Part shown: one piece after another, positions 1 to 64,000 of the stretch
Layout: every line of letters begins with the position of its first letter
How positions within the stretch are numbered: the stretch's first letter is position 1
DNA from: Bacillus sp. ISL-37
GTDB taxonomy: Bacteria; Bacillota; Bacilli; Bacillales; Cytobacillaceae
Direction of reading: 5' to 3'
NCBI RefSeq assembly: GCF_018613315.1
Contig: NZ_JAGGQL010000005.1
Span: 124,001-188,000, forward strand
DNA length: 64,000 nt
The notes under the pieces: model-generated
Database searches by the model: none
What the model was told of the DNA's origin: nothing
What the model saw: only the letters and a program-made list of their open reading frames with translations
Translations under genes and position numbers: made by a program

Positions 1-397
1 GAAGAATGTCATATACACAGCAGGTGCATTCCTTGTGTTGCTCGGGCTCGTACCGAAAATCGGCGCCCTGACTACGATTATCCCTACCCCTGTCCTAGGA
101 GGAGCAATGGTTGCCATGTTCGGCATGGTTGTCGCTTATGGGATCAAAATGCTTAGCGCGGTAGAGTTCTCATCACAGGAGAACCTTTTGATCATCGCCT
201 GCTCTGTAGGAATGGGACTCGGGGTGACAGCCGTGCCTGAACTATTCGCGCAAATGCCTTCCAGCATCAGAATCCTTACTGATAACGGCATCGTCGCAGG
301 AAGCTTAACCGCTATCGTATTGAATCTAGTATTCAATGTTTTTAACTCAAATAAAGCAGCCCAGCAAGCAACGTTTGCTGAGCAGAAGGCTTCTTAA
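1..397 (+). CDS. NCS2-family nucleobase (xanthine/uracil-type) permease, C-terminal part
   Basis: The open frame enters from the left edge (first full codon at position 2) and ends at TAA 395-397, giving about 131 C-terminal residues. The part seen has several hydrophobic helices and the Ile-Pro-Thr-Pro-Val-Leu-Gly-Gly stretch found in the NCS2 (xanthine/uracil permease) family. The product is therefore a membrane symporter for a purine or pyrimidine base. The short charged tail after the last helix is typical. Substrate cannot be told from this fragment. The start and any riboswitch lie outside the window. A hairpin with a T-rich tail follows. Confidence 0.85.
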   Translation, partial: KNVIYTAGAFLVLLGLVPKIGALTTIIPTPVLGGAMVAMFGMVVAYGIKMLSAVEFSSQENLLIIACSVGMGLGVTAVPELFAQMPSSIRILTDNGIVAGSLTAIVLNLVFNVFNSNKAAQQATFAEQKAS

Positions 398-427
398 TGT
401 TTTGATAACATACTTAGGCATAAACTT

Positions 428-460
428 AAGGCACCGATTGAATCCGGTGCCTATTTTCAT
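428..460 (+). terminator. Rho-independent terminator of the permease
   Basis: AGGCACCG and CGGTGCCT form an 8-bp GC-rich stem with an 8-nt loop, followed by the T-rich ATTTTCATTCT, about 35 bp after the permease stop. Confidence 0.7.
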
Positions 461-471
461 TCTATTATTCT

Positions 472-745
472 ATTGGTCACCTGTTTTTACAAAATCCCGA
501 TTTTCGGGCACCAATCGGCTTCATTGGTGACCTCTTTTTACAGATACTCGATTTTTCGGTCACCAATCGGCTCTATTGGTGACCTCTTTTTACAAAATCC
601 CGGATTTTCGGGCGCCAATCGGCTTCATAGGTGACCTCTTTTTACAGATACTTGATTTTTCGGGCGTCAATCGTCTTTATTGGTGACATATTTTTCGCAA
701 ATCCCGATTTTCGGGCACCAATCGGCTTCATTGGTTACCTCTTTT
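472..745. repeat. Intergenic tandem array A, 51-52 bp units
   Basis: Recurring ATTGGTGACC-type arms begin at about 472, 523, 574, 627, 679 and 730, a period of 51-52 bp. Each unit has a 10-nt arm ATTGGTGACC, about 25 nt of T-rich sequence, the complementary arm GGTCACCAAT, and a 7-nt spacer such as CGGCTCT. The array lies between two convergent genes (permease and mccB). No reading frame through it looks coding. The same architecture recurs at 5267, 8922, 35162 and 62830 with different sequences. Confidence 0.85.
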
Positions 746-806
746 ACCCCGAACAACCTATTTCAGCGCCAGCCCCTATAACCTGTGTCATTACTAATCT
801 TTCTCT

Positions 807-1940
<1,134 letters not shown>

Positions 1941-2864
1941 TTAAATTCCCCCCTCGTAGATTTTTTTGCTAAGATATCGCTCACTCCCGTCTGGGAAGAT
2001 CGTAACGATGTTTGTGCCAGGAGGGGCTTTACGTGCTTCTTGTAAAGCCGCGTGAAGAGCTGCGCCAGATGAGCTTGCAGCGAGTATTCCCTCTCTAGCC
2101 GCGAGTTCCTTCACGGTGTTAAATGCATCTTTATCGGAAATAGTATAGATCTCATCAAATAAAGCAGAATCCATATATGGCGGAAGGAATTCCATGCCGA
2201 TTCCTTCTGTTTTATGGGACCCTGACTGGCCTCCGTTTAGAATCGATCCTTCCGGTTCAACAATGACGGTCTTTATCATTGGATTTTTTTCTTTTAAGAA
2301 CTTCGCTGTACCCATGAATGTTCCTCCGGTACCGGCACCAGCTACGAAAATATCAATCTCACCATCTAAGTCGTGCCAAATCTCAGGTCCCAATGTTTTA
2401 TAATAAGTTTCTGGATTTGACGGATTGGAAAATTGGGATGGTGAGTAAGAATTGGGTATTTCTTTGAGCAATTGTCCGGTGCGGCGAATTGCCCCCGCCA
2501 TCCCCTCGGAAGTAGGTGTGTGTATGATGTTTGCGCCGAGAGCCCTCATCACCGTCTGTTTTTCAATGCTGAATTTTTCCGGCACTACAAAAACAACATC
2601 AATACCTTTGTTGATCGCTGCCATCGCCAGCCCGATCCCCGTGTTACCTGCAGTTGGCTCAATTAGTGTACCGCCTTTAACCAGTTTGCCTGAACGGAAA
2701 GCCTCGTCGATCAACTCTAATCCCAGTCGGTCTTTAATGCTGCCTCCCGGATTTAAGTATTCCAGCTTTGCATATAAACGGACATCGATAGGCAGATAGA
2801 ATTGGGTAAGTTCAACCATGGGTGTATGGCCAATTATTTCATGGATACTGCGGTAAACCGTCAT
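1941..2864 (-). CDS. mccA: O-acetylserine-dependent cystathionine beta-synthase
   Basis: A 307-residue fold-type II PLP enzyme of the cysteine synthase/CBS family. The PLP lysine is K44 in Gly-Ser-Ile-Lys-Asp-Arg, and a Gly-Thr-Gly-Gly-Thr phosphate loop lies about two thirds along. It lacks haem and CBS regulatory domains, as in Bacillus MccA. It joins homocysteine with O-acetylserine to make cystathionine, which MccB then cleaves. Upstream is luxS and downstream mccB, all on the minus strand with short gaps. The ATG has AAGGAGAG upstream. A plain cysteine synthase is the alternative, but the operon argues for MccA. Confidence 0.92.
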   Translation of the reverse strand: MTVYRSIHEIIGHTPMVELTQFYLPIDVRLYAKLEYLNPGGSIKDRLGLELIDEAFRSGKLVKGGTLIEPTAGNTGIGLAMAAINKGIDVVFVVPEKFSIEKQTVMRALGANIIHTPTSEGMAGAIRRTGQLLKEIPNSYSPSQFSNPSNPETYYKTLGPEIWHDLDGEIDIFVAGAGTGGTFMGTAKFLKEKNPMIKTVIVEPEGSILNGGQSGSHKTEGIGMEFLPPYMDSALFDEIYTISDKDAFNTVKELAAREGILAASSSGAALHAALQEARKAPPGTNIVTIFPDGSERYLSKKIYEGGI

Positions 2865-2879
2865 TGCATTTAACTCTCC

Positions 2880-3347
2880 TTATTCAGCGAAAACCTGGCG
2901 CCAGTCATCTTTCTTTGCCAGCATTTTCGCTGCAATTTCTTTTGCTCCCTCGAGGCTGTGGCTTGCAGCCCATCCACACTGAATTTCATTGCAGGCAGGA
3001 ACCTCATTTGCCTCAAGCACATCATTCAGAGTTTGTTCTAACACTTCAAGTATATTGTCGTAATCATCATGGTTGATTACCGATAGATAAAATCCCGTCT
3101 GGCAGCCCATCGGACTAATATCTACGACACTGGCATGATGATTACGAATATTTTCAGCCATAAGATGCTCAAGCGAGTGAAGGCCAGGCATTTCCATATG
3201 CTCCTTGTTCGGCTGGCAGAACCGAATATCATACTTATGAATAACATCTCCATTGGCGCCCTGTGTTGTTCCCGCCAAACGGATATATGGTGCCGCCACC
3301 TTCGTGTGATCTAAATTAAAGCTTTCAACATTCATTTTCTTTACCAT
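2880..3347 (-). CDS. luxS: S-ribosylhomocysteine lyase (AI-2 synthesis)
   Basis: A 155-residue LuxS. Metal ligands appear as His57-Ser-Leu-Glu60-His61, with the active-site Cys in Met-Gly-Cys-Gln-Thr-Gly and the third ligand Cys in Ile-Gln-Cys-Gly-Trp. It cleaves S-ribosylhomocysteine to homocysteine and DPD, the precursor of autoinducer 2. The ATG overlaps the mtnN stop (TAATG), consistent with coupled translation. An alternative ATG four codons later (3335) matches the family N-terminus better but sits farther from the AAGGAG. The gene lies between mtnN and mccA, so the homocysteine made here feeds straight into MccA/MccB. Confidence 0.93.
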
Positions 3348-4045
3348 TACTCCTTCAACTCCTTTAACATTAGTAAAATCAGTTCTGCGGAATTTTTTGC
3401 AGCCGTTTCAAGGAATTGATCAAACGAAATATTTGAATCTTTCCCTGCAATATCGGAAAGCGACCTGATAATGACAAATGGAACTTCGAATTGATGGGCT
3501 ACCTGGGCTATCGCAGCCGCTTCCATTTCCGCAGCATACAATTCAGGCATCTTGCTTCTGATGAGTCCCACCCTCTCCGGGTCATTCATGAAGGAATCAC
3601 CTGAAGCGATCAATCCTTTAACAATCTGGATGCCATCAATCTTTTCAGCACTCTTTAACGCGGCCGTGACAAGCTTTTCATCTGGGGCGAAGTAAGCAGG
3701 CATCCTTGGTACCTGGCCATATTCGTATCCAAAGATAGTTACATCAACATCGTGATGCCTTACTTCTGTCGAAATGATGACATCACCGACATTTAGGTTT
3801 TTGTGAAAACCCCCAGCAGAACCTGTATTGATGATGACATCGGGTTGGAATTTATCAATAAGGATCGCTGTCCCCATTGCCGCATTTACTTTGCCGATTC
3901 CTGACTTCAGCAGGACTACTTGCAAACTATCAATCTCTCCTTGATAAAATTCACTTCCAGCAAGATACGTATCTTCCCTGTTTTTGAGTTTGCTGCGAAG
4001 CAAATCTACTTCTTCATCCATTGCACCGATAATCCCAACTCTCAT
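3347..4045 (-). CDS. mtnN: 5'-methylthioadenosine / S-adenosylhomocysteine nucleosidase
   Basis: 232 residues from the ATG at 4045, which has GGGGGAGAGG eight bases upstream and gives the family N-terminus Met-Arg-Val-Gly-Ile-Ile-Gly-Ala-Met. A longer frame to 4099 has no such signal. The PNP/UDP fold shows Asn-Thr-Gly-Ser-Ala-Gly-Gly and the Met-Glu-Met-Glu-like segment Ala-Ala-Glu-Met-Glu-Ala-Ala-Ala that binds ribose. It hydrolyses SAH to adenine and S-ribosylhomocysteine, the LuxS substrate, and also methylthioadenosine. It is the second gene of the operon. Confidence 0.94.
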
Positions 4046-4068
4046 CGTGCCTCTCCCCCATACTATCT

Positions 4069-4710
4069 TTAATTTTCTTTTACGGCTTCCATCAGCCAAA
4101 CATAGGAGTTCAACTTTTCAAAATTAACATGGAAACCATGTCTCTCGAAGATCTGCTTTATTACCTCAAGAGTCGTATAGTGCTCACTCTGCAGATCCTT
4201 AAGGAGATTCTCGTATCCCTGTTCCTTTACTATCCTATGCCTTTCATTACGGTCACTTTCATTTAAAAAAGCAGTATCCGCAAATACAATCCTTCCACCC
4301 TTTTCTAACATTTCGCTGTATAGCTTAATGGCGGTATCCTTTTCATCATCAGTTAAATGATGAAAAGCATAGGTACTGACAATTGAATCTATTTTTCCAG
4401 GAAGATTTGGAAATTGAATAAAATCTCCATCGTATAATTCTAGATTCATGAACCGAGCCTCCGTTTTTTCCCTCATTACTTTTGAAGGCTCTACTCCATA
4501 TACCTCTCTGCCCAAGCCGATTAGTTTTTCGGTAAGATTTCCTGTCCCAACACCAAATTCAAGTACCCTACCCTTTGACTTTTGAGCTACTAAATCTAAA
4601 ATTTCCTCGTAATTTTCAAAAACATCCTTATATTCAGCGTCTTGCCCAGAAACCGTCTCGTCGTAAAACTCTGCCCATTCGTCAAACAAGGGGATAAATT
4701 CTCTGCCCAA
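4069..4710 (-). CDS. yrrT: Class I SAM-dependent methyltransferase, YrrT family
   Basis: 213 residues from TTG at 4710, preceded by GCGGGTG. This start gives Leu-Gly-Arg-Glu-Phe-Ile, matching the N-terminus and length known for B. subtilis YrrT. The open frame to 4779 would run back through the promoter and is rejected. The SAM-binding motif I is Val-Leu-Glu-Phe-Gly-Val-Gly-Thr-Gly. It is the first gene of the mtnN-luxS-mccAB operon, which suggests that its SAH product is recycled by the following enzymes. The methylated substrate is unknown. Confidence 0.88.
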
Positions 4711-4732
4711 ATTATTCACCCGCTTTTTAATT

Positions 4733-4795
4733 ATTATAATTCCTATATGTATAGTATGAATTATAATATTATAGGTCACATATTAGCACACTCAA
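4733..4795 (-). promoter_or_regulatory. Promoter and palindromic operator of the yrrT-mtnN-luxS-mccAB operon
   Basis: On the minus strand, TTGAGT (4790-4795) and TATAAT (4768-4773) are spaced by 16 bp. Directly downstream of the -10, ATTATAATTC (4733-4742) and GAATTATAAT (4758-4767) form perfect 10-nt inverted arms with a 15-bp spacer, covering the expected transcription start. In B. subtilis this operon is repressed by CymR, so a CymR site is the natural guess. I cannot confirm the match to its consensus. Confidence 0.6.
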
Positions 4796-4903
4796 TTTTC
4801 TAAATCAATTAATTTTATCGGGGTTAAATTCCCTCTGCATGGAAGAAAACAACTCAACAATAGTGTATACTTACTATAAACAAAGACATTTCAGGGGGAA
4901 AAC

Positions 4904-5257
4904 ATGGGGAAGAGAGTGCTAGTTGCTGAGGATGAGCAAAGAATTAGCCATTTATTAAAGATGTACCTAGAAAGAGAAGCATTTATTGTGGAAGTCGTGG
5001 ACAATGGCGATGAAGCTTTGGAAAAAGCGCTACAGGATTCCTTTGACATCATCATCCTGGACATTTTAATGCCTGGAAGAGATGGTTTTTCAGTATTGGA
5101 GGAAATCAGGAAAACTAAAGACACACCCGTGATCATGCTTTCTGCTAAAGGGGAAGCACATGACCTCAAACGAGGAGAAGAATTAGGGGCCAGCGAATAC
5201 ATTTTGAAGCCATTCAGCCCGAAGGATGTAGTTTCGAAAATAAAAGAGCTGTTATAG
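4904..5257 (+). CDS. Stand-alone response-regulator receiver domain protein
   Basis: 117 residues, a single CheY-like receiver domain and nothing else. The acidic pocket (Glu-Asp-Glu near residue 10), the phospho-acceptor Asp in Ile-Ile-Leu-Asp-Ile-Leu-Met-Pro-Gly, the Ser of Met-Leu-Ser-Ala-Lys and the Lys of Leu-Lys-Pro-Phe are all present, so it should be phosphorylatable. AGGGGG precedes the ATG. There is no output domain and no neighbouring histidine kinase. Its partner cannot be inferred. It ends just before array B. Confidence 0.85.
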   Translation: MGKRVLVAEDEQRISHLLKMYLEREAFIVEVVDNGDEALEKALQDSFDIIILDILMPGRDGFSVLEEIRKTKDTPVIMLSAKGEAHDLKRGEELGASEYILKPFSPKDVVSKIKELL

Positions 5258-5266
5258 TTTAGACCT

Positions 5267-5519
5267 CTATCGGACACTTTTCTCGGTTTCCAACTTCTGT
5301 TTGTCCGATAGAGCCCTTCTATCGGACACTTTTTCTGGTCTCCGCCTTCCGTTTGTCCGTTAGAGCCCTTCTATCGGACACTTTTCTCGGCTTCCGCCTT
5401 CTGGTTGTCCGTTAGAGCTCTTCTATCGGACACTTTTGTCGGTTTCCACCTTCCGTTTGTCCGTTGGAGCTCTTCTATCGGAGGCTTCTTTCGATTTCCG
5501 ACCTCTGTTCGTCCGTTAG
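5267..5519. repeat. Intergenic tandem array B, 52 bp units
   Basis: CTATCGGACA-type arms start at 5267, 5319, 5371, 5423 and (degenerate) 5475, a period of exactly 52 bp. Unit: arm CTATCGGACA, 25 nt of T-rich middle, complementary arm TGTCCGATAG (or TGTCCGTTAG), 7-nt spacer AGCCCTT. It lies between convergent genes. A separate hairpin, GCATTTTAT/ATAAAATGC, follows at 5521-5541 next to the peptidase end. Confidence 0.88.
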
Positions 5520-5552
5520 TGCATTTTATAGCATAAAATGCTTTTGGGTGAT

Positions 5553-6194
5553 TTATAACGAAACACCTTTTCGTATCTCTTTTATACCTCCATAAAACTC
5601 TACCTCATCTCCATCTATGACTATCCCATCACCGTCATGGCATGTATAAATACTTTCTTCCTGGAGAAGGGAATATTTTAATAGCTCATCTAGCTGATGA
5701 TTTTCTCTGTTCCAATGTGGCATAAATTCAAAATCGACCAATTCTAAGCTATTTAATTCTTTTAACTGAACTTCATTTTCATCATGGAATTCGGCAATCT
5801 TGATCGACTTAGACATCATGATGCTTCCCGCACTAACACCAATTAAAGGTTTTCCCTCGTTCACCATTTCTTTAATATCTTTAACAATGTTCCGTTCCTG
5901 CAGGTTTTTCAAAAATAAATATGTATTTCCGCCTGACAGGAAAATGCCGTCACAACTTTTGAACTCCTTCAGCTGTGATTCCTCGAACTCCTGATCTACG
6001 TCAAAATAAAAGAAGTCTGTAACACCCCAACTCGTTAACTCTTGCTTTGCCTTTTCAAAAAACCATCTATGTGTATCTGTTCGCGATGGGATATAAGCTA
6101 ACTTAAAACGCGTTGAACCTGTTAATTCCTTGATTCTGTTTTTTAACGCAGAATTCATATTTCTCAAATCACTCAGCAGCACTAATTTACTCAT
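5553..6194 (-). CDS. Peptidase S51-type (peptidase E-like) protein
   Basis: 213 residues with a class I glutamine-amidotransferase-like fold. The nucleophile elbow is Gly-Val-Ser-Ala-Gly-Ser-Ile (serine nucleophile), preceded by the Gly-Gly-Asn-Thr loop. These features define the S51 family, whose known members cleave N-terminal aspartyl dipeptides or cyanophycin. The length is normal for the family. The N-terminus Met-Ser-Lys-Leu-Val-Leu-Leu-Ser is typical and no signal peptide is seen, so it is cytosolic. No operon partner is present. Substrate is unknown. Confidence 0.8.
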   Translation of the reverse strand: MSKLVLLSDLRNMNSALKNRIKELTGSTRFKLAYIPSRTDTHRWFFEKAKQELTSWGVTDFFYFDVDQEFEESQLKEFKSCDGIFLSGGNTYLFLKNLQERNIVKDIKEMVNEGKPLIGVSAGSIMMSKSIKIAEFHDENEVQLKELNSLELVDFEFMPHWNRENHQLDELLKYSLLQEESIYTCHDGDGIVIDGDEVEFYGGIKEIRKGVSL

Positions 6195-6274
6195 TTAGAC
6201 CAACTCTTTCTACAAATTTTCATGAAAATAAATTCGATAAAGAAACTGTAAAAACCTTTTAAAAAGCCCATATA

Positions 6275-6304
6275 AAAAAAGAGCCTGGACCATCCAGACT
6301 CTAG
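6275..6304 (-). terminator. Terminator of the MFS transporter
   Basis: On the minus strand AGAGTCTGGA and TCCAGGCTCT pair (one mismatch pair) around TGG, followed by seven T residues. Confidence 0.8.
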
Positions 6305-6315
6305 AGATTAAACTA

Positions 6316-7611
6316 TTACTTCTTATTCGACCAAACCACAAATGGTATTAAAACTAAGGATAGTACGCCTCCTGCCAGCGACAGGAAGGCAAAGCTTGAA
6401 TTCGCAACGACCATCCCGGAAAGCATCCCGCCCGTGGCTCCCGACAAAGCGACCATCACATCCACAGTTCCTTGCATTTTTGCGCGGTTCGTTGGATTTG
6501 TCGCATCGACAAGCAGTGCGGTGCCGCTGATGAGGCCAAAATTCCAGCCGAGACCGAGCAGAATGAGTGCCAGGGTGATCCACATCATAGATTCACCCGG
6601 AGCAACCGCAGCCACAACCCCGGAAATCAGCAGTGTAACGCCTGAAGCGACCGCCATCGTCGCACGCCCAACTTTATCAACAAGTACACCAGTCAATAAA
6701 GAAGGCAGATACATAGCCCCAATATGGAACCCAATTACCATCCCAACAGCGCTTAAACCATGTCCATGGCTGCCCATATGCACAGGAGTCATCGTCATGA
6801 TCGCTACCATCACCATTTGTGTGAGGACCATAATAAGGGCGGCAACTCCGATACCCCTCTTATCCGTTACGAGTTCTTCCTCTACATAATCAGGAGAGCT
6901 GGCTTTAGCATTCTGTTCTGCCAATGCAATCGCCCTGGCGACCACAAACGGATCGGGTCGGAGGAAAAACAATAGCACTAATCCAGCAACGATATAAGCT
7001 GCGGCTGCGAGTATGAATGGTCCGGACAAAGCCGGAACCCCTACAGATATTGCAAACTCCCCCATTACCTCGACAAGATTAGGACCAGCTACAGCACCAA
7101 ACGTCGTGGACACCATCGCGATACTGACTGCAGTCGCACGCTGTTTCGAACTGGCCAGGTCTGTCCCTGCATACCGTGCCTGTAAATTTGTCGCACTTCC
7201 AGCACCGTATATTAAAAGCGCCGCAAAAAGCAAAAAGATATTATTCGTTACCGCTGCAATGATTACCCCAATGGCGCCAACTCCGCCTGTTAAAAATCCT
7301 GAAGCGAGGCCCGCGCGCCTGCCATAGCGTTGTGAAAGACGTCCTACAACGAGGGCTGCTCCAGCAGATCCCAGGGTGAAAAGGGCTATCGGAAGACCGG
7401 CCACACTATCCGTGCCAAGCATATCTTTAGCCAACAGCGCACCCACAGTAATACCTGCAGCAAGACCTGCACCGCCGAAAATCTGAGATAAAACAACTAT
7501 TAATAATGTCCTTTTATATAAAGCTTTTTGTTTTTCAGGTGATTCTACGTAAGCTTGCAGCCACTCGGGTTGACTATCCAAAGCCGCTGCATCTTCAGTT
7601 TGACGTGACAT
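6316..7611 (-). CDS. Major facilitator superfamily transporter
   Basis: 431 residues from ATG 7611. About twelve hydrophobic segments are visible, with an MFS loop 2-3 type motif (Gly-Arg-Leu-Ser-Gln-Arg-Tyr-Gly-Arg-Arg) after the second helix. The upstream TTG at 7650 is unlikely, because a TATAAT -10 (minus strand, 7650-7655) places transcription start downstream of it. An imperfect palindrome with ATACC/GGTAT arms (about 7654-7669) overlaps the promoter and may be an operator. An efflux role is plausible, but the substrate cannot be predicted. Confidence 0.82.
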   Translation of the reverse strand: MSRQTEDAAALDSQPEWLQAYVESPEKQKALYKRTLLIVVLSQIFGGAGLAAGITVGALLAKDMLGTDSVAGLPIALFTLGSAGAALVVGRLSQRYGRRAGLASGFLTGGVGAIGVIIAAVTNNIFLLFAALLIYGAGSATNLQARYAGTDLASSKQRATAVSIAMVSTTFGAVAGPNLVEVMGEFAISVGVPALSGPFILAAAAYIVAGLVLLFFLRPDPFVVARAIALAEQNAKASSPDYVEEELVTDKRGIGVAALIMVLTQMVMVAIMTMTPVHMGSHGHGLSAVGMVIGFHIGAMYLPSLLTGVLVDKVGRATMAVASGVTLLISGVVAAVAPGESMMWITLALILLGLGWNFGLISGTALLVDATNPTNRAKMQGTVDVMVALSGATGGMLSGMVVANSSFAFLSLAGGVLSLVLIPFVVWSNKK

Positions 7612-7700
7612 TTTTTCAGCTCTCTCTTTCTTAAAATCATGATGTTGCAATTATACCATATTGGGTATATTATGGATATCATTTAAATTTAATCTTAAAT

Positions 7701-8075
7701 TCAATACTTCTCCAGCTCAGCTTCTAAATCTTCTATCAGTGTGTCCACATCGATTACGGCAGAATCTGTGTCCGTTGGAAAAATGGAAGGTTTGACTCCG
7801 TCAGATTTCATCCCGGGAAGCCACTTTTCAAGGAAGTAGTCCAATTCGATTCTTTTTGGACTAAAGCCTTCCCATTCTTTCTTCGCAAAGGTTTCTGCGA
7901 ACTTTTCATTAGGGAAGAATGGGAGCAGCGTATTGCCCAAGTCATCTTGAGCAGTTGCCCAGCCTTCGTCATATAGTCCCCATACCTCTTCATAATCTGC
8001 TGTTTTTTTAATGAAGTATTCATACCTTATAGCAGCTGGCTGCCTGATGACCGCTTCAAATTCACGTTGATTCAA
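7701..8075 (-). CDS. DUF2750 family protein
   Basis: 124 residues, soluble and acidic. It contains the pattern recalled for DUF2750: Arg-Tyr-Glu-Tyr-Phe-Ile-Lys near the N-terminus, Val-Trp-Gly-Leu-Tyr-Asp-Glu-Gly-Trp in the middle, then Pro-Phe-Phe-Pro and a Trp-Leu-Pro-Gly-Met segment. No function is established for the family that I can assert. It follows a GNAT acetyltransferase gene on the same strand with a gap of 11 bp, so the two are probably co-transcribed. Confidence 0.75.
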   Translation of the reverse strand: MNQREFEAVIRQPAAIRYEYFIKKTADYEEVWGLYDEGWATAQDDLGNTLLPFFPNEKFAETFAKKEWEGFSPKRIELDYFLEKWLPGMKSDGVKPSIFPTDTDSAVIDVDTLIEDLEAELEKY

Positions 8076-8086
8076 TTACAGCACTC

Positions 8087-8542
8087 CTATCGATGTCCAT
8101 CTTTACGTGCCTGGATGTACCCATAATACGCACAAGTACCATTTTGCGAAAGGTCCTTTACTTCAAAACCGCATTTTTCATAGAAGCTAAAATTGTTGGC
8201 AGAAGTATGGGCAAACCAGTCTCCATGGGGAAGTTTTTGCACGCAAAGCTGCACGAGCTTCTGGCCAATGCCTTTTCCACGATATTCCGATAAAACTGCC
8301 AGGTCCATAATGTTCGCTGCCATAATCTGATCCGAGATGACCCTGACCATCCCGACCATTTCATTTTGGTCCCACACTGTAAATGCCCAGGTGGAATTTT
8401 TGAATATCAGTGAGAATTTTTCCTTTTGCCAATCTGGAGTGTTCCTTACCCAGCCTGCGTCTACAAAAAGCTTTTCAACCTTTTCCGCCGGTATTCCTTC
8501 CGTGCCTTCCCGTATGACAAGTCCGTTGAAATATTGATACAT
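8087..8542 (-). CDS. GNAT-family N-acetyltransferase
   Basis: 151 residues with the acetyl-CoA binding motif A, Tyr-Arg-Gly-Lys-Gly-Ile-Gly-Gln-Lys-Leu, at mid-length and the C-terminal Phe-Tyr-Glu-Lys-Cys-Gly-Phe typical of GNATs. It transfers an acetyl group from acetyl-CoA to an unknown amine. A GGGGATTATAT stretch precedes the ATG. It lies just upstream of the DUF2750 gene. Confidence 0.82.
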   Translation of the reverse strand: MYQYFNGLVIREGTEGIPAEKVEKLFVDAGWVRNTPDWQKEKFSLIFKNSTWAFTVWDQNEMVGMVRVISDQIMAANIMDLAVLSEYRGKGIGQKLVQLCVQKLPHGDWFAHTSANNFSFYEKCGFEVKDLSQNGTCAYYGYIQARKDGHR

Positions 8543-8681
8543 ATATAATCCCCTTTTTAAAATTCCTTAGGTTTCATATTCTGTATTTGCCAACTGATGT
8601 CCTGCCATTGTTTAACATTTGCTGTTGGCCGGTTATTTTGATCTTTGATGACAAAGCCTAATTATAGGAGGTGAGCATATT

Positions 8682-8843
8682 ATGGTAAGAATCCATAATC
8701 CAGTTAAAGGTGATAAAAACAAAGTCGGTGCTGACGGCCAGCTTCATGGAGGCGTAATGGAAACTGCGGACGAATTTTTCGATTCTATTTTTCAGCAAGG
8801 CGCTAAAACTAAGGCTGAGGACAAATCAGGCAAACAAAAATAA
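8682..8843 (+). CDS. Small conserved-looking protein, 53 residues
   Basis: ATG 8682 follows a consensus ribosome site AGGAGGTGA at ideal spacing, and a clean terminator follows the stop, so this is very likely a real gene. The product is hydrophilic, begins Met-Val-Arg-Ile-His-Asn-Pro-Val-Lys-Gly-Asp and ends in a Lys-rich tail. No domain is recognised. A weak sigma-B-like pair, GTTTAA (8610-8615) and GGTTAT (8631-8636) with 15 bp between, lies upstream; that would suggest general stress control but is only a hint. Confidence 0.7.
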   Translation: MVRIHNPVKGDKNKVGADGQLHGGVMETADEFFDSIFQQGAKTKAEDKSGKQK

Positions 8844-8868
8844 CGCCATCTTCTGGCGTTTTTTTTTG
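8842..8868 (+). terminator. Terminator of the 53-residue gene
   Basis: AACGCCA and TGGCGTT pair around a short loop and are followed by nine T residues. Confidence 0.88.
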
Positions 8869-8921
8869 CAGACATTTTATTAGTACCAGATGAGATTAAT
8901 ACATTACATAAAGTTCTTTCT

Positions 8922-9220
8922 TAGACATTTTGATTATCCCTATCCTTCAAAGTGTATATTAAGTTCCTCTTCTTGGACATTTCGATCCCTTCCTCACTTC
9001 AAAATGTCTATTAAATCCCTTTTCTTAGACATTTCGACTCCTCTCACGCTTCAAAATGTCTATTAAATCCCTCTTCTTGGACATTTCGGTCTCTCCCACG
9101 CTTCAAAATGTCTATTAAATCTCTTTTCTTAGACATTTCAATCCAATCCACGCTTCAAAATGTCCATTAAATCTTTCTTCTTAGACATTTTGATTCCATC
9201 CACCCTTTAAAATGTCCTTA
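8922..9220. repeat. Intergenic tandem array C, 52 bp units
   Basis: TAGACATTT (or TGGACATTT) arms start at 8922, 8974, 9026, 9078, 9130 and 9182, exactly 52 bp apart. Unit: arm TAGACATTT, about 19 nt of C/T-rich middle, complementary AAATGTCTA, then about 15 nt of spacer. It lies between convergent genes (8682 gene and yneF). The sequence is unrelated to arrays A and B although the period is the same. Confidence 0.9.
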
Positions 9221-9237
9221 AGAGACTCTACAAATAA

Positions 9238-9275
9238 GAAAAGCACCCATCGCTAATGAATGAGTGCTTGTCCTT
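9238..9275 (-). terminator. Terminator of yneF
   Basis: On the minus strand AAGCACTCAT pairs with ATGGGTGCTT (one mismatch) and is followed by TTCTTATTT. Confidence 0.65.
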
Positions 9276-9277
9276 TA

Positions 9278-9493
9278 TTATTTTCCTGTCTGCTTGTTCA
9301 TTGCTGACATCATTTGATTGATTTTCTTCTGGGATGGTTTCATACCCATCTGCATCATCATCATTTTAAGCATTTGTTCGTTGATTGGCGGATTTTTCTT
9401 CAAGTAGCTCTCCATATATTTACGAGCAATGAAAAATCCTAGAGCTACACCGACAACCAATGCCAGTATACCAACTAGAATTAGATCCCACAT
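9278..9493 (-). CDS. yneF: UPF0154 small membrane protein YneF
   Basis: 71 residues from ATG 9493, which has AAGGAGG nine bases upstream; a longer frame to 9523 includes this site and is rejected. There is one N-terminal membrane helix (Leu-Ile-Leu-Val-Gly-Ile-Leu-Ala-Leu), the conserved Phe-Phe-Ile-Ala-Arg-Lys-Tyr, then a Met-rich cytosolic tail. Its place next to sirA in the lexA-tkt locus matches B. subtilis. Function is unknown. Confidence 0.92.
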
Positions 9494-9662
9494 AAAAACT
9501 TCCTCCTTCATGTTGTCTAACATACAGTGTACTAAACCAACAGTTATTATACAATATCTGTAGGTTTTTTTCTCTATTAAATGAACTCATTTTGAAAACT
9601 TTTTGCATTCACTTCACAATTCATGTACTAAAAACTATCAGCAATTAGTGCATCAACCTTCA

Positions 9663-10103
9663 TTATACATATTTACGTTCTTTAATAGGCTTCAGCCAGC
9701 CGTATTTGTTTGATTCGAGATCGATAGCAAGGAAGGATGATTCACATTTGCGGAGGATTTCAAAAAAGACAGTTTCCGCGTCGACTTGTCCATGGGAATC
9801 CAACTCCAGCCATCTCTCATGCACTCTAAGTGTGGCTGAACTGTTATTTGTGTTATTTTCATAAATATATGTGCCGTCCTCAACATGAAATCCTTTTGCC
9901 TTGGAAAGCTGTTGATGCAGGAGCTGATGGATGCGAAGCACAGGAATGGATTTTGTAACGAACTTGACTTGCTTTGCAATGATAGATTTTAAATCGTTGT
10001 TTGCTTGACTATATTCCAAAAACAATTGGTAAAACATCCGTTCTCTTCCGAAATAATGGGAGGCAAATTCATCTTCTATTAGATATAGCTGGTAGGATCT
10101 CAT
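9663..10103 (-). CDS. sirA: Sporulation inhibitor of replication protein SirA
   Basis: 146 residues. It resembles B. subtilis SirA (YneE) in length and in recalled blocks: the N-terminal Tyr-Leu-Ile-Glu-Asp-Glu-Phe-Ala-Ser-His-Tyr-Phe-Gly-Arg-Glu, the Glu-Thr-Val-Phe-Phe-Glu-Ile-Leu-Arg-Lys segment, and the C-terminal Tyr-Gly-Trp-Leu-Lys-Pro-Ile-Lys-Glu-Arg. In B. subtilis SirA is made under Spo0A control and binds DnaA domain I to block new rounds of replication. In B. subtilis it directly follows tkt; here a block of about 7.5 kb lies between. The presence of sirA implies a spore former. Confidence 0.85.
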   Translation of the reverse strand: MRSYQLYLIEDEFASHYFGRERMFYQLFLEYSQANNDLKSIIAKQVKFVTKSIPVLRIHQLLHQQLSKAKGFHVEDGTYIYENNTNNSSATLRVHERWLELDSHGQVDAETVFFEILRKCESSFLAIDLESNKYGWLKPIKERKYV

Positions 10104-10355
10104 TTGATCCCCTCCTCTGCAGACAAGCTTTTGTCTTTATTATAGGAAAACGTTCGGTCAGCGTTTGTCTAAAGATGCCGAAAAAATCCACTAATTATGT
10201 CGAATTCAAAACTTTCTTACTTTTTTATTATAAATTTCTAAGATTCGGCTGTCACGAAATTAAAAGTTTCACAAATTTCATCCCAGAAAAGGAATACTGT
10301 CTTGTAATCAGGGGAATATATCAATGTTAATCAGAAAGAGAAAGGATGACTATGC

Positions 10356-10991
10356 ATGGCTACAGTACTTTACATTACAGCGAATCCAAAACCGGTTGAA
10401 GAATCGTTCAGTTTATCGGTAGGGGAAGAGTTCATTAAAGCCTACCGTGAAAACAATCCTGAGGATGAAGTCGTCAGATTGGACCTTTATAAAATGGACG
10501 TTCCATTCATTGATACAGATGTTTTCAGTGGCTGGGGCAAATTACAGCAAGGATCTGCTTTCGAACAGCTTAGTGACGATGAAAAACAAAAAGTTAGCTC
10601 GATTAATCAACTGACAGACCAATTTATCGCGGGAGATAAGTATATCTTTGCTACTCCTTTATGGAATTTCAGTTTCCCTCCAAAAATGAAAGCTTACATT
10701 GACAATATTGCAATCGCCGGTAAGACATTTAAGTATACTGCAGAAGGACCGGTTGGTTTGCTAGGTGGTAAAAAAGCTCTTCATATCCAGGCACGAGGCG
10801 GTGTGTATTCAGAAGGTCCTGCTAAAGATCTGGAATTTGGAGACCGTTATCTTCGTGCAGTTCTTGCCTTCATGGGTGTGACTGATGTTGAAACACTGGC
10901 GATAGAAGGTATGGCAGCTACGCCTGATAAAGCTCAGGAAATCAAACAACAAGCGATTCAACGCGCGAACGAGCTTGCTAAACAATTTTAA
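10356..10991 (+). CDS. azoR: FMN-dependent NADH:azoreductase
   Basis: 211 residues of the flavodoxin-like AzoR/AcpD family. The N-terminal Thr-Ala-Asn-Pro-Lys phosphate loop, Pro-Leu-Trp-Asn-Phe-Ser-Phe-Pro (FMN isoalloxazine contact) and Arg-Gly-Gly-Val-Tyr are visible. It reduces azo compounds and quinones using NADH and works as a soluble dimer. AAAGGATG precedes the ATG, and a strong terminator follows. It is a single-gene unit divergent from sirA. Confidence 0.9.
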
Positions 10992-10997
10992 ACCAGC

Positions 10998-11027
10998 AAA
11001 AAAAGCCTGTTTTCAGGCTTTTTTTTA
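10998..11027 (+). terminator. Terminator of azoR
   Basis: AAAAAAGCCTG and CAGGCTTTTTTTT pair around a TTTT loop. The symmetric A and T tracts mean it may also stop transcription from the minus strand. Confidence 0.9.
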
Positions 11028-11032
11028 CTGAA

Positions 11033-11182
11033 TTATTTTACTCCATCCAATGGAATGTCCTTGCGATGGTCGAAACTGAAAACAGCATTTTCCGAGATTT
11101 CCTGTTCTTCAGAGTTCCCTTGTTGAGCCGCCCGATTTACTGCCGCACCGTCCAGTGGAATGTCCTTGCCATATTCAAACAT
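11033..11182 (-). CDS. Small protein with duplicated Lys-Asp-Ile-Pro-Leu-Asp-Gly motif
   Basis: 49 residues starting at ATG 11182, with CAGGAGGTG as ribosome site. The octamer-like motif K-D-I-P-L-D-G occurs twice, at residues 6-12 (after Glu-Tyr-Gly) and 41-47 (after Asp-His-Arg), separated by a Gln/Glu/Ala-rich polar linker. No membrane segment, cysteine or known domain is seen. The strong ribosome site and the repeat argue for a real gene. It shares the bidirectional terminator with azoR. Function unknown. Confidence 0.65.
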   Translation of the reverse strand: MFEYGKDIPLDGAAVNRAAQQGNSEEQEISENAVFSFDHRKDIPLDGVK

Positions 11183-11277
11183 ATATACACACCTCCTGAT
11201 TATTAGTATAGGTATTTGTTACTAATATATTTACCGTGTTCATTCTTTTTTCCTGCTGGATTAGAAAAATCTTTCAA

Positions 11278-11308
11278 ATAAAAAAAACACCCGAATATTC
11301 GGATGTTT
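11278..11308 (-). terminator. Terminator of the lysozyme-like gene
   Basis: On the minus strand AAAACATCCGAAT pairs with ATTCGGGTGTTTT (one G-T/mismatch position), followed by TTTT. Confidence 0.75.
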
Positions 11309-11332
11309 TGACTGGTTATCGTATCAATCAAT

Positions 11333-12028
11333 TTAAAAAGAACGCTTCGTAGTTGCCTCGCTTAAATTAGCTGGAATACTGACTGTAATTGATTCCATAT
11401 GTTTTGCAACCTTTGTGCTATAGGTGAAATCACCATAGCAATAAGGATAACGAAAATTGTTCTTATTACCGCCACAATTATATGTTTGGGGATTTTTTTC
11501 AACCTGGATCATCGAAAATTTCTTTGCCAGCTCCTCGCTGTGCTTACCACCGTTTTTTGCGACAAAATCAATATAGCCCATTCCCATATTGTATGACTGG
11601 ATGACTGTGGGGAAGTCCACTTGCATCTTATTTCCATACTCTACAACTCGATTGAAATACTTTACACCTTGTTGGACGCTTTGTTTAGGATCCTGAATCG
11701 TATTTGGTGCAAGGCCAGCAGATTCAGAGGCTTGCATAGGATCCCCGCCCTTCCCCCGGCTTTCCTGCATCATTAAAGCTGCGACTGTGACGGTATGTCC
11801 GTCCAGCCCAACCTTTTTTAATTCTTCCTCAATCATCGGAGTATACTTGGCAACTTCTCCAATTGAACTATTCACACTTACATTAATTTTTTTGAAACTC
11901 TGATTATATAAATCCAGGAATCTATCAAGCAGGGAAAAACCAATAAAGGCAATAAATAATAAGATTGCCAGATTGAAGTTTCTCTGGACTTGTTTTTTCT
12001 TTTTGGACTTCTTTTTCGTGTATTTCAT
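11333..12028 (-). CDS. CwlT-type lysozyme-like cell-wall hydrolase, membrane anchored
   Basis: 231 residues. A Lys-rich cytosolic start (residues 1-16) is followed by one membrane helix (about 20-37). The extracellular part has the bacterial lysozyme-like fold: catalytic Glu in Met-Met-Gln-Glu-Ser-Arg-Gly, then Asp-Pro-Met-Gln-Ala-Ser-Glu-Ser and Gln-Ser-Tyr-Asn-Met-Gly, as in the N-terminal muramidase domain of CwlT. Unlike CwlT there is no C-terminal NlpC/P60 peptidase. It probably cleaves glycan strands outside the membrane. CwlT itself belongs to conjugative elements, but no conjugation genes are nearby. Confidence 0.8.
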   Translation of the reverse strand: MKYTKKKSKKKKQVQRNFNLAILLFIAFIGFSLLDRFLDLYNQSFKKINVSVNSSIGEVAKYTPMIEEELKKVGLDGHTVTVAALMMQESRGKGGDPMQASESAGLAPNTIQDPKQSVQQGVKYFNRVVEYGNKMQVDFPTVIQSYNMGMGYIDFVAKNGGKHSEELAKKFSMIQVEKNPQTYNCGGNKNNFRYPYCYGDFTYSTKVAKHMESITVSIPANLSEATTKRSF

Positions 12029-12090
12029 CCATTACTTCTCTCCCAATTGCGTACTTTCTCCTCCTCCTATTCTATAAAAAAATATTGAAA

Positions 12091-12126
12091 GTTGAAAGGG
12101 AGCCGCAATCATTTTTGCAGCTCCCT
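12091..12126 (-). terminator. Terminator of the SDR gene
   Basis: GGGAGC[T]GCAA pairs with TTGC[G]GCTCCC on the minus strand around AAATGA, followed by TTTCAAC. Confidence 0.7.
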
Positions 12127-12135
12127 CTCATTTAA

Positions 12136-12882
12136 TTATTCTTCATAGATCATTTTACGTGTCATTCCACCATCGATGACCAGGTCCTGTCCATTTATAA
12201 AATCGTTATCTGGGTCAGCTAAATAGAGGCAGGCTTTAGCTATATCCTCGGGTTTCCCGACACGGTTAGACCAATGCTGAAGATGTTCCTTCTCCCTGAG
12301 CTCATCATAGTCCTCTGTTTGAATCCAGCCAGGACTTATAGAATTGACTGTGATCCCCTTCTCTTGAAGAGAAGCTGCCAGTGCATGGGTCAATGCAACG
12401 ATCCCGCCTTTGGATGAAGCATAAGCTTCTGAGTTCGGCTCAGACATTGTTGCTCTTGTAGAAGCAATATTGATGATCCGACCTCCTGCCTCCATCCTGC
12501 GGGCAGCTTCACGCGAACCAATGAAAACACTCCGTAGATTCGTAAACACTACATCCTCCCATTCGGCAGTCGTCAGCTCAAATAAAGGCTTGAATCTCGA
12601 AACCCCTGCATTATTGATTAAAATATCAATTTTGCCGAAATCCTTCAGCACTTTCTCTACTAGATTTAATATGTCCTCTTCTTTCCTGACGTCTGTTTTG
12701 TAAAAGGCGGCTTTTCCGCCTGTCTCTTCCAGAAAGCGGACAACTTCCCTACCCCTTTCTTCATCTTTATCGGCAATGCAAACAATGGCCTGTTTCTCAA
12801 CAAAAGCCTTCGCTATTCCTCTGCCAATCCCATTTGCTCCTCCAGTTATGATAACTACCTTTCCCTCTACACTTCCTGCCAT
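12136..12882 (-). CDS. Short-chain dehydrogenase/reductase
   Basis: 248 residues from ATG 12882, chosen because AAAGGG lies nine bases upstream; ATGs at 12891 and 12900 are alternatives. Classical SDR features are present: NAD(P) motif Thr-Gly-Gly-Ala-Asn-Gly-Ile-Gly, Asn-Asn-Ala-Gly, active-site Tyr and Lys in Glu-Ala-Tyr-Ala-Ser-Ser-Lys-Gly with an upstream catalytic Ser, and Ser-Pro-Gly-Trp-Ile after. The acidic residue after beta-2 (Ala-Asp-Lys) suggests NAD(H) preference. Substrate unknown. It is a single-gene unit. Confidence 0.85.
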   Translation of the reverse strand: MAGSVEGKVVIITGGANGIGRGIAKAFVEKQAIVCIADKDEERGREVVRFLEETGGKAAFYKTDVRKEEDILNLVEKVLKDFGKIDILINNAGVSRFKPLFELTTAEWEDVVFTNLRSVFIGSREAARRMEAGGRIINIASTRATMSEPNSEAYASSKGGIVALTHALAASLQEKGITVNSISPGWIQTEDYDELREKEHLQHWSNRVGKPEDIAKACLYLADPDNDFINGQDLVIDGGMTRKMIYEE

Positions 12883-13105
12883 TTCTTTCATCCCTTTCAT
12901 AACATATACCTTATAGCTTTTCCCGTTTTATATACCCTTCACTCTTATCCCGATTAGATTAGATGTTAAACAAAAGTCATAAACAAAATACCCAAATAAG
13001 ACACTCGATTTACATTTAAATAAGGAAGCCTCTTTAAAAATCCTGTTCTGTAATATATTTTTCCTATAGAATTATTATGGAGTATTTAGAAGTGTGGTGT
13101 AAATA

Positions 13106-13801
13106 ATGTTTAAGTTATTGTTAATTGAAGATGATTCTTCTCTTTTTAGTGAAATCAAGAGTCGGCTATCCCAATGGTCTTATGACGTATATGGAATTTC
13201 CGATTTTGAAAAGGTCATGCAGGAATTTGCCATGATTAAGCCTGACTTGGTGATCATCGATATTCAACTGCCTAAATTTGATGGTTTTCATTGGTGCCGT
13301 ATGATCCGTTCGCATTCAAATGCTCCTATCATCTTCCTTTCATCCAGGGACCATCCAACAGATATGGTCATGTCGATGCAGCTTGGTGCGGATGATTTTA
13401 TCCAAAAACCATTCCATTTTGATGTGCTGATCGCAAAAATACAGGCTATTCTTCGACGTGTCTATGATTACAGTACAATCCAAAGTAGCCTTAAAACCTG
13501 GTGCAGCGCAACGATTGATTTTGATAAAAACATGGTCGCCAATAATAGTGGAACAGTAGAATTAACCAAGCATGAAATGTACATATTAAAGATCCTTATC
13601 GACAAGAAAAATCAAATAGTGAATCGCGATCAAATTATAAACAGTCTCTGGGAGGATAAACGGTTTATTAGTGATAACACATTGACAGTTAATGTGAATC
13701 GCCTTCGAAAAAAACTTGAGGAGATTGGTTTGGGCAATAAAATCGAAACAAAGGTAGGTCAGGGTTATATCGCAGTTGAAGAGGAAATGACTAATGGTTA
13801 G
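13106..13801 (+). CDS. bceR: BceR-type OmpR-family response regulator
   Basis: 231 residues: a receiver domain (1-115) with phospho-acceptor Asp52 in Ile-Ile-Asp-Ile-Gln-Leu-Pro, and a winged-helix DNA-binding domain (about 130-228). It heads a bceR-bceS-bceA-bceB cluster. In B. subtilis BceRS responds to bacitracin and turns on the BceAB transporter. The ATG has only a weak ribosome site (GTGGTG). The frame overlaps bceS by 8 bp. Ligand specificity (bacitracin or another lipid II-cycle peptide) cannot be read from sequence. Confidence 0.88.
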   Translation: MFKLLLIEDDSSLFSEIKSRLSQWSYDVYGISDFEKVMQEFAMIKPDLVIIDIQLPKFDGFHWCRMIRSHSNAPIIFLSSRDHPTDMVMSMQLGADDFIQKPFHFDVLIAKIQAILRRVYDYSTIQSSLKTWCSATIDFDKNMVANNSGTVELTKHEMYILKILIDKKNQIVNRDQIINSLWEDKRFISDNTLTVNVNRLRKKLEEIGLGNKIETKVGQGYIAVEEEMTNG

Positions 13802-14798
13802 ATCTTACCTTAAGGAACGTCGCAGCTGGATCTTCTTGTTCTTAGCCCTTCAGGCACTTTTAATCTTTATTGCTTATATAGATCCAGCGATTTCTCTAAG
13901 CTCAGTGTTTTATTATGCATTTTTATCCTTGCTTATCTTTACAATCTTTGTTTTCTTCCGATTTCCAAAAGAGACTAAATTTTATCATGAGATTTCCGAA
14001 AAGGATGAGGAGTTCGACCTATCAAGGATACCTCACCCAGATACTCCCTTTGAAAAAATCGTCACCGAAAGTCTGTCCAGACAATCAGAAGGCCTAAGGA
14101 AGACTGCAGAATTAAGTGACTTTTATCTAGAGGAGGAAAAAGATGAAATGCTTTCATGGATTCATGAGGTAAAAACACCCCTTACTGCTTTGCACCTAAT
14201 GATAGACCGTTTAAGTGACCAATCTTTGAAAAAAGAGATGACATATGAATGGCTTCGAATCCATCTTTTACTCGATCAACAACTCCATCAAAAACGGATC
14301 CCGTTTATGGAAAATGACTTGTATATTGAAACTACAGATTTGGAAGGCATAATTTTTGCGGAAATTAAGAGTTTACAAACATGGTGTATCCAAAAAGGCA
14401 TTGGTTTTGATGTGGATTTACAAATTAGAGAAGTGCTGACAGATGCAAAATGGTTATCTTTCATTATTAGACAGTTGTTAACGAATGCAGTGAAATACAG
14501 TGCGGATTCAGATATATCAATAAGAAGCTTTGATAGGAACGGACAGGTTGCGCTGGAAGTGAATGATAATGGAAGAGGAATTGACTCTCGGGACCTGCCA
14601 AGAATTTTTGATAAAGGTTTTACCTCAACAGCTCACCATCAGGATAAAGCAGCAACAGGCATGGGACTATATTTGGCCAGCAAGGCGGCTAAGCCACTTT
14701 TGATACAGATTACCGCAGAATCTGAGCCTGGAATAGGAAGTACCTTCAGGCTCACCTTTCCTAAAAGCAATGAATTTGTCAGGATAACAGGCATGTGA
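13794..14798 (+). CDS. bceS: BceS-type intramembrane-sensing histidine kinase
   Basis: 334 residues. Two membrane helices near the N-terminus (about 12-29 and 36-55) are joined by only a few outside residues, the hallmark of intramembrane-sensing kinases that read the state of the BceAB permease rather than a ligand. The phospho-acceptor is His124 in Ile-His-Glu-Val-Lys-Thr-Pro-Leu. N, G1 and G2 boxes follow (Leu-Thr-Asn-Ala-Val-Lys-Tyr; Asp-Asn-Gly-Arg-Gly; Gly-Met-Gly-Leu-Tyr). Overlap with bceR indicates coupled translation. The stop lies inside the BceR-type palindrome. Confidence 0.9.
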
Positions 14799-14816
14799 CA
14801 AAAATGTCACATGCCT
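14789..14816 (+). promoter_or_regulatory. BceR-type operator upstream of bceA
   Basis: AGGCATGTGAC (14789-14799) and GTCACATGCCT (14806-14816) are perfect 11-nt inverted arms around AAAAAT. Inside is TGACA-N4-TGTCA, close to the published Bce-type regulator site TNACA-N4-TGTAA. A TATAAT -10 follows at 14863-14868 with no good -35, as expected for an activator-dependent promoter. It spans the bceS stop, so bceAB should be induced separately from bceRS. A factor-independent terminator is less likely, since only a short T-rich stretch follows. Confidence 0.65.
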
Positions 14817-14893
14817 TTGTTGATTGTTCGCTGATTCGAAGGAAAAGACAATTGATGGATTTTATAATGAGAATATCTAAGAAAGGATGTGGA

Positions 14894-15658
14894 ATGATGA
14901 TCGTTTTGGAAGCTATTAAACTTCATAAAACTTACGGCAATAAATTCAATAAGCAAGAAGTCTTGAAGGGACTTGATTTAAAAATTAAACAGGGTGAGTT
15001 CGTCAGTATCATGGGTGCATCCGGGTCGGGAAAAACCACTTTGTTGAACGTCTTATCCTCTATTGATCTTGTGAGTAATGGGTCGATTAAGATAGATGGA
15101 AATGAAATTACTAAAATGAAGGAAAAACAGTTGGCTCAGTTCCGTAAGCAGCATCTAGGATTCATATTCCAGGAATACAACCTGCTGGACACATTAACAG
15201 TAAAAGAAAATATTCTTTTGCCACTGTCTATCAGTAAAACACCCAAGAAAGAGGCTGACCAAAAGTTCGAGACTTTAGCTGCTGAACTGGGGATCAAAGA
15301 CATCCAGGATAAATATCCAAATGAAATTTCCGGTGGACAAAAACAGCGTACCTCAGCAGCAAGAGCCTTCATCCATGAACCAAGTATCATTTTTGCGGAT
15401 GAACCGACAGGAGCACTTGATTCAAAATCAGCATCGGATCTCTTAAATAAGCTGAGTGAATTGAACCTTAAGCGAAAAGCGACCATCGTCATGGTTACTC
15501 ACGATCCGGTTGCCGCCAGCTACTCCAGCCGAGTGATTTTTATCAAGGATGGACAAATTTTTACAGAGTTAAATAAGGGTGATCAAGGACGGCAGGCGTT
15601 TTTCAAGGACATCATGAAAACACAAGGGATATTGGGCGGTGTCCATTATGAGCATTAA
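14894..15658 (+). CDS. bceA: BceA-type ABC transporter ATP-binding protein
   Basis: 254 residues from ATG 14894 (ATG 14897 equally possible), with AAAGGATG as ribosome site; the longer open frame to 14795 crosses the operator and promoter and is rejected. Walker A is Gly-Ala-Ser-Gly-Ser-Gly-Lys-Thr-Thr, signature Ile-Ser-Gly-Gly-Gln-Lys-Gln-Arg, Walker B [12 protein letters not shown]. It belongs to the MacB/BceA subgroup that frees membrane lipid targets from peptide antibiotics. It overlaps the start of bceB. Confidence 0.92.
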
Positions 15659-17588
15659 TCAAATCATGCTGCGCAATTTGAAGAAAAACTTAAAAAATTA
15701 CTATTTATATATATTTGCGCTGATTTTCAGTGTTGCCCTATATTTTGCGTTTGTCACCCTTCAATACGATCCTGCCATGGACGAAACAAAAGGGTCCATT
15801 AAAGGTGGAGCTGCAATCAAAGCAGCTTCCGTTCTACTAGTAGGAATCGTGACTATATTTTTACTTTATGCCAACAACATATTTATCAAAAGAAGAAGCA
15901 AGGAAATCGGCTTATTTCAGTTAATAGGTATGACCAAGAGCAGAATTTTCAGGATTCTCACCGCTGAAAATATTATCCTGTACTACACTTCCTTAGCACT
16001 TGGCATATTTCTAGGCTTTTCTGTTTCCAAACTGATCCTCCTGATCTTGTTTAAAATAACCCAGGTGGATGGAATTGCGTCACTGAACTTCTCTGTTACA
16101 GCATTAACTCAGACATTGATTGTGTTCACCTGTATTTTTGGAGTTATCATGCTGATGAATTTTGTTTTCATTAAGAGGCAGAGCATCTTATCTTTATTCC
16201 GGGTGATATCCTCATCAGAATCAAAAGCGAAAAAGCTTTCTCTTTTGGAAAGCATCACTGGCTTCCTCGGGATTTTACTGATTATAGCAGGATACTATGT
16301 TTCTTCCCAACTTTTCAATGGTAATTTCACAACAGTTTCTCAATTGTTCCTGGCCATGACTTTTATCCTTGTTTCTGTCATTATTGGAACGTATCTATTT
16401 TATAAAGGTTCTGTAAGTACGATCGCCAATCTTATAAGAAAGAAGAAGGACGGCTATTTAAATATTAATGAAGTACTCTCTTTATCTTCCATCATGTTTC
16501 GGATGAAAACCAACGCAGTCCTGCTGACAATCATAACGACAGTATCTGCACTGGCCATTGGCTTATTGTCATTAAGCTATATATCTTATTATTCAGCGGA
16601 ACAGATTGCGAAAAATAATGTTCCAGCTAATTTTTCATTTGTAACAGATGACGCTTTTAATCGATTTGGAGAAGATTTAAGTGCTAACGGGATTCCTTTT
16701 AAAGAAACAAAAATCGAGGTCCTCCAAGCAGTGATTAACGCAGAGGCGATTATTGGCCTGAAAATGGAGGAATATACCCAGGACCCTAAAGCAATGAGTG
16801 TTTCTGTTATAAGCGAAAAGTCTGTCGATGGTTTTGAACTTGCCAAAGACGAGAGCTATCTGACGGGCTATAGCGACATCATGATGAAATTCATCTCTAT
16901 GAAAGACTCTGGACCGATTGAACTCATTGGCAATAAGAATACCCTTCCCCTGCGATATCTTGGCATGAAAAAAGATTATCCAGTCTCAAGATATTTTGGT
17001 GGTTCTCCTGTTGTAGTCGTTGACGACAGTGTTTTCAAAAAACTAAAAGGTGATTTGAACCCTAGTATCCAAAAAAGTTCGTCCCTATATATTGGTGTTG
17101 ATATCAAGGATGAAAAAGACTTGATTAAAGCAAATACCCTGTTCAATGAGAAAAAGTACAACGAAGAAGGCATGAATGAATCCCGGCTTGACAACACAAA
17201 TATTCAAAAAAGACAGATGGGACTTGCCATGTTTATTGTCGGCTTTCTCGGATTAACCTTTCTCGTCACTTCAGGCTGTATCCTTTATTTTAAACAAATG
17301 GATCAAAGCGAGGATGAAAAACCAAATTATACGATTCTGAGAAAACTGGGATTTACCCAGGGAGATTTATTAAGAGGAATCCAGGCAAAACAAGCTTTTA
17401 ACTTTGGGATACCATTAGTAATCGGCCTGATGCACAGCTATTTTGCAGTGAAATCCGGCTGGTTCTTATTCGGGACAGAACTTTGGCTGCCAATGTTCAT
17501 TGTCATGGTACTCTATACTTTACTTTACTCAACCTTCGGCATACTATCGGTTATCCATTCAAAGAAGGTTATACATGATTCACTATGA
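15648..17588 (+). CDS. bceB: BceB-type ABC transporter permease
   Basis: 646 residues from ATG 15648 (GTG 15639 is an alternative). It has the BceB layout: one N-terminal helix, helices around 60-250, a large extracellular domain of about 200 residues (roughly 320-520), and three helices at the end. This outer domain is thought to determine peptide specificity and sensing. It forms the resistance and sensor complex with BceA and BceS. Overlap of 11 bp with bceA implies coupled translation. The undecaprenyl-pyrophosphatase-like gene at 34622 acts on the same lipid cycle. Confidence 0.9.
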
Positions 17589-17591
17589 TGT

Positions 17592-17623
17592 AAAGCCAGA
17601 CTGCGTAAGCAGCCTGGCTTTTT
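17592..17623 (+). terminator. Terminator of bceAB
   Basis: AAAGCCAG-CTG and CAG-CTGGCTTT pair (one mismatch) around CGTAAG, followed by TTA. It probably also serves the convergent VOC gene. Confidence 0.8.
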
Positions 17624-17628
17624 ATCAT

Positions 17629-18054
17629 TTATTTCCGATTCTCTGTGGAAACTTGCCACTCCACGCCAAATCTGTCAGTCACCTGCCCATAGGCAGGACT
17701 CCAGAATGTTTCCTGCAGTGGCATCGTTACTTTTCCACCATCCTGCAGTTGATCAAATATTTCTTTTGCTTCTGATGCATCATCGATTAAAATCGCTATC
17801 GTTACCTGGGATCCAAGCTGGTATGGATGTCCAGGAAAAGTATCCGATAACATTAAGCTGGCGGTGCCAATTTTCAATTGTGCATTCATGACCCGATCTT
17901 TTGCTTCTTCAGGAAGCGGATACTCTGGATTGGGAGGCATCTCTCCAAATGTCTGCAGACTGATGACTTCCGCTCCTAATGCATGCTGATAAAATTTCAC
18001 TGCCTCCTGGCCATTTCCATTTGTTACTAGATAAGGAACAATACCTGTTATCAT
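17629..18054 (-). CDS. VOC-superfamily (PhnB/YjdN-like) protein
   Basis: 141 residues from ATG 18054 with AGAGGTG upstream; the frame to 18186 runs through the promoter and is rejected. The fold shows two beta-alpha-beta-beta-beta halves: Pro-Tyr-Leu-Val-Thr-Asn-Gly-Asn-Gly-Gln-Glu-Ala-Val-Lys-Phe-Tyr and, near the end, Asp-Arg-Phe-Gly-Val-Glu-Trp. PhnB-like proteins have no settled activity. Its promoter carries a LexA-like box, so it may be DNA-damage inducible. Confidence 0.8.
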   Translation of the reverse strand: MITGIVPYLVTNGNGQEAVKFYQHALGAEVISLQTFGEMPPNPEYPLPEEAKDRVMNAQLKIGTASLMLSDTFPGHPYQLGSQVTIAILIDDASEAKEIFDQLQDGGKVTMPLQETFWSPAYGQVTDRFGVEWQVSTENRK

Positions 18055-18076
18055 GACAGCACCTCTTTTTAAAATA

Positions 18077-18126
18077 CGAACGTTTGTTCTTTTATTAATT
18101 TTACCACATACTCCATTAGAATACAA
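18077..18126 (-). promoter_or_regulatory. Promoter of the VOC gene with a LexA-like box
   Basis: Minus strand TTGTAT (18121-18126) and TAAAAT (18098-18103) are spaced 17 bp. Just downstream, CGAACGTTTGTTCT (18077-18090, plus strand) contains GAAC-N4-GTTC, the core of the Bacillus LexA box. The position over the start site fits repression. Some TetR-family operators look similar. Confidence 0.5.
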
Positions 18127-18177
18127 TGATCTATCTTGCCCGTACAGGATGGAGAACAAACTGGTATCTAAGAACAA

Positions 18178-18293
18178 AAAGCGCAAGCGCCTTGTTCAGC
18201 CCCGACAAGCGCTGGAGGGCCGACCAGTGAAGTCGTTCTTTGACTTCATTGGGCGGACCGAAGCGACTCGAGGGGCTAGGCGCTGGAGCTGGA
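18178..18293. repeat. REP-like interspersed palindromic element
   Basis: About 115 bp, far more GC-rich than its surroundings and strongly foldable. Outer arms GCGCCT...AGGCGC and AGCCCC...GGGGCT enclose an inner hairpin with TGAAGTC and GACTTCA arms. I recall very similar elements scattered through Bacillaceae genomes, but copy number cannot be tested here. It lies between tkt and the inserted block, and does not code. Confidence 0.65.
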
Positions 18294-18351
18294 TTAAGAA
18301 AACCCGAATAGTTATCCATATTGAAATTGTTTTATAACTTCCTAGTAAACA

Positions 18352-18386
18352 AAAAAACGAGTACGGAATCAAATTCCATACTCGTC
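18352..18386 (-). terminator. Terminator of tkt
   Basis: ACGAGTATGGAAT pairs with ATTCCGTACTCGT on the minus strand (one mismatch) around TTG, followed by six T. Confidence 0.9.
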
Positions 18387-18400
18387 ATTTTAAATGTTGA

Positions 18401-20410
18401 TTAGTTTTGCTCAAGCAATGCCTTTACGCGTGCTACTACATTGTTAACGGAGAAACCGTACTCTTCTAAGATCTTTTCGCCTGGAGCAGATGCACCAAAT
18501 GTATCGATCGCTAGTACTTCACCCTCGTCACCAACGTAACGGTGCCAGCCTAATGAAGAACCCATCTCGATTCCAAGGCGCTTTTTGACAGACTTCGGAA
18601 TAACACTTTCTTTGTATTCCTTGGACTGCTGTTCGAAGCGATCCCATGAAGGCATGCTCACAACAGCAACGTCGATGCCTTCAGAAGCTAAAGCCTCCTG
18701 TGCTTTCACGGCAAGGCCGACTTCTGAACCTGCTGCTAGAAGCAATGCATCAGCATTGTCTTTTCCAGCTGGAGAAATGACGTAAGCACCTTTAGATACG
18801 CCTTCGTAAGCATTCTTGTCAGTATCTTTGATTGTTGGCAAGTTTTGGCGAGTCAACACAAGAGCTGTAGGTGTCTTAGTTGATTCAATTGAAAGCTTCC
18901 ACGCTGCCGCTGTTTCGTTACCATCTGCAGGACGGATGACAGACAGGTTCGGCATTGCACGAAGACCTGCAAGCTGCTCAACTGGTTCGTGGGTAGGACC
19001 ATCTTCCCCTACCGCAATGCTGTCATGTGTGAATACGTATGTTACAGGCAAGCCCATTAATGCAGCAAGTCTGATTGCCGGCTTTAAATAGTCGGAGAAC
19101 ACGAAGAATGTTCCGCCAAATACCTTAAGTCCACCGTGAAGTGCCATACCGTTCATCGCAGCACCCATAGCGAATTCACGAACACCAAACCAGATGTTGC
19201 GCCCTTCGAATGAACCCGGGAAGAAGTCACCTGATCCTTTGATCATTGTTTTGTTTGATCCGGCAAGGTCAGCCGATCCACCGACCAGGTAAGGAAGGTT
19301 TTTCGCGATTCCGTTAAGTGCTTCTCCAGAGGAAGCTCGGCTCGCAAGACTCTTTCCTTCCTCGTATACAGGAATGTCTTTATCCCATCCTTCTACTAAC
19401 TCACCCTTCATTGCCTTTTCAAGCTGGGCTCCCAGTTCAGGATATTCGCTCTTGTATTTTGCGAAAAGCTCGTTCCAAGCTTGTTCCGTTTGTTCACCTT
19501 TATCAGCGATTTGCTGTTTGAAGTGCTCATATACCTCAGTTGGTACATGGAAGTCTTCTTCAAAAGTCCACTTATAAGCTTCCTTAGTAAGCTTCAATTC
19601 ATCAGCACCTAGTGGAGCGCCGTGAACATCCGATTTACCTGAAAGGTTTGGTGAACCATAACCAATGACAGTCTTTACTTCAATCATAGTAGGACGATCT
19701 TCATCTGTCTTAGCTTCTTCAATTGCTTTTGCGATTTCTTCAAGATTGTTGCCATCTTCGACGCGAATGTATTGCCAGCCATATGATTTGAATCTGCCTT
19801 CAACACTTTCTGAGAATGACTTATCAAGATCTCCATCCAGAGAAATATCGTTTGAATCATAAAGCACGATCATTCTGCCTAGCTTCAGGTGAGCTGCAAG
19901 TGATGCTGCTTCAGCAGATACACCCTCCATTAGATCGCCGTCACCGCAAATGCTGTATGTATAGTGATCAACGAGATTATAGTTATCTTTATTGTAAACT
20001 GCAGCAAGATGGCGTTCAGCCATTGCCATACCAACTGCCATAGCAATTCCCTGGCCAAGTGGTCCAGTTGTCGCGTCTACACCAGCAGTGTGGCCAAACT
20101 CAGGGTGTCCTGGAGTCTTGCTGCCCCACTGGCGGAACTGTTTAATATCATCCATTGTCAGATCATATCCTGCAAGGTGCAGCAAGCTGTATAACAGCAT
20201 TGAACCGTGTCCAGCAGACAATACAAAACGATCGCGGTTAAACCATTCTGGGTTTTTAGGGTTGATGTTCATGTAACGAGTCCACAATGTGTATGCCATT
20301 GGAGCTGCCCCCATTGGCATGCCTGGGTGGCCGGAATTTGCCTTTTCAATTGCATCAATTGATAAGGTACGAATGGAATCAATTGAAAGCATATCAATTT
20401 CTTTAAACAT
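18401..20410 (-). CDS. tkt: Transketolase
   Basis: 669 residues from ATG 20410 (AAGGATG upstream; the ATG at 20419 is too close to that site). The N-terminus contains [14 protein letters not shown], the thiamine pyrophosphate motif starts Gly-Asp-Gly-Asp-Leu-Met-Glu-Gly, and the pyrimidine domain has [13 protein letters not shown]. It moves two-carbon units between sugar phosphates in the pentose phosphate pathway. Its placement after ynzC matches B. subtilis. Confidence 0.97.
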
Positions 20411-20450
20411 TAAATACATCCTTTCTATAGGTACTGGCTACATCCTTAAT

Positions 20451-20480
20451 ATTATAGCGAGAGAAATTATTATACAACAA
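20451..20480 (-). promoter_or_regulatory. Promoter of tkt
   Basis: Minus strand TTGTTG (20475-20480) and TATAAT (20451-20456), spacer 18 bp, about 40 bp before the start codon. Confidence 0.6.
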
Positions 20481-20695
20481 ATTGTGCCTGAAAGAGACAG
20501 AAAAGGCCGTATTGTTATCTATTTTGACACAAACTCGCTGTTGATATGTAAATGATCGCCTTTGTGGGTTAAAAAAATCCAAAGAAGTGGTTTTTAGTGC
20601 GACGCATTATTACCTCTGTATCTTACCTGAGTCTAATTTCCACTTATTTAGGGAGATGAAACAAACTAGTCGATTATTTATCATAAATACAACAA
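20481..20695. other. Intergenic stretch between tkt and ynzC
   Basis: No supported gene. On the plus strand there is TTGACA at about 20524 with a weak TGTAAA 17 bp on, and farther right a ribosome-like GGGAGATG before a 14-codon frame. This could be a small RNA or micro-ORF, but evidence is thin. Confidence 0.25.
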
Positions 20696-20729
20696 AATAA
20701 AAATGGAATACATGTCGTATGTATTCCAA
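20696..20729 (-). terminator. Terminator of ynzC
   Basis: TGGAATACAT and ATGTATTCCA form a perfect 10-bp stem around ACGAC, followed on the minus strand by TTTTTATTTTG. Confidence 0.85.
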
Positions 20730-20741
20730 ATTAGTATATAT

Positions 20742-20975
20742 TTAATGAAGCTTATTCTTCGCTTTTTCTTCCTTGAGCTTATCAGGCGTAACGTCATTGC
20801 CTTCTGGATCCACAATGGTAACACCTTTAAGTGTATTGAGCATAGAAGACCGGAAAGACTGGAGATATTCTGCACGAAGCTTCGTCTGTTCCTTTGCTTC
20901 TTCTTCCGTCAACTTAGATGATTTTGCTTTCCTTGCCAGTTCATTGATTCTAGCAATTTTATCACTTGATAGCAT
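20742..20975 (-). CDS. ynzC: UPF0291/DUF896 family protein YnzC
   Basis: 77 residues, helical and charged. It has the family pattern: [12 protein letters not shown], then Leu-Thr-Glu-Glu-Glu, then [10 protein letters not shown]. In B. subtilis it lies downstream of yneB within the LexA regulon. GGAGC precedes the ATG. Function unknown. Confidence 0.92.
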
Positions 20976-21053
20976 TGTAAAGCTCCTTTGTAAAAAATTA
21001 CGTCAAATGACATCTTACTAAAATTCTTGCGATTTTACAAGATTAGAGCTTCG

Positions 21054-21707
<654 letters not shown>

Positions 21708-21722
21708 TTATTCTAGTCCAAT

Positions 21723-22037
21723 CTATCTTTCTGCTCCGGCAATTTGGGTGGGCTCCATCTGTTCAGCCACAACGGGGATTACCAGTTCATCTCCCGGAAA
21801 GACCATTTCCCCTATAATTCCGTTTTCTTTTTCTACCCAGCTAACGAATTCATTTTCGGTAAAATTATGTTCGCTGGCAAACGTCTCTGCAATTTCCCAC
21901 AATGATTGCCCTTCTTCTATAGTAACAGTTATGTACGCATCTTCGTTATTTAATTGTGCTTTTGCTACGAGTGAAAAGATTAAACTGACAGTTAGCAGTA
22001 TTATGGCATATGAGTAGTTTTCCCATAGTTTTTTCAT
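21723..22037 (-). CDS. yneA: SOS cell-division suppressor YneA
   Basis: 104 residues: an N-terminal membrane helix (about 9-27), then an extracytoplasmic LysM domain (about 36-90; Val-Thr-Ile-Glu-Glu-Gly-Gln-Ser-Leu-Trp-Glu-Ile-Ala) and a short tail. In B. subtilis YneA delays septation during the SOS response and is degraded quickly. It is divergent from lexA with LexA boxes between, and yneB and ynzC follow on the same strand. Confidence 0.92.
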   Translation of the reverse strand: MKKLWENYSYAIILLTVSLIFSLVAKAQLNNEDAYITVTIEEGQSLWEIAETFASEHNFTENEFVSWVEKENGIIGEMVFPGDELVIPVVAEQMEPTQIAGAER

Positions 22038-22053
22038 TTACGACACCCCTTAA

Positions 22054-22160
22054 CGAATGTATGTTCGGTTGATTGATTTTATTATAAATCGAACATTTGT
22101 TTTGTGTCAACTCAAAAATTCGAACTTATGTTTGTATCTGTGGAATAGACATGGTATAAT
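22054..22160. promoter_or_regulatory. yneA-lexA divergent promoters with three LexA boxes
   Basis: Boxes resembling CGAACRNRYGTTYC occur at 22054-22067 (CGAATGTATGTTCG), 22090-22103 (CGAACATTTGTTTT) and 22121-22134 (CGAACTTATGTTTG). The yneA promoter (minus strand) is TTGACA 22105-22110 and TATAAT 22081-22086, spacer 18; the middle box lies inside it. The lexA promoter (plus strand) is TTGTAT 22132-22137 and TATAAT 22155-22160, spacer 17; the third box overlaps its -35. This is the classic autoregulated SOS switch. Confidence 0.85.
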
Positions 22161-22191
22161 TAGGACAAGAAAATATACGAGGTGCGTGAAT

Positions 22192-22815
22192 ATGACAAAG
22201 TTATCTAAGCGGCAACAAGATATATTTGAATTCATAAAAGGCGAAGTCAAGAAAAAAGGGTATCCGCCATCTGTACGCGAAATCGGTGAAGCGGTTGGGC
22301 TTGCATCAAGCTCCACTGTCCACGGACACCTTGCAAGACTTGAGAGCAAAGGCTTGATCCGACGCGATCCTACTAAGCCGCGTGCAATAGAAATCCTGGA
22401 AATAGAAGAAGATAGCCGCATTCCTAAATATAAAGTGGTTAATGTACCTGTTGTCGGTAAAGTAACAGCTGGTATGCCGATCACAGCCATTGAAAATGTA
22501 GAAGAGTACTTCCCTCTTCCTGATCGCCTTGTTCCACATGATGAGCAGGTTTTCATGCTTGAAATCATGGGTGACAGTATGATTGAAGCAGGCATCCTCG
22601 ACGGTGACTATGTTATTGTTAAGCAGCAAAAGACTGCTAATAACGGAGACATTGTTGTAGCAATGACAGAGGATGATGAAGCAACAGTTAAGCGTTTCTT
22701 CAAGGAAAAGGATTATTTCAGGCTCCAGCCGGAAAACCCTACCATGGATCCAATCATCCTTCGTAACGTATCCATACTTGGTAAAGTCATCGGTGTATAT
22801 CGTCATATGCATTAA
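22192..22815 (+). CDS. lexA: SOS repressor LexA
   Basis: 207 residues from ATG 22192 (CGAGGTG upstream). N-terminal winged helix (about 1-65), then a hinge with the self-cleavage bond Ala93-Gly94 in Val-Thr-Ala-Gly-Met. The latent peptidase dyad is Ser129 (Met-Gly-Asp-Ser-Met) and Lys167 (Ala-Thr-Val-Lys-Arg-Phe). RecA-stimulated autocleavage would relieve repression of yneA-yneB-ynzC and of lexA itself. All key residues are present. Confidence 0.98.
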
Positions 22816-22848
22816 AACAGCAAGCGGGCTTCGCTTGCTGTTTTTCTA
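22816..22848 (+). terminator. Terminator of lexA
   Basis: AACAGCAAGCG pairs with CGCTTGCTGTT around GGCTT and is followed by TTTCT. Confidence 0.9.
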
Positions 22849-22978
22849 TCTACTAAACTTTTAGCATATGAGACTAGCACATTTATGAAATAAATAGGTA
22901 GAGACCCTAACAACTCGTCCCTCTCCACATAAGATATTGTGTAAGTATCTTTCATGATGGAAAGGAGTTGAGTTTCTA

Positions 22979-23182
22979 ATGGGATACAATCGTAATGACA
23001 ATGATGTAGCAGGTGTATTTTTCCCTAAGCGCGACAGAGACAGAGTCAGGGCAACTGTTGATTTTGATGACCTCTGCCGTGCTGTGCGCCGTTGTATAAT
23101 TGAGGATTTAGTAGCCGGTGCTCGGGATGATCGGGATGATGATCGGGACCGTCGCCGCAGAAAGTGCGGTTGCAGACACTAA
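22979..23182 (+). CDS. Small Arg/Asp-rich protein
   Basis: 67 residues with AAAGGAG upstream (spacing 11-12) and a strong terminator after. The C-terminal third is a run of alternating Asp and Arg residues ending Lys-Cys-Gly-Cys-Arg-His. The middle has one Cys in Asp-Asp-Leu-Cys-Arg and one in Arg-Arg-Cys-Ile-Ile. Such composition occurs in small spore-coat and nucleic-acid-binding proteins, but no family was recognised. Coat protein is a guess only. Confidence 0.65.
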   Translation: MGYNRNDNDVAGVFFPKRDRDRVRATVDFDDLCRAVRRCIIEDLVAGARDDRDDDRDRRRRKCGCRH

Positions 23183-23194
23183 CACCTAACTGAA

Positions 23195-23226
23195 AAATCC
23201 CGAAAGGATTAGTCCTTTCGGGATTT
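23195..23226. terminator. Bidirectional terminator between the 22979 gene and the helicase
   Basis: AAATCCCGAAAGGA pairs perfectly with TCCTTTCGGGATTT around TTAG, with A and T tracts on the two sides. Confidence 0.9.
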
Positions 23227-23228
23227 CT

Positions 23229-25157
23229 CTATTTCCATTGAATATCTTGAACAGGCAGTACACCTTTTAATTCTTCATAGTACGCAGCTTTTTGATTTTG
23301 GGTAAGCCATACATGTACAGTTCCGCTATCTAGATTGGTCCTGATCAATCGTCCCATACCTTGTCTTAGGCGTAGGAGCATATATGGTATATCTACCTCA
23401 GCAGCTGGATTATCCACATGCTTTCTTTTCGCCTGGAAGACTGGGTCATGAGGCGGGAATGGCAATGACGCAATGATGACTTGAATCAGTGACTCTCCCG
23501 GTACGTCCAGTCCTTCCCACAGGTTGTAGGAACAGAGAACGGACTCAATGTCATTCTGGAATTCCTTTACGGTTTCACTGATTTCACGGTCTCCCTCAAA
23601 CAAGATAGGAAAACTCCATTTTTGTTTATCAGTCCATGCCCGGAATCGTTCCATTTCCTGCATAGAAGAGAATAGAACAAGCGAGCTGCCATTCTTACTT
23701 CTAAGGTCTTCTCCTATTTTGTTCCATTTCTTTATTTCATCATCCTCGATGTGTGCTACGAATTCCATTTGCTCTTCATAGTCAAATGGTGAAGCTACAG
23801 TAAAGGATGAGTATGTTTCAATTCCAAGGCTTTTGGCTATATAGCTGAAATCTCCAGCCTGGGACAGGGTCGCTGAAGAAAATACAAACGGGATGTTTTG
23901 GGCAAATACTTCTTTTTTCAATATATCCTCAACGAGTCGAGGCATGATGACTAGTGATGTTTGCACTTCATTCTCTTCTAGCCAGAAAATCCCTTCGTCG
24001 TTCTTTAAGAAAATTGAAAGGCCATATGCAAAAAACTCGAGGTATTCTTCCATGATTTTTAAATGGTATTCGTCGATCAGGAACATTTCCGAGTCAAATA
24101 CTAGCTGGTCCATTAAATCGGAAACCTTTTTCTCCAGGGTTTCTGCTGTTTTTCTGATACTCGATAACATTTGCACTTCTTTACGATTAGATCCTTCGAC
24201 TAATGAAGAATTTTCCACTAAAAGATCAAACCATGCATCATGAAGCTCTAAGATATCTTCGATTAAATAAAGAGACTCCTCACGGACATCCTGGTGCATA
24301 TAACCCGTCAGTACAGTTGTCAAAGTTTGTGAGTTGAACCTGTATGTTAGCCCCTTTTGCGCTGCGAACTCAAGCAAGTGCCCCTCATCAAAAATCACGG
24401 TACTTGCTTCTGGCAGCAATGGCATCTGCCCTTCCCGTTTACGAGAATCTTTCGTCCAGACATGCTCCATGTAAAAGTCATGTGAGCAAATAATCAAATC
24501 GCCTGCATGACGATAGTAATCACGATTCAAAGTTTGGCCGCAGCGGTGGCGCCAGCTGCATGTTGAGCATTGCTGAAGAGGATCCCAGGCCATTGATGCC
24601 CATTTTTCATTCGTGACCCATGGATATTCCTTTCGGTCGCCATAACGAGTGAATGAATTCATAGAGATCCCTTCATCAAAGATGAAATCTGGCAGCTGGT
24701 CATGGACGTCCAGGATTTCTTTTTCATTTGACGTGTTTGAAAGGTCATCAAGCTTCTTCACGCACACATACTGCTCTCTCGCTTTTGCCAATCGGACATC
24801 GACCTTCAACCCTAACGCCTTTTCGAGCTTTTCGATATCTCCGCCCTCTTTTACGAGCTGCTCGATTAGTGTTTCATCAGAGCAGGAAACAATCGCCGGC
24901 TTGCCCATGTATCTTGCGTATAGAATGGCATAAATAAGATAGACGAAGGTTTTTCCGGTACCGACGCCAGCTTCGGCGAAAACAATTCCTTTATTCTTAA
25001 AGGCCTGCTCCACCTGGAAGGCCATATAAATCTGCTCATCACGAAGTTCATAGCCCTTTTCAGGCAAAATATCGTAAAAGACATCACCAATGTAATCCCC
25101 TAATAAATCAAAGAATGTATCGTTTTTACTTATTGTAAATGGAAGTTTATTTGTCAT
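23229..25157 (-). CDS. DinG/XPD-type ATP-dependent DNA helicase (YpvA-like)
   Basis: 642 residues. Walker A is Ala-Gly-Val-Gly-Thr-Gly-Lys-Thr (about 63-70) and the DEAH-type box is Ile-Phe-Asp-Glu-Gly-His. The Cys residues in Tyr-Val-Cys-Val-Lys-Lys and in Gln-Cys-Ser-Thr-Cys-Ser-Trp-Arg-His-Arg-Cys-Gly fit the four-Cys iron-sulfur cluster of XPD-family helicases. Helicase C-terminal motifs end with Gln-Gly-Met-Gly-Arg-Leu-Ile-Arg. It should be a 5'-3' DNA helicase acting on replication or repair intermediates. No LexA box is seen before it. It lacks the exonuclease domain of longer Bacillus DinG. Confidence 0.85.
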   Translation of the reverse strand: MTNKLPFTISKNDTFFDLLGDYIGDVFYDILPEKGYELRDEQIYMAFQVEQAFKNKGIVFAEAGVGTGKTFVYLIYAILYARYMGKPAIVSCSDETLIEQLVKEGGDIEKLEKALGLKVDVRLAKAREQYVCVKKLDDLSNTSNEKEILDVHDQLPDFIFDEGISMNSFTRYGDRKEYPWVTNEKWASMAWDPLQQCSTCSWRHRCGQTLNRDYYRHAGDLIICSHDFYMEHVWTKDSRKREGQMPLLPEASTVIFDEGHLLEFAAQKGLTYRFNSQTLTTVLTGYMHQDVREESLYLIEDILELHDAWFDLLVENSSLVEGSNRKEVQMLSSIRKTAETLEKKVSDLMDQLVFDSEMFLIDEYHLKIMEEYLEFFAYGLSIFLKNDEGIFWLEENEVQTSLVIMPRLVEDILKKEVFAQNIPFVFSSATLSQAGDFSYIAKSLGIETYSSFTVASPFDYEEQMEFVAHIEDDEIKKWNKIGEDLRSKNGSSLVLFSSMQEMERFRAWTDKQKWSFPILFEGDREISETVKEFQNDIESVLCSYNLWEGLDVPGESLIQVIIASLPFPPHDPVFQAKRKHVDNPAAEVDIPYMLLRLRQGMGRLIRTNLDSGTVHVWLTQNQKAAYYEELKGVLPVQDIQWK

Positions 25158-25324
25158 TCAGGTTCTCCTCGACTTTTGATTCCGGCAAAAAGCCAGCTTT
25201 TATCATAACAGATAATCAGTCATTTAGTGAAAGAAATGAAATATAAAATATAAGTAAAAACTCTCATTCCATAATTAGGAATAAATTGTTAAAATAATCC
25301 TGAATCTGCTTAACGGGAGTTTCT

Positions 25325-25858
25325 ATGAAATCTAAAAAAATCATCTACATAAATATTGCTCTCATTGCTTTATTATTTTTCATTAATATTTACCAGTACA
25401 ACAGAATCACAGAATTTGAGAGTCAACTAGGATACAACTTCCAACGGACAGTTCGGGACTCTCTATTTATATTGGAGAATGATGGCGATCCAAACATATG
25501 GATCAAGATTTTGAAAGAAAAGGAAGGTGAAATCACATTAGCCTCTCACATAGGAGAAATAACTCGACTAAGCAGACAATATTATATGATGAACGGAAAA
25601 ATCTCAGTCATCGGAGACATACTCAATTCACTTGCAGATGATTATCATCAATTAGCAGTTTCTGTAAAGAAAGATTCGGATTACGCACAGAACCAAGAGA
25701 AAATTAACCTTAAAATAGACTTTCTTATTACATTGTTAAATAAAGCAGACTCAATATCTGGCGAAAATGAACAACAATATTATAAAGAATTTACTGACTC
25801 GGAATCTAAAACTTCCAACCTGATATGGAGGGAGTACAAGAAGTATGAAAAGAAATGA
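25325..25858 (+). CDS. Hypothetical protein with N-terminal membrane anchor
   Basis: 177 residues. A short Lys-rich start and one hydrophobic helix (about 7-24) are followed by a polar, mostly helical outside domain rich in Glu, Lys, Ile and Tyr. CGGGAG precedes the ATG. No family is recognised. It overlaps the next gene by 14 bp, so the two are probably one transcript. A signal-anchored extracytoplasmic protein is the best description. Confidence 0.65.
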   Translation: MKSKKIIYINIALIALLFFINIYQYNRITEFESQLGYNFQRTVRDSLFILENDGDPNIWIKILKEKEGEITLASHIGEITRLSRQYYMMNGKISVIGDILNSLADDYHQLAVSVKKDSDYAQNQEKINLKIDFLITLLNKADSISGENEQQYYKEFTDSESKTSNLIWREYKKYEKK

Positions 25859-26381
25859 TTACATCATCCGTCAGGAAAATCCTGATGATTATTCAGGAAT
25901 AAGAGAGACAAATTTTATGGCTTTTGACACGGGAGAAAATGAAGCCCGTTTAGTCGAACTAATACGGGAATCAGAACAATTTGTCCCTGAATTTAGCCTG
26001 GTCGCTGTTAAAGATGACGGAGAAGTCATCGGACATATCCTTTTTAGTATTATTCACCTTGTTACAAAGCAAGGAACTGTTCCTACTTTAGGTCTTGCTC
26101 CAATGGCTGTGAAACCAGGTTATCAAAATAGCGGAATCGGTTCTGATCTCGTCAACGAAGGTATCATAGCTTGCAGAGCTTTAGGATATGATCATATTTT
26201 CGTCCTTGGGCACCCGAACTTTTACCCTCGCTTTGGCTTTTCGCCAGCAAGCCAGTTTGGAATAGATTCTCCTTTTCCTGTGCCAGACGAAGTATTCATG
26301 GTACTTGAGCTAAAGATAGGCTCATTAAGTGGATTACAAGGAAAAATTGAGTATCCGCCTGCATTTAATGCTGTAAGTTAA
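25845..26381 (+). CDS. GNAT-family N-acetyltransferase (YhbS-like)
   Basis: 178 residues. Motif A reads Val-Lys-Pro-Gly-Tyr-Gln-Asn-Ser-Gly-Ile-Gly-Ser-Asp-Leu, followed by Val-Leu-Gly-His-Pro-Asn-Phe-Tyr-Pro-Arg-Phe-Gly-Phe, the hallmark of the YhbS-type subgroup. It should be a cytosolic acetyl-CoA-dependent enzyme of unknown substrate. The ATG overlaps the end of the membrane-anchored gene, and GGAGGG lies upstream within it. Confidence 0.85.
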   Translation: MKRNDYIIRQENPDDYSGIRETNFMAFDTGENEARLVELIRESEQFVPEFSLVAVKDDGEVIGHILFSIIHLVTKQGTVPTLGLAPMAVKPGYQNSGIGSDLVNEGIIACRALGYDHIFVLGHPNFYPRFGFSPASQFGIDSPFPVPDEVFMVLELKIGSLSGLQGKIEYPPAFNAVS

Positions 26382-26383
26382 AC

Positions 26384-26431
26384 TAAAAAGTGAGGAGACA
26401 CGGAGCATCTCTACCTCACCTCACTTTTTTT
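26384..26431. terminator. Bidirectional terminator
   Basis: AAAAAGTGAGG pairs with CCTCACTTTTT around a loop of about 20 nt that itself holds partial complementarity. It is placed between convergent genes and overlaps the last codons of the minus-strand gene. Confidence 0.7.
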
Positions 26432-26800
26432 AAACAATAAATCATAAAAAGTAATGCCAAGAGCCAATCCCAGCGGAGCTCCAAAGTCCAGATTATCAAG
26501 CCGTTCAGGCCAAAATAAATAGTTTGATATGTAAGAAACAGTCATTAAGAATACAAACGTTCCCGCGAATTTCAATATCCGCCTTTTAATATCAATCCCA
26601 GGCAATTTCTTAATATTCATAATGACGAGGATCATTTGAAAAAGCCCAAATAACAGCAAGAATATAACAAACCCAATTACAAATCTAAAGGAATTTGGCG
26701 TGTCGATATCTGTTAATATAATGGACATCGTAACAAGCAGGCCTATTAGAAATACTAAATATAGTTTGATTGTAATCCACTTCTCTTTTTTGTTTTCCAT
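26411..26800 (-). CDS. Hypothetical membrane protein, four helices
   Basis: 129 residues from ATG 26800 (GGAGATTGACA upstream); the longer frame to 26839 overlaps the previous gene and lacks a site. Hydrophobic segments lie at about 10-27, 36-60, 72-90 and 103-120. No family recognised. It follows the lipoprotein gene with a 10-bp gap and belongs to a minus-strand run of small genes (26411-28732). Confidence 0.6.
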   Translation of the reverse strand: MENKKEKWITIKLYLVFLIGLLVTMSIILTDIDTPNSFRFVIGFVIFLLLFGLFQMILVIMNIKKLPGIDIKRRILKFAGTFVFLMTVSYISNYLFWPERLDNLDFGAPLGLALGITFYDLLFKKSEVR

Positions 26801-26810
26801 TGTCAATCTC

Positions 26811-27227
26811 CTACTCCCCAGCCAACAATTCAGATTCAAGAACCTCGACTTGCTCTTTATCTGTTAACCTTCCGTAACCCTCATTTTCTTTATCACTGAT
26901 AATCGTAGCCGTTTCCCCTTCAAACCATATCCAATAATGATATAATCTTTCTGGCATATTCTTTTCTTCCTGAATGAAGAACGTGGCGAGTATATCCTCT
27001 TTTCTAACCATTTCAGCTTTTGTATTTGGTGACCATTTTACTTCATCAAAGGCTTGCTGGATCTTCTTCAGCCTTTCATTTGAGGCAATGATCTTTTCTT
27101 CACCATCATTTAGGCCCTCTTCAGATATTTTTTGCACATCTATCCTCGTGAGCTCCGGTTCAAAACTGGCACTACACCCTGCAATGCAAAGGAAAATCAC
27201 AAGTAACCCTATAGTAAGTTTTTTCAT
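26811..27227 (-). CDS. Putative lipoprotein
   Basis: 138 residues. The signal peptide Met-Lys-Lys-Leu-Thr-Ile-Gly-Leu-Leu is followed by the lipobox Ile-Ala-Gly-Cys, so Cys18 should be lipidated and the protein anchored on the outer face of the membrane. The mature part is acidic and soluble; no domain recognised. Its start overlaps the end of the next upstream gene by 4 bp (ATGA-type), indicating coupling. Confidence 0.75.
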   Translation of the reverse strand: MKKLTIGLLVIFLCIAGCSASFEPELTRIDVQKISEEGLNDGEEKIIASNERLKKIQQAFDEVKWSPNTKAEMVRKEDILATFFIQEEKNMPERLYHYWIWFEGETATIISDKENEGYGRLTDKEQVEVLESELLAGE

Positions 27228-27559
27228 CTCAATCCCCAGTCCTGTTTACCGCCTAAAAAATCACTCAGTTGATAGTCTTCTTCTGCCATTTCCTCAACCG
27301 AGGTGATTACTTCAAGAAACCGCTTGTACAATACCTGAATCTCCGGCTGCTGATTTATGATTTGAATGGAGTCATTATAGATTTTCTCATTCTTATAGAT
27401 GTGTATCTCCAGCCATTTCGTTTTATCCGTCTTGCTTTGGAGATGAAGTGTCTTTTCGTCAATGAATCTAGAATAAATACCCTCTGCTTCTTGCTGGATT
27501 TTTAGGTATTCTTCTTCTTTGTCAGACTTTATATGGTAACTATATAATTTCACAAACAC
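27224..27559 (-). CDS. Hypothetical protein, ABM/antibiotic-biosynthesis-monooxygenase-like size
   Basis: 111 residues if the GTG at 27559 is used (AGGGGTG upstream); TTG 27574 is the alternative. It is soluble, begins Val-Phe-Val-Lys-Leu-Tyr-Ser-Tyr-His, and has alternating strands and helices compatible with a ferredoxin-like ABM dimer, but no signature is decisive. It overlaps the lipoprotein gene. Confidence 0.5.
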   Translation of the reverse strand: MFVKLYSYHIKSDKEEEYLKIQQEAEGIYSRFIDEKTLHLQSKTDKTKWLEIHIYKNEKIYNDSIQIINQQPEIQVLYKRFLEVITSVEEMAEEDYQLSDFLGGKQDWGLR

Positions 27560-27570
27560 TTTTACACCCC

Positions 27571-28137
27571 TCAAATCCGTCGACTAGTTAGCCTCTGTTC
27601 CATACACTCTTTATGTACCTTCGTTAAAGGCAGTAAATCAAATTCATTCACTTCGATCTGCTTTGTTATAGCATCAGTCTCAGAGACTGCAATATGATAT
27701 AGTTCCTCATCAATAACACCAGAAGATAAAGCCAACTCTAGTTCATCGGCATCTTTATGAAAGACATCTCCTGTAGGAAGGATTATGATGTCCAAAAAGA
27801 GATCATCCATCCACGGGCGGCCATTATCAATGCCATTTCGATAGCAAATATCGATATACCATTGGACAATCTCCCCTACCGCATTAAACATAGTAGTGAC
27901 TGAATAACGTGTCCCCTCAGGGAAATGCTGCAGCCAGGTATACCCTTCGTCTACTATGCAGACCTTCTTATCCCCATATTGGGCATATAAAGGTTCAGTT
28001 ATTTTGATCACCTTTAACAAGGTAACGTGACCCTTAAAACCATCTTCATCGAAGAAATCCTGAATGAATTCCCTTTTAACGACACGAGTCCAGTCAGCCC
28101 GGTCACCATATTTTCTTTTTAACTTATTGTCATTCAT
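27571..28137 (-). CDS. DUF402 domain protein
   Basis: 188 residues. The C-terminal two thirds contain the DUF402 pattern: Trp-Tyr-Ile-Asp-Ile-Cys, then Gly-Arg-Pro-Trp-Met-Asp-Asp-Leu-Phe-Leu-Asp-Ile-Ile, then Asp-Ala-Asp-Glu-Leu. Some DUF402 proteins are nucleoside di/triphosphatases (Ntdp) whose acidic residues bind metal; those acidic residues are present here. It overlaps the membrane-protein gene by 8 bp upstream. Confidence 0.75.
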   Translation of the reverse strand: MNDNKLKRKYGDRADWTRVVKREFIQDFFDEDGFKGHVTLLKVIKITEPLYAQYGDKKVCIVDEGYTWLQHFPEGTRYSVTTMFNAVGEIVQWYIDICYRNGIDNGRPWMDDLFLDIIILPTGDVFHKDADELELALSSGVIDEELYHIAVSETDAITKQIEVNEFDLLPLTKVHKECMEQRLTSRRI

Positions 28138-28732
28138 ATAAATCTCCCATATTATTAGTTAGGGGAATATTGTTTTCTTGCAGTTTCTCCATGATTTTAA
28201 ATCTGTTGTTCTGCACCTTGCTGTTGTAAGGCAGTTCAATCACTTCTCCAGCTTTTGTGACAAGATTTAAATGGTCCACTACGGTTACTCCATTACTTTT
28301 CACGAAAATTTCTTTTGCTTCTTTAACATCCTCCCAATAATAGGAGTTGACCGTGTTGAACGTTTTATAATCATTAAAATGCATACCCTGGTTATCAAGG
28401 TAATAATAGTTTGACACGCCGAACATGAAGAATGGTAAGCATCCTAGCATGATGAGAAGTGTAATCCACTTGATGCCTTTCCATTCAAACTTCCATGCGA
28501 AAAATAAATGCAGAAATAGAGCTACCGCTATCCAAAGCATGCCAATCATGAAAATTACATATGCAGATGATGGTGTATCATAAAACCATTTATCAGCTGA
28601 CAGGTAAAGATAATCCTGAATAATATAAACAAAAACGAGAGGCATGAACAAACTGCTGATGATTAAAATAATTGCTGTCACAAGGATTATATTAGATGAA
28701 TTCTCTGTATTGAAACTTAAACGCGCCATCAT
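28130..28732 (-). CDS. Hypothetical membrane protein
   Basis: 200 residues. Membrane helices at about 14-36, 57-75 and 87-105 are followed by a cytosolic or outer domain of about 90 residues with beta character. ATG ATG at 28732 has GAAGGAGGAAAA upstream. The ribosome site touches the 3' arm of a perfect 16-bp hairpin (28741-28782), so translation may be structure-controlled. First gene of a coupled four- or five-gene run. Confidence 0.6.
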   Translation of the reverse strand: MMARLSFNTENSSNIILVTAIILIISSLFMPLVFVYIIQDYLYLSADKWFYDTPSSAYVIFMIGMLWIAVALFLHLFFAWKFEWKGIKWITLLIMLGCLPFFMFGVSNYYYLDNQGMHFNDYKTFNTVNSYYWEDVKEAKEIFVKSNGVTVVDHLNLVTKAGEVIELPYNSKVQNNRFKIMEKLQENNIPLTNNMGDLYE

Positions 28733-28740
28733 TTTTCCTC

Positions 28741-28782
28741 CTTCTCACTGGATAAATGTTAATACGTTTATCCAGTGAGAAG
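28741..28782 (-). promoter_or_regulatory. Perfect 16-bp inverted repeat at the ribosome site
   Basis: CTTCTCACTGGATAAA (28741-28756) and TTTATCCAGTGAGAAG (28767-28782) are exact complements around a 10-nt loop. In the minus-strand transcript the 3' arm runs into AAGGAGG. Operator, translational switch or a processed stem are all possible. Confidence 0.6.
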
Positions 28783-28834
28783 GTTTCAAATATTCCAAAA
28801 ATTCACTTGAGGAAAATTTATTGAACTATCGACA

Positions 28835-29296
28835 TTAAAAATGCTTTTCCATTGGCTCCGTACACTGTGTGTAGCCATTTCTTTCATAAAACTCGATGCT
28901 TGTATCGCTGGGCCACACGATGATGAACTCAAACTTCTTTTCTTCTGCCCATTCATTGACACGTGTCAGCAACTTGCTCCCAGTCCCTTTTCCCCTATAT
29001 TCGTTAACAGTATATACATTGGTTATATAAGCAAACGGATTGGTAATCCTGCCTGGACGTGGTACCTTATGGATCAATTCAATGTAAATATGGGAAACGA
29101 TTTCCCCTTTATTCTCGGCAATCCAGACAAACCATTGCCCACTTTCCAGCGCAGATTCAAGAAACCCTCTGCATTCTTTTTCAAAGGATCTATACCCCAC
29201 TCCCTCCCCCATTTCCGGGTAATCTTCGAGTGTAAAGTCCCATCTCATTTTTATTAATTGATCAATATCCCCTTGATTGGCTAATCGGATTTTCAT
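28835..29296 (-). CDS. GNAT-family N-acetyltransferase
   Basis: 153 residues from ATG 29296 (GGAGGGGAAT upstream; the ATG at 29308 is part of that site's context and less likely). Motif A is Tyr-Arg-Gly-Lys-Gly-Thr-Gly-Ser-Lys-Leu, with Phe-Tyr-Glu-Arg-Asn-Gly-Tyr near the C-terminus. A cytosolic acetyl-CoA-dependent enzyme, substrate unknown. Confidence 0.83.
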   Translation of the reverse strand: MKIRLANQGDIDQLIKMRWDFTLEDYPEMGEGVGYRSFEKECRGFLESALESGQWFVWIAENKGEIVSHIYIELIHKVPRPGRITNPFAYITNVYTVNEYRGKGTGSKLLTRVNEWAEEKKFEFIIVWPSDTSIEFYERNGYTQCTEPMEKHF

Positions 29297-29355
29297 ATTC
29301 CCCTCCATTGATATAAAGAATGTTTGCTGCTTTAAGGTGAAGTTCTGCTTTCCAC

Positions 29356-29583
29356 TTATCTGCTTTCCTTTCTCTTTTTCACAAAAAAATAACTCAATCC
29401 GAAGGGAAGCAATGGAACTAGAGCTAACAGCCTAAAAGCATTATTAGCTCCCAGAAAATAAAGGGACGGAAGGGTAACAGCCATTCCGCTCATAAGAAGA
29501 AGTTTCCCGGATTTATTTATCAAGCCCCCAATAAACAGGAAACCGAACGCTACAATCAATAGCCAAAATATTGTTCCAGCCAT
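29356..29583 (-). CDS. Small membrane protein
   Basis: 75 residues, almost wholly hydrophobic, with three probable helices (about 3-20, 26-44, 50-67) and a Lys/Arg-rich tail. GGAGGGATGAG precedes the ATG. It follows the SnoaL-like gene by 12 bp on the same strand, so probably the same transcript. No family recognised. Confidence 0.6.
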   Translation of the reverse strand: MAGTIFWLLIVAFGFLFIGGLINKSGKLLLMSGMAVTLPSLYFLGANNAFRLLALVPLLPFGLSYFFVKKRKESR

Positions 29584-29595
29584 ATCTCATCCCTC

Positions 29596-30024
29596 CTAAA
29601 AAACTTCATGAGTGTTTTTCTTCAATGCACCCAAATCATATAAAATGCCAGCATCGCTATTCTCACACCACATTCCCTTCACTTTGCTGCCTTCAAATGT
29701 AAAAATCATGATGCCCGTCTCTTTTACACGTTGATTTTCCGCAGGGATATCGAACCAGCCACCTTTGTATGTCATCCACCCGGTATAACGCACCACCAGC
29801 TTATTGCCCTGTTCAATCAAATCCTCCAGCATCCAAACATCGTCATGAAAAACGGTTCGGTACCATTTCATGAATTCCACCATCGAACTCCGTGAGTTTT
29901 CACCATTTCGTGAATGGTAAATAAAGTCCTCTGTAGTCAGTTCTTCAATCACTTCTACTTTCCCCTCTGTAAAATATTCACTGAACCATCTTTCAGCTAG
30001 TAATCTCTTATCATCGCTAATCAT
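29596..30024 (-). CDS. SnoaL-like / ester cyclase-type protein (NTF2 fold)
   Basis: 142 residues from ATG 30024 with AGGAGTGGGG upstream. The cone-shaped NTF2-like fold is suggested by Trp-Phe-Ser-Glu-Tyr-Phe-Thr, Phe-Ile-Tyr-His-Ser-Arg, Val-Arg-Tyr-Thr-Gly-Trp and the final Met-Trp-Cys-Glu-Asn-Ser-Asp. Family members are small cyclases, hydrolases or ligand binders; no specific activity can be assigned. Confidence 0.72.
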   Translation of the reverse strand: MISDDKRLLAERWFSEYFTEGKVEVIEELTTEDFIYHSRNGENSRSSMVEFMKWYRTVFHDDVWMLEDLIEQGNKLVVRYTGWMTYKGGWFDIPAENQRVKETGIMIFTFEGSKVKGMWCENSDAGILYDLGALKKNTHEVF

Positions 30025-30045
30025 ATCCCCACTCCTGATCAAAAG

Positions 30046-30645
30046 TTATTTGTCCACCAGCCACAGACCACCAATGTTAAAACCTGTGAATTCCTCCATA
30101 TTACCTTGTTCATCTTTTAGCAATAATGCTCCTTTGGCGAACAGCAGATACCAATCAAACGAGTAGTCCTAGATAGAATAAGTTTCAATCTCAGTCTTCA
30201 ACTTATCCTCTATACCAACTTGAGAGACTTTCACACATTCAATGGTAAAACAGTTGTATTCTGTATGATCACTGATATGATTTAGAAACGATTGTTGATG
30301 CTTCGGTACAGCAGCTCCCAATAGAATCAAAAGAATAATTATGATACTCATTATGTATGAAGAGTTAAACTGATGCTCAACCAGCAAGATCCATAAAGCA
30401 ACTGCTGAAAGAAAACTAATCCATAACAGCCACCCTATGTCAAAAAACATATTTGCAAGGAATGAATTGATAGCAAGGAAGATCAGATAACGAATTACAT
30501 TGGCGATTGGACGGGCTTTTATCTTCTCTTCTACTTCTTGCTCCAATCCAACTGTCTTTTTACTGATAAATAAATAATAAAATAAGTATAAAATGCCTAT
30601 GGCCATACCTATGAAAGAAATAATAATTAAAGAGCCTTTATCCAT
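30046..30645 (-). pseudogene. Membrane protein gene interrupted by an in-frame TAG
   Basis: The first part (30645 to TAG at 30171-30169) codes 158 residues with four or five hydrophobic helices. The same frame then stays open for 40 more codons (Asp-Tyr-Ser-Phe-Asp-Trp-Tyr-Leu-Leu-Phe-Ala...Gly-Gly-Leu-Trp-Leu-Val-Asp-Lys) to TAA 30048-30046. That second stop lies 22 bp before the next start, normal operon spacing. This indicates a full-length protein of about 199 residues cut by a nonsense change, unless TAG is the true end. Confidence 0.6.
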
Positions 30646-30677
30646 TTAAATCACCCTAATAGGAAAAATTCAATATC

Positions 30678-31697
30678 CTACAAACTCAGTTTGAACCAGC
30701 GGCCATGGCCTTCGGTTTCCCCAATTGGGTTCAAGCTTTCTTCTCCATCGAGATAATAATCGAAGTGAAGCTTTGCATCGTAAATATTATTGTATATATG
30801 AAAAATCGCCCTTCGATTTCCTATTTCTTTTATTTGTCCGAGCAGCTTCTCCTTAGTCTTGGCGGGCATTTGATTGGCAACATGGGTATGGAAAATACAG
30901 ATAGTTTGATCAGTTGGTATCTCAGCAACCAGTGAATTAAGCAATTCCACTCCATCACCCTGAATTAAATTCAATGTCTGATTGCTCACATAGCTTGCTG
31001 CTCTTTCAAATAACTCCCGTCTTTCACCGTGTTCTGGCCAAATCAATGCCTTTAGCCATAAGTAATCCTCTGCATTTCTAACATCATTTATATGCAGATC
31101 GATTCCTATTCTTGTTGCAACGTCAAAATGGGGCAATGGATTCAGGAATGATTGATCTCCTCTTATTTCTGATCTTAGGTGAACTTCCGAATCAAGATTC
31201 CCGAAACTTTTATCTGGGCCGTATGAATACCTATACTTATCCACGAAAAGTTGCAAACCTGAACTTGTTCCAATTTCTACTAGTGCCAATGGGTTTTTAG
31301 TCATTTGAAAAACTTGACTGAATACAGGATATAGATATGAACAGCGTCTGACCTCGTTCGTCTGGACGATTTTAGATTTTAACAATTCAATAATTTCTTC
31401 AGAGTATCTCCGGCAAAAATCCACGAAAGCAGGATATGCATTTTCTGCCTTCCCTGGATGATTAGTTATGCTCGGATAAAAATCTGTTATGGTATGCTTA
31501 TAACCTTTCAATAATAGAAAGTGTACAGCACCGAAAAACAAATTGGGCACTGGCTGCCCCTTCTGTGCAGAAGATGCCAGTTGTATCATCTCTGCATCTT
31601 CAGCAATTTTTAAAGAAAGAAATTCATATAACGGACTAGACTCACTGCATTCATGAATCGCAAATCTTCTGAATTTCATAGAAAGCTCATTTGACAT
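30678..31697 (-). CDS. DUF2332 family protein
   Basis: 339 residues from ATG 31697 (AAGGTG upstream; TTG 31700 possible). The family pattern includes Ser-Ser-Pro-Leu-Tyr near the N-terminus, Asn-Leu-Phe-Phe-Gly-Ala-Val-His-Phe-Leu-Leu, Glu-Ile-Gly-Thr-Ser-Ser-Gly-Leu-Gln-Leu and Phe-His-Thr-His-Val-Ala-Asn-Gln. The Gly-rich segment resembles a methyltransferase nucleotide loop, but no activity is established for DUF2332 that I can assert. Length is normal. Confidence 0.8.
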   Translation of the reverse strand: MSNELSMKFRRFAIHECSESSPLYEFLSLKIAEDAEMIQLASSAQKGQPVPNLFFGAVHFLLLKGYKHTITDFYPSITNHPGKAENAYPAFVDFCRRYSEEIIELLKSKIVQTNEVRRCSYLYPVFSQVFQMTKNPLALVEIGTSSGLQLFVDKYRYSYGPDKSFGNLDSEVHLRSEIRGDQSFLNPLPHFDVATRIGIDLHINDVRNAEDYLWLKALIWPEHGERRELFERAASYVSNQTLNLIQGDGVELLNSLVAEIPTDQTICIFHTHVANQMPAKTKEKLLGQIKEIGNRRAIFHIYNNIYDAKLHFDYYLDGEESLNPIGETEGHGRWFKLSL

Positions 31698-31744
31698 CAA
31701 ACATCACCTTATCCTTTTACATAAAGACACAATACCAAATAGTA

Positions 31745-32038
31745 TCAAATAAACAGCAACACTGCTGTCACCACAAGAATCAAATAGTTTCCTGCTATTA
31801 ATGTTGTGGGATGCTCTTGCGGACTAACGAATCCCAGTTCAAACGGATAGGCGTCCTCCAACGGGGCTAACGAGGTATGCTGTTCAATTATTGGCAATGG
31901 CAGCCCAAGTCTATGTTTAGTTAGATCATATTTCGAAGTGACAGTGACGGAATCAAAGAGAGGAGTAATGGTCACCCCAATCCAGCCTATAAAAATAGAA
32001 ACTATTAATAATTTGTATCGCAGCACTTTATTTTTCAT
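31745..32038 (-). CDS. Hypothetical membrane protein
   Basis: 97 residues from ATG 32038 (GGTGGGACTGAT upstream). Helices at about 8-27 and 80-97 flank an extracytoplasmic stretch of about 50 residues. Unrecognised. It follows the broken DUF4253 gene with a 1-bp gap. Confidence 0.5.
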   Translation of the reverse strand: MKNKVLRYKLLIVSIFIGWIGVTITPLFDSVTVTSKYDLTKHRLGLPLPIIEQHTSLAPLEDAYPFELGFVSPQEHPTTLIAGNYLILVVTAVLLFI

Positions 32039-32039
32039 A

Positions 32040-32644
32040 TCAGTCCCACCATAAGTACAACTTCCTTGTTTCTTCCATTTCTTCAATTAAACCATTGATG
32101 CTTCCTGATCCTTGTTCCACGAGATCAGGACAGAATTTGTAGATTTCTTTTGCAAATGCTTTTAGGGCTTTCCCTTCAGGAAAAACTTCAAAGTTCGCTT
32201 CTACCCAATCGTAATCTGCGCCAATGATGATAAATGGATATCGCCTATACCATTCCTTAAGTTTAGAAATAACCCTTTCATTACTGATATCGTAGTTATT
32301 CCCATTCGTCTGCTGGATCCTAAGGATATCAAACTTATCGGTGCCAGGGATGATGCTGATTTTTTCACGCTCAGAGTCGCATATAAAAACCAAATAGTCT
32401 ATCGACTTAAGTTCCTCCCTTAGTTTTAAAACCAGGGGCTCCGCTTCTTCCTGTTTGACTTCCACACAAATCCCCGCAATATCAGCTGGTTTTCAGTATA
32501 CAAATCCTCTTTGTAAAAAGGATGAAATCTACCCTTTATATTTCTTTTGACGATTGCCAGTGCTTCTTGTGAAATTCCGCTTTGTTCTACTTTGTATTCG
32601 GTTTCCTTACTCCTGCTAAAGCTAAATAGCTTTTTCCAATCCAT
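32040..32644 (-). pseudogene. DUF4253 protein gene with a frameshift
   Basis: A 72-codon frame (32644 to 32426) and a 141-codon frame (32465 to 32040) overlap. The second holds the DUF4253 core: Tyr-Pro-Phe-Ile-Ile-Ile-Gly-Ala-Asp-Tyr-Asp-Trp-Val-Glu, Phe-Ala-Lys-Glu-Ile-Tyr-Lys-Phe-Cys-Pro-Asp-Leu, and the terminal Leu-Tyr-Leu-Trp-Trp-Asp. Adding one A to the four-A run at 32490-32493 (minus strand) would join them into one protein of about 200 residues, reading Tyr-Thr-Glu-Lys-Pro-Ala-Asp-Ile-Ala-Gly-Ile-Cys-Val-Glu-Val at the junction. A real frameshift or a sequencing error. Confidence 0.65.
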
Positions 32645-32662
32645 TTCCCATCACCTGCAGTT

Positions 32663-33271
32663 TTAGTTAATCAGTTCATAATAAGGAATGACTAGATCGG
32701 CTTTTTCTACTGGCCGGAGGTTTTCCATGTAGTAGTCCTCCGCTTTCCAGTATCTGTTCCTGAACTTTTCGATGTTCTGCTGGGTTTGATAGCTTTCCCG
32801 TGCAAACCTTATATCTCTTGGACAATCTATAAAGACGGTAAAATCAAAATATGGTCCCCATTCCTCTCTCTGAAGAAAAATCCCTTCAACAATAAAAACT
32901 TGATTGCCTGTTAACTTTATCTCCTTAAAATCATGTCGATCTCTTTCATTATCATAGAAAGGGAGAACGAGTTCGTTTGACTGGGTCAAGTTATCAAACA
33001 AGGAATTATTAAGCGACTCTACATCCCACTGCAAGTAAAAATACTCCCGCCATTCCTCTTGGCCGGTATTGTACCTTTCCGACTTTCCAACAATATGATC
33101 GTCCAGGTGCAAGACCAAATAATTGATTTCTTTTTCGGAAAGCATTGAAGCGAATTTCTTCACAAAAGTTGTTTTCCCTGACCTGCTCAGGCCATCTATA
33201 CCTAAAATAATGCGTTTATTTAGACGTACCGCCGACGAGATTTTTGTCATTAATATTTCTACTACATCCAT
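32663..33271 (-). CDS. Uridine kinase-like P-loop kinase
   Basis: 202 residues from ATG 33271 (GAGGTT upstream; 33292 is an alternative). The P-loop is Gly-Ile-Asp-Gly-Leu-Ser-Arg-Ser-Gly-Lys-Thr-Thr, followed by His-Leu-Asp-Asp-His-Ile in the position of the catalytic Asp of uridine and pantothenate kinases, and an Arg-rich lid (Arg-Asp-Ile-Arg-Phe-Ala-Arg-Glu). Such proteins phosphorylate nucleosides or small alcohols. The exact substrate is unknown. Confidence 0.75.
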   Translation of the reverse strand: MDVVEILMTKISSAVRLNKRIILGIDGLSRSGKTTFVKKFASMLSEKEINYLVLHLDDHIVGKSERYNTGQEEWREYFYLQWDVESLNNSLFDNLTQSNELVLPFYDNERDRHDFKEIKLTGNQVFIVEGIFLQREEWGPYFDFTVFIDCPRDIRFARESYQTQQNIEKFRNRYWKAEDYYMENLRPVEKADLVIPYYELIN

Positions 33272-33342
33272 AATCGTAACCTCACATTTCAAAGTCGAAA
33301 AATACCTTTACTTATTCGCTAAGTCGACGCCTATTTCCTTTT

Positions 33343-33375
33343 TCAGGCAAAAATAAAGCCACCTTTTAAAGGCGG
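33343..33375 (-). terminator. Terminator of the NUDIX gene
   Basis: GCCGCCTTT pairs with AAGGTGGC (one G-T/mismatch) around TAAA on the minus strand, followed by TTTATTTTTG. Confidence 0.7.
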
Positions 33376-33377
33376 CC

Positions 33378-33815
33378 TCATTTGTATTGCAATTTAATAT
33401 TTATTTTTTCTGCCTCTTCAATGCTTTCTTTTAACCAGATGGGAGCTTTTGGATGGGCAATAATTTCTCCTGCAGTCATCCAATATACTGCCTCAACTTC
33501 ATCTATACTTTTCGGATAAGGTTCGCCAGCGTCAATTTCACAATAAAACACCAGATCGAGTACTTCCCTTCCATCTGGAAGAACAAAAGAAGTATTCCGA
33601 ACATATATAACATCATCTTTTATTGTGATACCCACTTCCTCAAAGAGCTCCCTTTTTAAAGTCCGCTCAAGTAAATCCTTTGAGAACCCCTCGTTTTCAA
33701 CCGTTCCGCCAACAAGCGAAAGAATCCCTCCGGCATGTTCCTCTTTGGAGCTCCTTTCTATAATCAGCCACTTTCCTTCCCTGTAAATAGCACCTTCTAC
33801 ATTTAAAATAAACAT
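33378..33815 (-). CDS. NUDIX hydrolase
   Basis: 145 residues from ATG 33815 (AAAGGGGATCAGGA upstream). The NUDIX box is Gly-Gly-Thr-Val-Glu-Asn-Glu then Arg-Glu-Leu-Phe-Glu-Glu-Val-Gly-Ile, with the metal-binding Arg-Glu and Glu-Glu intact; the first half is spread by an insertion of several residues. It should hydrolyse a nucleoside diphosphate linked to another moiety. Substrate unknown. Confidence 0.82.
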   Translation of the reverse strand: MFILNVEGAIYREGKWLIIERSSKEEHAGGILSLVGGTVENEGFSKDLLERTLKRELFEEVGITIKDDVIYVRNTSFVLPDGREVLDLVFYCEIDAGEPYPKSIDEVEAVYWMTAGEIIAHPKAPIWLKESIEEAEKINIKLQYK

Positions 33816-34072
33816 TCCTGATCCCCTTTCCAATTGTTCTGCTGGTATTCGCATACACTCATTTGTATCCCTTCTTTAAGTCAAAAGGCCTGTAACTTTT
33901 TTCAAAGGTCCCAGGAAGTAATTATTACCAAAAAGTTACACATATTATTTACTATTAAAATTTACTGAAAATTCGATAAATTTACACATGCTTTTCCAAC
34001 ATTACTACTTGTATAATAGTAATACACCTAGATTTACAAAGGTCGACCAACAAAAATAGGAGAGTGATCAAT

Positions 34073-34381
34073 TTGTTAGAAAACGTTATTTTCGCAATGG
34101 TCATTGGTGGATTTGTTGGACTGACAGCTCATGTGAGAAAACGAGGCAAGATTATCATGCCGAGAAGAACAAAGAAGTTCATTTACCTTGGTTTCTTGGA
34201 AGAAATCCTCACCGGTTCATTAGCAGCCGCACTTTTGGTAGTCTCTTCAGAAGCTGATTCAATGCTTAGAGTTTTTTTAATGTCCATCATGGCTGGTTTC
34301 GGGGGTGATGCCTTACTAAGAGGACTTGAATTATTTCGAATAGGAAGCAGTAGCCAGGGTGGGGAGGATATTGGCAAATGA
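34073..34381 (+). CDS. DUF4257-type small membrane protein
   Basis: 102 residues from TTG 34073 with AGGAG ten bases upstream (the GTG at 34064 touches the site). It starts with a membrane helix (Val-Ile-Phe-Ala-Met-Val-Ile-Gly-Gly-Phe), has a basic loop Arg-Lys-Arg-Gly-Lys, a second helix around 45-60 with Leu-Thr-Gly-Ser-Leu-Ala-Ala-Ala, and a third hydrophobic region. It recalls the DUF4257 family of Bacillus. Its stop overlaps a following small frame (ATGA). Confidence 0.65.
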   Translation: MLENVIFAMVIGGFVGLTAHVRKRGKIIMPRRTKKFIYLGFLEEILTGSLAAALLVVSSEADSMLRVFLMSIMAGFGGDALLRGLELFRIGSSSQGGEDIGK

Positions 34382-34464
34382 AAAAACCAACACCTCAGCC
34401 TGAGAGAAAGAAGTTTGCTAACGCCATTGGTCAAGCAGCTTCCAGAGTGCTTGTTTTTTTTTGA
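34378..34464 (+). CDS. Possible 28-residue peptide coupled to the DUF4257 gene
   Basis: ATG 34378 overlaps the preceding TGA, with GGGGAGGA about 11 bases upstream. The product is basic, beginning Met-Lys-Lys-Pro-Thr-Pro-Gln-Pro-Glu-Arg-Lys-Lys and turning hydrophobic at the end. The terminal T-run could instead be a terminator after a short hairpin. Real gene status is uncertain. Confidence 0.35.
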   Translation: MKKPTPQPERKKFANAIGQAASRVLVFF

Positions 34465-34621
34465 TAAAAATAAACTTGGGAAAATTTTTATCCTCGAATA
34501 ATTTCCACAAACTTTTTTACTCCCTCTATTATTTAAAATTTTCCATATACTAATCCATTCTTCTTCACATTTTAATTTTAGACAAAGGGAAAAGTAAGAC
34601 TAAAACCACTAGGAGAACAAT

Positions 34622-35143
34622 ATGGACTTAAAACTTTTCCAGCTAATTAACAAGCTTTCAGGCCGACTTTCACCCGTTGATAACCTAATGATTTTCATTT
34701 CAAATCGTGCCCGCTATGTTTATGCTTTTATCATCCTTGTACTGTTGTTCAAAAACCGTAAAAACAAACGAATTGCCCTCGAAACGGGAAGTTCAGTACT
34801 ACTAAGTCTTATTGTGCAGTTTTTCATAAAACTGTTTTATGATAAACCTCGTCCTTTCGAGAAAAGACGAGTCGGGATTCTGATTCCATCCAAAACTGAT
34901 TCATCTTTCCCAAGCAAGCATACAACCCTGGCTTTTGCGGCTTCAACTTCAATATTGATGTTCCACCGGAAATTAGGTGCAATCATGATGTGGATGTCTG
35001 CGTTAACTGGATTTTCACGCATATGGGTTGGCCACCACTATCCATCCGATATCATCGGAAGCGCTATTCTTGGTTCACTGATAAGTTTCGTGACGCGAAT
35101 CATTTCGTTCAGTAAATTCGGGAACAAGCCGGAAGCCAGTTAA
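34622..35143 (+). CDS. PAP2-family undecaprenyl-pyrophosphatase (BcrC-like)
   Basis: 173 residues with five or six membrane helices. The three phosphatase motifs are intact: Lys-Leu-Phe-Tyr-Asp-Lys-Pro-Arg-Pro, Phe-Pro-Ser-Lys-His-Thr, and Ser-Arg-Ile-Trp-Val-Gly-His-His-Tyr-Pro-Ser-Asp. BcrC-type enzymes dephosphorylate undecaprenyl pyrophosphate, giving the lipid carrier for wall synthesis and lowering bacitracin sensitivity. It complements the bceRSAB module at 13106-17588. AGGAGAACA precedes the ATG. Array D begins 19 bp after its stop. Confidence 0.87.
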   Translation: MDLKLFQLINKLSGRLSPVDNLMIFISNRARYVYAFIILVLLFKNRKNKRIALETGSSVLLSLIVQFFIKLFYDKPRPFEKRRVGILIPSKTDSSFPSKHTTLAFAASTSILMFHRKLGAIMMWMSALTGFSRIWVGHHYPSDIIGSAILGSLISFVTRIISFSKFGNKPEAS

Positions 35144-35161
35144 AGAAAACTTAGTCTTATT

Positions 35162-35621
35162 GACGGACACTTTTGCTCTATTTTCTCTGATTTCTGTCCT
35201 TCATAGCCTGATGACGGACACTTTTTCCATGTTTCCTCTGATTTCTGTCCGTCATTACCTTGATGACGGACACTTTTTCCTTGTTTGCTATGATTTCTGT
35301 CCGTCATTACCTTGATGACGGACACTTTTTCCTTGTTTGCTATGATTTCTGTCCGTCATAACCTTGATGACGGACACTTTTTCCTTGTTTCCTCTGATTT
35401 CTGTCCGTCATAACCTTGATGACGGACACTTTTTCCTTGTTTCCTCTGATTTCTGTCCTTCATAGCCTCGATGACGGACACTTTTTCCAAGTTTGCTATG
35501 ATTTCTGTCCGTCATTGCCCTGATGACGGACACTTTTTCCTTGTTTCCTCTGATTTCTGTCCTTCATAACCTTAATGACGGACATTTTTTCCAAGTTTCC
35601 TCTGATCTCTGTCCTTCATAG
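35162..35621. repeat. Intergenic tandem array D, 51-52 bp units, nine copies
   Basis: GACGGACA arms start at 35162, 35213, 35265, 35317, 35369, 35421, 35473, 35525 and 35577. Unit: arm ATGACGGACA, 25 nt beginning CTTTTTCC, complementary arm TGTCCGTCAT, 7-nt spacer such as TACCTTG, total 52 bp. Several copies have TGTCCTTCAT instead, weakening one pair. It lies between convergent genes. This is the same 10+25+10+7 layout as arrays A and B. Confidence 0.93.
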
Positions 35622-35628
35622 CCCGCCA

Positions 35629-36078
35629 CTATCCCTTAAGATTGTAAGCAGCCAACTGCTCTCCCCAGGGTGCTATTTCTGTCTCCATAAATCCGGCTTT
35701 CTTATACGCAGCTCTTGCCCCTTCGTTCTCCTGATTATAGCCAATCATGATTGTTGGGATTCCGTTCGTGTTCATTCTTTTAATCTCTTCAACTACTAAT
35801 TTTACCGCCGCAGTCCCATAGCCTTTACCCTGATGCAGCTCATCGATCATTAAACGATAAATCCAATAATTATTGTCGTCCGGGTCAATGCCAAACATCG
35901 CAAACCCCACCATTTGATTCGCTTCATAAACCCCGCATGCTGTGAACTGATCAAGAAATTGGACTTCAGCGATGGAATACAAATTTGAAGCGACAAAGTC
36001 TTTCTGCTCTTCCTTAACCTTTAACTGTATTGCCTCTTCCCAGTTTTCCTTAGATATAGGTCTCAATGTTAACTCCAC
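35629..36078 (-). CDS. GNAT acetyltransferase, BltD-like
   Basis: 149 residues. Motif A is His-Gln-Gly-Lys-Gly-Tyr-Gly-Thr-Ala-Ala, followed by Asn-Glu-Gly-Ala-Arg-Ala-Ala-Tyr-Lys-Lys-Ala-Gly-Phe. The arrangement Val-Gly-Phe-Ala-Met-Phe-Gly and the N-terminus resemble spermine/spermidine acetyltransferases of the BltD type, but substrate assignment is inference. It starts at ATG 36078 with AGGAGGATTTTTG upstream. Confidence 0.82.
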   Translation of the reverse strand: MELTLRPISKENWEEAIQLKVKEEQKDFVASNLYSIAEVQFLDQFTACGVYEANQMVGFAMFGIDPDDNNYWIYRLMIDELHQGKGYGTAAVKLVVEEIKRMNTNGIPTIMIGYNQENEGARAAYKKAGFMETEIAPWGEQLAAYNLKG

Positions 36079-36156
36079 AAAAATCCTCCTAAGCTACTAC
36101 AATACGACATTCTGTACCGATGATATTATTAAGATCCTAATATACTTTTGGCGATG

Positions 36157-36312
36157 CTAATTGTCTATGTTTTCCAGATTTTTAAAATAGCACGGAACAC
36201 ATATATCAATTACAGCAAGAAGAAACAGAACAAAATGGAGTTTCAGACAGATTTTATTGATGTCCACTGGTCCCAACAGCCAGATCAATACAAACGTTCC
36301 GATGATCAGCAT
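36157..36312 (-). CDS. Possible small membrane peptide or gene remnant
   Basis: A 51-codon frame, ATG 36312 to TAG 36159-36157. It has two hydrophobic stretches (about 2-14 and 27-40) with an intervening Asp-Ile-Asn-Lys. There is no ribosome site before the ATG, and neighbouring frames upstream also look weakly membrane-like, so this may be the tail of a decayed gene. Nothing else in 36079-36409 is supported; a plus-strand frame there is not convincing. Confidence 0.25.
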   Translation of the reverse strand: MLIIGTFVLIWLLGPVDINKICLKLHFVLFLLAVIDICVPCYFKNLENIDN

Positions 36313-36409
36313 CAAATCGAGCTAACATTACTTGGAGCATATGGCTCAAGGCATTTTTATTATCAATCCATATTAAAGATAAACACCCGTTGAATAAGTG
36401 TCTATTAAA

Positions 36410-36766
36410 TTAGTTTCCGACTAAAACAAAGACATTGCCATCCGGGGCTTTCATTACTGCTACGTGTCCACCTAAAGAGTTTGGAAATGGAGTGCGTATC
36501 CACTCTATTTCCGTATTAGTTTTTAATGTTTCGTACGAATCCTTAACATCTTCAACGACAATTTCGATTTCAGCAAAATTTAAATTCGGATTGTTCTTTA
36601 ATACTAACTCTGAATTGCCATCAGGAAATCTCATTCCAATAAGACGCCAAAGTTTTTTCTCGTCCTGATAGGTTTCCCAAGCCTTAATTAAACCCATTGA
36701 TTGATAGAATTTCACTGACTTATCAATATCATTTGTATAAATTGCAAGACATTCGATTCTTTCCAC
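36410..36766 (-). CDS. VOC/glyoxalase-type protein
   Basis: 118 residues from GTG 36766 with GGGGGAG upstream; the longer frame to 36844 has no site. It begins Val-Glu-Arg-Ile-Glu-Cys-Leu-Ala-Ile-Tyr-Thr-Asn-Asp-Ile-Asp-Lys-Ser-Val-Lys-Phe-Tyr and ends Asp-Gly-Asn-Val-Phe-Val-Leu-Val-Gly, the usual first and last segments of a one-domain VOC protein. Metal ligands are not obvious. Function unknown. Confidence 0.78.
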   Translation of the reverse strand: MERIECLAIYTNDIDKSVKFYQSMGLIKAWETYQDEKKLWRLIGMRFPDGNSELVLKNNPNLNFAEIEIVVEDVKDSYETLKTNTEIEWIRTPFPNSLGGHVAVMKAPDGNVFVLVGN

Positions 36767-36897
36767 ACAAGAGGCTCCCCCATATCTTTTCCCTATGCTG
36801 AACCAATTAACTATGTAACTGAGCTTTGTAGCATGGACTGGCAAAAAACACTTAACATAATGATTTTATAATCTCCCTAACTTCTCTGCCCCTCATT

Positions 36898-37011
36898 TTA
36901 TTGCTTTTCTTTACTCAATCGCTCAACCTCTTTTTCCAGAAAATCAAGTCGTCGATGAATCCGGTATATTATCGGTAAGTATGCAATAATAACAATGATG
37001 AACCATCCCAT
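36898..37011 (-). CDS. 37-residue membrane peptide with coiled tail
   Basis: ATG 37011 has an ideal ribosome site AAGGAGG six bases upstream. The product is Met-Gly-Trp then a membrane helix (about 4-16) and a charged helical tail (Arg-Arg-Leu-Asp-Phe-Leu-Glu-Lys-Glu-Val-Glu-Arg-Leu). Helix followed by heptad-like tail is common in small regulatory or scaffold peptides of Bacillus. No family assigned. Confidence 0.65.
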   Translation of the reverse strand: MGWFIIVIIAYLPIIYRIHRRLDFLEKEVERLSKEKQ

Positions 37012-37234
37012 TGTTTGCCTCCTTAAGCATGCTAGATTATTGATCCTTAAATCCTGATCTAGTTAATTATTTCGGCTTTCTGAGCATATATCCTTCTAAA
37101 AAAAGAATTTCAGTCTTTACTATTGGATAATTTGAGTTTACTTTCATTGTTTGCTACAGTTAAATTAAGGAGACTTAAACCTATCTAGATGTTGTTAATT
37201 AATCTAAGTATATAGCCGGGGAGTGTACATAAAA

Positions 37235-38077
37235 ATGGAATCAACTTTTAACCAAAGAGATGAAGTGACCGATTTCATTCAATCGAATAGGGAACTTTTC
37301 GAACAACACTTGTTATCAGAAGCAGTGAATGTAGCTTCGAAGATTAATGAGATTCTTCAAAAAGGGAATATCGACCTTTTAAAAAATGCTGAAAATTTAA
37401 TTGTCTACATAGTGGAGCAGCAAGAAGAGAATCTGGTTGCTTTTGCTGAACAAGAAGGGATCGCCTGGGCAGAACATTCGTTGACTGTTGCTTTCAAGCT
37501 GGAATGGATTCAGGCCATTCGCCGAACTTTGTGGCACTTCCTCAATGAATATGATCAAATGTATAACCGATTTTCTGACCGCGAGGAATTCTTCCAACTC
37601 GAAAAAAGGATCAATGACCGAGTTGACCAATTCCTGAATACCTTCTTCCTTACTTATACAAAGTACAAAGATGAACTGCTTAACTCACAGAGGCAATTGG
37701 TTGAACACTTATCCGTCCCTATTATCCCAGTCAGCGGTACTGTTGCTGTACTTCCTCTAATCGGTATGATGGATGATTACAGAATGCAGATTATCGAAGA
37801 GAAGGTCCTGATGGATATTTCAAAACTGAAGGTCCAAACATTAATTATGGATCTATCTGGGATCGCAGACATGGAAATGAACGTCATCTCCCATTTCCAA
37901 AAAGTATTGAGTGGCGTATCGATGATGGGTTCAAAAGCTGTCATTACTGGAATGCGCCCCGATCTTGTAAGAAAAATGATACATGCAGGAATCACTTTTG
38001 ACCAAAAGGCAGAAACCAAAGGTACGTTACAGCAAACACTGAGATCCTATCTGGATAACGAAGTAACAAAACAATGA
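37235..38077 (+). CDS. RsbR-type STAS-domain protein (stressosome paralogue)
   Basis: 280 residues from ATG 37235 (GGGGAG upstream; GTG 37223 touches the site). An N-terminal helical sensor-like domain (1-150) is joined to a C-terminal STAS domain (about 160-275) with Ile-Met-Asp-Leu-Ser-Gly-Ile and Ile-Thr-Gly-Met-Arg-Pro-Asp-Leu. In stressosome proteins two threonines in this domain are phosphorylated by RsbT. Here the positions by my alignment are Met (in Asp-Met-Glu-Met) and Lys (in Val-Arg-Lys-Met), so normal phospho-control looks lost. A role in sigma-B signalling is inference. Confidence 0.75.
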   Translation: MESTFNQRDEVTDFIQSNRELFEQHLLSEAVNVASKINEILQKGNIDLLKNAENLIVYIVEQQEENLVAFAEQEGIAWAEHSLTVAFKLEWIQAIRRTLWHFLNEYDQMYNRFSDREEFFQLEKRINDRVDQFLNTFFLTYTKYKDELLNSQRQLVEHLSVPIIPVSGTVAVLPLIGMMDDYRMQIIEEKVLMDISKLKVQTLIMDLSGIADMEMNVISHFQKVLSGVSMMGSKAVITGMRPDLVRKMIHAGITFDQKAETKGTLQQTLRSYLDNEVTKQ

Positions 38078-38078
38078 A

Positions 38079-38110
38079 GAAAAGCCCCTATTCCTTACAT
38101 AGGGGCTTTC
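38079..38110. terminator. Bidirectional terminator
   Basis: AAAAGCCCCTAT pairs with ATAGGGGCTTT around TCCTTAC, between the convergent STAS gene and redox chemoreceptor gene. Confidence 0.85.
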
Positions 38111-38117
38111 CTGTTGG

Positions 38118-39452
38118 CTATAAAAATCTCTTGTCGAGCTCAGACACTAGTCTATTATTTTCTTCAATATCCTGATGAATCCCATCTATTTCGGAAGATA
38201 TATTCAATTCCTGTTGTTTGACTGAACTGATTTTCCGTTGCTGGGTTTCGTGCTGTTCCGTGATCTTTCGCAAACGGTCTGCCAGGGACATGCTGTCAGC
38301 CCTAATGGATAAGATACCAGATGAAACTTTTTCGAGCTCTTTATTTTGAGATTTCACCTTTGCGTCTATCTGCTGCATAAGGTCATCAAAGTCAGTGAAT
38401 GAAGAAAAACTTGAACTGATTTTGTTCTCTATTCCTTCTAATTGTGTCGATATATTTTGAGAAGCTTCTGCAGAGGCAGCCGCCAGCTTGCCAACTTCTT
38501 TTGCCACCACAGAAAATCCTTTACCGTGTTCACCTGCACGTGCCGCTTCTATGGAAGCATTTAAGGCCAGGATTTTCGTTTGTCCTGAAATCGATGAGAT
38601 CGTTGAGCTGATGCTGCCAATGGTTTTAGTTAAACTTACAAGTTCCTTTAACAATTCTGATGTTTGATTCATATGCTCGACAGCCTGCTGATTATCCTTT
38701 ATGACAGCAACAGAGCCCTCTGCTACTTCTTCAATTGCCCCGCTGTACGTGCTAATCTTTGATTCCATTTGTTCAAATACGGTAAAAAATTGGGATAGTG
38801 CTTCTTTATTTTCAGTGAGCTCGTTTTCCAATCCATTAATAGAAACTAGATTACGATTCACACTTTGTTTAATCGTCTGGGTGGATAAAACAATATCATT
38901 GAAGGTTTCTTTCATTGCACCAACGAATACGCCTGCCTGTCCTTGGTCATCTGCTACTTCTCCATCAGGACCTGGCTGATGGATTTCCTGGAGGATATTA
39001 AAAATTTCATCCAACGCTGGACGATCAAATTGCGAATCCCCGATATAGCTGTAGCGAATCACGTGGTTTCCATCCAAGACATAGGTGCTAGGTATGGCAA
39101 TCCGGAAACTGTCCCATTTTACAGGTACAAAAACCTCATATTGTTTAATCACTGTTCTCTTTTCATCAGACAGGATCGGAATCTTGATGCCTTCTGAATC
39201 AACGTAAGCCTGAATCCCCTTAATATTCTGTCCTGCAATTCCCAGGACTTGTATTCCCTTTTCTTTTAAAAGATCATATTGTTCATTCAGCTGGACCAGC
39301 TGAGTCCGGCAGTTTGGTCACCAAGTGCCTCTTAAGAAAACAATAATAACAGGCTGACCTGCGAAGTCTGATAAGCTGTATTTTGTATTATTCGTTCCGG
39401 GCAAAGCAAAATCTGGTGCTTGCTTGCCTACGTTTAAACCTCTATTAGCCAA
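38118..39452 (-). CDS. Selenocysteine-containing peroxiredoxin-domain chemoreceptor (soluble MCP), read through TGA
   Basis: 444 codons from TTG 39452 (AGAGGAG upstream) to the stop at 38118, with one in-frame TGA at 39320-39318, codon 45. Residues 6 to about 158 form an AhpC/TSA-like thioredoxin fold: [10 protein letters not shown], then Phe-Leu-Arg-Gly-Thr-Trp-U-Pro-Asn-Cys-Arg (redox motif UxxC, Cys48), then Ile-Pro-Ile-Leu-Ser-Asp-Glu. Residues 175-444 are a helical chemoreceptor signalling domain; the hairpin tip is near Glu302-Ala-Ala-Arg-Ala-Gly-Glu. There are no membrane helices. A standard call starts at GTG 39152 and loses the sensor. It should signal peroxide or redox state to CheA/CheW. 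A decayed gene is possible but unlikely given the TGA position, stem-loop and promoter. Confidence 0.8.
39287..39320 (-). promoter_or_regulatory. Candidate bacterial SECIS element after the TGA
   Basis: In the mRNA, UGA is followed after 14 nt by UCAGCUG, a GUC loop and CAGCUGA, a perfect 7-bp stem (39303-39287). The tip reads GGUC, the same apical tetranucleotide as the E. coli fdhF SECIS loop, here about two bases farther from UGA. Known bacterial SECIS elements lie at this distance and carry a conserved G in the loop. Confidence 0.65.
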
Positions 39453-39489
39453 AATAATCTCTCCTCTAACAGCATTGTGTCAAAGATTA

Positions 39490-39515
39490 TTATCGGCTTA
39501 ACTTAAAATATTTTA
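39490..39515 (-). promoter_or_regulatory. Sigma-D (motility) promoter of the redox chemoreceptor
   Basis: Minus strand TAAA (39515-39512), 14-bp spacer, GCCGATAA (39497-39490). The B. subtilis sigma-D consensus is TAAA-N14-16-GCCGATAT. The start site would be about 30 nt before the TTG start codon. Sigma-D drives flagellar and chemoreceptor genes. Confidence 0.75.
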
Positions 39516-39528
39516 ATTACCCAACTCT

Positions 39529-42500
39529 CTATATCTGCAAAATTTCGCGGATATCTTCCTCTGTCAGCGACGCTGAGCTTTTTTCTTCGATAATTTCTTC
39601 GATCATGTTCCGCTTTTTGTCCTGCAGCTCATTCATCTTCTCTTCGATTGTTCCTCTGGCGATTAATTTGATGACCTGGACTTTATTCTTCTGTCCCATT
39701 CGGTGGGCACGGTCCGCAGCCTGCTCCTCAACGGCGGGATTCCACCATAAATCATAAAGGATGACTGTATCTGCTCCCGTTAAGTTTAAGCCTGTGCCCC
39801 CAGCTTTTAAGGAAATCAGGAAAAAATCCCTCTCTCCTCCATTAAACTTTTCGCATGTTTCCACTCGTTCTTCAGGAGGTGTTTGTCCGTCCAAGTAGAA
39901 GAAAGGAATGCCCTCATATGATAACTCCTTGCCGATCAAGTCGAGCATTTTCGTGAACTGAGAAAAAATGAGCACCCTTCTCCCAGCAAACCTGGACTCC
40001 TCAATGATATGTTTCAACTGATCAAATTTAGCGGAGCTGCCCTTGTATCCATCTACAAACAAGGCTGGATGGCAGCATATCTGCCTTAATCTTGTCAGGC
40101 CAGCCAGGATTTTGATCCGGTTTTTCCTGATCGTATTCTTATCCAGTTGCTTCAGCGTTTGATGGCGAAGCTTTGCTAGATAAGCAGCATAAAGCTTTTT
40201 CTGGTCAGGCAGCAATTCAACTCTATCAATTGATTCGATTTTCTCAGGTAGCTCCCCAAGCACTTCTTCCTTTATCCTTCGCAGTAAAAATGGACGAATC
40301 CTGCGGGCGATGGTCTTGCTCGTCAGGTTACTATATTCCTTCAACCCCTGGAATAACTCAGGAAATACCACTCGGAAAATAGACCATAATTCCTCGATCG
40401 AGTTTTCAATCGGCGTACCGGTCAACGCGAAGCGGTGGTCTGCCTGTATGTTCATCACTGCTTTTGCCGTTTGAGTCAACGGATTCTTGAACGCCTGTGC
40501 TTCATCGAAAAAGACACTATGAAAATTGATTTTTTCGTATAGGTGAATATCCCTGCGCAGAAGCATGTAGGAAGTAATAACAACATCAATACCCGAAACA
40601 TCCATTAAAAGCTTGGACCGTTCCTCTCTATTTCCATCGATGATGACTGCCTGAATATCAGGAGTGAATTTCAAGAATTCACTGAGCCAGTTATACACCA
40701 GGGACGATGGACAAACAATCAGGACGGGTTGTTCCCTTTTCCTTACATGTGATAGTTCTGAAGCAATATAGGTGATACTTTGCAGTGTTTTACCAAGCCC
40801 CATATCATCTGCCAGGATTCCGCCAAATCCGTAACTTGCGAGAGTTTTCATCCATTGGAAACCATGTTTCTGGTATTCACGTAAAATTGGCTCTAATTTA
40901 TCAGGGACATCGAACTTAACTTTTCCGGGGGTGCTGATTTCATCAAGAAAATTACGGAAAGAATCTTCTAACTGCAGTATGGATCTATCCTCGAAAGATT
41001 CTAGCATTTGCATCCCACGGACAATCGGGACATTTAACCCTTTTTCCAAATCTTCATCCTGGATTGGTCCTGCCTTCAAGAAACGCTGGATTTCTTCCCA
41101 TTCCCTCGTTTCCAGTGACACCAGCGCCCCATTGCGTAACCGGTAATACTTCCGTTTTTCCTCAAGAGCTTCAAGAATATCCCTGATATGTTTTTCAGGA
41201 ATCCCATCCATTTCAAATTTGAATTCAAGCCAGTTTGTCCGCTCTTTTTTCACCTTGACACGTATTTGCGGCCGGGCCGGCTCCCGGAAAATCCGGTTCC
41301 TGACAGCTGTTGTGGCGTATATCTGTACAAGCTTTTGCAGCTTTGGCATGACATGATACAGAAATTCATATTCAAGCTCTTCATTATGCAAAAAATAACC
41401 GCCATCCGTTTTCGCGAAAGAACCTTCATCCAGCAACTCAAGAATCTGGTCCTCCTTGACCATGTCCCTGATTAACAGCGAATTGACTTTCGGTTCCCTC
41501 TCCTCGAGCGGATTGAAAACGATTTTTCCATACTGGAACTCGACCCCTGCCAGTAATCGGTTATTCACCCGATCAAGGTAAAGCTTTGCGATCAGCGGCT
41601 CTGTTAAAAATTGCTTTGTGATATCGCCACCTATTTGGACTTCCCCAATACGGCGCAGGCCTGGTACGACTTTTTTCACAAAAAAACCCATCTGATCCTG
41701 TAAAATCGGTATGCTAGCAGTTCTTGATTGCGCGAGCATATTTTTCAGTTCATATAATCTGCTGCAATCCTCGGTGCTGAGCTGGATCAACTGGGTTTTC
41801 AACCAAACGAGATCATATTTATGAAGAACGATCAGATCAGATATACCAGCAATTTTTAACGAATAGTCTTTCTCTGTGATTTTTTCAAAATTAAACAAAA
41901 GCGGAAGCCTTTCGTCCGAAATAGAAAACTGCCCGGTAACTTCGCCCGCCTCTATTAATTTAACATCCGGAGCCTTTTCCAGCAGCGGCACTAGCTGATG
42001 CCAAAAGGATGGCGGAATGATCAAGGTTGAGGAGTCATTCTCATCCTTCAACGATAACTCTGAGTCATGGACGATTTGGATAAGTATTTTGATGATAGAG
42101 TCGATATCGTTTTGAAAACAATGAAGCTTTGGGTTATAAGTGAACAGGTCAGATAGCAATGCAGTCTCCCGGTTCGCAACGCTCTTCAGGAATCCCGAGA
42201 AATCTTCTATTTTAATTGGACCAATACTCATCGAGACACTCAGCATCATTTGCTGATCACTGGTTTCAACGGGCTCGATTCCGAACATCGTATTTAGGGT
42301 CTTCCTCGTTTCAAAGTGGAGCTGGTGGCCGCTTTTCCTTCGAGGTTCTTCACTGAAAATGGTAAGCAGTCCTTCTGCGAGCCCATTTCCAGGCCGCTCA
42401 TTACTTTTTATTGCATTTGATGTCCCTTGCTTTTGCTCATCCAAAATAGCCAGCAATACTGCGGCCACATGCTGGCACTCATGTTTGACAGACGCAAGCT

Positions 42501-42711
42501 TCGGACATGTGCACTCAGCTGCGAAACGGCCTTCCCCATTTTTCGTAACAGTGATATGAAATACATCCGCCCCTGTCACGGTTGCTTTCACCTGATTTTC
42601 ATTGGATTCAGTAAACTCAACTTTTCCCGCACGGTAAAACGCATCCCCCCGCTTGAAGGAAACAGTTCCGCATAAATCCTTGATGACTTTTTGATTTAGT
42701 TTGATATCCAT
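39529..42711 (-). CDS. SNF2-family helicase with N-terminal SWIM zinc finger
   Basis: 1060 residues. The SWIM zinc-binding motif Cys-Thr-Cys-Pro...Cys-Gln-His lies at about 67-83. A long middle region follows, then the SNF2 ATPase: Walker A Asp-Asp-Met-Gly-Leu-Gly-Lys-Thr (about 640), box II Asp-Glu-Ala-Gln, motif III Leu-Thr-Gly-Thr-Pro-Ile-Glu-Asn, and the C-terminal helicase half ending Asp-Arg-Ala-His-Arg-Met-Gly-Gln. Bacterial members (RapA/HepA relatives) translocate on double-stranded DNA and may remodel RNA polymerase or DNA-bound complexes. It is complete and stands alone. Confidence 0.9.
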   Translation of the reverse strand: MDIKLNQKVIKDLCGTVSFKRGDAFYRAGKVEFTESNENQVKATVTGADVFHITVTKNGEGRFAAECTCPKLASVKHECQHVAAVLLAILDEQKQGTSNAIKSNERPGNGLAEGLLTIFSEEPRRKSGHQLHFETRKTLNTMFGIEPVETSDQQMMLSVSMSIGPIKIEDFSGFLKSVANRETALLSDLFTYNPKLHCFQNDIDSIIKILIQIVHDSELSLKDENDSSTLIIPPSFWHQLVPLLEKAPDVKLIEAGEVTGQFSISDERLPLLFNFEKITEKDYSLKIAGISDLIVLHKYDLVWLKTQLIQLSTEDCSRLYELKNMLAQSRTASIPILQDQMGFFVKKVVPGLRRIGEVQIGGDITKQFLTEPLIAKLYLDRVNNRLLAGVEFQYGKIVFNPLEEREPKVNSLLIRDMVKEDQILELLDEGSFAKTDGGYFLHNEELEYEFLYHVMPKLQKLVQIYATTAVRNRIFREPARPQIRVKVKKERTNWLEFKFEMDGIPEKHIRDILEALEEKRKYYRLRNGALVSLETREWEEIQRFLKAGPIQDEDLEKGLNVPIVRGMQMLESFEDRSILQLEDSFRNFLDEISTPGKVKFDVPDKLEPILREYQKHGFQWMKTLASYGFGGILADDMGLGKTLQSITYIASELSHVRKREQPVLIVCPSSLVYNWLSEFLKFTPDIQAVIIDGNREERSKLLMDVSGIDVVITSYMLLRRDIHLYEKINFHSVFFDEAQAFKNPLTQTAKAVMNIQADHRFALTGTPIENSIEELWSIFRVVFPELFQGLKEYSNLTSKTIARRIRPFLLRRIKEEVLGELPEKIESIDRVELLPDQKKLYAAYLAKLRHQTLKQLDKNTIRKNRIKILAGLTRLRQICCHPALFVDGYKGSSAKFDQLKHIIEESRFAGRRVLIFSQFTKMLDLIGKELSYEGIPFFYLDGQTPPEERVETCEKFNGGERDFFLISLKAGGTGLNLTGADTVILYDLWWNPAVEEQAADRAHRMGQKNKVQVIKLIARGTIEEKMNELQDKKRNMIEEIIEEKSSASLTEEDIREILQI

Positions 42712-42852
42712 GCTCTGCTCCCTCCTCGAAGATGCAATAATTGATAATTATTAGTGTAGACCTTATGTACTCATTTGTTAAGCGGAAAATAAAAAGCATG
42801 GAGAATACCCCATGCTCGGAATAGAAATATAGGCTTCCAGGACACGTGAAAC

Positions 42853-43179
42853 TTAGTCATCATCCGATTCCACGAAATTTTTCAGAGCTGATAGTTTGTT
42901 ATCCCAATAGATCTCGAAAAACGAAAGCCATTCCTGCAATTGCTGAAGCGGTTCTGGCTGTAATGAATAGCGAGTTTCACGTCCAATTTTTTTGCTTGTT
43001 ACCAAACCTGCTTCAGATAACACAAATAAGTGTTTGTTGACAGCCGTTCTGGTAATCGGAAATTCTTCGGTTATGGACGCTACCGGCATCTCCTTGTCTG
43101 CGAGCAGCTTCAGGATTTTACGTCGAGTAGGATCCGCGACAGCCTGGAACACATCATGTCTCGCTGCAGAAGATGGCAT
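42853..43179 (-). CDS. ArsR-family transcriptional regulator
   Basis: 108 residues from ATG 43179 (CGAGGG upstream); the longer frame overlaps the preceding gene. A winged helix with Ala-Asp-Pro-Thr-Arg-Arg-Lys-Ile-Leu-Lys-Leu-Leu and recognition helix Thr-Arg-Thr-Ala-Val-Asn-Lys-His-Leu is clear. No metal-binding cysteines are present, so it belongs to the non-metal group that pairs with SRPBCC proteins. It directly follows such a gene with a 1-bp gap. Confidence 0.87.
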   Translation of the reverse strand: MPSSAARHDVFQAVADPTRRKILKLLADKEMPVASITEEFPITRTAVNKHLFVLSEAGLVTSKKIGRETRYSLQPEPLQQLQEWLSFFEIYWDNKLSALKNFVESDDD

Positions 43180-43180
43180 G

Positions 43181-43594
43181 TTAACCCTCGATATAGGATG
43201 GAAGTGCTTCGTTAACGATTTTATCCCATCCATTATCCATGATTCCCTGAATAATCGTATGAGGCTGTCCAAATTCCGTAACCTTTTCAGGATCCCAACC
43301 TGAGTGAATTAAGGTGAACTCTGTCTTGCCTTCCAGCTCTTTCAGTTCGAATACAAGGTGCCAATCCTTCCCCCAATCAAAACCCAGACGATTCGGTGGA
43401 TCCAATTCCGTAACTTTGCATGGCGAGTCACCAAATGGGCCTGCGTGGAGAATGAACTCCTTGCCAACTTCGGCTTCAAATGTATTTGGCATCCACCAGG
43501 CTTCGATTCCTTCTGATGTTGCGACAGCTTTCCATACTTTTTCAATTGGCGCATTTAGAATGATACTTTTACGTATTTCTCTTTTTGTATCCAT
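43181..43594 (-). CDS. SRPBCC (AHSA1/START-like) domain protein
   Basis: 137 residues from ATG 43594 (TTGGAGG upstream). The helix-grip fold is marked by Ile-Leu-Asn-Ala-Pro-Ile-Glu-Lys-Val-Trp-Lys-Ala-Val, Trp-Trp-Met-Pro-Asn and the C-terminal helix Gly-Trp-Asp-Lys-Ile. These proteins bind hydrophobic ligands. Pairing with an ArsR-type gene is a common bacterial arrangement and suggests joint control. Confidence 0.85.
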   Translation of the reverse strand: MDTKREIRKSIILNAPIEKVWKAVATSEGIEAWWMPNTFEAEVGKEFILHAGPFGDSPCKVTELDPPNRLGFDWGKDWHLVFELKELEGKTEFTLIHSGWDPEKVTEFGQPHTIIQGIMDNGWDKIVNEALPSYIEG

Positions 43595-43673
43595 GTTTTT
43601 AGCCTCCAATATGTAATAACACCATTTGGTGTCACTTTATAAATATATAACACCTTTTAGTGTCATGTCAATA

Positions 43674-43712
43674 AAATGGACCAGGCACAAAGTATAGTAC
43701 CTGGTCCACTAT
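43674..43712 (-). terminator. Terminator of the RNase J paralogue
   Basis: TGGACCAGG and CCTGGTCCA form a perfect 9-bp stem with a 15-nt loop, followed on the minus strand by TTTTATT. Confidence 0.85.
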
Positions 43713-43717
43713 GAAAA

Positions 43718-45376
43718 TTAAATCTCAATAATAATCGGCAAAATCATCGGCCTTCTTCTTGTCTTTTGGAAGATATGCTGACCAACTGCTTTTTTTATGC
43801 CCTGTTTAATGACATTCGAACGATAGACATTGTCTTCTTGAAGTTCTGTCACCGTTTTCGTCACGATGCTGTTTACATCTCTCATTAGGTCTTCGGAGTT
43901 TTTCACAAAAACAAACCCACGCGAGATTGTATCTGGTCCAGAAATAATTTTCCTTTCTGCTTTGCTTAATGTCAGGACAATGACTAGCATTCCATCCTCG
44001 GATAGCTGCTTTCTGTCCCTAAGCACGATTTCACCGACATCCCCGACACTGACGCCATCAACATACGTATCACCTGCTGGCACATTACGGGTCTGGCGCG
44101 CTTCTCCATTTTCAATGTCAACAATATCACCATTTTTTACAATGAATGTATTCCCTTTTTCTACACCAACGGATTCTGCCAGCAAGCGGTGGTGATGCAG
44201 CATCCTGTACTCACCATGGATCGGGATGAAATACTTTGGCTTCATCAAAGTCAGCATCAGCTTGAGATCTTCCTGGTAGCCATGGCCGGAGACATGCATG
44301 CCAGTTGTGCTGCCGGAGCCGTAAATGACTTTCGCACCGAGTTTGAACAAATTATCGATAATCTTGGAAACATCCTTTTCATTGCCTGGAATCGGCGACG
44401 CAGCCATGATCACTGTATCTCCAGGATAGATCGAGACATCCCGGAAATTACCTGTTGAAAGCCGGGAAAGTGCGGCCATAGGCTCTCCCTGGCTGCCAGT
44501 ACAAAGAATCGCAACTTTATCAGGATCCATTTGGTCGACCACATTTGGTTGAATCAGCATGCCTTCTGGAACATTCAAGTAACCTCTTTCTATCGCCACG
44601 TCGACTACGTTCACCATACTCCGGCCAAGTAATGCGAGCTTCCTGTTCGTCTTTATCGCTGCCTCGACAACCTGCTGAACCCTGTTGACGTTAGAGGCAA
44701 ATGTTGAAACGAAAATTTTTCCATCTGCCTTCATGAAGGCTTCTTCGAGATGGCTTGCGACCATTCGCTCCGAAGGCGTCAAACCAGTACGCTCGGCATT
44801 CGTGCTCTCTGATAACAGCGCCATGACACCTTCAGTACCGATCTTCGCCATCTTATGGATGTCTGATTGCTCATCATTAGCAGGCGTCAAATCGAATTTG
44901 AAGTCTCCCGTATGGACAACATTTCCCTCAGGAGTGTGGAATACAATTCCAAGACAATCCGGGATGCTGTGGCTTACTTTGAAAAAAGAAACCTTGATCT
45001 TGCCAAAATCCAATTCTGAATCGGAATTGATTTTATTCAGCTCAGTCCCTCTTAGGAGCTTGTGCTCGCCTAGTTTCAGTTCAATTAATCCGAGAGTAAA
45101 ATCAGTCGCATAAACTGGCGCCTTTAACTTTTTGAAGAAATACGGGACCCCGCCAATATGGTCCTCATGTCCATGGGTCACAATCAACCCGCGGATTTTC
45201 TCTTGATTTTCTTCAAGGTAAGTCATTTCCGGAATGATTAAATCGATTCCTAAAAGACTTTCATCAGGAAACTTCCCTCCGCAGTCAATCACAAAAATAT
45301 CGTCCTCATACTGGACAACATACATATTTTTTCCGATTTCATTAATACCGCCCAAGGCGAATATAGATAAAGTCAC
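43718..45376 (-). CDS. Ribonuclease J-family metallo-beta-lactamase
   Basis: 552 residues from GTG 45376 (GGGAGGA upstream). The metal site Thr-His-Gly-His-Glu-Asp-His-Ile-Gly-Gly, Gly-Asp-Phe-Lys-Phe-Asp, the beta-CASP motif Ser-Gly-His-Gly and Ile-His-Gly-Glu-Tyr-Arg are intact. The C-terminus Lys-Thr-Arg-Arg-Arg-Pro-Met-Ile-Leu-Pro-Ile-Ile matches RNase J1. It differs enough from B. subtilis J1 and J2 as I recall them, and sits in neither of their contexts, so it may be a third paralogue. Activity would be RNA endonuclease and/or 5' exonuclease. Confidence 0.82.
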   Translation of the reverse strand: MTLSIFALGGINEIGKNMYVVQYEDDIFVIDCGGKFPDESLLGIDLIIPEMTYLEENQEKIRGLIVTHGHEDHIGGVPYFFKKLKAPVYATDFTLGLIELKLGEHKLLRGTELNKINSDSELDFGKIKVSFFKVSHSIPDCLGIVFHTPEGNVVHTGDFKFDLTPANDEQSDIHKMAKIGTEGVMALLSESTNAERTGLTPSERMVASHLEEAFMKADGKIFVSTFASNVNRVQQVVEAAIKTNRKLALLGRSMVNVVDVAIERGYLNVPEGMLIQPNVVDQMDPDKVAILCTGSQGEPMAALSRLSTGNFRDVSIYPGDTVIMAASPIPGNEKDVSKIIDNLFKLGAKVIYGSGSTTGMHVSGHGYQEDLKLMLTLMKPKYFIPIHGEYRMLHHHRLLAESVGVEKGNTFIVKNGDIVDIENGEARQTRNVPAGDTYVDGVSVGDVGEIVLRDRKQLSEDGMLVIVLTLSKAERKIISGPDTISRGFVFVKNSEDLMRDVNSIVTKTVTELQEDNVYRSNVIKQGIKKAVGQHIFQKTRRRPMILPIIIEI

Positions 45377-45566
45377 GTCATATCCTCCCAATCCGTAATC
45401 GATTTTGTTAGTATTGCCGATTTTTTACCGATTATTTAGTCTCTAAGAGGGAATTGGACTTCACCAAACAGGTATTTCTAGTTTTTATTGAAAAAAATTA
45501 GTGTTTTTAATTCGGTAAACTGTTTATTTGGTGAAAACTCAATGATTTTAATTCATCAAGAAACAC

Positions 45567-45680
45567 TTATTGGCGATAATTTAATTTTATTGGCGGTTTT
45601 CACAAACTTATTGGCGAAAAAATGGTTTTATTGGCGATTTTCACACGTTTATTGGCGAAAATAAAATTTTATTGGCGAAC
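45567..45680. repeat. Intergenic tandem array F, 20-21 bp units
   Basis: TTATTGGCG begins at 45567, 45587, 45608, 45628, 45649 and 45669, so spacings alternate 20 and 21 bp. More degenerate related sequence extends left to about 45460. It is direct, without the complementary arm of the other arrays, and lies between hmgA (end) and the RNase J gene (start), both minus strand. The rest of 45377-45566 is AT-rich with no gene seen. Confidence 0.8.
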
Positions 45681-45715
45681 TGGAAAAAATCATAGTTTTT
45701 TTCCAGTTTCTCCAC

Positions 45716-45752
45716 AAAAATAGGCCAACTCGCTAATTAGCGAATTGGCCTT
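45716..45752 (-). terminator. Terminator of the tyrosine-degradation operon
   Basis: GGCCAATTCGCTAAT pairs with ATTAGCGAGTTGGCC (one mismatch) on the minus strand, followed by TATTTTTG. Confidence 0.85.
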
Positions 45753-45758
45753 CTTTAC

Positions 45759-46916
45759 TTATTTTTCAATCCATGAATACATATACTGGTCGTCTTCGAT
45801 ATCCTTGGCTTTCTTTACTGTTTTCAGCGGTCGGAAGGTATCGATCATGACAGCTAGCTCTAGTGTTTCTTTTTTGCCGATGCTTGCTTCTGTTTTGCCT
45901 GGATGTGGTCCATGCGGGATTCCGCTTGGGTGCAATGTAATCGAGCCTTCCTTGATTCCTTTGCGGCTCATGAAGTTGCCTTCCACATAGTACAGCAGCT
46001 CATCGCTGTTGACGTTGCTGTGGTAATATGGCGCCGGAATCGCTTCAGGATGGTAATCGTAAAGTCTTGGCACGAAGGAACATACCACATAATTATGGCC
46101 TTCGAATGTCTGGTGCACTGGCGGTGGCTGATGGATCCGTCCCGTGATCGGCTCGAAGTCCTCGATATTGAATGCCCATGGATAAAGATAGCCATCCCAG
46201 CCTACCACATCAAGGGGATGATGGTTCAATACATGGCGGTGCAGATGACCGCGCGTCTTCGTGATGACTTCATACTCCCCTTTTTCAGAGAAAGTTTCCA
46301 GTGACTCCGGTCCGCGGATATCGCGTTCACAGAATGGACTGTGCTCGAGCAGCTGCCCATACTCATTTCGATAACGACGAGGTGTCGTAATCTGGCTGAA
46401 CGATTCAACAATCAACGCCTTTGTCTGCTCGGAATCATCTGGAACAACCCTGTACATCGTGCCGATCGGAATCACGACATAATCACCAGGACGATAGTTT
46501 ATAGTTCCAAACATTGTTTCTACCTTCCCGGATCCATGATGGAAAAAGAACATCTCATCTCCATCGCCATTTCGGTAAAATTGCTTCATCGGTTCAGTAA
46601 TATTCGCAAACCCAATCAAAAGATCGTCATTGCCAAGGATATATTCTCTCCCACTTAACGCATCCCCAGTTTGCGTGATCTGGTCAGTCAGGAAGTGCCG
46701 ATGGTTCAGTGAACCCTGCTCCTCATATTCAGGCAGGTAGCTGCCGATCAATTCGCTTCTCACTACCTCTGTTGGCATATGGTGGTGATAAAGAATTGAC
46801 TGTGTACCAGAAAAACCTTTTGTTCCCATTACCTGCTCCCTGAACAGCGAACCATCTTCCTTTTTAAAAATGGTATGGCGTTTCTTCGGGATTTCTCCCA
46901 GCTGGCGGTAGTACAT
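45759..46916 (-). CDS. hmgA: Homogentisate 1,2-dioxygenase
   Basis: 385 residues of the cupin-fold homogentisate dioxygenase family. Iron ligands are suggested by His-Gln-Thr-Phe-Glu-Gly-His-Asn, Tyr-Tyr-His-Ser-Asn-Val-Asn-Ser-Asp-Glu and His-Pro-Ser-Gly-Ile-Pro-His-Gly-Pro-His-Pro-Gly. It opens the homogentisate ring to maleylacetoacetate using O2. AAGAAGGTG precedes the ATG. Last gene of the hppD-hisC-reductase-fah-hmgA run. No maleylacetoacetate isomerase gene is visible in the window. Confidence 0.92.
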   Translation of the reverse strand: MYYRQLGEIPKKRHTIFKKEDGSLFREQVMGTKGFSGTQSILYHHHMPTEVVRSELIGSYLPEYEEQGSLNHRHFLTDQITQTGDALSGREYILGNDDLLIGFANITEPMKQFYRNGDGDEMFFFHHGSGKVETMFGTINYRPGDYVVIPIGTMYRVVPDDSEQTKALIVESFSQITTPRRYRNEYGQLLEHSPFCERDIRGPESLETFSEKGEYEVITKTRGHLHRHVLNHHPLDVVGWDGYLYPWAFNIEDFEPITGRIHQPPPVHQTFEGHNYVVCSFVPRLYDYHPEAIPAPYYHSNVNSDELLYYVEGNFMSRKGIKEGSITLHPSGIPHGPHPGKTEASIGKKETLELAVMIDTFRPLKTVKKAKDIEDDQYMYSWIEK

Positions 46917-46931
46917 GAAAACACCTTCTTT

Positions 46932-47855
46932 CTACTCTTCTACAATTTTATTTTTCAGGACACCGAGTCCTGTAATCTCAAGTTCCACTTCATCTCCCGG
47001 CTCAAGCCAGCGATGAACATCCGTTCCAAGTTCGAGGATACAGCCTGTTCCGACTGTTCCTGAGCCGATTACTTCACCAGGATACAAAGTCGTACCAGCT
47101 GATGCACGCTCGATCAATTCACCGAATGAATAATAAATGTCCTTCATATTACCCTTGGACAGCTCCTTGCCGTTGACACGAGCAACCATTTCAAGGTCAT
47201 AGCCTTTCCCCGCTTTGAGGTATTCCAGCTCATCTTTCGTGATCAGATGTGGACCGAATGAAGTAGCGAAATCTTTCCCCTTCGCCGGACCAAGTCCGAC
47301 CTTCATTTCCTGTCGCTGCAGGTCGCGGGCACTCCAGTCATTCATGATAAAAAAGCCAAAAATATGCTGTTCGGCATCCTCTGCTTTGATATTACGGCCT
47401 TCCTTGCCGATGACACAGGCGATTTCCAGTTCGTAATCCATCCATTCACAGTTCTGTGGCCGACTGATGTCTTCCTCAGGACCTTTAATGGCAAGATGGT
47501 TGGTAAAATAAAAAACCGGAATCTCATACCATTCAGGAATCATTTCAAGGCCTCGGTTTTCCCTTGCTGTTTTTACATGCTGCTCGAATGCGTAAAAATC
47601 ACGGACACTCTTCGGATTCGGCAGCGGCGATTTTAAGCTGACTTCATACAAAGAATAGGAACCACTGCCAGTTTCAATCAGACCTTTATTTTTCTCGATA
47701 TACTCCATGAATACCTCATGGTTCTCGATGAATGCCAGCATATTGTCCGGCAATGTACCGTTCGATGCTTCGTGCATATCTACAGCCTGATTCTGCGAAT
47801 TAATCCAGCCTGCACGGATTGAACCGTCTTTTTTCATAAAAGTTATGAACTTCAT
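46932..47855 (-). CDS. Fumarylacetoacetate hydrolase-family protein
   Basis: 307 residues. The FAH fold signature includes Asp-Tyr-Glu-Leu-Glu-Ile-Ala (metal ligands Glu, Glu), Phe-Phe-Ile-Met-Asn-Asp-Trp-Ser-Ala-Arg-Asp and Gly-Thr-Val-Gly-Thr-Gly-Cys. In this operon it should cut fumarylacetoacetate (or maleylacetoacetate) into fumarate and acetoacetate, the last step of tyrosine breakdown. AGGTGATGAT precedes the ATG. Confidence 0.9.
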   Translation of the reverse strand: MKFITFMKKDGSIRAGWINSQNQAVDMHEASNGTLPDNMLAFIENHEVFMEYIEKNKGLIETGSGSYSLYEVSLKSPLPNPKSVRDFYAFEQHVKTARENRGLEMIPEWYEIPVFYFTNHLAIKGPEEDISRPQNCEWMDYELEIACVIGKEGRNIKAEDAEQHIFGFFIMNDWSARDLQRQEMKVGLGPAKGKDFATSFGPHLITKDELEYLKAGKGYDLEMVARVNGKELSKGNMKDIYYSFGELIERASAGTTLYPGEVIGSGTVGTGCILELGTDVHRWLEPGDEVELEITGLGVLKNKIVEE

Positions 47856-47863
47856 ATCATCAC

Positions 47864-48475
47864 CTATTTCCTTTGCAGCTCAAAGGTTTTTGCCAGTGGC
47901 AGCGTGTAGGTCGCTCCTGCCAGCCTGCCTACCGGTTTCAGCTTTTCTGAATTGATACGGCCATTTTCGTAAAGTTCATCGGCGACTTGGACATGGACCA
48001 CCTTGCCAATAACAAGGCTCCCAGCTCCTGCTTCTTCCCCTCCAAAATGGAGGACCTGATCGAGAACACACTCAAGATGAACCTTAGACTCCTTGACCCG
48101 TGACGGTTTTACCGCCACACTGTCGACCTTGGTCAGCCCCGATGCCTCGAATTCATCCACATCTGAAGCGAATTCAGTGGCACAGTCATTCATCTGCTGA
48201 ACAAACTCCTCACTGACAATATTGATGACAAATTCCTTTGTGCTTTCAATATTCTTCAGCGTATCCTTTTTCTCCCCATCAGTCCCTCTTCTCATTGGCG
48301 AAAAGCACACCATCATCGGATTCGAGCTGATGACGGTGAAGAAACTGAATGGAGCCAAATTGGCGTTCCCGTTTTCATCCTGACTGGAAACAAAGGCTAT
48401 TGGCCGCGGCAGGACAGAGCCTTGCAAAAGCTTGTATGCGTCTCTCCATTCAAGCGTATCTGTTTTGATTTCCAA
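47864..48475 (-). CDS. Flavin reductase-like protein
   Basis: 203 residues, probably from TTG 48475 with GGGCGGTG upstream. The FMN-binding split barrel shows Gly-Ser-Val-Leu-Pro-Arg-Pro-Ile-Ala-Phe-Val-Ser-Ser, Asn-Leu-Ala-Pro-Phe-Ser-Phe-Phe and Lys-Asp-Thr-Leu-Lys-Asn-Ile. These proteins reduce or bind FMN. A partner monooxygenase is not in the operon, so its role in tyrosine breakdown is unclear. It sits between hisC and fah. Confidence 0.82.
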   Translation of the reverse strand: MEIKTDTLEWRDAYKLLQGSVLPRPIAFVSSQDENGNANLAPFSFFTVISSNPMMVCFSPMRRGTDGEKKDTLKNIESTKEFVINIVSEEFVQQMNDCATEFASDVDEFEASGLTKVDSVAVKPSRVKESKVHLECVLDQVLHFGGEEAGAGSLVIGKVVHVQVADELYENGRINSEKLKPVGRLAGATYTLPLAKTFELQRK

Positions 48476-48478
48476 TGC

Positions 48479-49570
48479 TTACACCGCCCTTTCATGAAAA
48501 AGCTGGCTGACGATTTGCAGAATGAACTCATGGTCTTCGCGAGTGCCGAGAGTAATCCGGAATGCTTCCTTGTAGCCCGGAAGTTGCATTTGCCTGACAA
48601 GGACGCCATTTTTCGTCAGCGTCTGGATGACCGGCCTGTTCGTGAAGGCAAACAGGAAGTTGGATTGCGATGGGAAACTATCAATCTCCAACTCTTTGAA
48701 CTTCGCACTCAGGAAGTCTCTTTCTGCACTATTTTTAGCGGAACAGTCCTGGATGAAAGCCTGGTCTTCCAACGCAGCCACCGCTGCTGCTTGCGCAAGC
48801 TGGTTGACATTGAAAACATCCCTGACTTTGTGAAGTTCCTTAGCAATTTCCTCCTGCATGATGCCGTAGCCAACACGCAGACTCGCAAGGCCATAGATTT
48901 TTGAAAAAGTCCTGAGGATGACAATGTTTTGATATTGATCAAGCAACGGCATCGTATCAAGATATTCATCAGAATCCGCATATTCAAAATAAGCCTCATC
49001 CATAATGATCAGGACGTTTGACGGCACATTGTCGATAAACGAAAGCAATTCCTGTTTGGCGACGATCGTCCCAGTCGGATTGTTCGGATTGCAGACGAAT
49101 ACCATTTTTGTTTTTTCGTTGATGGCTTCCTGCATTTTTTTGAGATCATGCCTGCCATCAATCATCGGAACGGTGACAGATACGCCGCCCTCAATCAGTA
49201 CATTCGTTTTATAGCGAGGAAAAGTTACCTCCGCCATGACCGCTTCATCATTTTTATCGATATAAGCCCGGGTAAGCAGGCGAATGATTTCTTCTGAACC
49301 GTTCGAAACAAGAAAATGCTTCTGGTCTAATTTATAATGCGATGACAGTTTCTCTACGATCCCTGATGTCATTCCATCTGGATAGAATGCCAGATTAGCA
49401 GATGACTGCATGATTGCTTCTCTGACCTTTGGTGAAGTGCCATAAACATTTTCATTATCCGAAAGCTTTCTTACTGTTGTGATTCCATACTGTTCTTTAA
49501 TTTCCTCAATTGTCTGGCCGAGGGCATAAGGTGTGATCCCTTCAAGTTCTGCTCTTGCTTTAATATTCAT
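48479..49570 (-). CDS. HisC-like aromatic/histidinol-phosphate aminotransferase
   Basis: 363 residues from ATG 49570 (GGGGGATGAAC upstream). Class I/II PLP aminotransferase: Cys-Asn-Pro-Asn-Asn-Pro-Thr-Gly, Asp-Glu-Ala-Tyr-Phe-Glu and the PLP lysine in Thr-Phe-Ser-Lys-Ile-Tyr-Gly-Leu. HisC-type enzymes of Bacillus also transaminate tyrosine and phenylalanine. Placed between hppD and homogentisate genes, it most likely supplies 4-hydroxyphenylpyruvate rather than acting in histidine synthesis. Confidence 0.87.
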   Translation of the reverse strand: MNIKARAELEGITPYALGQTIEEIKEQYGITTVRKLSDNENVYGTSPKVREAIMQSSANLAFYPDGMTSGIVEKLSSHYKLDQKHFLVSNGSEEIIRLLTRAYIDKNDEAVMAEVTFPRYKTNVLIEGGVSVTVPMIDGRHDLKKMQEAINEKTKMVFVCNPNNPTGTIVAKQELLSFIDNVPSNVLIIMDEAYFEYADSDEYLDTMPLLDQYQNIVILRTFSKIYGLASLRVGYGIMQEEIAKELHKVRDVFNVNQLAQAAAVAALEDQAFIQDCSAKNSAERDFLSAKFKELEIDSFPSQSNFLFAFTNRPVIQTLTKNGVLVRQMQLPGYKEAFRITLGTREDHEFILQIVSQLFHERAV

Positions 49571-49597
49571 GTTCATCCCCCATTTTCTCTGCCACCG

Positions 49598-49630
49598 TTT
49601 ATAACGAAAAGGGAGCGAATCGCCCCCTTC
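49598..49630 (-). terminator. Hairpin after hppD, partial terminator
   Basis: On the minus strand AAGGGGGCGATTCGCTCCCTT is self-complementary apart from one pair, followed by TTCG rather than a clean T-run. It could set relative expression of hppD over the downstream genes. Confidence 0.55.
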
Positions 49631-49641
49631 TGTCCCAGCTA

Positions 49642-50757
49642 TTAAAGGTTGCCGCGTCTTTCCTGTTCACGCTCGATTGATTCAAATAGAGCCTTGAAGT
49701 TTCCTTCACCGAAACCTCTTGCGCCTTTACGCTGGATGATTTCAATGAACAGCGTCGGACGGTCTACGATTGGCTTTGTGAAGATTTGCAACAGGTAGCC
49801 TTCATCGTCCCGGTCTACTAGAATACTAAGCTCTTTTAACTTATCAATCTCTTCGTCAATTTCGCCAACACGCTCAGACAGCATTTCATAGTATGAATCC
49901 GGTGTGCTCAGGAATTCCACTCCATTCTCATGGAGTTGTGCTACTGTGCTGACAATATCCTCTGTCAAAATCGCAAGGTGCTGGACGCCTGGTCCGTTGT
50001 AGAATTCAAGGTATTCCTGGATCTGTGATTTACGCTTTCCTTCTGCCGGCTCGTTGATCGGGAACTTGATTCGGCCGCCATTGTGCATTACTTTGGACAT
50101 CAACGCTGAATACTCAGTCACGATATCCTTATCAGTGAAGTGCTTCATTTCCTTGAAGCCCATAACATTCGCATAATAGTTAACCCATTCTTCCATTCTC
50201 TCAACATTGCCGACAACATGGTCGATGCCGATGAAACCTGCGTCATTCACAGGAACAGTCGTTTCGTGCTCAACAAAGCCTGGCATAAAAAGGCCTTTGT
50301 AATTTTTTCTTTCAACCAGTGTATGGATTGTATCTCCATATGTACCGATGACGGCTTTCTTTAAAGTACCTTGCTCATCAGAAACCTCATGCGGCGGCTG
50401 GATTTCGATCGCGCCTCGCTTAACCGCTCCCTCATATGCCTTCTCGACATCATCAACTGCTAGCGCGATATCCTTGACACCATCACCATGAGTCTTGACA
50501 AACTGTGCTACACGAGATGAATCGTTGTATGTTCCAGTCACAACCAGACGAATCTTGCGCTGCTGAAGTACATAGGATGTGGTTTCACGGTTGCCTGTTT
50601 CAAGACCGGAATATGCCACGACCTTAAAGCCGAAAGCAGTCTGGAAAAAGTGAGACGCCTGCTTGGCGTTTCCTACATAAAGCTCTAAATAATCAACATC
50701 CTGAACCGGGAAAAAATCCTCCGTACTTTGGCCAGATACCATAACTTTCTCTTGCAT
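49642..50757 (-). CDS. hppD: 4-hydroxyphenylpyruvate dioxygenase
   Basis: 371 residues made of two VOC half-domains. Iron ligands fall in Ile-Asp-His-Val-Val-Gly-Asn (first His of the C-terminal half), Gly-Val-Gln-His-Leu-Ala-Ile and the late Glu of Leu-Phe-Ile-Glu-Ile-Ile-Gln-Arg. It converts 4-hydroxyphenylpyruvate to homogentisate. CAGGAGG precedes the ATG. First gene of the tyrosine catabolic run. Confidence 0.94.
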   Translation of the reverse strand: MQEKVMVSGQSTEDFFPVQDVDYLELYVGNAKQASHFFQTAFGFKVVAYSGLETGNRETTSYVLQQRKIRLVVTGTYNDSSRVAQFVKTHGDGVKDIALAVDDVEKAYEGAVKRGAIEIQPPHEVSDEQGTLKKAVIGTYGDTIHTLVERKNYKGLFMPGFVEHETTVPVNDAGFIGIDHVVGNVERMEEWVNYYANVMGFKEMKHFTDKDIVTEYSALMSKVMHNGGRIKFPINEPAEGKRKSQIQEYLEFYNGPGVQHLAILTEDIVSTVAQLHENGVEFLSTPDSYYEMLSERVGEIDEEIDKLKELSILVDRDDEGYLLQIFTKPIVDRPTLFIEIIQRKGARGFGEGNFKALFESIEREQERRGNL

Positions 50758-50799
50758 TGTAAAACCTCCTGGAAGAATATTTATAATATTTAAAATTAT

Positions 50800-50827
50800 T
50801 TTATAGTACTTATCCCTGCCCTCTCAA
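50800..50827 (-). promoter_or_regulatory. Promoter of hppD
   Basis: Minus strand TTGAGA (50822-50827) and TATAAA (50800-50805), spacer 16 bp, about 43 bp before the ATG. An AT-rich AATATT/AATATT dyad lies just downstream. Confidence 0.55.
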
Positions 50828-50885
50828 GAGCGCGGTGTAAAGCTATAATGCTTCTGTGTGGTAAAGTATCGCCTCTAAATACCAG

Positions 50886-52262
50886 TTACATCAATTCCAG
50901 CAGCATCATTTTTGGATTCTCGATCAACTGTGCGAAACGGTTTGTAAAAGCAACAGCCGTTGCCCCGTCTGCGACTCTATGATCAAAAGCCATTGACAGA
51001 TTCATGATTGAACGGATGGCAATTTCATCTTGATCTGTGACAACTGGCCGTTTCTTTGTTTTATGGAAAGAAACGAGCGCTGTCTGCGGATGCTGGATGA
51101 TTGGTGTTGCTCCAATACTGCCGCCCAGCGGACCGACATTGCTAATAGTAAATGTACCTCCCGATATATCCTTTACCGTAAGCTTGTCATCAAGTGCAAG
51201 TTTTGTCAGACGCTTCATTTCATCATGAATTTGCTTTAAATTCCTTTGTTCAACATTCCTGATAACCGGCACAATCAGGCCTTCTGGAGTGTCCACGGCA
51301 ATTCCGATATGATGCTCGCGCAACAGCTGGATGCTTTCGTTTTCTTCATCTAGCTTCGCATTAAATACCGGGAATTCTTTTAATGCAATGGACAGGACTT
51401 TAATGAAAAAGGCCGTCGCAGATATGGAGCTTCCGGAACCCTTGATCTCTTCTCGCAAAGCAATCAATTCGCTAACATCAATCTCCTCAAAGTGGGTACA
51501 GTGAGGGATCGTATACATGGATTGAACCATCTTTTTCGCAATCTGCTTGCGGCGGCCGCGGAATGGCAGTATATCCTGGTGGCTGAGCTTTTTCTCGGTC
51601 GGAGCCCTTTCTTCAGAACCCACTTCCGAAACATTCGGAGCCTTCGATTCGGAAGCAGGTTTTGAAACGTTCGGAACCTCTCGTTCGAAACGATGCTGCG
51701 AAACATTCGGAACCTGCTGTTCGGAACCTGTTTCCGAAGTGCTCGCACCCCCATGATCTCTTAATTTAACAAATGCCAATATATCTTCTTCGGTAATCCG
51801 GCCTGCTGGTCCAGTTCCTTTGACTTCCATAATGTTGACGCCTTTTTCCCTGGCAACTTTCCGCGTATAGGGAGATGCCAGAATCTGCCCAAGTCGCGCG
51901 CTTACACCTACAGGCACCTTGACTTCAGCTGGTCTGTCCAACACAGCTACTGCAGCTTCTGCAGGTTCTGCTTCTGTTTTTACAACATCAGCGATCTTCT
52001 GGGACTCGCTAGTTTGAACTCCGCTGGAACGATCCTCCATAATCAGCAGGGTAGTCCCTACCTTTACCGTTTGCCCCGGGGTTAACAATAGTTCTTTAAT
52101 GACACCTGAACGGGGAGCGGGAATCTCTGCGGTCATCTTGTCTGTCTGGACTTCAACCAATGGATCATCAGCCTTGACGAAATCTCCTGGTTTCACCAGG
52201 TAACAATTGATGTCCGCTTCGGTCATGCCTTCCCCAATGTCGTGGAGCTTTACTTCAACCAT
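50886..52262 (-). CDS. 2-oxoacid dehydrogenase complex E2 (dihydrolipoamide acyltransferase)
   Basis: 458 residues from ATG 52262 (AGGAGGC upstream). Lipoyl domain (1-78; lipoyl Lys in Gln-Thr-Asp-Lys-Met-Thr-Ala), peripheral subunit-binding domain (about 128-162), a repeat-rich linker (about 170-218), and the acyltransferase core with catalytic Asp-His-Arg-Val-Ala-Asp-Gly. It accepts an acyl group from E1 and passes it to CoA. Acyl specificity is not given by sequence; in this context phenylacetyl or branched-chain acyl groups are candidates. No E3 gene is in the cluster. Confidence 0.9.
   Translation of the reverse strand: MVEVKLHDIGEGMTEADINCYLVKPGDFVKADDPLVEVQTDKMTAEIPAPRSGVIKELLLTPGQTVKVGTTLLIMEDRSSGVQTSESQKIADVVKTEAEPAEAAVAVLDRPAEVKVPVGVSARLGQILASPYTRKVAREKGVNIMEVKGTGPAGRITEEDILAFVKLRDHGGASTSETGSEQQVPNVSQHRFEREVPNVSKPASESKAPNVSEVGSEERAPTEKKLSHQDILPFRGRRKQIAKKMVQSMYTIPHCTHFEEIDVSELIALREEIKGSGSSISATAFFIKVLSIALKEFPVFNAKLDEENESIQLLREHHIGIAVDTPEGLIVPVIRNVEQRNLKQIHDEMKRLTKLALDDKLTVKDISGGTFTISNVGPLGGSIGATPIIQHPQTALVSFHKTKKRPVVTDQDEIAIRSIMNLSMAFDHRVADGATAVAFTNRFAQLIENPKMMLLELM
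51626..51752. repeat. 36-bp coding repeats in the E2 linker
   Basis: GAAAC(A/G)TTCGGA recurs at 51628, 51664 and 51700, exactly 36 bp apart, with further half copies (TTCGGAACC) to about 51745. In the protein this gives a 12-residue repeat with Pro-Asn-Val-Ser as its core, lying between the subunit-binding and catalytic domains. Confidence 0.75.
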
Positions 52263-52273
52263 CGGCACGCCTC

Positions 52274-53269
52274 CTAAAACTTCATTACTTTTTCGATTGC
52301 AGCTACGACTCTTTTCGGGGTCGGCAGATAATGATCTTCAAACCCAAAATACGGCACAGGCGTATCATAGCCTGTCACTCTTTCGGCCGGAGCCTTTTGA
52401 TAAAGGAATGCCTCATCATTGATCAGTGAGATCAAATCACTGCCAGTGCCTCCCGTTGCATGTGCTTCATGGACAATCACCGTTCGTCCTGTCTTCTGGA
52501 CTGACTCTATGACAAGGTCTTTGTCAATCGGATAAAGTGTCCTCAGATCAAGGACCTCACACTGGACACCCTTTTGTTTCATATCTTCAGCAGCCTTCAT
52601 CGCTACCGGTATCATCGCGCCCCAGGCAATAACCGTCACATCGTCGCCTTCGGTCAATTTCTTTCCTTTTCCTATTTCAACTGTATACTTCCCTTCCGGA
52701 ACCTCACCGCGCGAGGACCGATAGCTTCTCATTGGCTCTAAAAAGAGAACAGGGTCCGGATCTTCAATTGCTGCGATCATCAGGCCTTTGGCGTCATAGG
52801 CATTGGATGGACAGACCACCTTCATTCCCGGCATATGGGTAAAAAGGGATTCCGTGCTGTCACAATGGATTTCAGGTGCGCGTACACCGGCGCCATATGG
52901 AGCGCGAATCACCATGGGCACAGTAAAATGCCCAAGCGTCCTCATTCGCAGTCTTGAAGCATGGGTCATGATTTGTTCATAGGCAGGATAAATAAAGCCC
53001 AGGAACTGAATTTCCACCACGGGACGGAATCCATTAACGGCCATGCCGATCGCTGCCCCTACAAAGCCTGCTTCACTCAAAGGAGTATCTACCACACGGT
53101 CCTCTCCATATTTCTCCTGAAGACCATCAGTCGCACGGAATACCCCGCCATTTTTCCCGATATCCTCACCAAGGAGGATGACATCCTTGCTTTCACCGAG
53201 CATCGTATCCAGTCCATCGGTAATTGCCTGGACAAGCGTCAAGGTCTTTGTCTGTATTGCCGTATTCAT
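52274..53269 (-). CDS. 2-oxoacid dehydrogenase E1 component, beta subunit
   Basis: 331 residues from ATG 53269, which overlaps the E1-alpha stop (TGATG) and has GGAGGTGAGG upstream. The thiamine pyrophosphate pyrimidine domain shows Leu-Leu-Gly-Glu-Asp-Ile-Gly, Asp-Thr-Pro-Leu-Ser-Glu-Ala-Gly-Phe-Val-Gly and the C-terminal Val-His-Glu-Ala-His-Ala-Thr-Gly-Gly. It pairs with the alpha subunit to decarboxylate a 2-oxoacid. Confidence 0.92.
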   Translation of the reverse strand: MNTAIQTKTLTLVQAITDGLDTMLGESKDVILLGEDIGKNGGVFRATDGLQEKYGEDRVVDTPLSEAGFVGAAIGMAVNGFRPVVEIQFLGFIYPAYEQIMTHASRLRMRTLGHFTVPMVIRAPYGAGVRAPEIHCDSTESLFTHMPGMKVVCPSNAYDAKGLMIAAIEDPDPVLFLEPMRSYRSSRGEVPEGKYTVEIGKGKKLTEGDDVTVIAWGAMIPVAMKAAEDMKQKGVQCEVLDLRTLYPIDKDLVIESVQKTGRTVIVHEAHATGGTGSDLISLINDEAFLYQKAPAERVTGYDTPVPYFGFEDHYLPTPKRVVAAIEKVMKF

Positions 53270-54336
53270 CACGCCTCACCTCCGATCAGCTCAAGGTATT
53301 CCCGCTTTTGCTTCTCAATTGTCCATGTAGGCTTTTCGAAAACATAATCAAAGATCACTGCCGGGTCAGCTTTAGGGAACTTTTCCATTTCCTGTACAGC
53401 TGCATCAATTTCAGCAGCTGCCTGCGCTTCTATTTCCTTCACCCATGCTTCATCGTAAAGTCCTTCGTTTTTCATCCAGCGTTCAAGCCTTAACAAAGGA
53501 TCAGTTTCCATACGCTTCAGCGCACTTTCTCCCTGGTCACGATATTTCGATGCGTCATCCGCAGTTGTATGTGATCCATACCGCCACGTCATCGCTTCAA
53601 TCAGTGTCGGGCCTTCGCCATTGCGGGCGCGCTCAAGTGCCTTTTCTGTTTCAATAAAAACGGCAAAAATATCGTTCCCGTCAATCCTTACTCCAGGAAT
53701 ATCATATGCAAGAGCTTTTTGCGCAATGGTTGCGGAGTTCATCTGCTTGCTTATCGGGACAGAAATTGCGTATTGGTTATTCTGGCAAAAATATACGACC
53801 GGAGATTTGAAGACACTTGCAAAGTTCAAGCCTTCATGAAAATCACCTTCCGAAGTCGCTCCATCACCGAAATAACAAATCGCCGCATTCTTTGTTCCTT
53901 TTTGCTTTTCAGCAAAAGCTGCCCCTGCAGCATGTGGAATCTGGGTTGCAATCGGGATGGCTGGCGGGAAGATATTTTTCCCATCCGGCGGGACACAGCC
54001 TTCATTTCGTCCATTCCAGAACAGCAATATATTCCTCAGAGAGTGGCCGAACACCATGGCAGCACCGTGATCTCGGTACGTCGGGAACATCCAGTCATCA
54101 CTTTCTAGTGCAAGAGCGGTTCCAACCTGGGAAGCCTCCTGCCCTTCAAACGGCGCGTACGTCCCGATACGCCCCTGGCGCTGAAGACTGATAGACTTCC
54201 TGTCCAGCGCCCGGATCCTTACCATTTCCGAATAGAACTTCTTCACTCGCTCTTCGGTCACCAAATCCTTATATTCCTCAGAAACAATGTTTCCGTTTTG
54301 ATCCATCACTTGAAAAATCGGAAAATCCTTTTCCAT
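53269..54336 (-). CDS. 2-oxoacid dehydrogenase E1 component, alpha subunit
   Basis: 355 residues. The TPP motif is Gly-Asp-Gly-Ala-Thr-Ser-Glu-Gly-Asp-Phe-His-Glu, ending in Cys-Gln-Asn-Asn-Gln-Tyr-Ala-Ile-Ser. The substrate loop has Arg-Tyr-Gly-Ser-His-Thr-Thr-Ala-Asp-Asp. Family names (pyruvate or branched-chain type) are poor guides here. The gene directly follows phenylalanine dehydrogenase (33-bp gap), so phenylpyruvate is a reasonable substrate. Confidence 0.9.
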   Translation of the reverse strand: MEKDFPIFQVMDQNGNIVSEEYKDLVTEERVKKFYSEMVRIRALDRKSISLQRQGRIGTYAPFEGQEASQVGTALALESDDWMFPTYRDHGAAMVFGHSLRNILLFWNGRNEGCVPPDGKNIFPPAIPIATQIPHAAGAAFAEKQKGTKNAAICYFGDGATSEGDFHEGLNFASVFKSPVVYFCQNNQYAISVPISKQMNSATIAQKALAYDIPGVRIDGNDIFAVFIETEKALERARNGEGPTLIEAMTWRYGSHTTADDASKYRDQGESALKRMETDPLLRLERWMKNEGLYDEAWVKEIEAQAAAEIDAAVQEMEKFPKADPAVIFDYVFEKPTWTIEKQKREYLELIGGEA

Positions 54337-54369
54337 CGGCTCACCCTTTTTTAAAAGTCTATGATTCTT

Positions 54370-55476
54370 TTACATTCTCACTGCCCATTTTGGACGCTTC
54401 ATATGAGAGAAGAAGCTGTTTCGTCTTGTTCTGGCTTCAATCCGGTTTTCGCAAAATTTATTAGCGGCTTCAACAGTCGTGATTCCCTCCCGCTCTGCCT
54501 GCTTATAAATATTTAAAAGAGAATTATAGATAGCCTTCGTCTTCATCAAGACCCGTTCCTTATTTGGTGAATACAGCTCATCCGCCACCTGGATCAATCC
54601 GCCAGCATTGACGATGTAGTCAGGCGCATAAAGGATACCCTTCTCCTGAAGAATGTGACCATGACGTTCTTCCTTGAGCTGATTGTTCGCAGAGCCAACG
54701 ACTGCTTTTACCTGAAGTTGTGGAATTGTGTCATCATTGATGATTCCGCCCATAGCGCACGGTATGAAAATATCAGCAGGCTGGGAATAAATTTCGTCAC
54801 TGTTAACGACTTTGATTCCTGCTCCCATTTCTTCCGCTTTCTTAACGATTTGGTCGATTGCTTTTTGATTAATGTCCGTAACATACAGGTCTGCGCCATT
54901 ATCAAGAAGATACTCTGCTACCTTGTAGCCTACCTTTCCCAGCCCCTGGATCGCATAGGATTTTCCGGACAAATCATCCGTATCCCAAAGAGCTTTGCTT
55001 GTTGCCTGCAATCCAAAGATGACACCCTGAGCCGTTGGTACTGATGAATCACCGCTTCCGCCATATACTTCATCTACACCAACGATGCAATTTGTTTCTT
55101 TTAATGCATGGACAAAATCTTCTGGATCTGTGCCCATGTCTGTTCCTGTATAGAAACGTCCCTGGATCGACTCTACAAACTGGCCAAATGCCCTGAACAA
55201 TTCAGGACTCTTATCTGTTGTAGGATCGCCAATGATTACTGCCTTTCCTCCACCGAAATCCACATCAGCCGCAGCGCATTTATAGGTCATGCCTTTTGAA
55301 AGCCGCAGTACGTCTTCTAATGCATCATCAACTGATTTATAAGGATACATACGGCAACCGCCCAATGCCGGCCCTAACCGTGTACTATGAATCGCAATGA
55401 TCGCCTTTAATCCAGTTGCTTCATCATTACAAAATACTACCTGCTCGTGCTCACGAATTTGTTTAAACATATCCAT
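54370..55476 (-). CDS. Phenylalanine dehydrogenase (Leu/Phe/Val dehydrogenase family)
   Basis: 368 residues. The catalytic lysines lie in [10 protein letters not shown] and Gly-Gly-Gly-Lys-Ala-Val, and the NAD fold in Gly-Leu-Gly-Lys-Val-Gly. The wording Met-Tyr-Pro-Tyr-Lys, Phe-Tyr-Thr-Gly-Thr-Asp-Met-Gly-Thr and the C-terminal Asn-Ser-Phe-Phe-Ser...Arg-Pro-Lys-Trp matches known bacillary phenylalanine dehydrogenases as I recall them more than leucine dehydrogenases. It deaminates L-Phe to phenylpyruvate with NAD+. GGGGGAAAG precedes the ATG, and a perfect cre site lies 31 bp upstream. Confidence 0.85.
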
Positions 55477-55506
55477 TGTTCTTTCCCCCTTTATTCCGTT
55501 AAACCA

Positions 55507-55520
55507 TGTTAGCGCTTACA
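55507..55520 (-). promoter_or_regulatory. CcpA cre site before phenylalanine dehydrogenase
   Basis: Minus strand TGTAAGCGCTAACA fits TGNAANCGNTNNCA at every defined base. A 16-bp palindrome ATTTTTGCGCAAAAAT follows toward the upstream gene (55520-55536). Repression by glucose would be expected. Confidence 0.75.
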
Positions 55521-55537
55521 TTTTTGCGCAAAAATTT

Positions 55538-55930
55538 TTAGCTGCCTGTAAGTAATTCATTTATCTTTTCTTTAGGAAGGACCACTTGCTTTACTTCCCC
55601 CACTCCTATAAGGCGACCCTTACTTTCTGCCCGTACATTGGTAAGAATGGTATTGGCTTGAAGGCCTGTGACGGTTGCAGTTACGGTAACCTCGGCCCCT
55701 TCAATACAAGGAGCTATGTGTTTAACTGTTACCGCGCCGCCCATACCTTCTTCATGATCCTCTAAAAAGGGAACGATAATTTGTCGCGATACCCACTCCA
55801 TGTGATACACCATAGATACAGTGGAGTATACTGGATGGACGACTTTTCCCTCAAAGCGGGCAAACATTTCTGGTGTAACAATGACATCGATGGAGGCCGT
55901 TCGCCCAGCTATCAAACCATCTCGCATCAT
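55538..55930 (-). CDS. Hotdog-fold thioesterase (FlK-like)
   Basis: 130 residues from ATG 55930 (ATG 55927 also possible), AAAGGTGGGAT upstream. The hotdog fold is indicated by Val-Tyr-Ser-Thr-Val-Ser-Met-Val-Tyr-His-Met-Glu-Trp (catalytic-type Thr/Ser and Glu), Gly-Ala-Val-Thr-Val-Lys-His-Ile-Ala-Pro and Arg-Ala-Glu-Ser-Lys-Gly-Arg-Leu-Ile-Gly. This is like fluoroacetyl-CoA thioesterase relatives. Next to a likely phenylacetyl-CoA-forming complex, it might protect the CoA pool by hydrolysing that thioester. Confidence 0.75.
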   Translation of the reverse strand: MMRDGLIAGRTASIDVIVTPEMFARFEGKVVHPVYSTVSMVYHMEWVSRQIIVPFLEDHEEGMGGAVTVKHIAPCIEGAEVTVTATVTGLQANTILTNVRAESKGRLIGVGEVKQVVLPKEKINELLTGS

Positions 55931-55958
55931 ATCCCACCTTTCCAAGTTACAAATATGT

Positions 55959-56007
55959 ATAACGTTTATTTAACGTTATCATAACATTTCGTTAAATAAA
56001 CGGTCAA
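55959..56007 (-). promoter_or_regulatory. Promoter and nested operator of the thioesterase-pheDH operon
   Basis: Minus strand TTGACC (56002-56007) and TATGAT (55978-55983), spacer 18 bp. Arms CGTTTATTTAACG (55963-55975) and CGTTAAATAAACG (55990-56002) are perfect 13-nt complements around the -10. The first arm is itself inside ATAACGTT-N5-AACGTTAT (55959-55979). The same ATAACGTTA core is at the ABC importer promoter (59109-59124). Confidence 0.65.
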
Positions 56008-56083
56008 TAAATTGTAAGAAATTTTGATATTTTCTTAAAAATAATTTTGATATAATAATTAATCCCTCTTTTGAAGAATAAAC

Positions 56084-56119
56084 AAAAAACAACCAGCTAC
56101 TTTGAGCTGGTTGTTTTTT
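56084..56119. terminator. Terminator of the ABC importer operon
   Basis: AAAAAACAACCAGCT pairs perfectly with AGCTGGTTGTTTTTT around ACTTTG. Confidence 0.92.
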
Positions 56120-56121
56120 GT

Positions 56122-56916
56122 CTAGCTTAATAAAGCCCGGTCGCTTGCCATTTTTGTTCCACGAATGCGCTGGAATTCATTGAGCAAGTCTTCGATTGTC
56201 AGCTTTGCTTTTTGCTCTTCATTGACTTCGAGGATGATCTGGCCTTTGTCCATCATGATCAGCCTGTTGCCGAGGTCAAGTGCCTGTTGCATGTTATGCG
56301 TTACCATCAGTGTTGTAAGATGGTATTTGTCGACGATTTCTTTTGTTAAATTGGTAATCAACTCGGCACGTGAAGGATCGAGTGCCGCGGTATGCTCATC
56401 CAATAATAGGATCGATGGTTCCGTGAATGTCGCCATCAGCAGGGAAAGCGCCTGCCGCTCACCGCCTGATAACATCCCAACCTTGGCATTCAGCCGATCC
56501 TCAAGCCCGAGGTGCAGCGACTCAAGCACCTCCTGGAAAAGCTCACGGCGTTTCTTTGTGACGCCTAGGCGAAGCGAACGACGCTTGTTCCGTGAATAAG
56601 CAATCGCAAGGTTTTCTTCAATTGTCATACTCGGAGCAGTGCCAGCCATTGGGTCCTGGAAGACACGACCAATCATTTTTGAGCGGTTGTATTCTGACAT
56701 ATAGGTAACGTCCTTGCCATCGAGCGACACTTGCCCATGGTCAGGGAGCATTACTCCGGAAATGATATTCATCAAGGTAGATTTGCCGGCGCCATTACTT
56801 CCGATAACGGTAACAAAATCTCCCTTTTCAAGTGTTAAATTAATATCATCCAGGGCGATTTTTTCATCTGGAGTACCCTCATTGAAGACTCTATGAATCT
56901 GATTTAAGTGCAGCAC
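56122..56916 (-). CDS. ABC importer ATP-binding protein
   Basis: 264 residues from GTG 56916 (GGTGAGGCTG upstream); longer frames run into the permease gene with no site. Walker A Gly-Ser-Asn-Gly-Ala-Gly-Lys-Ser-Thr, signature Leu-Ser-Gly-Gly-Glu-Arg-Gln-Ala, Walker B Leu-Leu-Leu-Asp-Glu-His-Thr-Ala-Ala-Leu-Asp. It belongs to the group that serves TrpXYZ-like amino-acid or nucleoside importers. It overlaps the permease by 26 bp. Confidence 0.88.
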   Translation of the reverse strand: MLHLNQIHRVFNEGTPDEKIALDDINLTLEKGDFVTVIGSNGAGKSTLMNIISGVMLPDHGQVSLDGKDVTYMSEYNRSKMIGRVFQDPMAGTAPSMTIEENLAIAYSRNKRRSLRLGVTKKRRELFQEVLESLHLGLEDRLNAKVGMLSGGERQALSLLMATFTEPSILLLDEHTAALDPSRAELITNLTKEIVDKYHLTTLMVTHNMQQALDLGNRLIMMDKGQIILEVNEEQKAKLTIEDLLNEFQRIRGTKMASDRALLS

Positions 56917-57922
56917 CAGCCTCACCCTTTCCCTCAGAAGGAACAGCTGCCATTTGCATGTTTTCAAGCTGTCTTTTCACCTTCCGTTTTTTCTCTTTGT
57001 AGCTTTCTATCATTTTCGGCGCAGTCAGTGCCAATATGACGATAATCGCTGTGATCAGCTTCATGTCGCCCGGCTCAAGGAACTCTACCCTTAGTGCCAG
57101 TGTGACTACGATTCGATAGATGATAGCCCCGCCAATGACCGCAAGCGTTGTTCTAGCAATCGATTTTGTACCGAATAGGGCCTCACCAATAATGACAGAA
57201 GCTAGACCGATGATAATCATCCCGATACCCATACCGACGTCTGCGAAACCACCCTGCTGTGCAATCAATGCTCCAGAAAAGGCAACCATCGCATTCGAAA
57301 GGCCAAGGCCCAGGATAATCATCAGGTTTGTATTGGAAGAGAAACTGCGGATCATCCTTTTGTTATCACCGGTTGCCCTGATTGCAAGTCCAAGTTCTGT
57401 CTTAAGGAACGCATCAGTAAGGAATTTAATTGCCAATGTCACGACAATCATGAACAATAGGATCCCCCAAGTCCGCGGAAGACTGTCTCCCAGCCCGACA
57501 GCCGTTAAAATGCCATTGAAAAATCCATCGATTCCCGTCTTATCGAAAAAGTCCCTCACTGCAGTCATTGCAGTATCCGTGTTCAACAGGGGGACATTCG
57601 ATTTACCCATGATTCTTAGATTTATAGAATACAGGGCAATCATCATCAGGATACCTGATAGAAGTGCATTCACCTTCCCGACCGTATGGATGATGCCTGT
57701 TAAGCATCCAGCGATGAATCCGGCAACAAGGGCTACCATTGTAGCAGCAAATGGATTAGCGCCATTCACAATCATGATGGCAGCGACCGCAGCTCCAGTT
57801 ACGAAGCTGCCGTCGACCGTTAAATCCGGAAAGTCCAGTACCCGAAAGGATAAGTATACGCCCAGAGCCATGATGGCATAGATAATGCCTGACTCAAATG
57901 CTCCAAATATTGAAGTAAACAA
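56891..57922 (-). CDS. ABC importer permease
   Basis: 343 residues from TTG 57922 (AAAGGATG upstream). Eight to ten hydrophobic helices fill residues 5-300, and a basic cytosolic tail follows. It resembles branched-chain amino-acid-type (LivH-like) permeases such as TrpY. Middle gene of substrate-binding protein, permease, ATPase. Confidence 0.87.
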   Translation of the reverse strand: MFTSIFGAFESGIIYAIMALGVYLSFRVLDFPDLTVDGSFVTGAAVAAIMIVNGANPFAATMVALVAGFIAGCLTGIIHTVGKVNALLSGILMMIALYSINLRIMGKSNVPLLNTDTAMTAVRDFFDKTGIDGFFNGILTAVGLGDSLPRTWGILLFMIVVTLAIKFLTDAFLKTELGLAIRATGDNKRMIRSFSSNTNLMIILGLGLSNAMVAFSGALIAQQGGFADVGMGIGMIIIGLASVIIGEALFGTKSIARTTLAVIGGAIIYRIVVTLALRVEFLEPGDMKLITAIIVILALTAPKMIESYKEKKRKVKRQLENMQMAAVPSEGKGEAGAALKSDS

Positions 57923-57940
57923 GTTGAATCATCCTTTCTT

Positions 57941-58939
57941 TTATTCTTCGTAAAACTCTGCGTCCTCTCCCCACTCTTCCTTGACTTCAACGCCCTGTTC
58001 CTCAGCGGCCTTTTTGTTGATTGTCAGTGTCAATGATTTAGGAAGCTCAACCGGGATTTCAGAGGCTTTCTTGTTACCTGATAAAATTTCTGCAGCCATC
58101 AAGCCAGACTGGTAACCAATGTCATAGTAGTTGAAGCCACTGGCTGCAACTGCTCCACGCTTCATGGAATCTAGCTCGCCAACAAATAACGGGATCTTTT
58201 TTCCATTAGCTACAGAAATGACAGATTCAAGTGCAGAAACGACCGTGTTATCTGTAGGAACATAGATGGCATCCACACGTCCGACCAGGGATTCTGCAGC
58301 CTGCTTAACTTCAGCTGATGTAGAGATTGACGCTTCAACAACCTTCGCTCCATTCGCTTCCGCAAGCTTCTTGACTTCCTTCAGCTGGACCTCTGAGTTC
58401 TGTTCACCAGCGTTGTAAATTACGCCGATTTTCTTGGCACCTATTTCATTCGTCATGAAGTCGATCGTCTTTTTAGTCGCATCAGGATGGTTATCGGTAG
58501 TACCTGTGATATTGTCGCCAGGCTTATCGAATGCTTCAACAAGTCCTGCTCCGATTGGGTCAGTCACCGAAGTGAAGATGATTGGGATGTTCTTTGTCGC
58601 ATTAAGTGCTGCAACAGCGCTCGGTGTAGCGTTAGCGAAAATGAGGTCGACCTTGTCACCTACAAAATTGTTCGCGATACTTGCCGTGTTATTCATGTCT
58701 GCCTGTGCGTTCTGGAAGTCGTACTTTACATTGTCTCCCTCTTTGAATCCTTTGTCCTCAAGAGCTTTCTTGAAGCCCTCAGTTGCGGCATCAAGCGATG
58801 GATGTTCCGCGAATTGAGTCAAGCCAATCTTGTATTGCTTTTTGTCAGATGAACCGTTTGATGCTTCATTTCCTCCACATCCTGCTAAAAGCAATGCACT
58901 AGCCAGGACAAGAGAAATAGCTTTTACTGATCTTTTCAT
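57941..58939 (-). CDS. ABC importer substrate-binding lipoprotein (TrpX-like)
   Basis: 332 residues. Signal peptide with lipobox Leu-Leu-Ala-Gly-Cys; mature protein is a two-lobed periplasmic-binding type I fold (Ile-Gly-Leu-Thr-Gln-Phe-Ala-Glu-His-Pro-Ser-Leu-Asp; Ile-Ile-Phe-Thr-Ser-Val-Thr-Asp-Pro-Ile-Gly-Ala-Gly). This family includes tryptophan and tyrosine binding proteins. Sitting beside tyrosine and phenylalanine catabolic genes, it probably imports an aromatic amino acid. AGGGGGATTTTT precedes the ATG. Confidence 0.87.
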   Translation of the reverse strand: MKRSVKAISLVLASALLLAGCGGNEASNGSSDKKQYKIGLTQFAEHPSLDAATEGFKKALEDKGFKEGDNVKYDFQNAQADMNNTASIANNFVGDKVDLIFANATPSAVAALNATKNIPIIFTSVTDPIGAGLVEAFDKPGDNITGTTDNHPDATKKTIDFMTNEIGAKKIGVIYNAGEQNSEVQLKEVKKLAEANGAKVVEASISTSAEVKQAAESLVGRVDAIYVPTDNTVVSALESVISVANGKKIPLFVGELDSMKRGAVAASGFNYYDIGYQSGLMAAEILSGNKKASEIPVELPKSLTLTINKKAAEEQGVEVKEEWGEDAEFYEE

Positions 58940-59064
58940 AAAAATCCCCCTTGATTATTTATAAACCGGCAATAAAACTATGTAGATATTTAACTAGCAG
59001 GCAGCCGGAACGCACCATTTTGAACCTGTCTTCTCTCATGTTGGGTAAAAAGTTCCAGAATCTT

Positions 59065-59078
59065 TGAAAGCGATTCCA
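59065..59078. promoter_or_regulatory. CcpA cre site in the ABC importer leader
   Basis: TGAAAGCGATTCCA fits TGNAANCGNTNNCA at every defined base. It lies about 35 nt downstream of the predicted transcription start, a position suited to roadblock repression. The rest of the 150-nt leader (58940-59110) shows no T-box signature. Confidence 0.7.
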
Positions 59079-59108
59079 AAAAGTATGATATTCACTATAG
59101 ACACCGTA

Positions 59109-59149
59109 AATATAACGTTATATTAACACCAGCTATAATTTAAAGTCAA
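59109..59149 (-). promoter_or_regulatory. Promoter and palindromic operator of the ABC importer
   Basis: Minus strand TTGACT (59144-59149) and TAATAT (59120-59125), spacer 18 bp. AATATAACGTTATATT (59109-59124) is a perfect 16-bp palindrome over the -10 and start region, sharing ATAACGTTA with the thioesterase operon operator. Confidence 0.65.
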
Positions 59150-59351
59150 TAAAATTCCGAAAATTTAGTATGTTATGATTTCTAATTATTAAACCATCAC
59201 TTTAGAAAACTATCAAGAAGTTTTTTAAAAATAATAAAACTTTTTCGCTTTTATGCACGAAAGTGCCTGTAAAACTCAGTATTTATAAGCTTTTTTTCCT
59301 TTTCCTATTTTAAATACCCTAGAATGGTGACAAAATAAAAAAGCAATAATT

Positions 59352-59385
59352 TAAAAAAGCATGCTTCTAAATAGAAGCACACTTT
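59352..59385 (-). terminator. Terminator of the FabK/NMO-like gene
   Basis: AAGTGTGCTTCTA and TAGAAGCATGCTT pair (one mismatch) on the minus strand around TT, followed by TTTTAAATT. No gene is seen between 59150 and 59350, which is AT-rich. Confidence 0.8.
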
Positions 59386-59392
59386 GTAAAAA

Positions 59393-60340
59393 TTATAGTA
59401 AGTTTTCCCCAATTCTAAGCCGATCCTTCGCTTCTTTTACCATTCGATCCAGTAATTCCTGGACGGTAGGGATATCAGAAACCAGTCCAGATACCTGGCC
59501 ACCATTCATAAACCCGTTTTCTTCGCTTCCTTCCAGTGCACCTTTTTTATGTAATTCCTCAGTCGTCAGTTCGGCAAACTCTTCTACGGTAATTCCCTGC
59601 TTTTCAGCTTCCAGCAGTTTTCCTGCATAAGAAGTATTCAGCAGCCTGCGGATTCTTCCGACAGACCTGCCGACTATGACCGTTTCATGGTCGCTAGCCT
59701 GCAAAAGCTTTTGCTTATATTTTTCATGGAACGGAGCCTCCTTTGTGGCGATGAACCTCGTTCCCATCTGTACACCGCTCGCTCCAAGTGCAAGCATGGC
59801 TGCAAGGCCCTTTCCGTCCCCAATTCCCCCTGCCGCAACAACCGGTATGTTTACCTGGGCGACAATTTGAGGGATCAGCGCCAATGTCGTCGTTTCCAGG
59901 TTCGAGTTAATCCCTGCAGCTTCATATCCCTCAGCCACTAAAATATCCGCACCTGCAGCTTCCGCTTTTTTGGCTTGCTTTACAGACGCTACAACAGTAA
60001 TAATCTTGATTCCAGCCTCTTTTAGCTTAGGAATGAAAGGCGCAGGATTACCCGCTGATAAAGTTACTACTTGAACCTTATGTTTGACAGCCAAGCGCAG
60101 GATCTCCACCACATTCGGAGAAACACTTAAGGCTACATTCACAGAAAAAGGCTTTGATGTCCTCGATTTTGTTTCAAGAATAATTTGCTCTACTTCTTCA
60201 GCATGCATCGTTCCGGCCCCTATTGTGCCCAGGCCGCCCGCTTCGGAAACAGCCGCTGTTAAAATGGCATTGCTGATGTTACCCATTCCACCCTGGATGA
60301 TTGGATATTTTATGCCCAGAACAGAAGTAATTCCATTCAC
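59393..60340 (-). CDS. Nitronate monooxygenase / FabK-like FMN oxidoreductase
   Basis: 315 residues, TIM-barrel FMN enzyme of the 2-nitropropane dioxygenase family. It starts Ile-Lys-Tyr-Pro-Ile-Ile-Gln-Gly-Gly-Met-Gly, has Val-Ala-Ala-Gly-Gly-Ile-Gly-Asp-Gly-Lys-Gly and Gly-Ala-Ser-Gly-Val-Gln-Met-Gly-Thr-Arg-Phe (FMN phosphate). The family includes both nitronate monooxygenases and enoyl-ACP reductase FabK; the late Asn-Gly-Gly-Gln-Val-Ser-Gly segment is seen in FabK-type members. Choice between them is open. Confidence 0.82.
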   Translation of the reverse strand: MNGITSVLGIKYPIIQGGMGNISNAILTAAVSEAGGLGTIGAGTMHAEEVEQIILETKSRTSKPFSVNVALSVSPNVVEILRLAVKHKVQVVTLSAGNPAPFIPKLKEAGIKIITVVASVKQAKKAEAAGADILVAEGYEAAGINSNLETTTLALIPQIVAQVNIPVVAAGGIGDGKGLAAMLALGASGVQMGTRFIATKEAPFHEKYKQKLLQASDHETVIVGRSVGRIRRLLNTSYAGKLLEAEKQGITVEEFAELTTEELHKKGALEGSEENGFMNGGQVSGLVSDIPTVQELLDRMVKEAKDRLRIGENLL

Positions 60341-60413
60341 AAAAATTCCCCCTTCGTTAAATTAATGTTATACTAGTTCTAAAATTATGACAATTGAAAA
60401 GGGGGATTTTTCA

Positions 60414-60935
60414 TTGATTCTAAGTTATTTAGATAAAAAACCGGTCGTTGATGAAACAGTTTTCCAGGCACCCGGGAGCTACATCATCGGTGACGTGAAA
60501 ATCGGCAAAAATTCCAGCGTGTGGTTCAATGCAGTTTTACGTGGGGATGAAGATACGATTACCATAGGAGAAAGCTGCAGTATCCAGGATAACGTAACAT
60601 GCCATCTGTATGAAGGCTCTCCGCTTGTCATTGAAGATGAGGTCACCGTCGGCCACAATGCGATCCTGCATGGATGCACCATCAAAAAAAGATGCATTAT
60701 CGGCATGGGTTCAACAATCCTTGACGGAGCTGAAATCGGCGAGGAATGCATCATCGGTGCCAATACGTTAATTCCTGCGGGCAAAAAAATACCACCGCGC
60801 TCTCTTGTTGTTGGAGCACCTGGAAAAGTCGTGAGGGAAATCGGCGATAAGGATTTGGAGCTGATTCAGCTATCGATCGATACATATGTTCAAAAGGGAA
60901 AGGAATACCGTGAAACTTTAAAAGATATCAAATAA
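60414..60935 (+). CDS. Gamma-carbonic anhydrase-like / PaaY-type hexapeptide protein
   Basis: 173 residues from TTG 60414 (AAGGGGG upstream; ATG 60387 would include that site). Left-handed beta-helix of hexapeptide repeats with putative metal histidines in Val-Thr-Cys-His-Leu, Val-Gly-His-Asn-Ala-Ile-Leu-His-Gly, and a C-terminal helix. The family holds carbonic anhydrase-like proteins and PaaY, a thioesterase of phenylacetate catabolism. PaaX lies about 2 kb away, which favours the PaaY possibility slightly. One-gene unit. Confidence 0.82.
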   Translation: MILSYLDKKPVVDETVFQAPGSYIIGDVKIGKNSSVWFNAVLRGDEDTITIGESCSIQDNVTCHLYEGSPLVIEDEVTVGHNAILHGCTIKKRCIIGMGSTILDGAEIGEECIIGANTLIPAGKKIPPRSLVVGAPGKVVREIGDKDLELIQLSIDTYVQKGKEYRETLKDIK

Positions 60936-60936
60936 A

Positions 60937-60972
60937 AAGTGAGAGCCAGGCAGACGCCTGGCTCTTTTGCTT
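60937..60972 (+). terminator. Terminator of the PaaY-type gene
   Basis: AGAGCCAGG pairs with CCTGGCTCT around CAGACG, followed by TTTGC. Confidence 0.85.
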
Positions 60973-60986
60973 TAATAAAGGCTACA

Positions 60987-61661
60987 CTATACCCATTTAA
61001 CTATGTCATCCAATGGTCTTCTTGTTTTTGGATTAGGCTCTTTTACACGGTAGCCGAAGGCACACATGACGGAAATTCCGAAATGGCCATCATCAAGCAA
61101 TCCCTCATCTGCCAGAAGTTTGTTCATCTTATCGAAATTGAAGCCCTCAATCGGACATGAATCAATTTCAATTTGCGCTGCCGCTGTCATCATATTGGCC
61201 AGAACGATATACGTCTGCCTGCATGCCCAATCAAATAGCGGGCGGTCTCCGTCGAGCAATTTAAAATCAGACTTCTGGAATTCCTCGATTCGCTTGAGGT
61301 AATTGGCCATGAATTCCTCAGGCATTTTCTTCTTATTTTTAAAATGATCCTGCAGATATTCAGAATCGTATTTTGTATCAAGTTTGGTCCTCGCAAGGAT
61401 AATCACAAAATGGCTTGCTTCCGGAAGCTTGCCAAATGCTCCCCAGGCAGTATTCTTAACTTTCTCGCGGAGCTCTTCACTCTGGACAACAAGAAAGCGC
61501 CAAGGTTCAAAGCCAAAAGAACTTGGTGATAACTGGCCGGTCTCCAGGATAAAACGGAAGTCTTCCTCTGGAATCTTTTTGCTTGGATCAAATTCCTTTG
61601 TGGCATGCCTAAAATGGAAAGCGTCAAGAATCTCCTGCTTCTTAGTTTCTTTATCACGCAT
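60987..61661 (-). CDS. Nitroreductase-family NAD(P)H-dependent oxidoreductase
   Basis: 224 residues from ATG 61661 (AAGGAGAG upstream; longer frame to 61706 lacks a site). The FMN-binding fold shows Arg-His-Ala-Thr-Lys-Glu-Phe near the start, Ser-Pro-Ser-Ser-Phe-Gly-Phe-Glu-Pro-Trp-Arg and, late, Phe-Gly-Ile-Ser-Val-Met-Cys-Ala-Phe-Gly-Tyr-Arg. It reduces nitro compounds or quinones, probably as a homodimer. Physiological substrate unknown. Confidence 0.88.
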   Translation of the reverse strand: MRDKETKKQEILDAFHFRHATKEFDPSKKIPEEDFRFILETGQLSPSSFGFEPWRFLVVQSEELREKVKNTAWGAFGKLPEASHFVIILARTKLDTKYDSEYLQDHFKNKKKMPEEFMANYLKRIEEFQKSDFKLLDGDRPLFDWACRQTYIVLANMMTAAAQIEIDSCPIEGFNFDKMNKLLADEGLLDDGHFGISVMCAFGYRVKEPNPKTRRPLDDIVKWV

Positions 61662-61723
61662 ATGTATTATCTCTCCTTCCAAGTTTTGTTTTTTTAAACT
61701 TATCATATTTCTTTTAAAATTGC

Positions 61724-62761
61724 CTACAAAAAAGGATACGCCTCAACCACTCTGCCTTTTTTCCCTTTAGTCGTTTCAGCCTGTGATAGTGAATTCAGGA
61801 TTGCTTCCTCGGTTGCTTCTGCTGCAGCGGTGAAGAGCTCGTTCATCAATGGATGGTCATCCCTAATCTGGCTGGTTGATTGAATAAATTCGTCGGTATA
61901 ATGCATTGTTTGATTGGCAGTTGAAAAAGCAATCACAATATCACCGCTTCCATGACTGAAATGACTGCCTGTCCGGCCCAGACCGATTCCACATCTCTTT
62001 ACCAGGCGCAGCAGCTGGCGATCACTTAACGGAACATTTGTCGCAAGGATGATGATGATGGAACCGTCTGCTGTATCGGATAGTCCTGATTTTATTGAAT
62101 CAATCCCATATTTTTCTTCCATGAACTCCTCCTTTTTGCCGAAATTGCTGAGCACGAGACAGCCAATCGTAAAAGTGTCGGCACTTTTTACAACCCGTGA
62201 TGCTGTTCCGATACCGCCTTTATGACCGAAGCACACCATACCTTTTCCCGCTCCGACTGCACCTTCCTCTGGTGGCACCATGGAAGCTTTTTTAATCGCT
62301 TGTTTTGCATGTTCAGGTTTGACTGGAAAATGACGAATTGAGTTTAAATAGCTGTCATTGCATTCACCGACGACAATATTAATGGTACCGGTCGTCTCAC
62401 CAATCTCTACATTTTCGGAAAGCATATACTCCAGCGTACCTTGAGTGACAGCGGGTACAGCAAATGTATTTGTCAGCATAATGGGAGCCTCGATCGTTCC
62501 GAGCTCATTCACCTGGACGAGGCCAGTCGTTTTCCCAAATCCATTAAGGACGTAGCTAGCCGCCGTAACTTTCTCTTTGAACAAATTCCCCCCATGCGGC
62601 AGGATAGCTGTCACTCCAGTACAGGCATACTCTTCACCTTTGTCATCCAATGGAAAATCGAGTGTTACCTGGCCGACCTTTACACCCGGTACATCGGTTA
62701 TACAGTTATGGGACCCGGGGGACATCCTGCCAACCACAATCCCTCTATCGCGTATCTTCAT
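61724..62761 (-). CDS. P1 (DmpA-like) self-processing aminopeptidase
   Basis: 345 residues, ATG 62761 with ATAGGAGG upstream. It begins Gly-Ser-His-Asn-Cys-Ile-Thr-Asp-Val-Pro-Gly-Val-Lys-Val-Gly, the start of the S58/P1 family. The autoprocessing Gly-(Ser/Thr) site is probably within Gly-Gly-Ile-Gly-Thr-Ala-Ser-Arg. Members release N-terminal D- or L-amino acids or beta-amino acids. Length is normal. Confidence 0.83.
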   Translation of the reverse strand: MKIRDRGIVVGRMSPGSHNCITDVPGVKVGQVTLDFPLDDKGEEYACTGVTAILPHGGNLFKEKVTAASYVLNGFGKTTGLVQVNELGTIEAPIMLTNTFAVPAVTQGTLEYMLSENVEIGETTGTINIVVGECNDSYLNSIRHFPVKPEHAKQAIKKASMVPPEEGAVGAGKGMVCFGHKGGIGTASRVVKSADTFTIGCLVLSNFGKKEEFMEEKYGIDSIKSGLSDTADGSIIIILATNVPLSDRQLLRLVKRCGIGLGRTGSHFSHGSGDIVIAFSTANQTMHYTDEFIQSTSQIRDDHPLMNELFTAAAEATEEAILNSLSQAETTKGKKGRVVEAYPFL

Positions 62762-62829
62762 GTTAATCCTCCTATAACACCTTATTGAGAGAAATCCGTT
62801 ATCCGCCGTACAGCTTAAGCTAGGCTTCT

Positions 62830-63078
62830 GACAGCTTTTCCTGTTTTACCTCTATACCTGTTCGAACTTGGGGCTACTTCAGACAGCTTTTTCTGTATTT
62901 CCCCCAAACCTGTCCGAACTTGGAGCGACTTCTGACAGCTTTTTCTGTATTTCCCCCAAACCTGTCTGAACTTGGGGCTACTTCAGACAGCTCTTCCTGC
63001 TTTTCCCCCAAACCTGTCTGAACTTGGAGCGACTTCTGACAGCTTTTCCACTTCTACCTCTAAACCTGTCTGAACCTG
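62830..63078. repeat. Intergenic tandem array E, 52 bp units
   Basis: GACAGCT starts at 62830, 62882, 62934, 62986 and 63038, exactly 52 bp apart. Unit: arm TTCAGACAG (or TTCTGACAG), about 23 nt C/T-rich middle, complementary arm CTGTCTGAA, about 11-nt spacer. It lies between paaX (end) and the aminopeptidase gene (start), both minus strand, so this array is not between convergent genes. Confidence 0.9.
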
Positions 63079-63116
63079 AAGCCACTTCTCCCATCTCACC
63101 CAAGTAAATGATAGAA

Positions 63117-63150
63117 GAAAGCCACCCAAGGCTGTGCAAGGATGGCTTGA
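63117..63150 (-). terminator. Terminator of paaX
   Basis: AAGCCATCC pairs with GGGTGGCTT on the minus strand (one G-T pair) around a loop of about 12 nt, followed by TCTTCT. Confidence 0.6.
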
Positions 63151-63152
63151 TA

Positions 63153-64000
63153 CTATTCTAAAATATACGGGTGGTCCATTACGTTATAGTCCACGTCTTT
63201 ATACCTGATTTCATTTCCTTCTTTGAAGACGGACTCAAAGAAGCGGGATGCTGGTTCTGCGAGTTCTTTGTAGTATTCGCTGAATAATGCGGCGGCATGG
63301 CTTCCCAGCCACTTTTCAGGTAAAAGTTCTTCAGGAAGGCCTGGGTCAAAGAAGAGGAACTTCCTGTATTCATGCACCAGCTTCGTGCGCTCAACGAAGC
63401 ATTCGGCATCAGACATGCTGCCCTTCTGGATCTTGTTTTTATCAATGATGTATTTCTGGCTGTACTCACTGATGAATTCCTGATATTTCGCGTTGATTTC
63501 CTGCAGGTCCCAGCTTTTCTCCACAAGGCGCTGATTTTCATGCGGACCCTTGTACTCTGCTACAAAGAAATCGACATATTCTTCAATTTCATATTTCTCG
63601 ATTAGGTCCCTTACCTGTCTCTCGAGATTATTGGCTGAAATCCAGAAACTGTTCGACATCGATCCGAAGCCGCTCCAGATCAATTCCTTGCGCAGCTCGT
63701 CACGGACATTACGGATTTCCTCAGGAATCGTATACATCAGGATTCTCCACTTTCCGTCCCAGTCTTCGGGCTTCAATTTAAAAATACGCTTGCCTGCCTC
63801 ATCGATTCTTTTCTGGCCGCGTGGCGTGAGCGAATAATAGCTCTTATTCCCGATTTTCTCAGCCTGGACCCACCCCTGCTTGTTCATACGCGAAATCGCC
63901 GCTCTCACTGACTGATCATTGTGGCCAAATTCATTCAGCAGCCGGATCAGGCTGCCAATCCAAATTTTGCTTCCATAATGGGAGATATAGTCACCGTATA
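63153..64000 (-). CDS. paaX: PaaX-family transcriptional regulator, 5' end outside window
   Basis: About 282 residues are present; the frame is open through 64000, so the start is beyond the edge. An N-terminal winged helix (Trp-Ile-Gly-Ser-Leu-Ile-Arg-Leu-Leu...Val-Arg-Ala-Ala-Ile-Ser-Arg-Met) is followed by Gly-Lys-Trp-Arg-Ile-Leu-Met-Tyr-Thr-Ile-Pro-Glu-Glu and a PaaX C-terminal domain. PaaX represses phenylacetate catabolism and is released by phenylacetyl-CoA. Its presence beside aromatic amino-acid genes suggests a paa cluster just to the right. Confidence 0.88.
   Translation of the reverse strand, partial: YGDYISHYGSKIWIGSLIRLLNEFGHNDQSVRAAISRMNKQGWVQAEKIGNKSYYSLTPRGQKRIDEAGKRIFKLKPEDWDGKWRILMYTIPEEIRNVRDELRKELIWSGFGSMSNSFWISANNLERQVRDLIEKYEIEEYVDFFVAEYKGPHENQRLVEKSWDLQEINAKYQEFISEYSQKYIIDKNKIQKGSMSDAECFVERTKLVHEYRKFLFFDPGLPEELLPEKWLGSHAAALFSEYYKELAEPASRFFESVFKEGNEIRYKDVDYNVMDHPYILE

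Follow-up and report, generated by a model that had tools for sequence, protein, structure and literature searches.

We report that a gene of Bacillus sp. ISL-37 probably encodes a selenoprotein, in which selenocysteine (Sec) at residue 45 would sit in a soluble receptor combining a thioredoxin-fold sensor with an MCP signalling domain. The gene lies within a 64,000-nt stretch of contig NZ_JAGGQL010000005.1, called the window below. Its frame, 39452-38118 on the minus strand, comprises 444 codons and a TAG stop and is open save for one TGA at codon 45 (39320-39318), as the original prediction had read it, and a ribosome site does precede the TTG start (39452-39450). The features of the locus are:

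38118..39452, minus strand: full gene, an open frame with one TGA; ten full-length homologues have the same TGA.
39461..39467, minus strand: ribosome-binding site AGAGGAG, 8 nt before the TTG start.
39318..39320, minus strand: in-frame UGA, predicted Sec, residue 45 of W-U-P-N-C; the codon recurs in every full-length fusion and among standalone relatives, and the genome has Sec machinery.
39309..39311, minus strand: Cys48, the partner of Sec45 and the protein's only Cys, as in all ten fusions examined.
39287..39303, minus strand: predicted bacterial SECIS hairpin UCAGCUG-GUC-CAGCUGA, with conserved synonymous sites and paired changes, fitting published constraints and rare by chance.
38982..39431, minus strand: Prx-like/ResA-like thioredoxin-fold sensor domain, residues 8-157 (Pfam AhpC-TSA, 6e-32; AlphaFold2; Foldseek).
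38124..38942, minus strand: MCP signalling coiled-coil hairpin, residues 171-443, tip 308-310 (Pfam MCPsignal, 1.3e-25 at 254-400; a pair of long helices in a low-confidence model).

When translation is continued past the TGA, Pfam places AhpC-TSA over residues 8-134, which agrees with the earlier reading of the upstream part as a thioredoxin-fold start, followed by MCPsignal over residues 254-400 (90.7 bits against a cut-off of 34.6); an NCBIfam search of the read-through protein gave no model over its cut-off. A plain table-11 list of open reading frames contains only a 344-aa ORF (38118-39152) that begins at an internal GTG 100 codons into the long frame, so that routine annotation loses the sensor, as had been anticipated. 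Both the start position and a GGAG-type ribosome-binding site are conserved in relatives, the start being ATG in two of them (G225 and G081). The protein had been proposed to be membrane-free, and no segment hydrophobic enough for a membrane helix was found in the fusions examined.

Homologues were sought in 194 genomes of the family and 399 of the order. The family search returned nine further full-length fusions (63-95% identity) and the order search one more, from a different family (G225, 63% identity); Mesobacillus selenatarsenatis SF-1 and Bacillus sp. ISL-55 are among the named carriers. In each of the 11 full-length fusions, the TGA at codon 45 is the sole interruption of the frame ahead of its natural end; W-U-P-N-C, the UxxC in place of CxxC that had been pointed out at the TGA, is common to them all, the codon being kept as TGA and not Cys. 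Ten standalone relatives also carry TGA at this position, while the homologues with Cys there (WCPVC, in one case WCHSC; codon TGT in L075) are standalone. The family and order genomes yielded no intact fusion with Cys in this position, a plasmid search gave no fusion, and a phylum-wide sample of 399 genomes gave no further match at E <= 1e-25; among the 399 genomes of the order, the MCP half never occurred without the Sec-domain half at E <= 1e-26.

No decay is seen elsewhere in the frame. Codons 1-44 have a dN/dS of 0.11, codons 46-157 one of 0.07, the MCP half 0.08 and the linker 0.48; dS is saturated for some distant pairs, and close pairs likewise have dN well below dS outside the linker. 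Judged from these codon comparisons, purifying selection is strong on both sides of the TGA and in the MCP half; the linker is weakly conserved, and a signal path through it is putative.

A conserved SECIS-like hairpin, absent from the original prediction, provides what we consider independent support for predicted Sec insertion at codon 45, which we hold to be very likely. In the window, the hairpin has 7 bp with loop GUC (or 6 bp with loop GGUCC), lies 20-21 nt after the UGA and folds at -9.7 kcal/mol, within the published bSECIS constraints (stem 4-16 bp, loop 3-9 nt, G in the first two loop positions, 16-37 nt after the UGA, MFE at most -7.5; PMC13188914). Every UGA of the fusions is followed by the same hairpin sequence or a variant of it; L067 (-5.6) and L040 (-7.0) miss the energy limit in our folds, falling short on energy only. 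Synonymous difference is the lowest of the domain in six-codon windows starting at codons 50-56 (0.04-0.12 per comparable pair; mean 0.42). Among 19 distinct sequences, a set that includes standalone relatives at about 40% identity, both sides have changed in four of the seven pairs and five pairs (19-33 to 23-29) are never broken, with CAGCU/AGCUG becoming CAACU/AGUUG in L076 and CAGUU/AACUG in L071 and L073. None of 500 shuffles attained the covariation score; related sequences can exceed shuffles without structure, and we take covariation as supporting the predicted hairpin and not as proof of it. The hairpin bases also encode Q-L-V-Q-L, and codon choice could explain part of the pattern, although it is hard to square with paired synonymous changes. 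Such a hairpin is rare by chance: of the window's 2732 TGA trinucleotides, only 15 (0.55%) are followed by a comparable one with at least 7 bp.

The machinery whose presence had been proposed as a check is all there: the genome (4.74 Mb, 62 contigs) contains selA (563.1 bits), selB (357.7 bits), selD (395.4 bits) and a tRNA-Sec (Rfam, 67.1 bits, over cut-off) that lies on the window's own contig, ~72 kb from the window, and is confirmed by ARAGORN with anticodon tca (UCA). An Rfam scan of the window alone returned nothing. The selD gene (L018, G000:C61:152219-153145) has one in-frame TGA, and selenophosphate synthetase is itself probably a selenoprotein. Across 21 genomes of the genus, no link was found between loss of the gene and loss of Sec machinery: selB is over cut-off in 20, with or without the gene, and the remaining genome is a 66%-complete assembly. 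In one genus member, selB (G070:C232:20379-22237) is split into two and contains one TGA, which may reflect a frameshift or faulty assembly.

Modeled alone by AlphaFold2 on eight relatives, the sensor domain adopts a confident Prx-like fold (pLDDT 86, pTM 0.86). Foldseek finds this model closest to Bcp4 (TM 0.89), with AhpE also near; in sequence, ResA is about as close as archaeal PrxQ/Bcp. The label of peroxiredoxin given earlier therefore stands for the fold, on Pfam and Foldseek evidence, and fails at the active site: the PxxxT/SxxC peroxidatic motif was looked for in the sensor and is absent, RGTWUPNC standing instead, and we rejected a true peroxiredoxin on that ground. The PrxQ/Bcp peroxiredoxins (PDB 2cx3, 3hjp, 2ywn) share the fold (TM 0.80-0.89), but where they have PxxxT/SxxC this protein has RGTWUxxC, placing C48 on the Bcp peroxidatic Cys and U45 on the Ser/Thr of the motif, Ser in Bcp. 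In alignment with ResA (PDB 3c71, 1st9; match 1e-21), U45 takes the place of the N-terminal Cys of CxxC, ResA GTWCPxC aligning with GTWUPNC. ResA is Cys-containing, membrane-anchored and extracytoplasmic, whereas the protein described here is soluble and fused to an MCP domain. I-P-S-T (120-123) resembles the thioredoxin cis-proline loop. The sequence comparisons thus point to an active site of the ResA/thioredoxin-like UxxC thiol:disulfide type in a Prx-like fold, not a canonical peroxiredoxin, and peroxide is therefore only one possible input. PF00578 with UxxC describes the sensor domain, which shares fold family and motif with the Prx-like thiol:disulfide oxidoreductase selenoproteins (PF00578, UxxC/UxxU) that have been predicted with high confidence (PMC13188914); an MCP fusion of these is not described in that work, and the MCP domain sets the present protein apart.

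The full-length AlphaFold2 model is of low confidence (pLDDT 62, pTM 0.31) and was used for its helix pattern alone: two MCP helices of 139 and 133 residues (171-309 and 311-443) with a turn around 308-310. The 16-residue MCP tip, the CheA contact, is intact and identical in all fusions, and the genome encodes a CheA domain (H-kinase_dim, 60 bits, C55:303914). The strict methylation consensus [ASTG][ASTG]xx[EQ][EQ]xx[ASTG][ASTG] has no match in ten fusions; it is also absent from some MCPs, hence our term MCP-like receptor. On this evidence, we think it likely that the protein is a receptor signaling to CheA. Soluble (cytosolic) MCPs likewise have the signalling hairpin without a membrane segment, and among them we found no family with a Sec-containing sensor domain. 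CZB-domain McpA and Aer, like the proposed receptor, tie oxidants or redox state to the chemotaxis pathway, but they sense by a 3His-1Cys zinc site and an FAD-PAS domain, respectively, and neither uses a thioredoxin fold or Sec.

U45 and C48 are the only Sec/Cys residues of the protein, and the same holds for each of the ten fusions examined (G075 and G076, whose proteins are identical, count as one), making one U45-C48 selenenylsulfide the likely switch. The hairpin, some 20 nt past the UGA, would recruit SelB and tRNA-Sec, and these would insert Sec45 to yield a 444-residue soluble protein, with the N-terminal thioredoxin fold (UxxC, ResA/Prx-like) as sensor and the C-terminal coiled coil as MCP signalling domain. 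Hydroperoxides, or disulfides equilibrated with the thioredoxin pool, would oxidize Sec45, which would then bond to Cys48 as a selenenylsulfide; from the start of helix 46-57, the change may pass to the coiled coil of the receptor dimer and alter CheA activity, until a thioredoxin-type reductant resets the switch. That this single switch directly sets CheA activity in a receptor whose synthesis is gated by selenium, which would make it the first selenoprotein signalling receptor known to us, seems to us somewhat favored.

In Mesobacillus-genus genomes, the gene is flanked by an SNF2 helicase gene on one side and a convergent STAS gene on the other. The STAS-domain protein (37223-38077, plus strand) is a convergent neighbor kept across the genus, possibly a stress-signalling partner or merely a sharer of the location. 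The gene is dispensable, since among the 21 genus genomes, nine of which have the full fusion, it is absent from eight, decayed in two (G086 and G088, with pieces in its place) and lacks the MCP half in two (G079 and G081, with a standalone Sec domain there). The G079 protein (L098 5817-6347) ends in NDENNKLL, which matches the fusion end and suggests that this standalone domain probably arose when the MCP half was deleted internally; a moderately supported grouping in the sensor-domain tree unites the fusions with the G079 and G081 forms. The fusion has other neighbors in G164 and G225. In G225 (L091 4646-5749), a nitric oxide synthase oxygenase gene adjoins it, and that genome also holds one standalone Sec homologue and one Cys homologue. 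Decayed copies occur in Virgibacillus oceani (L026 3800-4420; TGC at codon 45, Tyr at 48, later stops) and in G296 (L068; TGA kept, plus other stops). Several families of the order have standalone UPNC redoxins of about 160-185 aa (L069-L074, L076, L077), predicted selenoproteins each with a UGA and a SECIS-like hairpin. The two searched against NCBIfam, L069 and L071, gave no model over cut-off, and such redoxins may be truncated in annotation.

A lone TGA could also come from a sequencing error or from recent mutation of a Cys codon to a stop, and Cys does occupy the position in distant standalone homologues and in the decayed Virgibacillus oceani copy; but eleven genomes share the TGA, under purifying selection, and we rejected an error or a pseudogene mutation, to which we assign a negligible chance. 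The UGA might otherwise be a real stop, or be read through by a near-cognate tRNA, with the MCP part made from the internal GTG that yields the 344-aa ORF and the upstream part left over or made as a separate short peptide. There is very little chance of this given how strongly the 44 codons ahead of the TGA are selected, the fixation of UGA at a Cys position, the SECIS hairpin and the Sec machinery; a start at residue 101 would, moreover, halve the thioredoxin fold.

Two further readings accept the selenoprotein and differ on its role. The protein could be an enzyme, a Sec oxidoreductase or peroxidase tethered by an MCP-like coiled coil to chemoreceptor arrays, where it would remove oxidants or repair disulfides. 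The many standalone UPNC relatives of the sensor domain and the weakly conserved linker are consistent with this, as are G079 and G081, which keep the Sec domain at the same locus without the MCP half and so suggest that it is useful alone; yet purifying selection on the MCP half is strong (dN/dS 0.08) and the CheA-contact tip is identical in all fusions, which makes a tethered enzyme unlikely. The receptor could instead chiefly report selenium, there being no receptor when selenium is short and the redox site being secondary. Because the UGA precedes the entire MCP half, full-length output requires Sec insertion, and one carrier, Mesobacillus selenatarsenatis SF-1, bears a name that alludes to selenate and arsenate; the strong selection on UxxC and on the whole fold, needless for gating alone, leaves this reading improbable. 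We retain the redox receptor as the preferred reading.

PF00578 UxxC selenoproteins and MCPs are already known, separately. Neither a selenoprotein chemoreceptor nor a PF00578-UxxC/MCP fusion was found in two prokaryotic-selenoprotein reviews (PMC13188914, PMC9312934), in NCBIfam or in the open-licence literature, and priority elsewhere is possible; in PMC13188914, a 2026 review of prokaryotic selenoproteins, the terms "chemotaxis," "methyl-accepting," "MCP" and "sensor" are absent. Gene callers stop at UGA, and the sensor half of a receptor family is thereby lost. A single pair, one Sec and one Cys, would make a clean redox switch that lends itself readily to testing. Prokaryotic selenoproteins known so far are mostly redox enzymes, and if our reading is true, Sec as a chemoreceptor switch would extend selenium biology to signal transduction.
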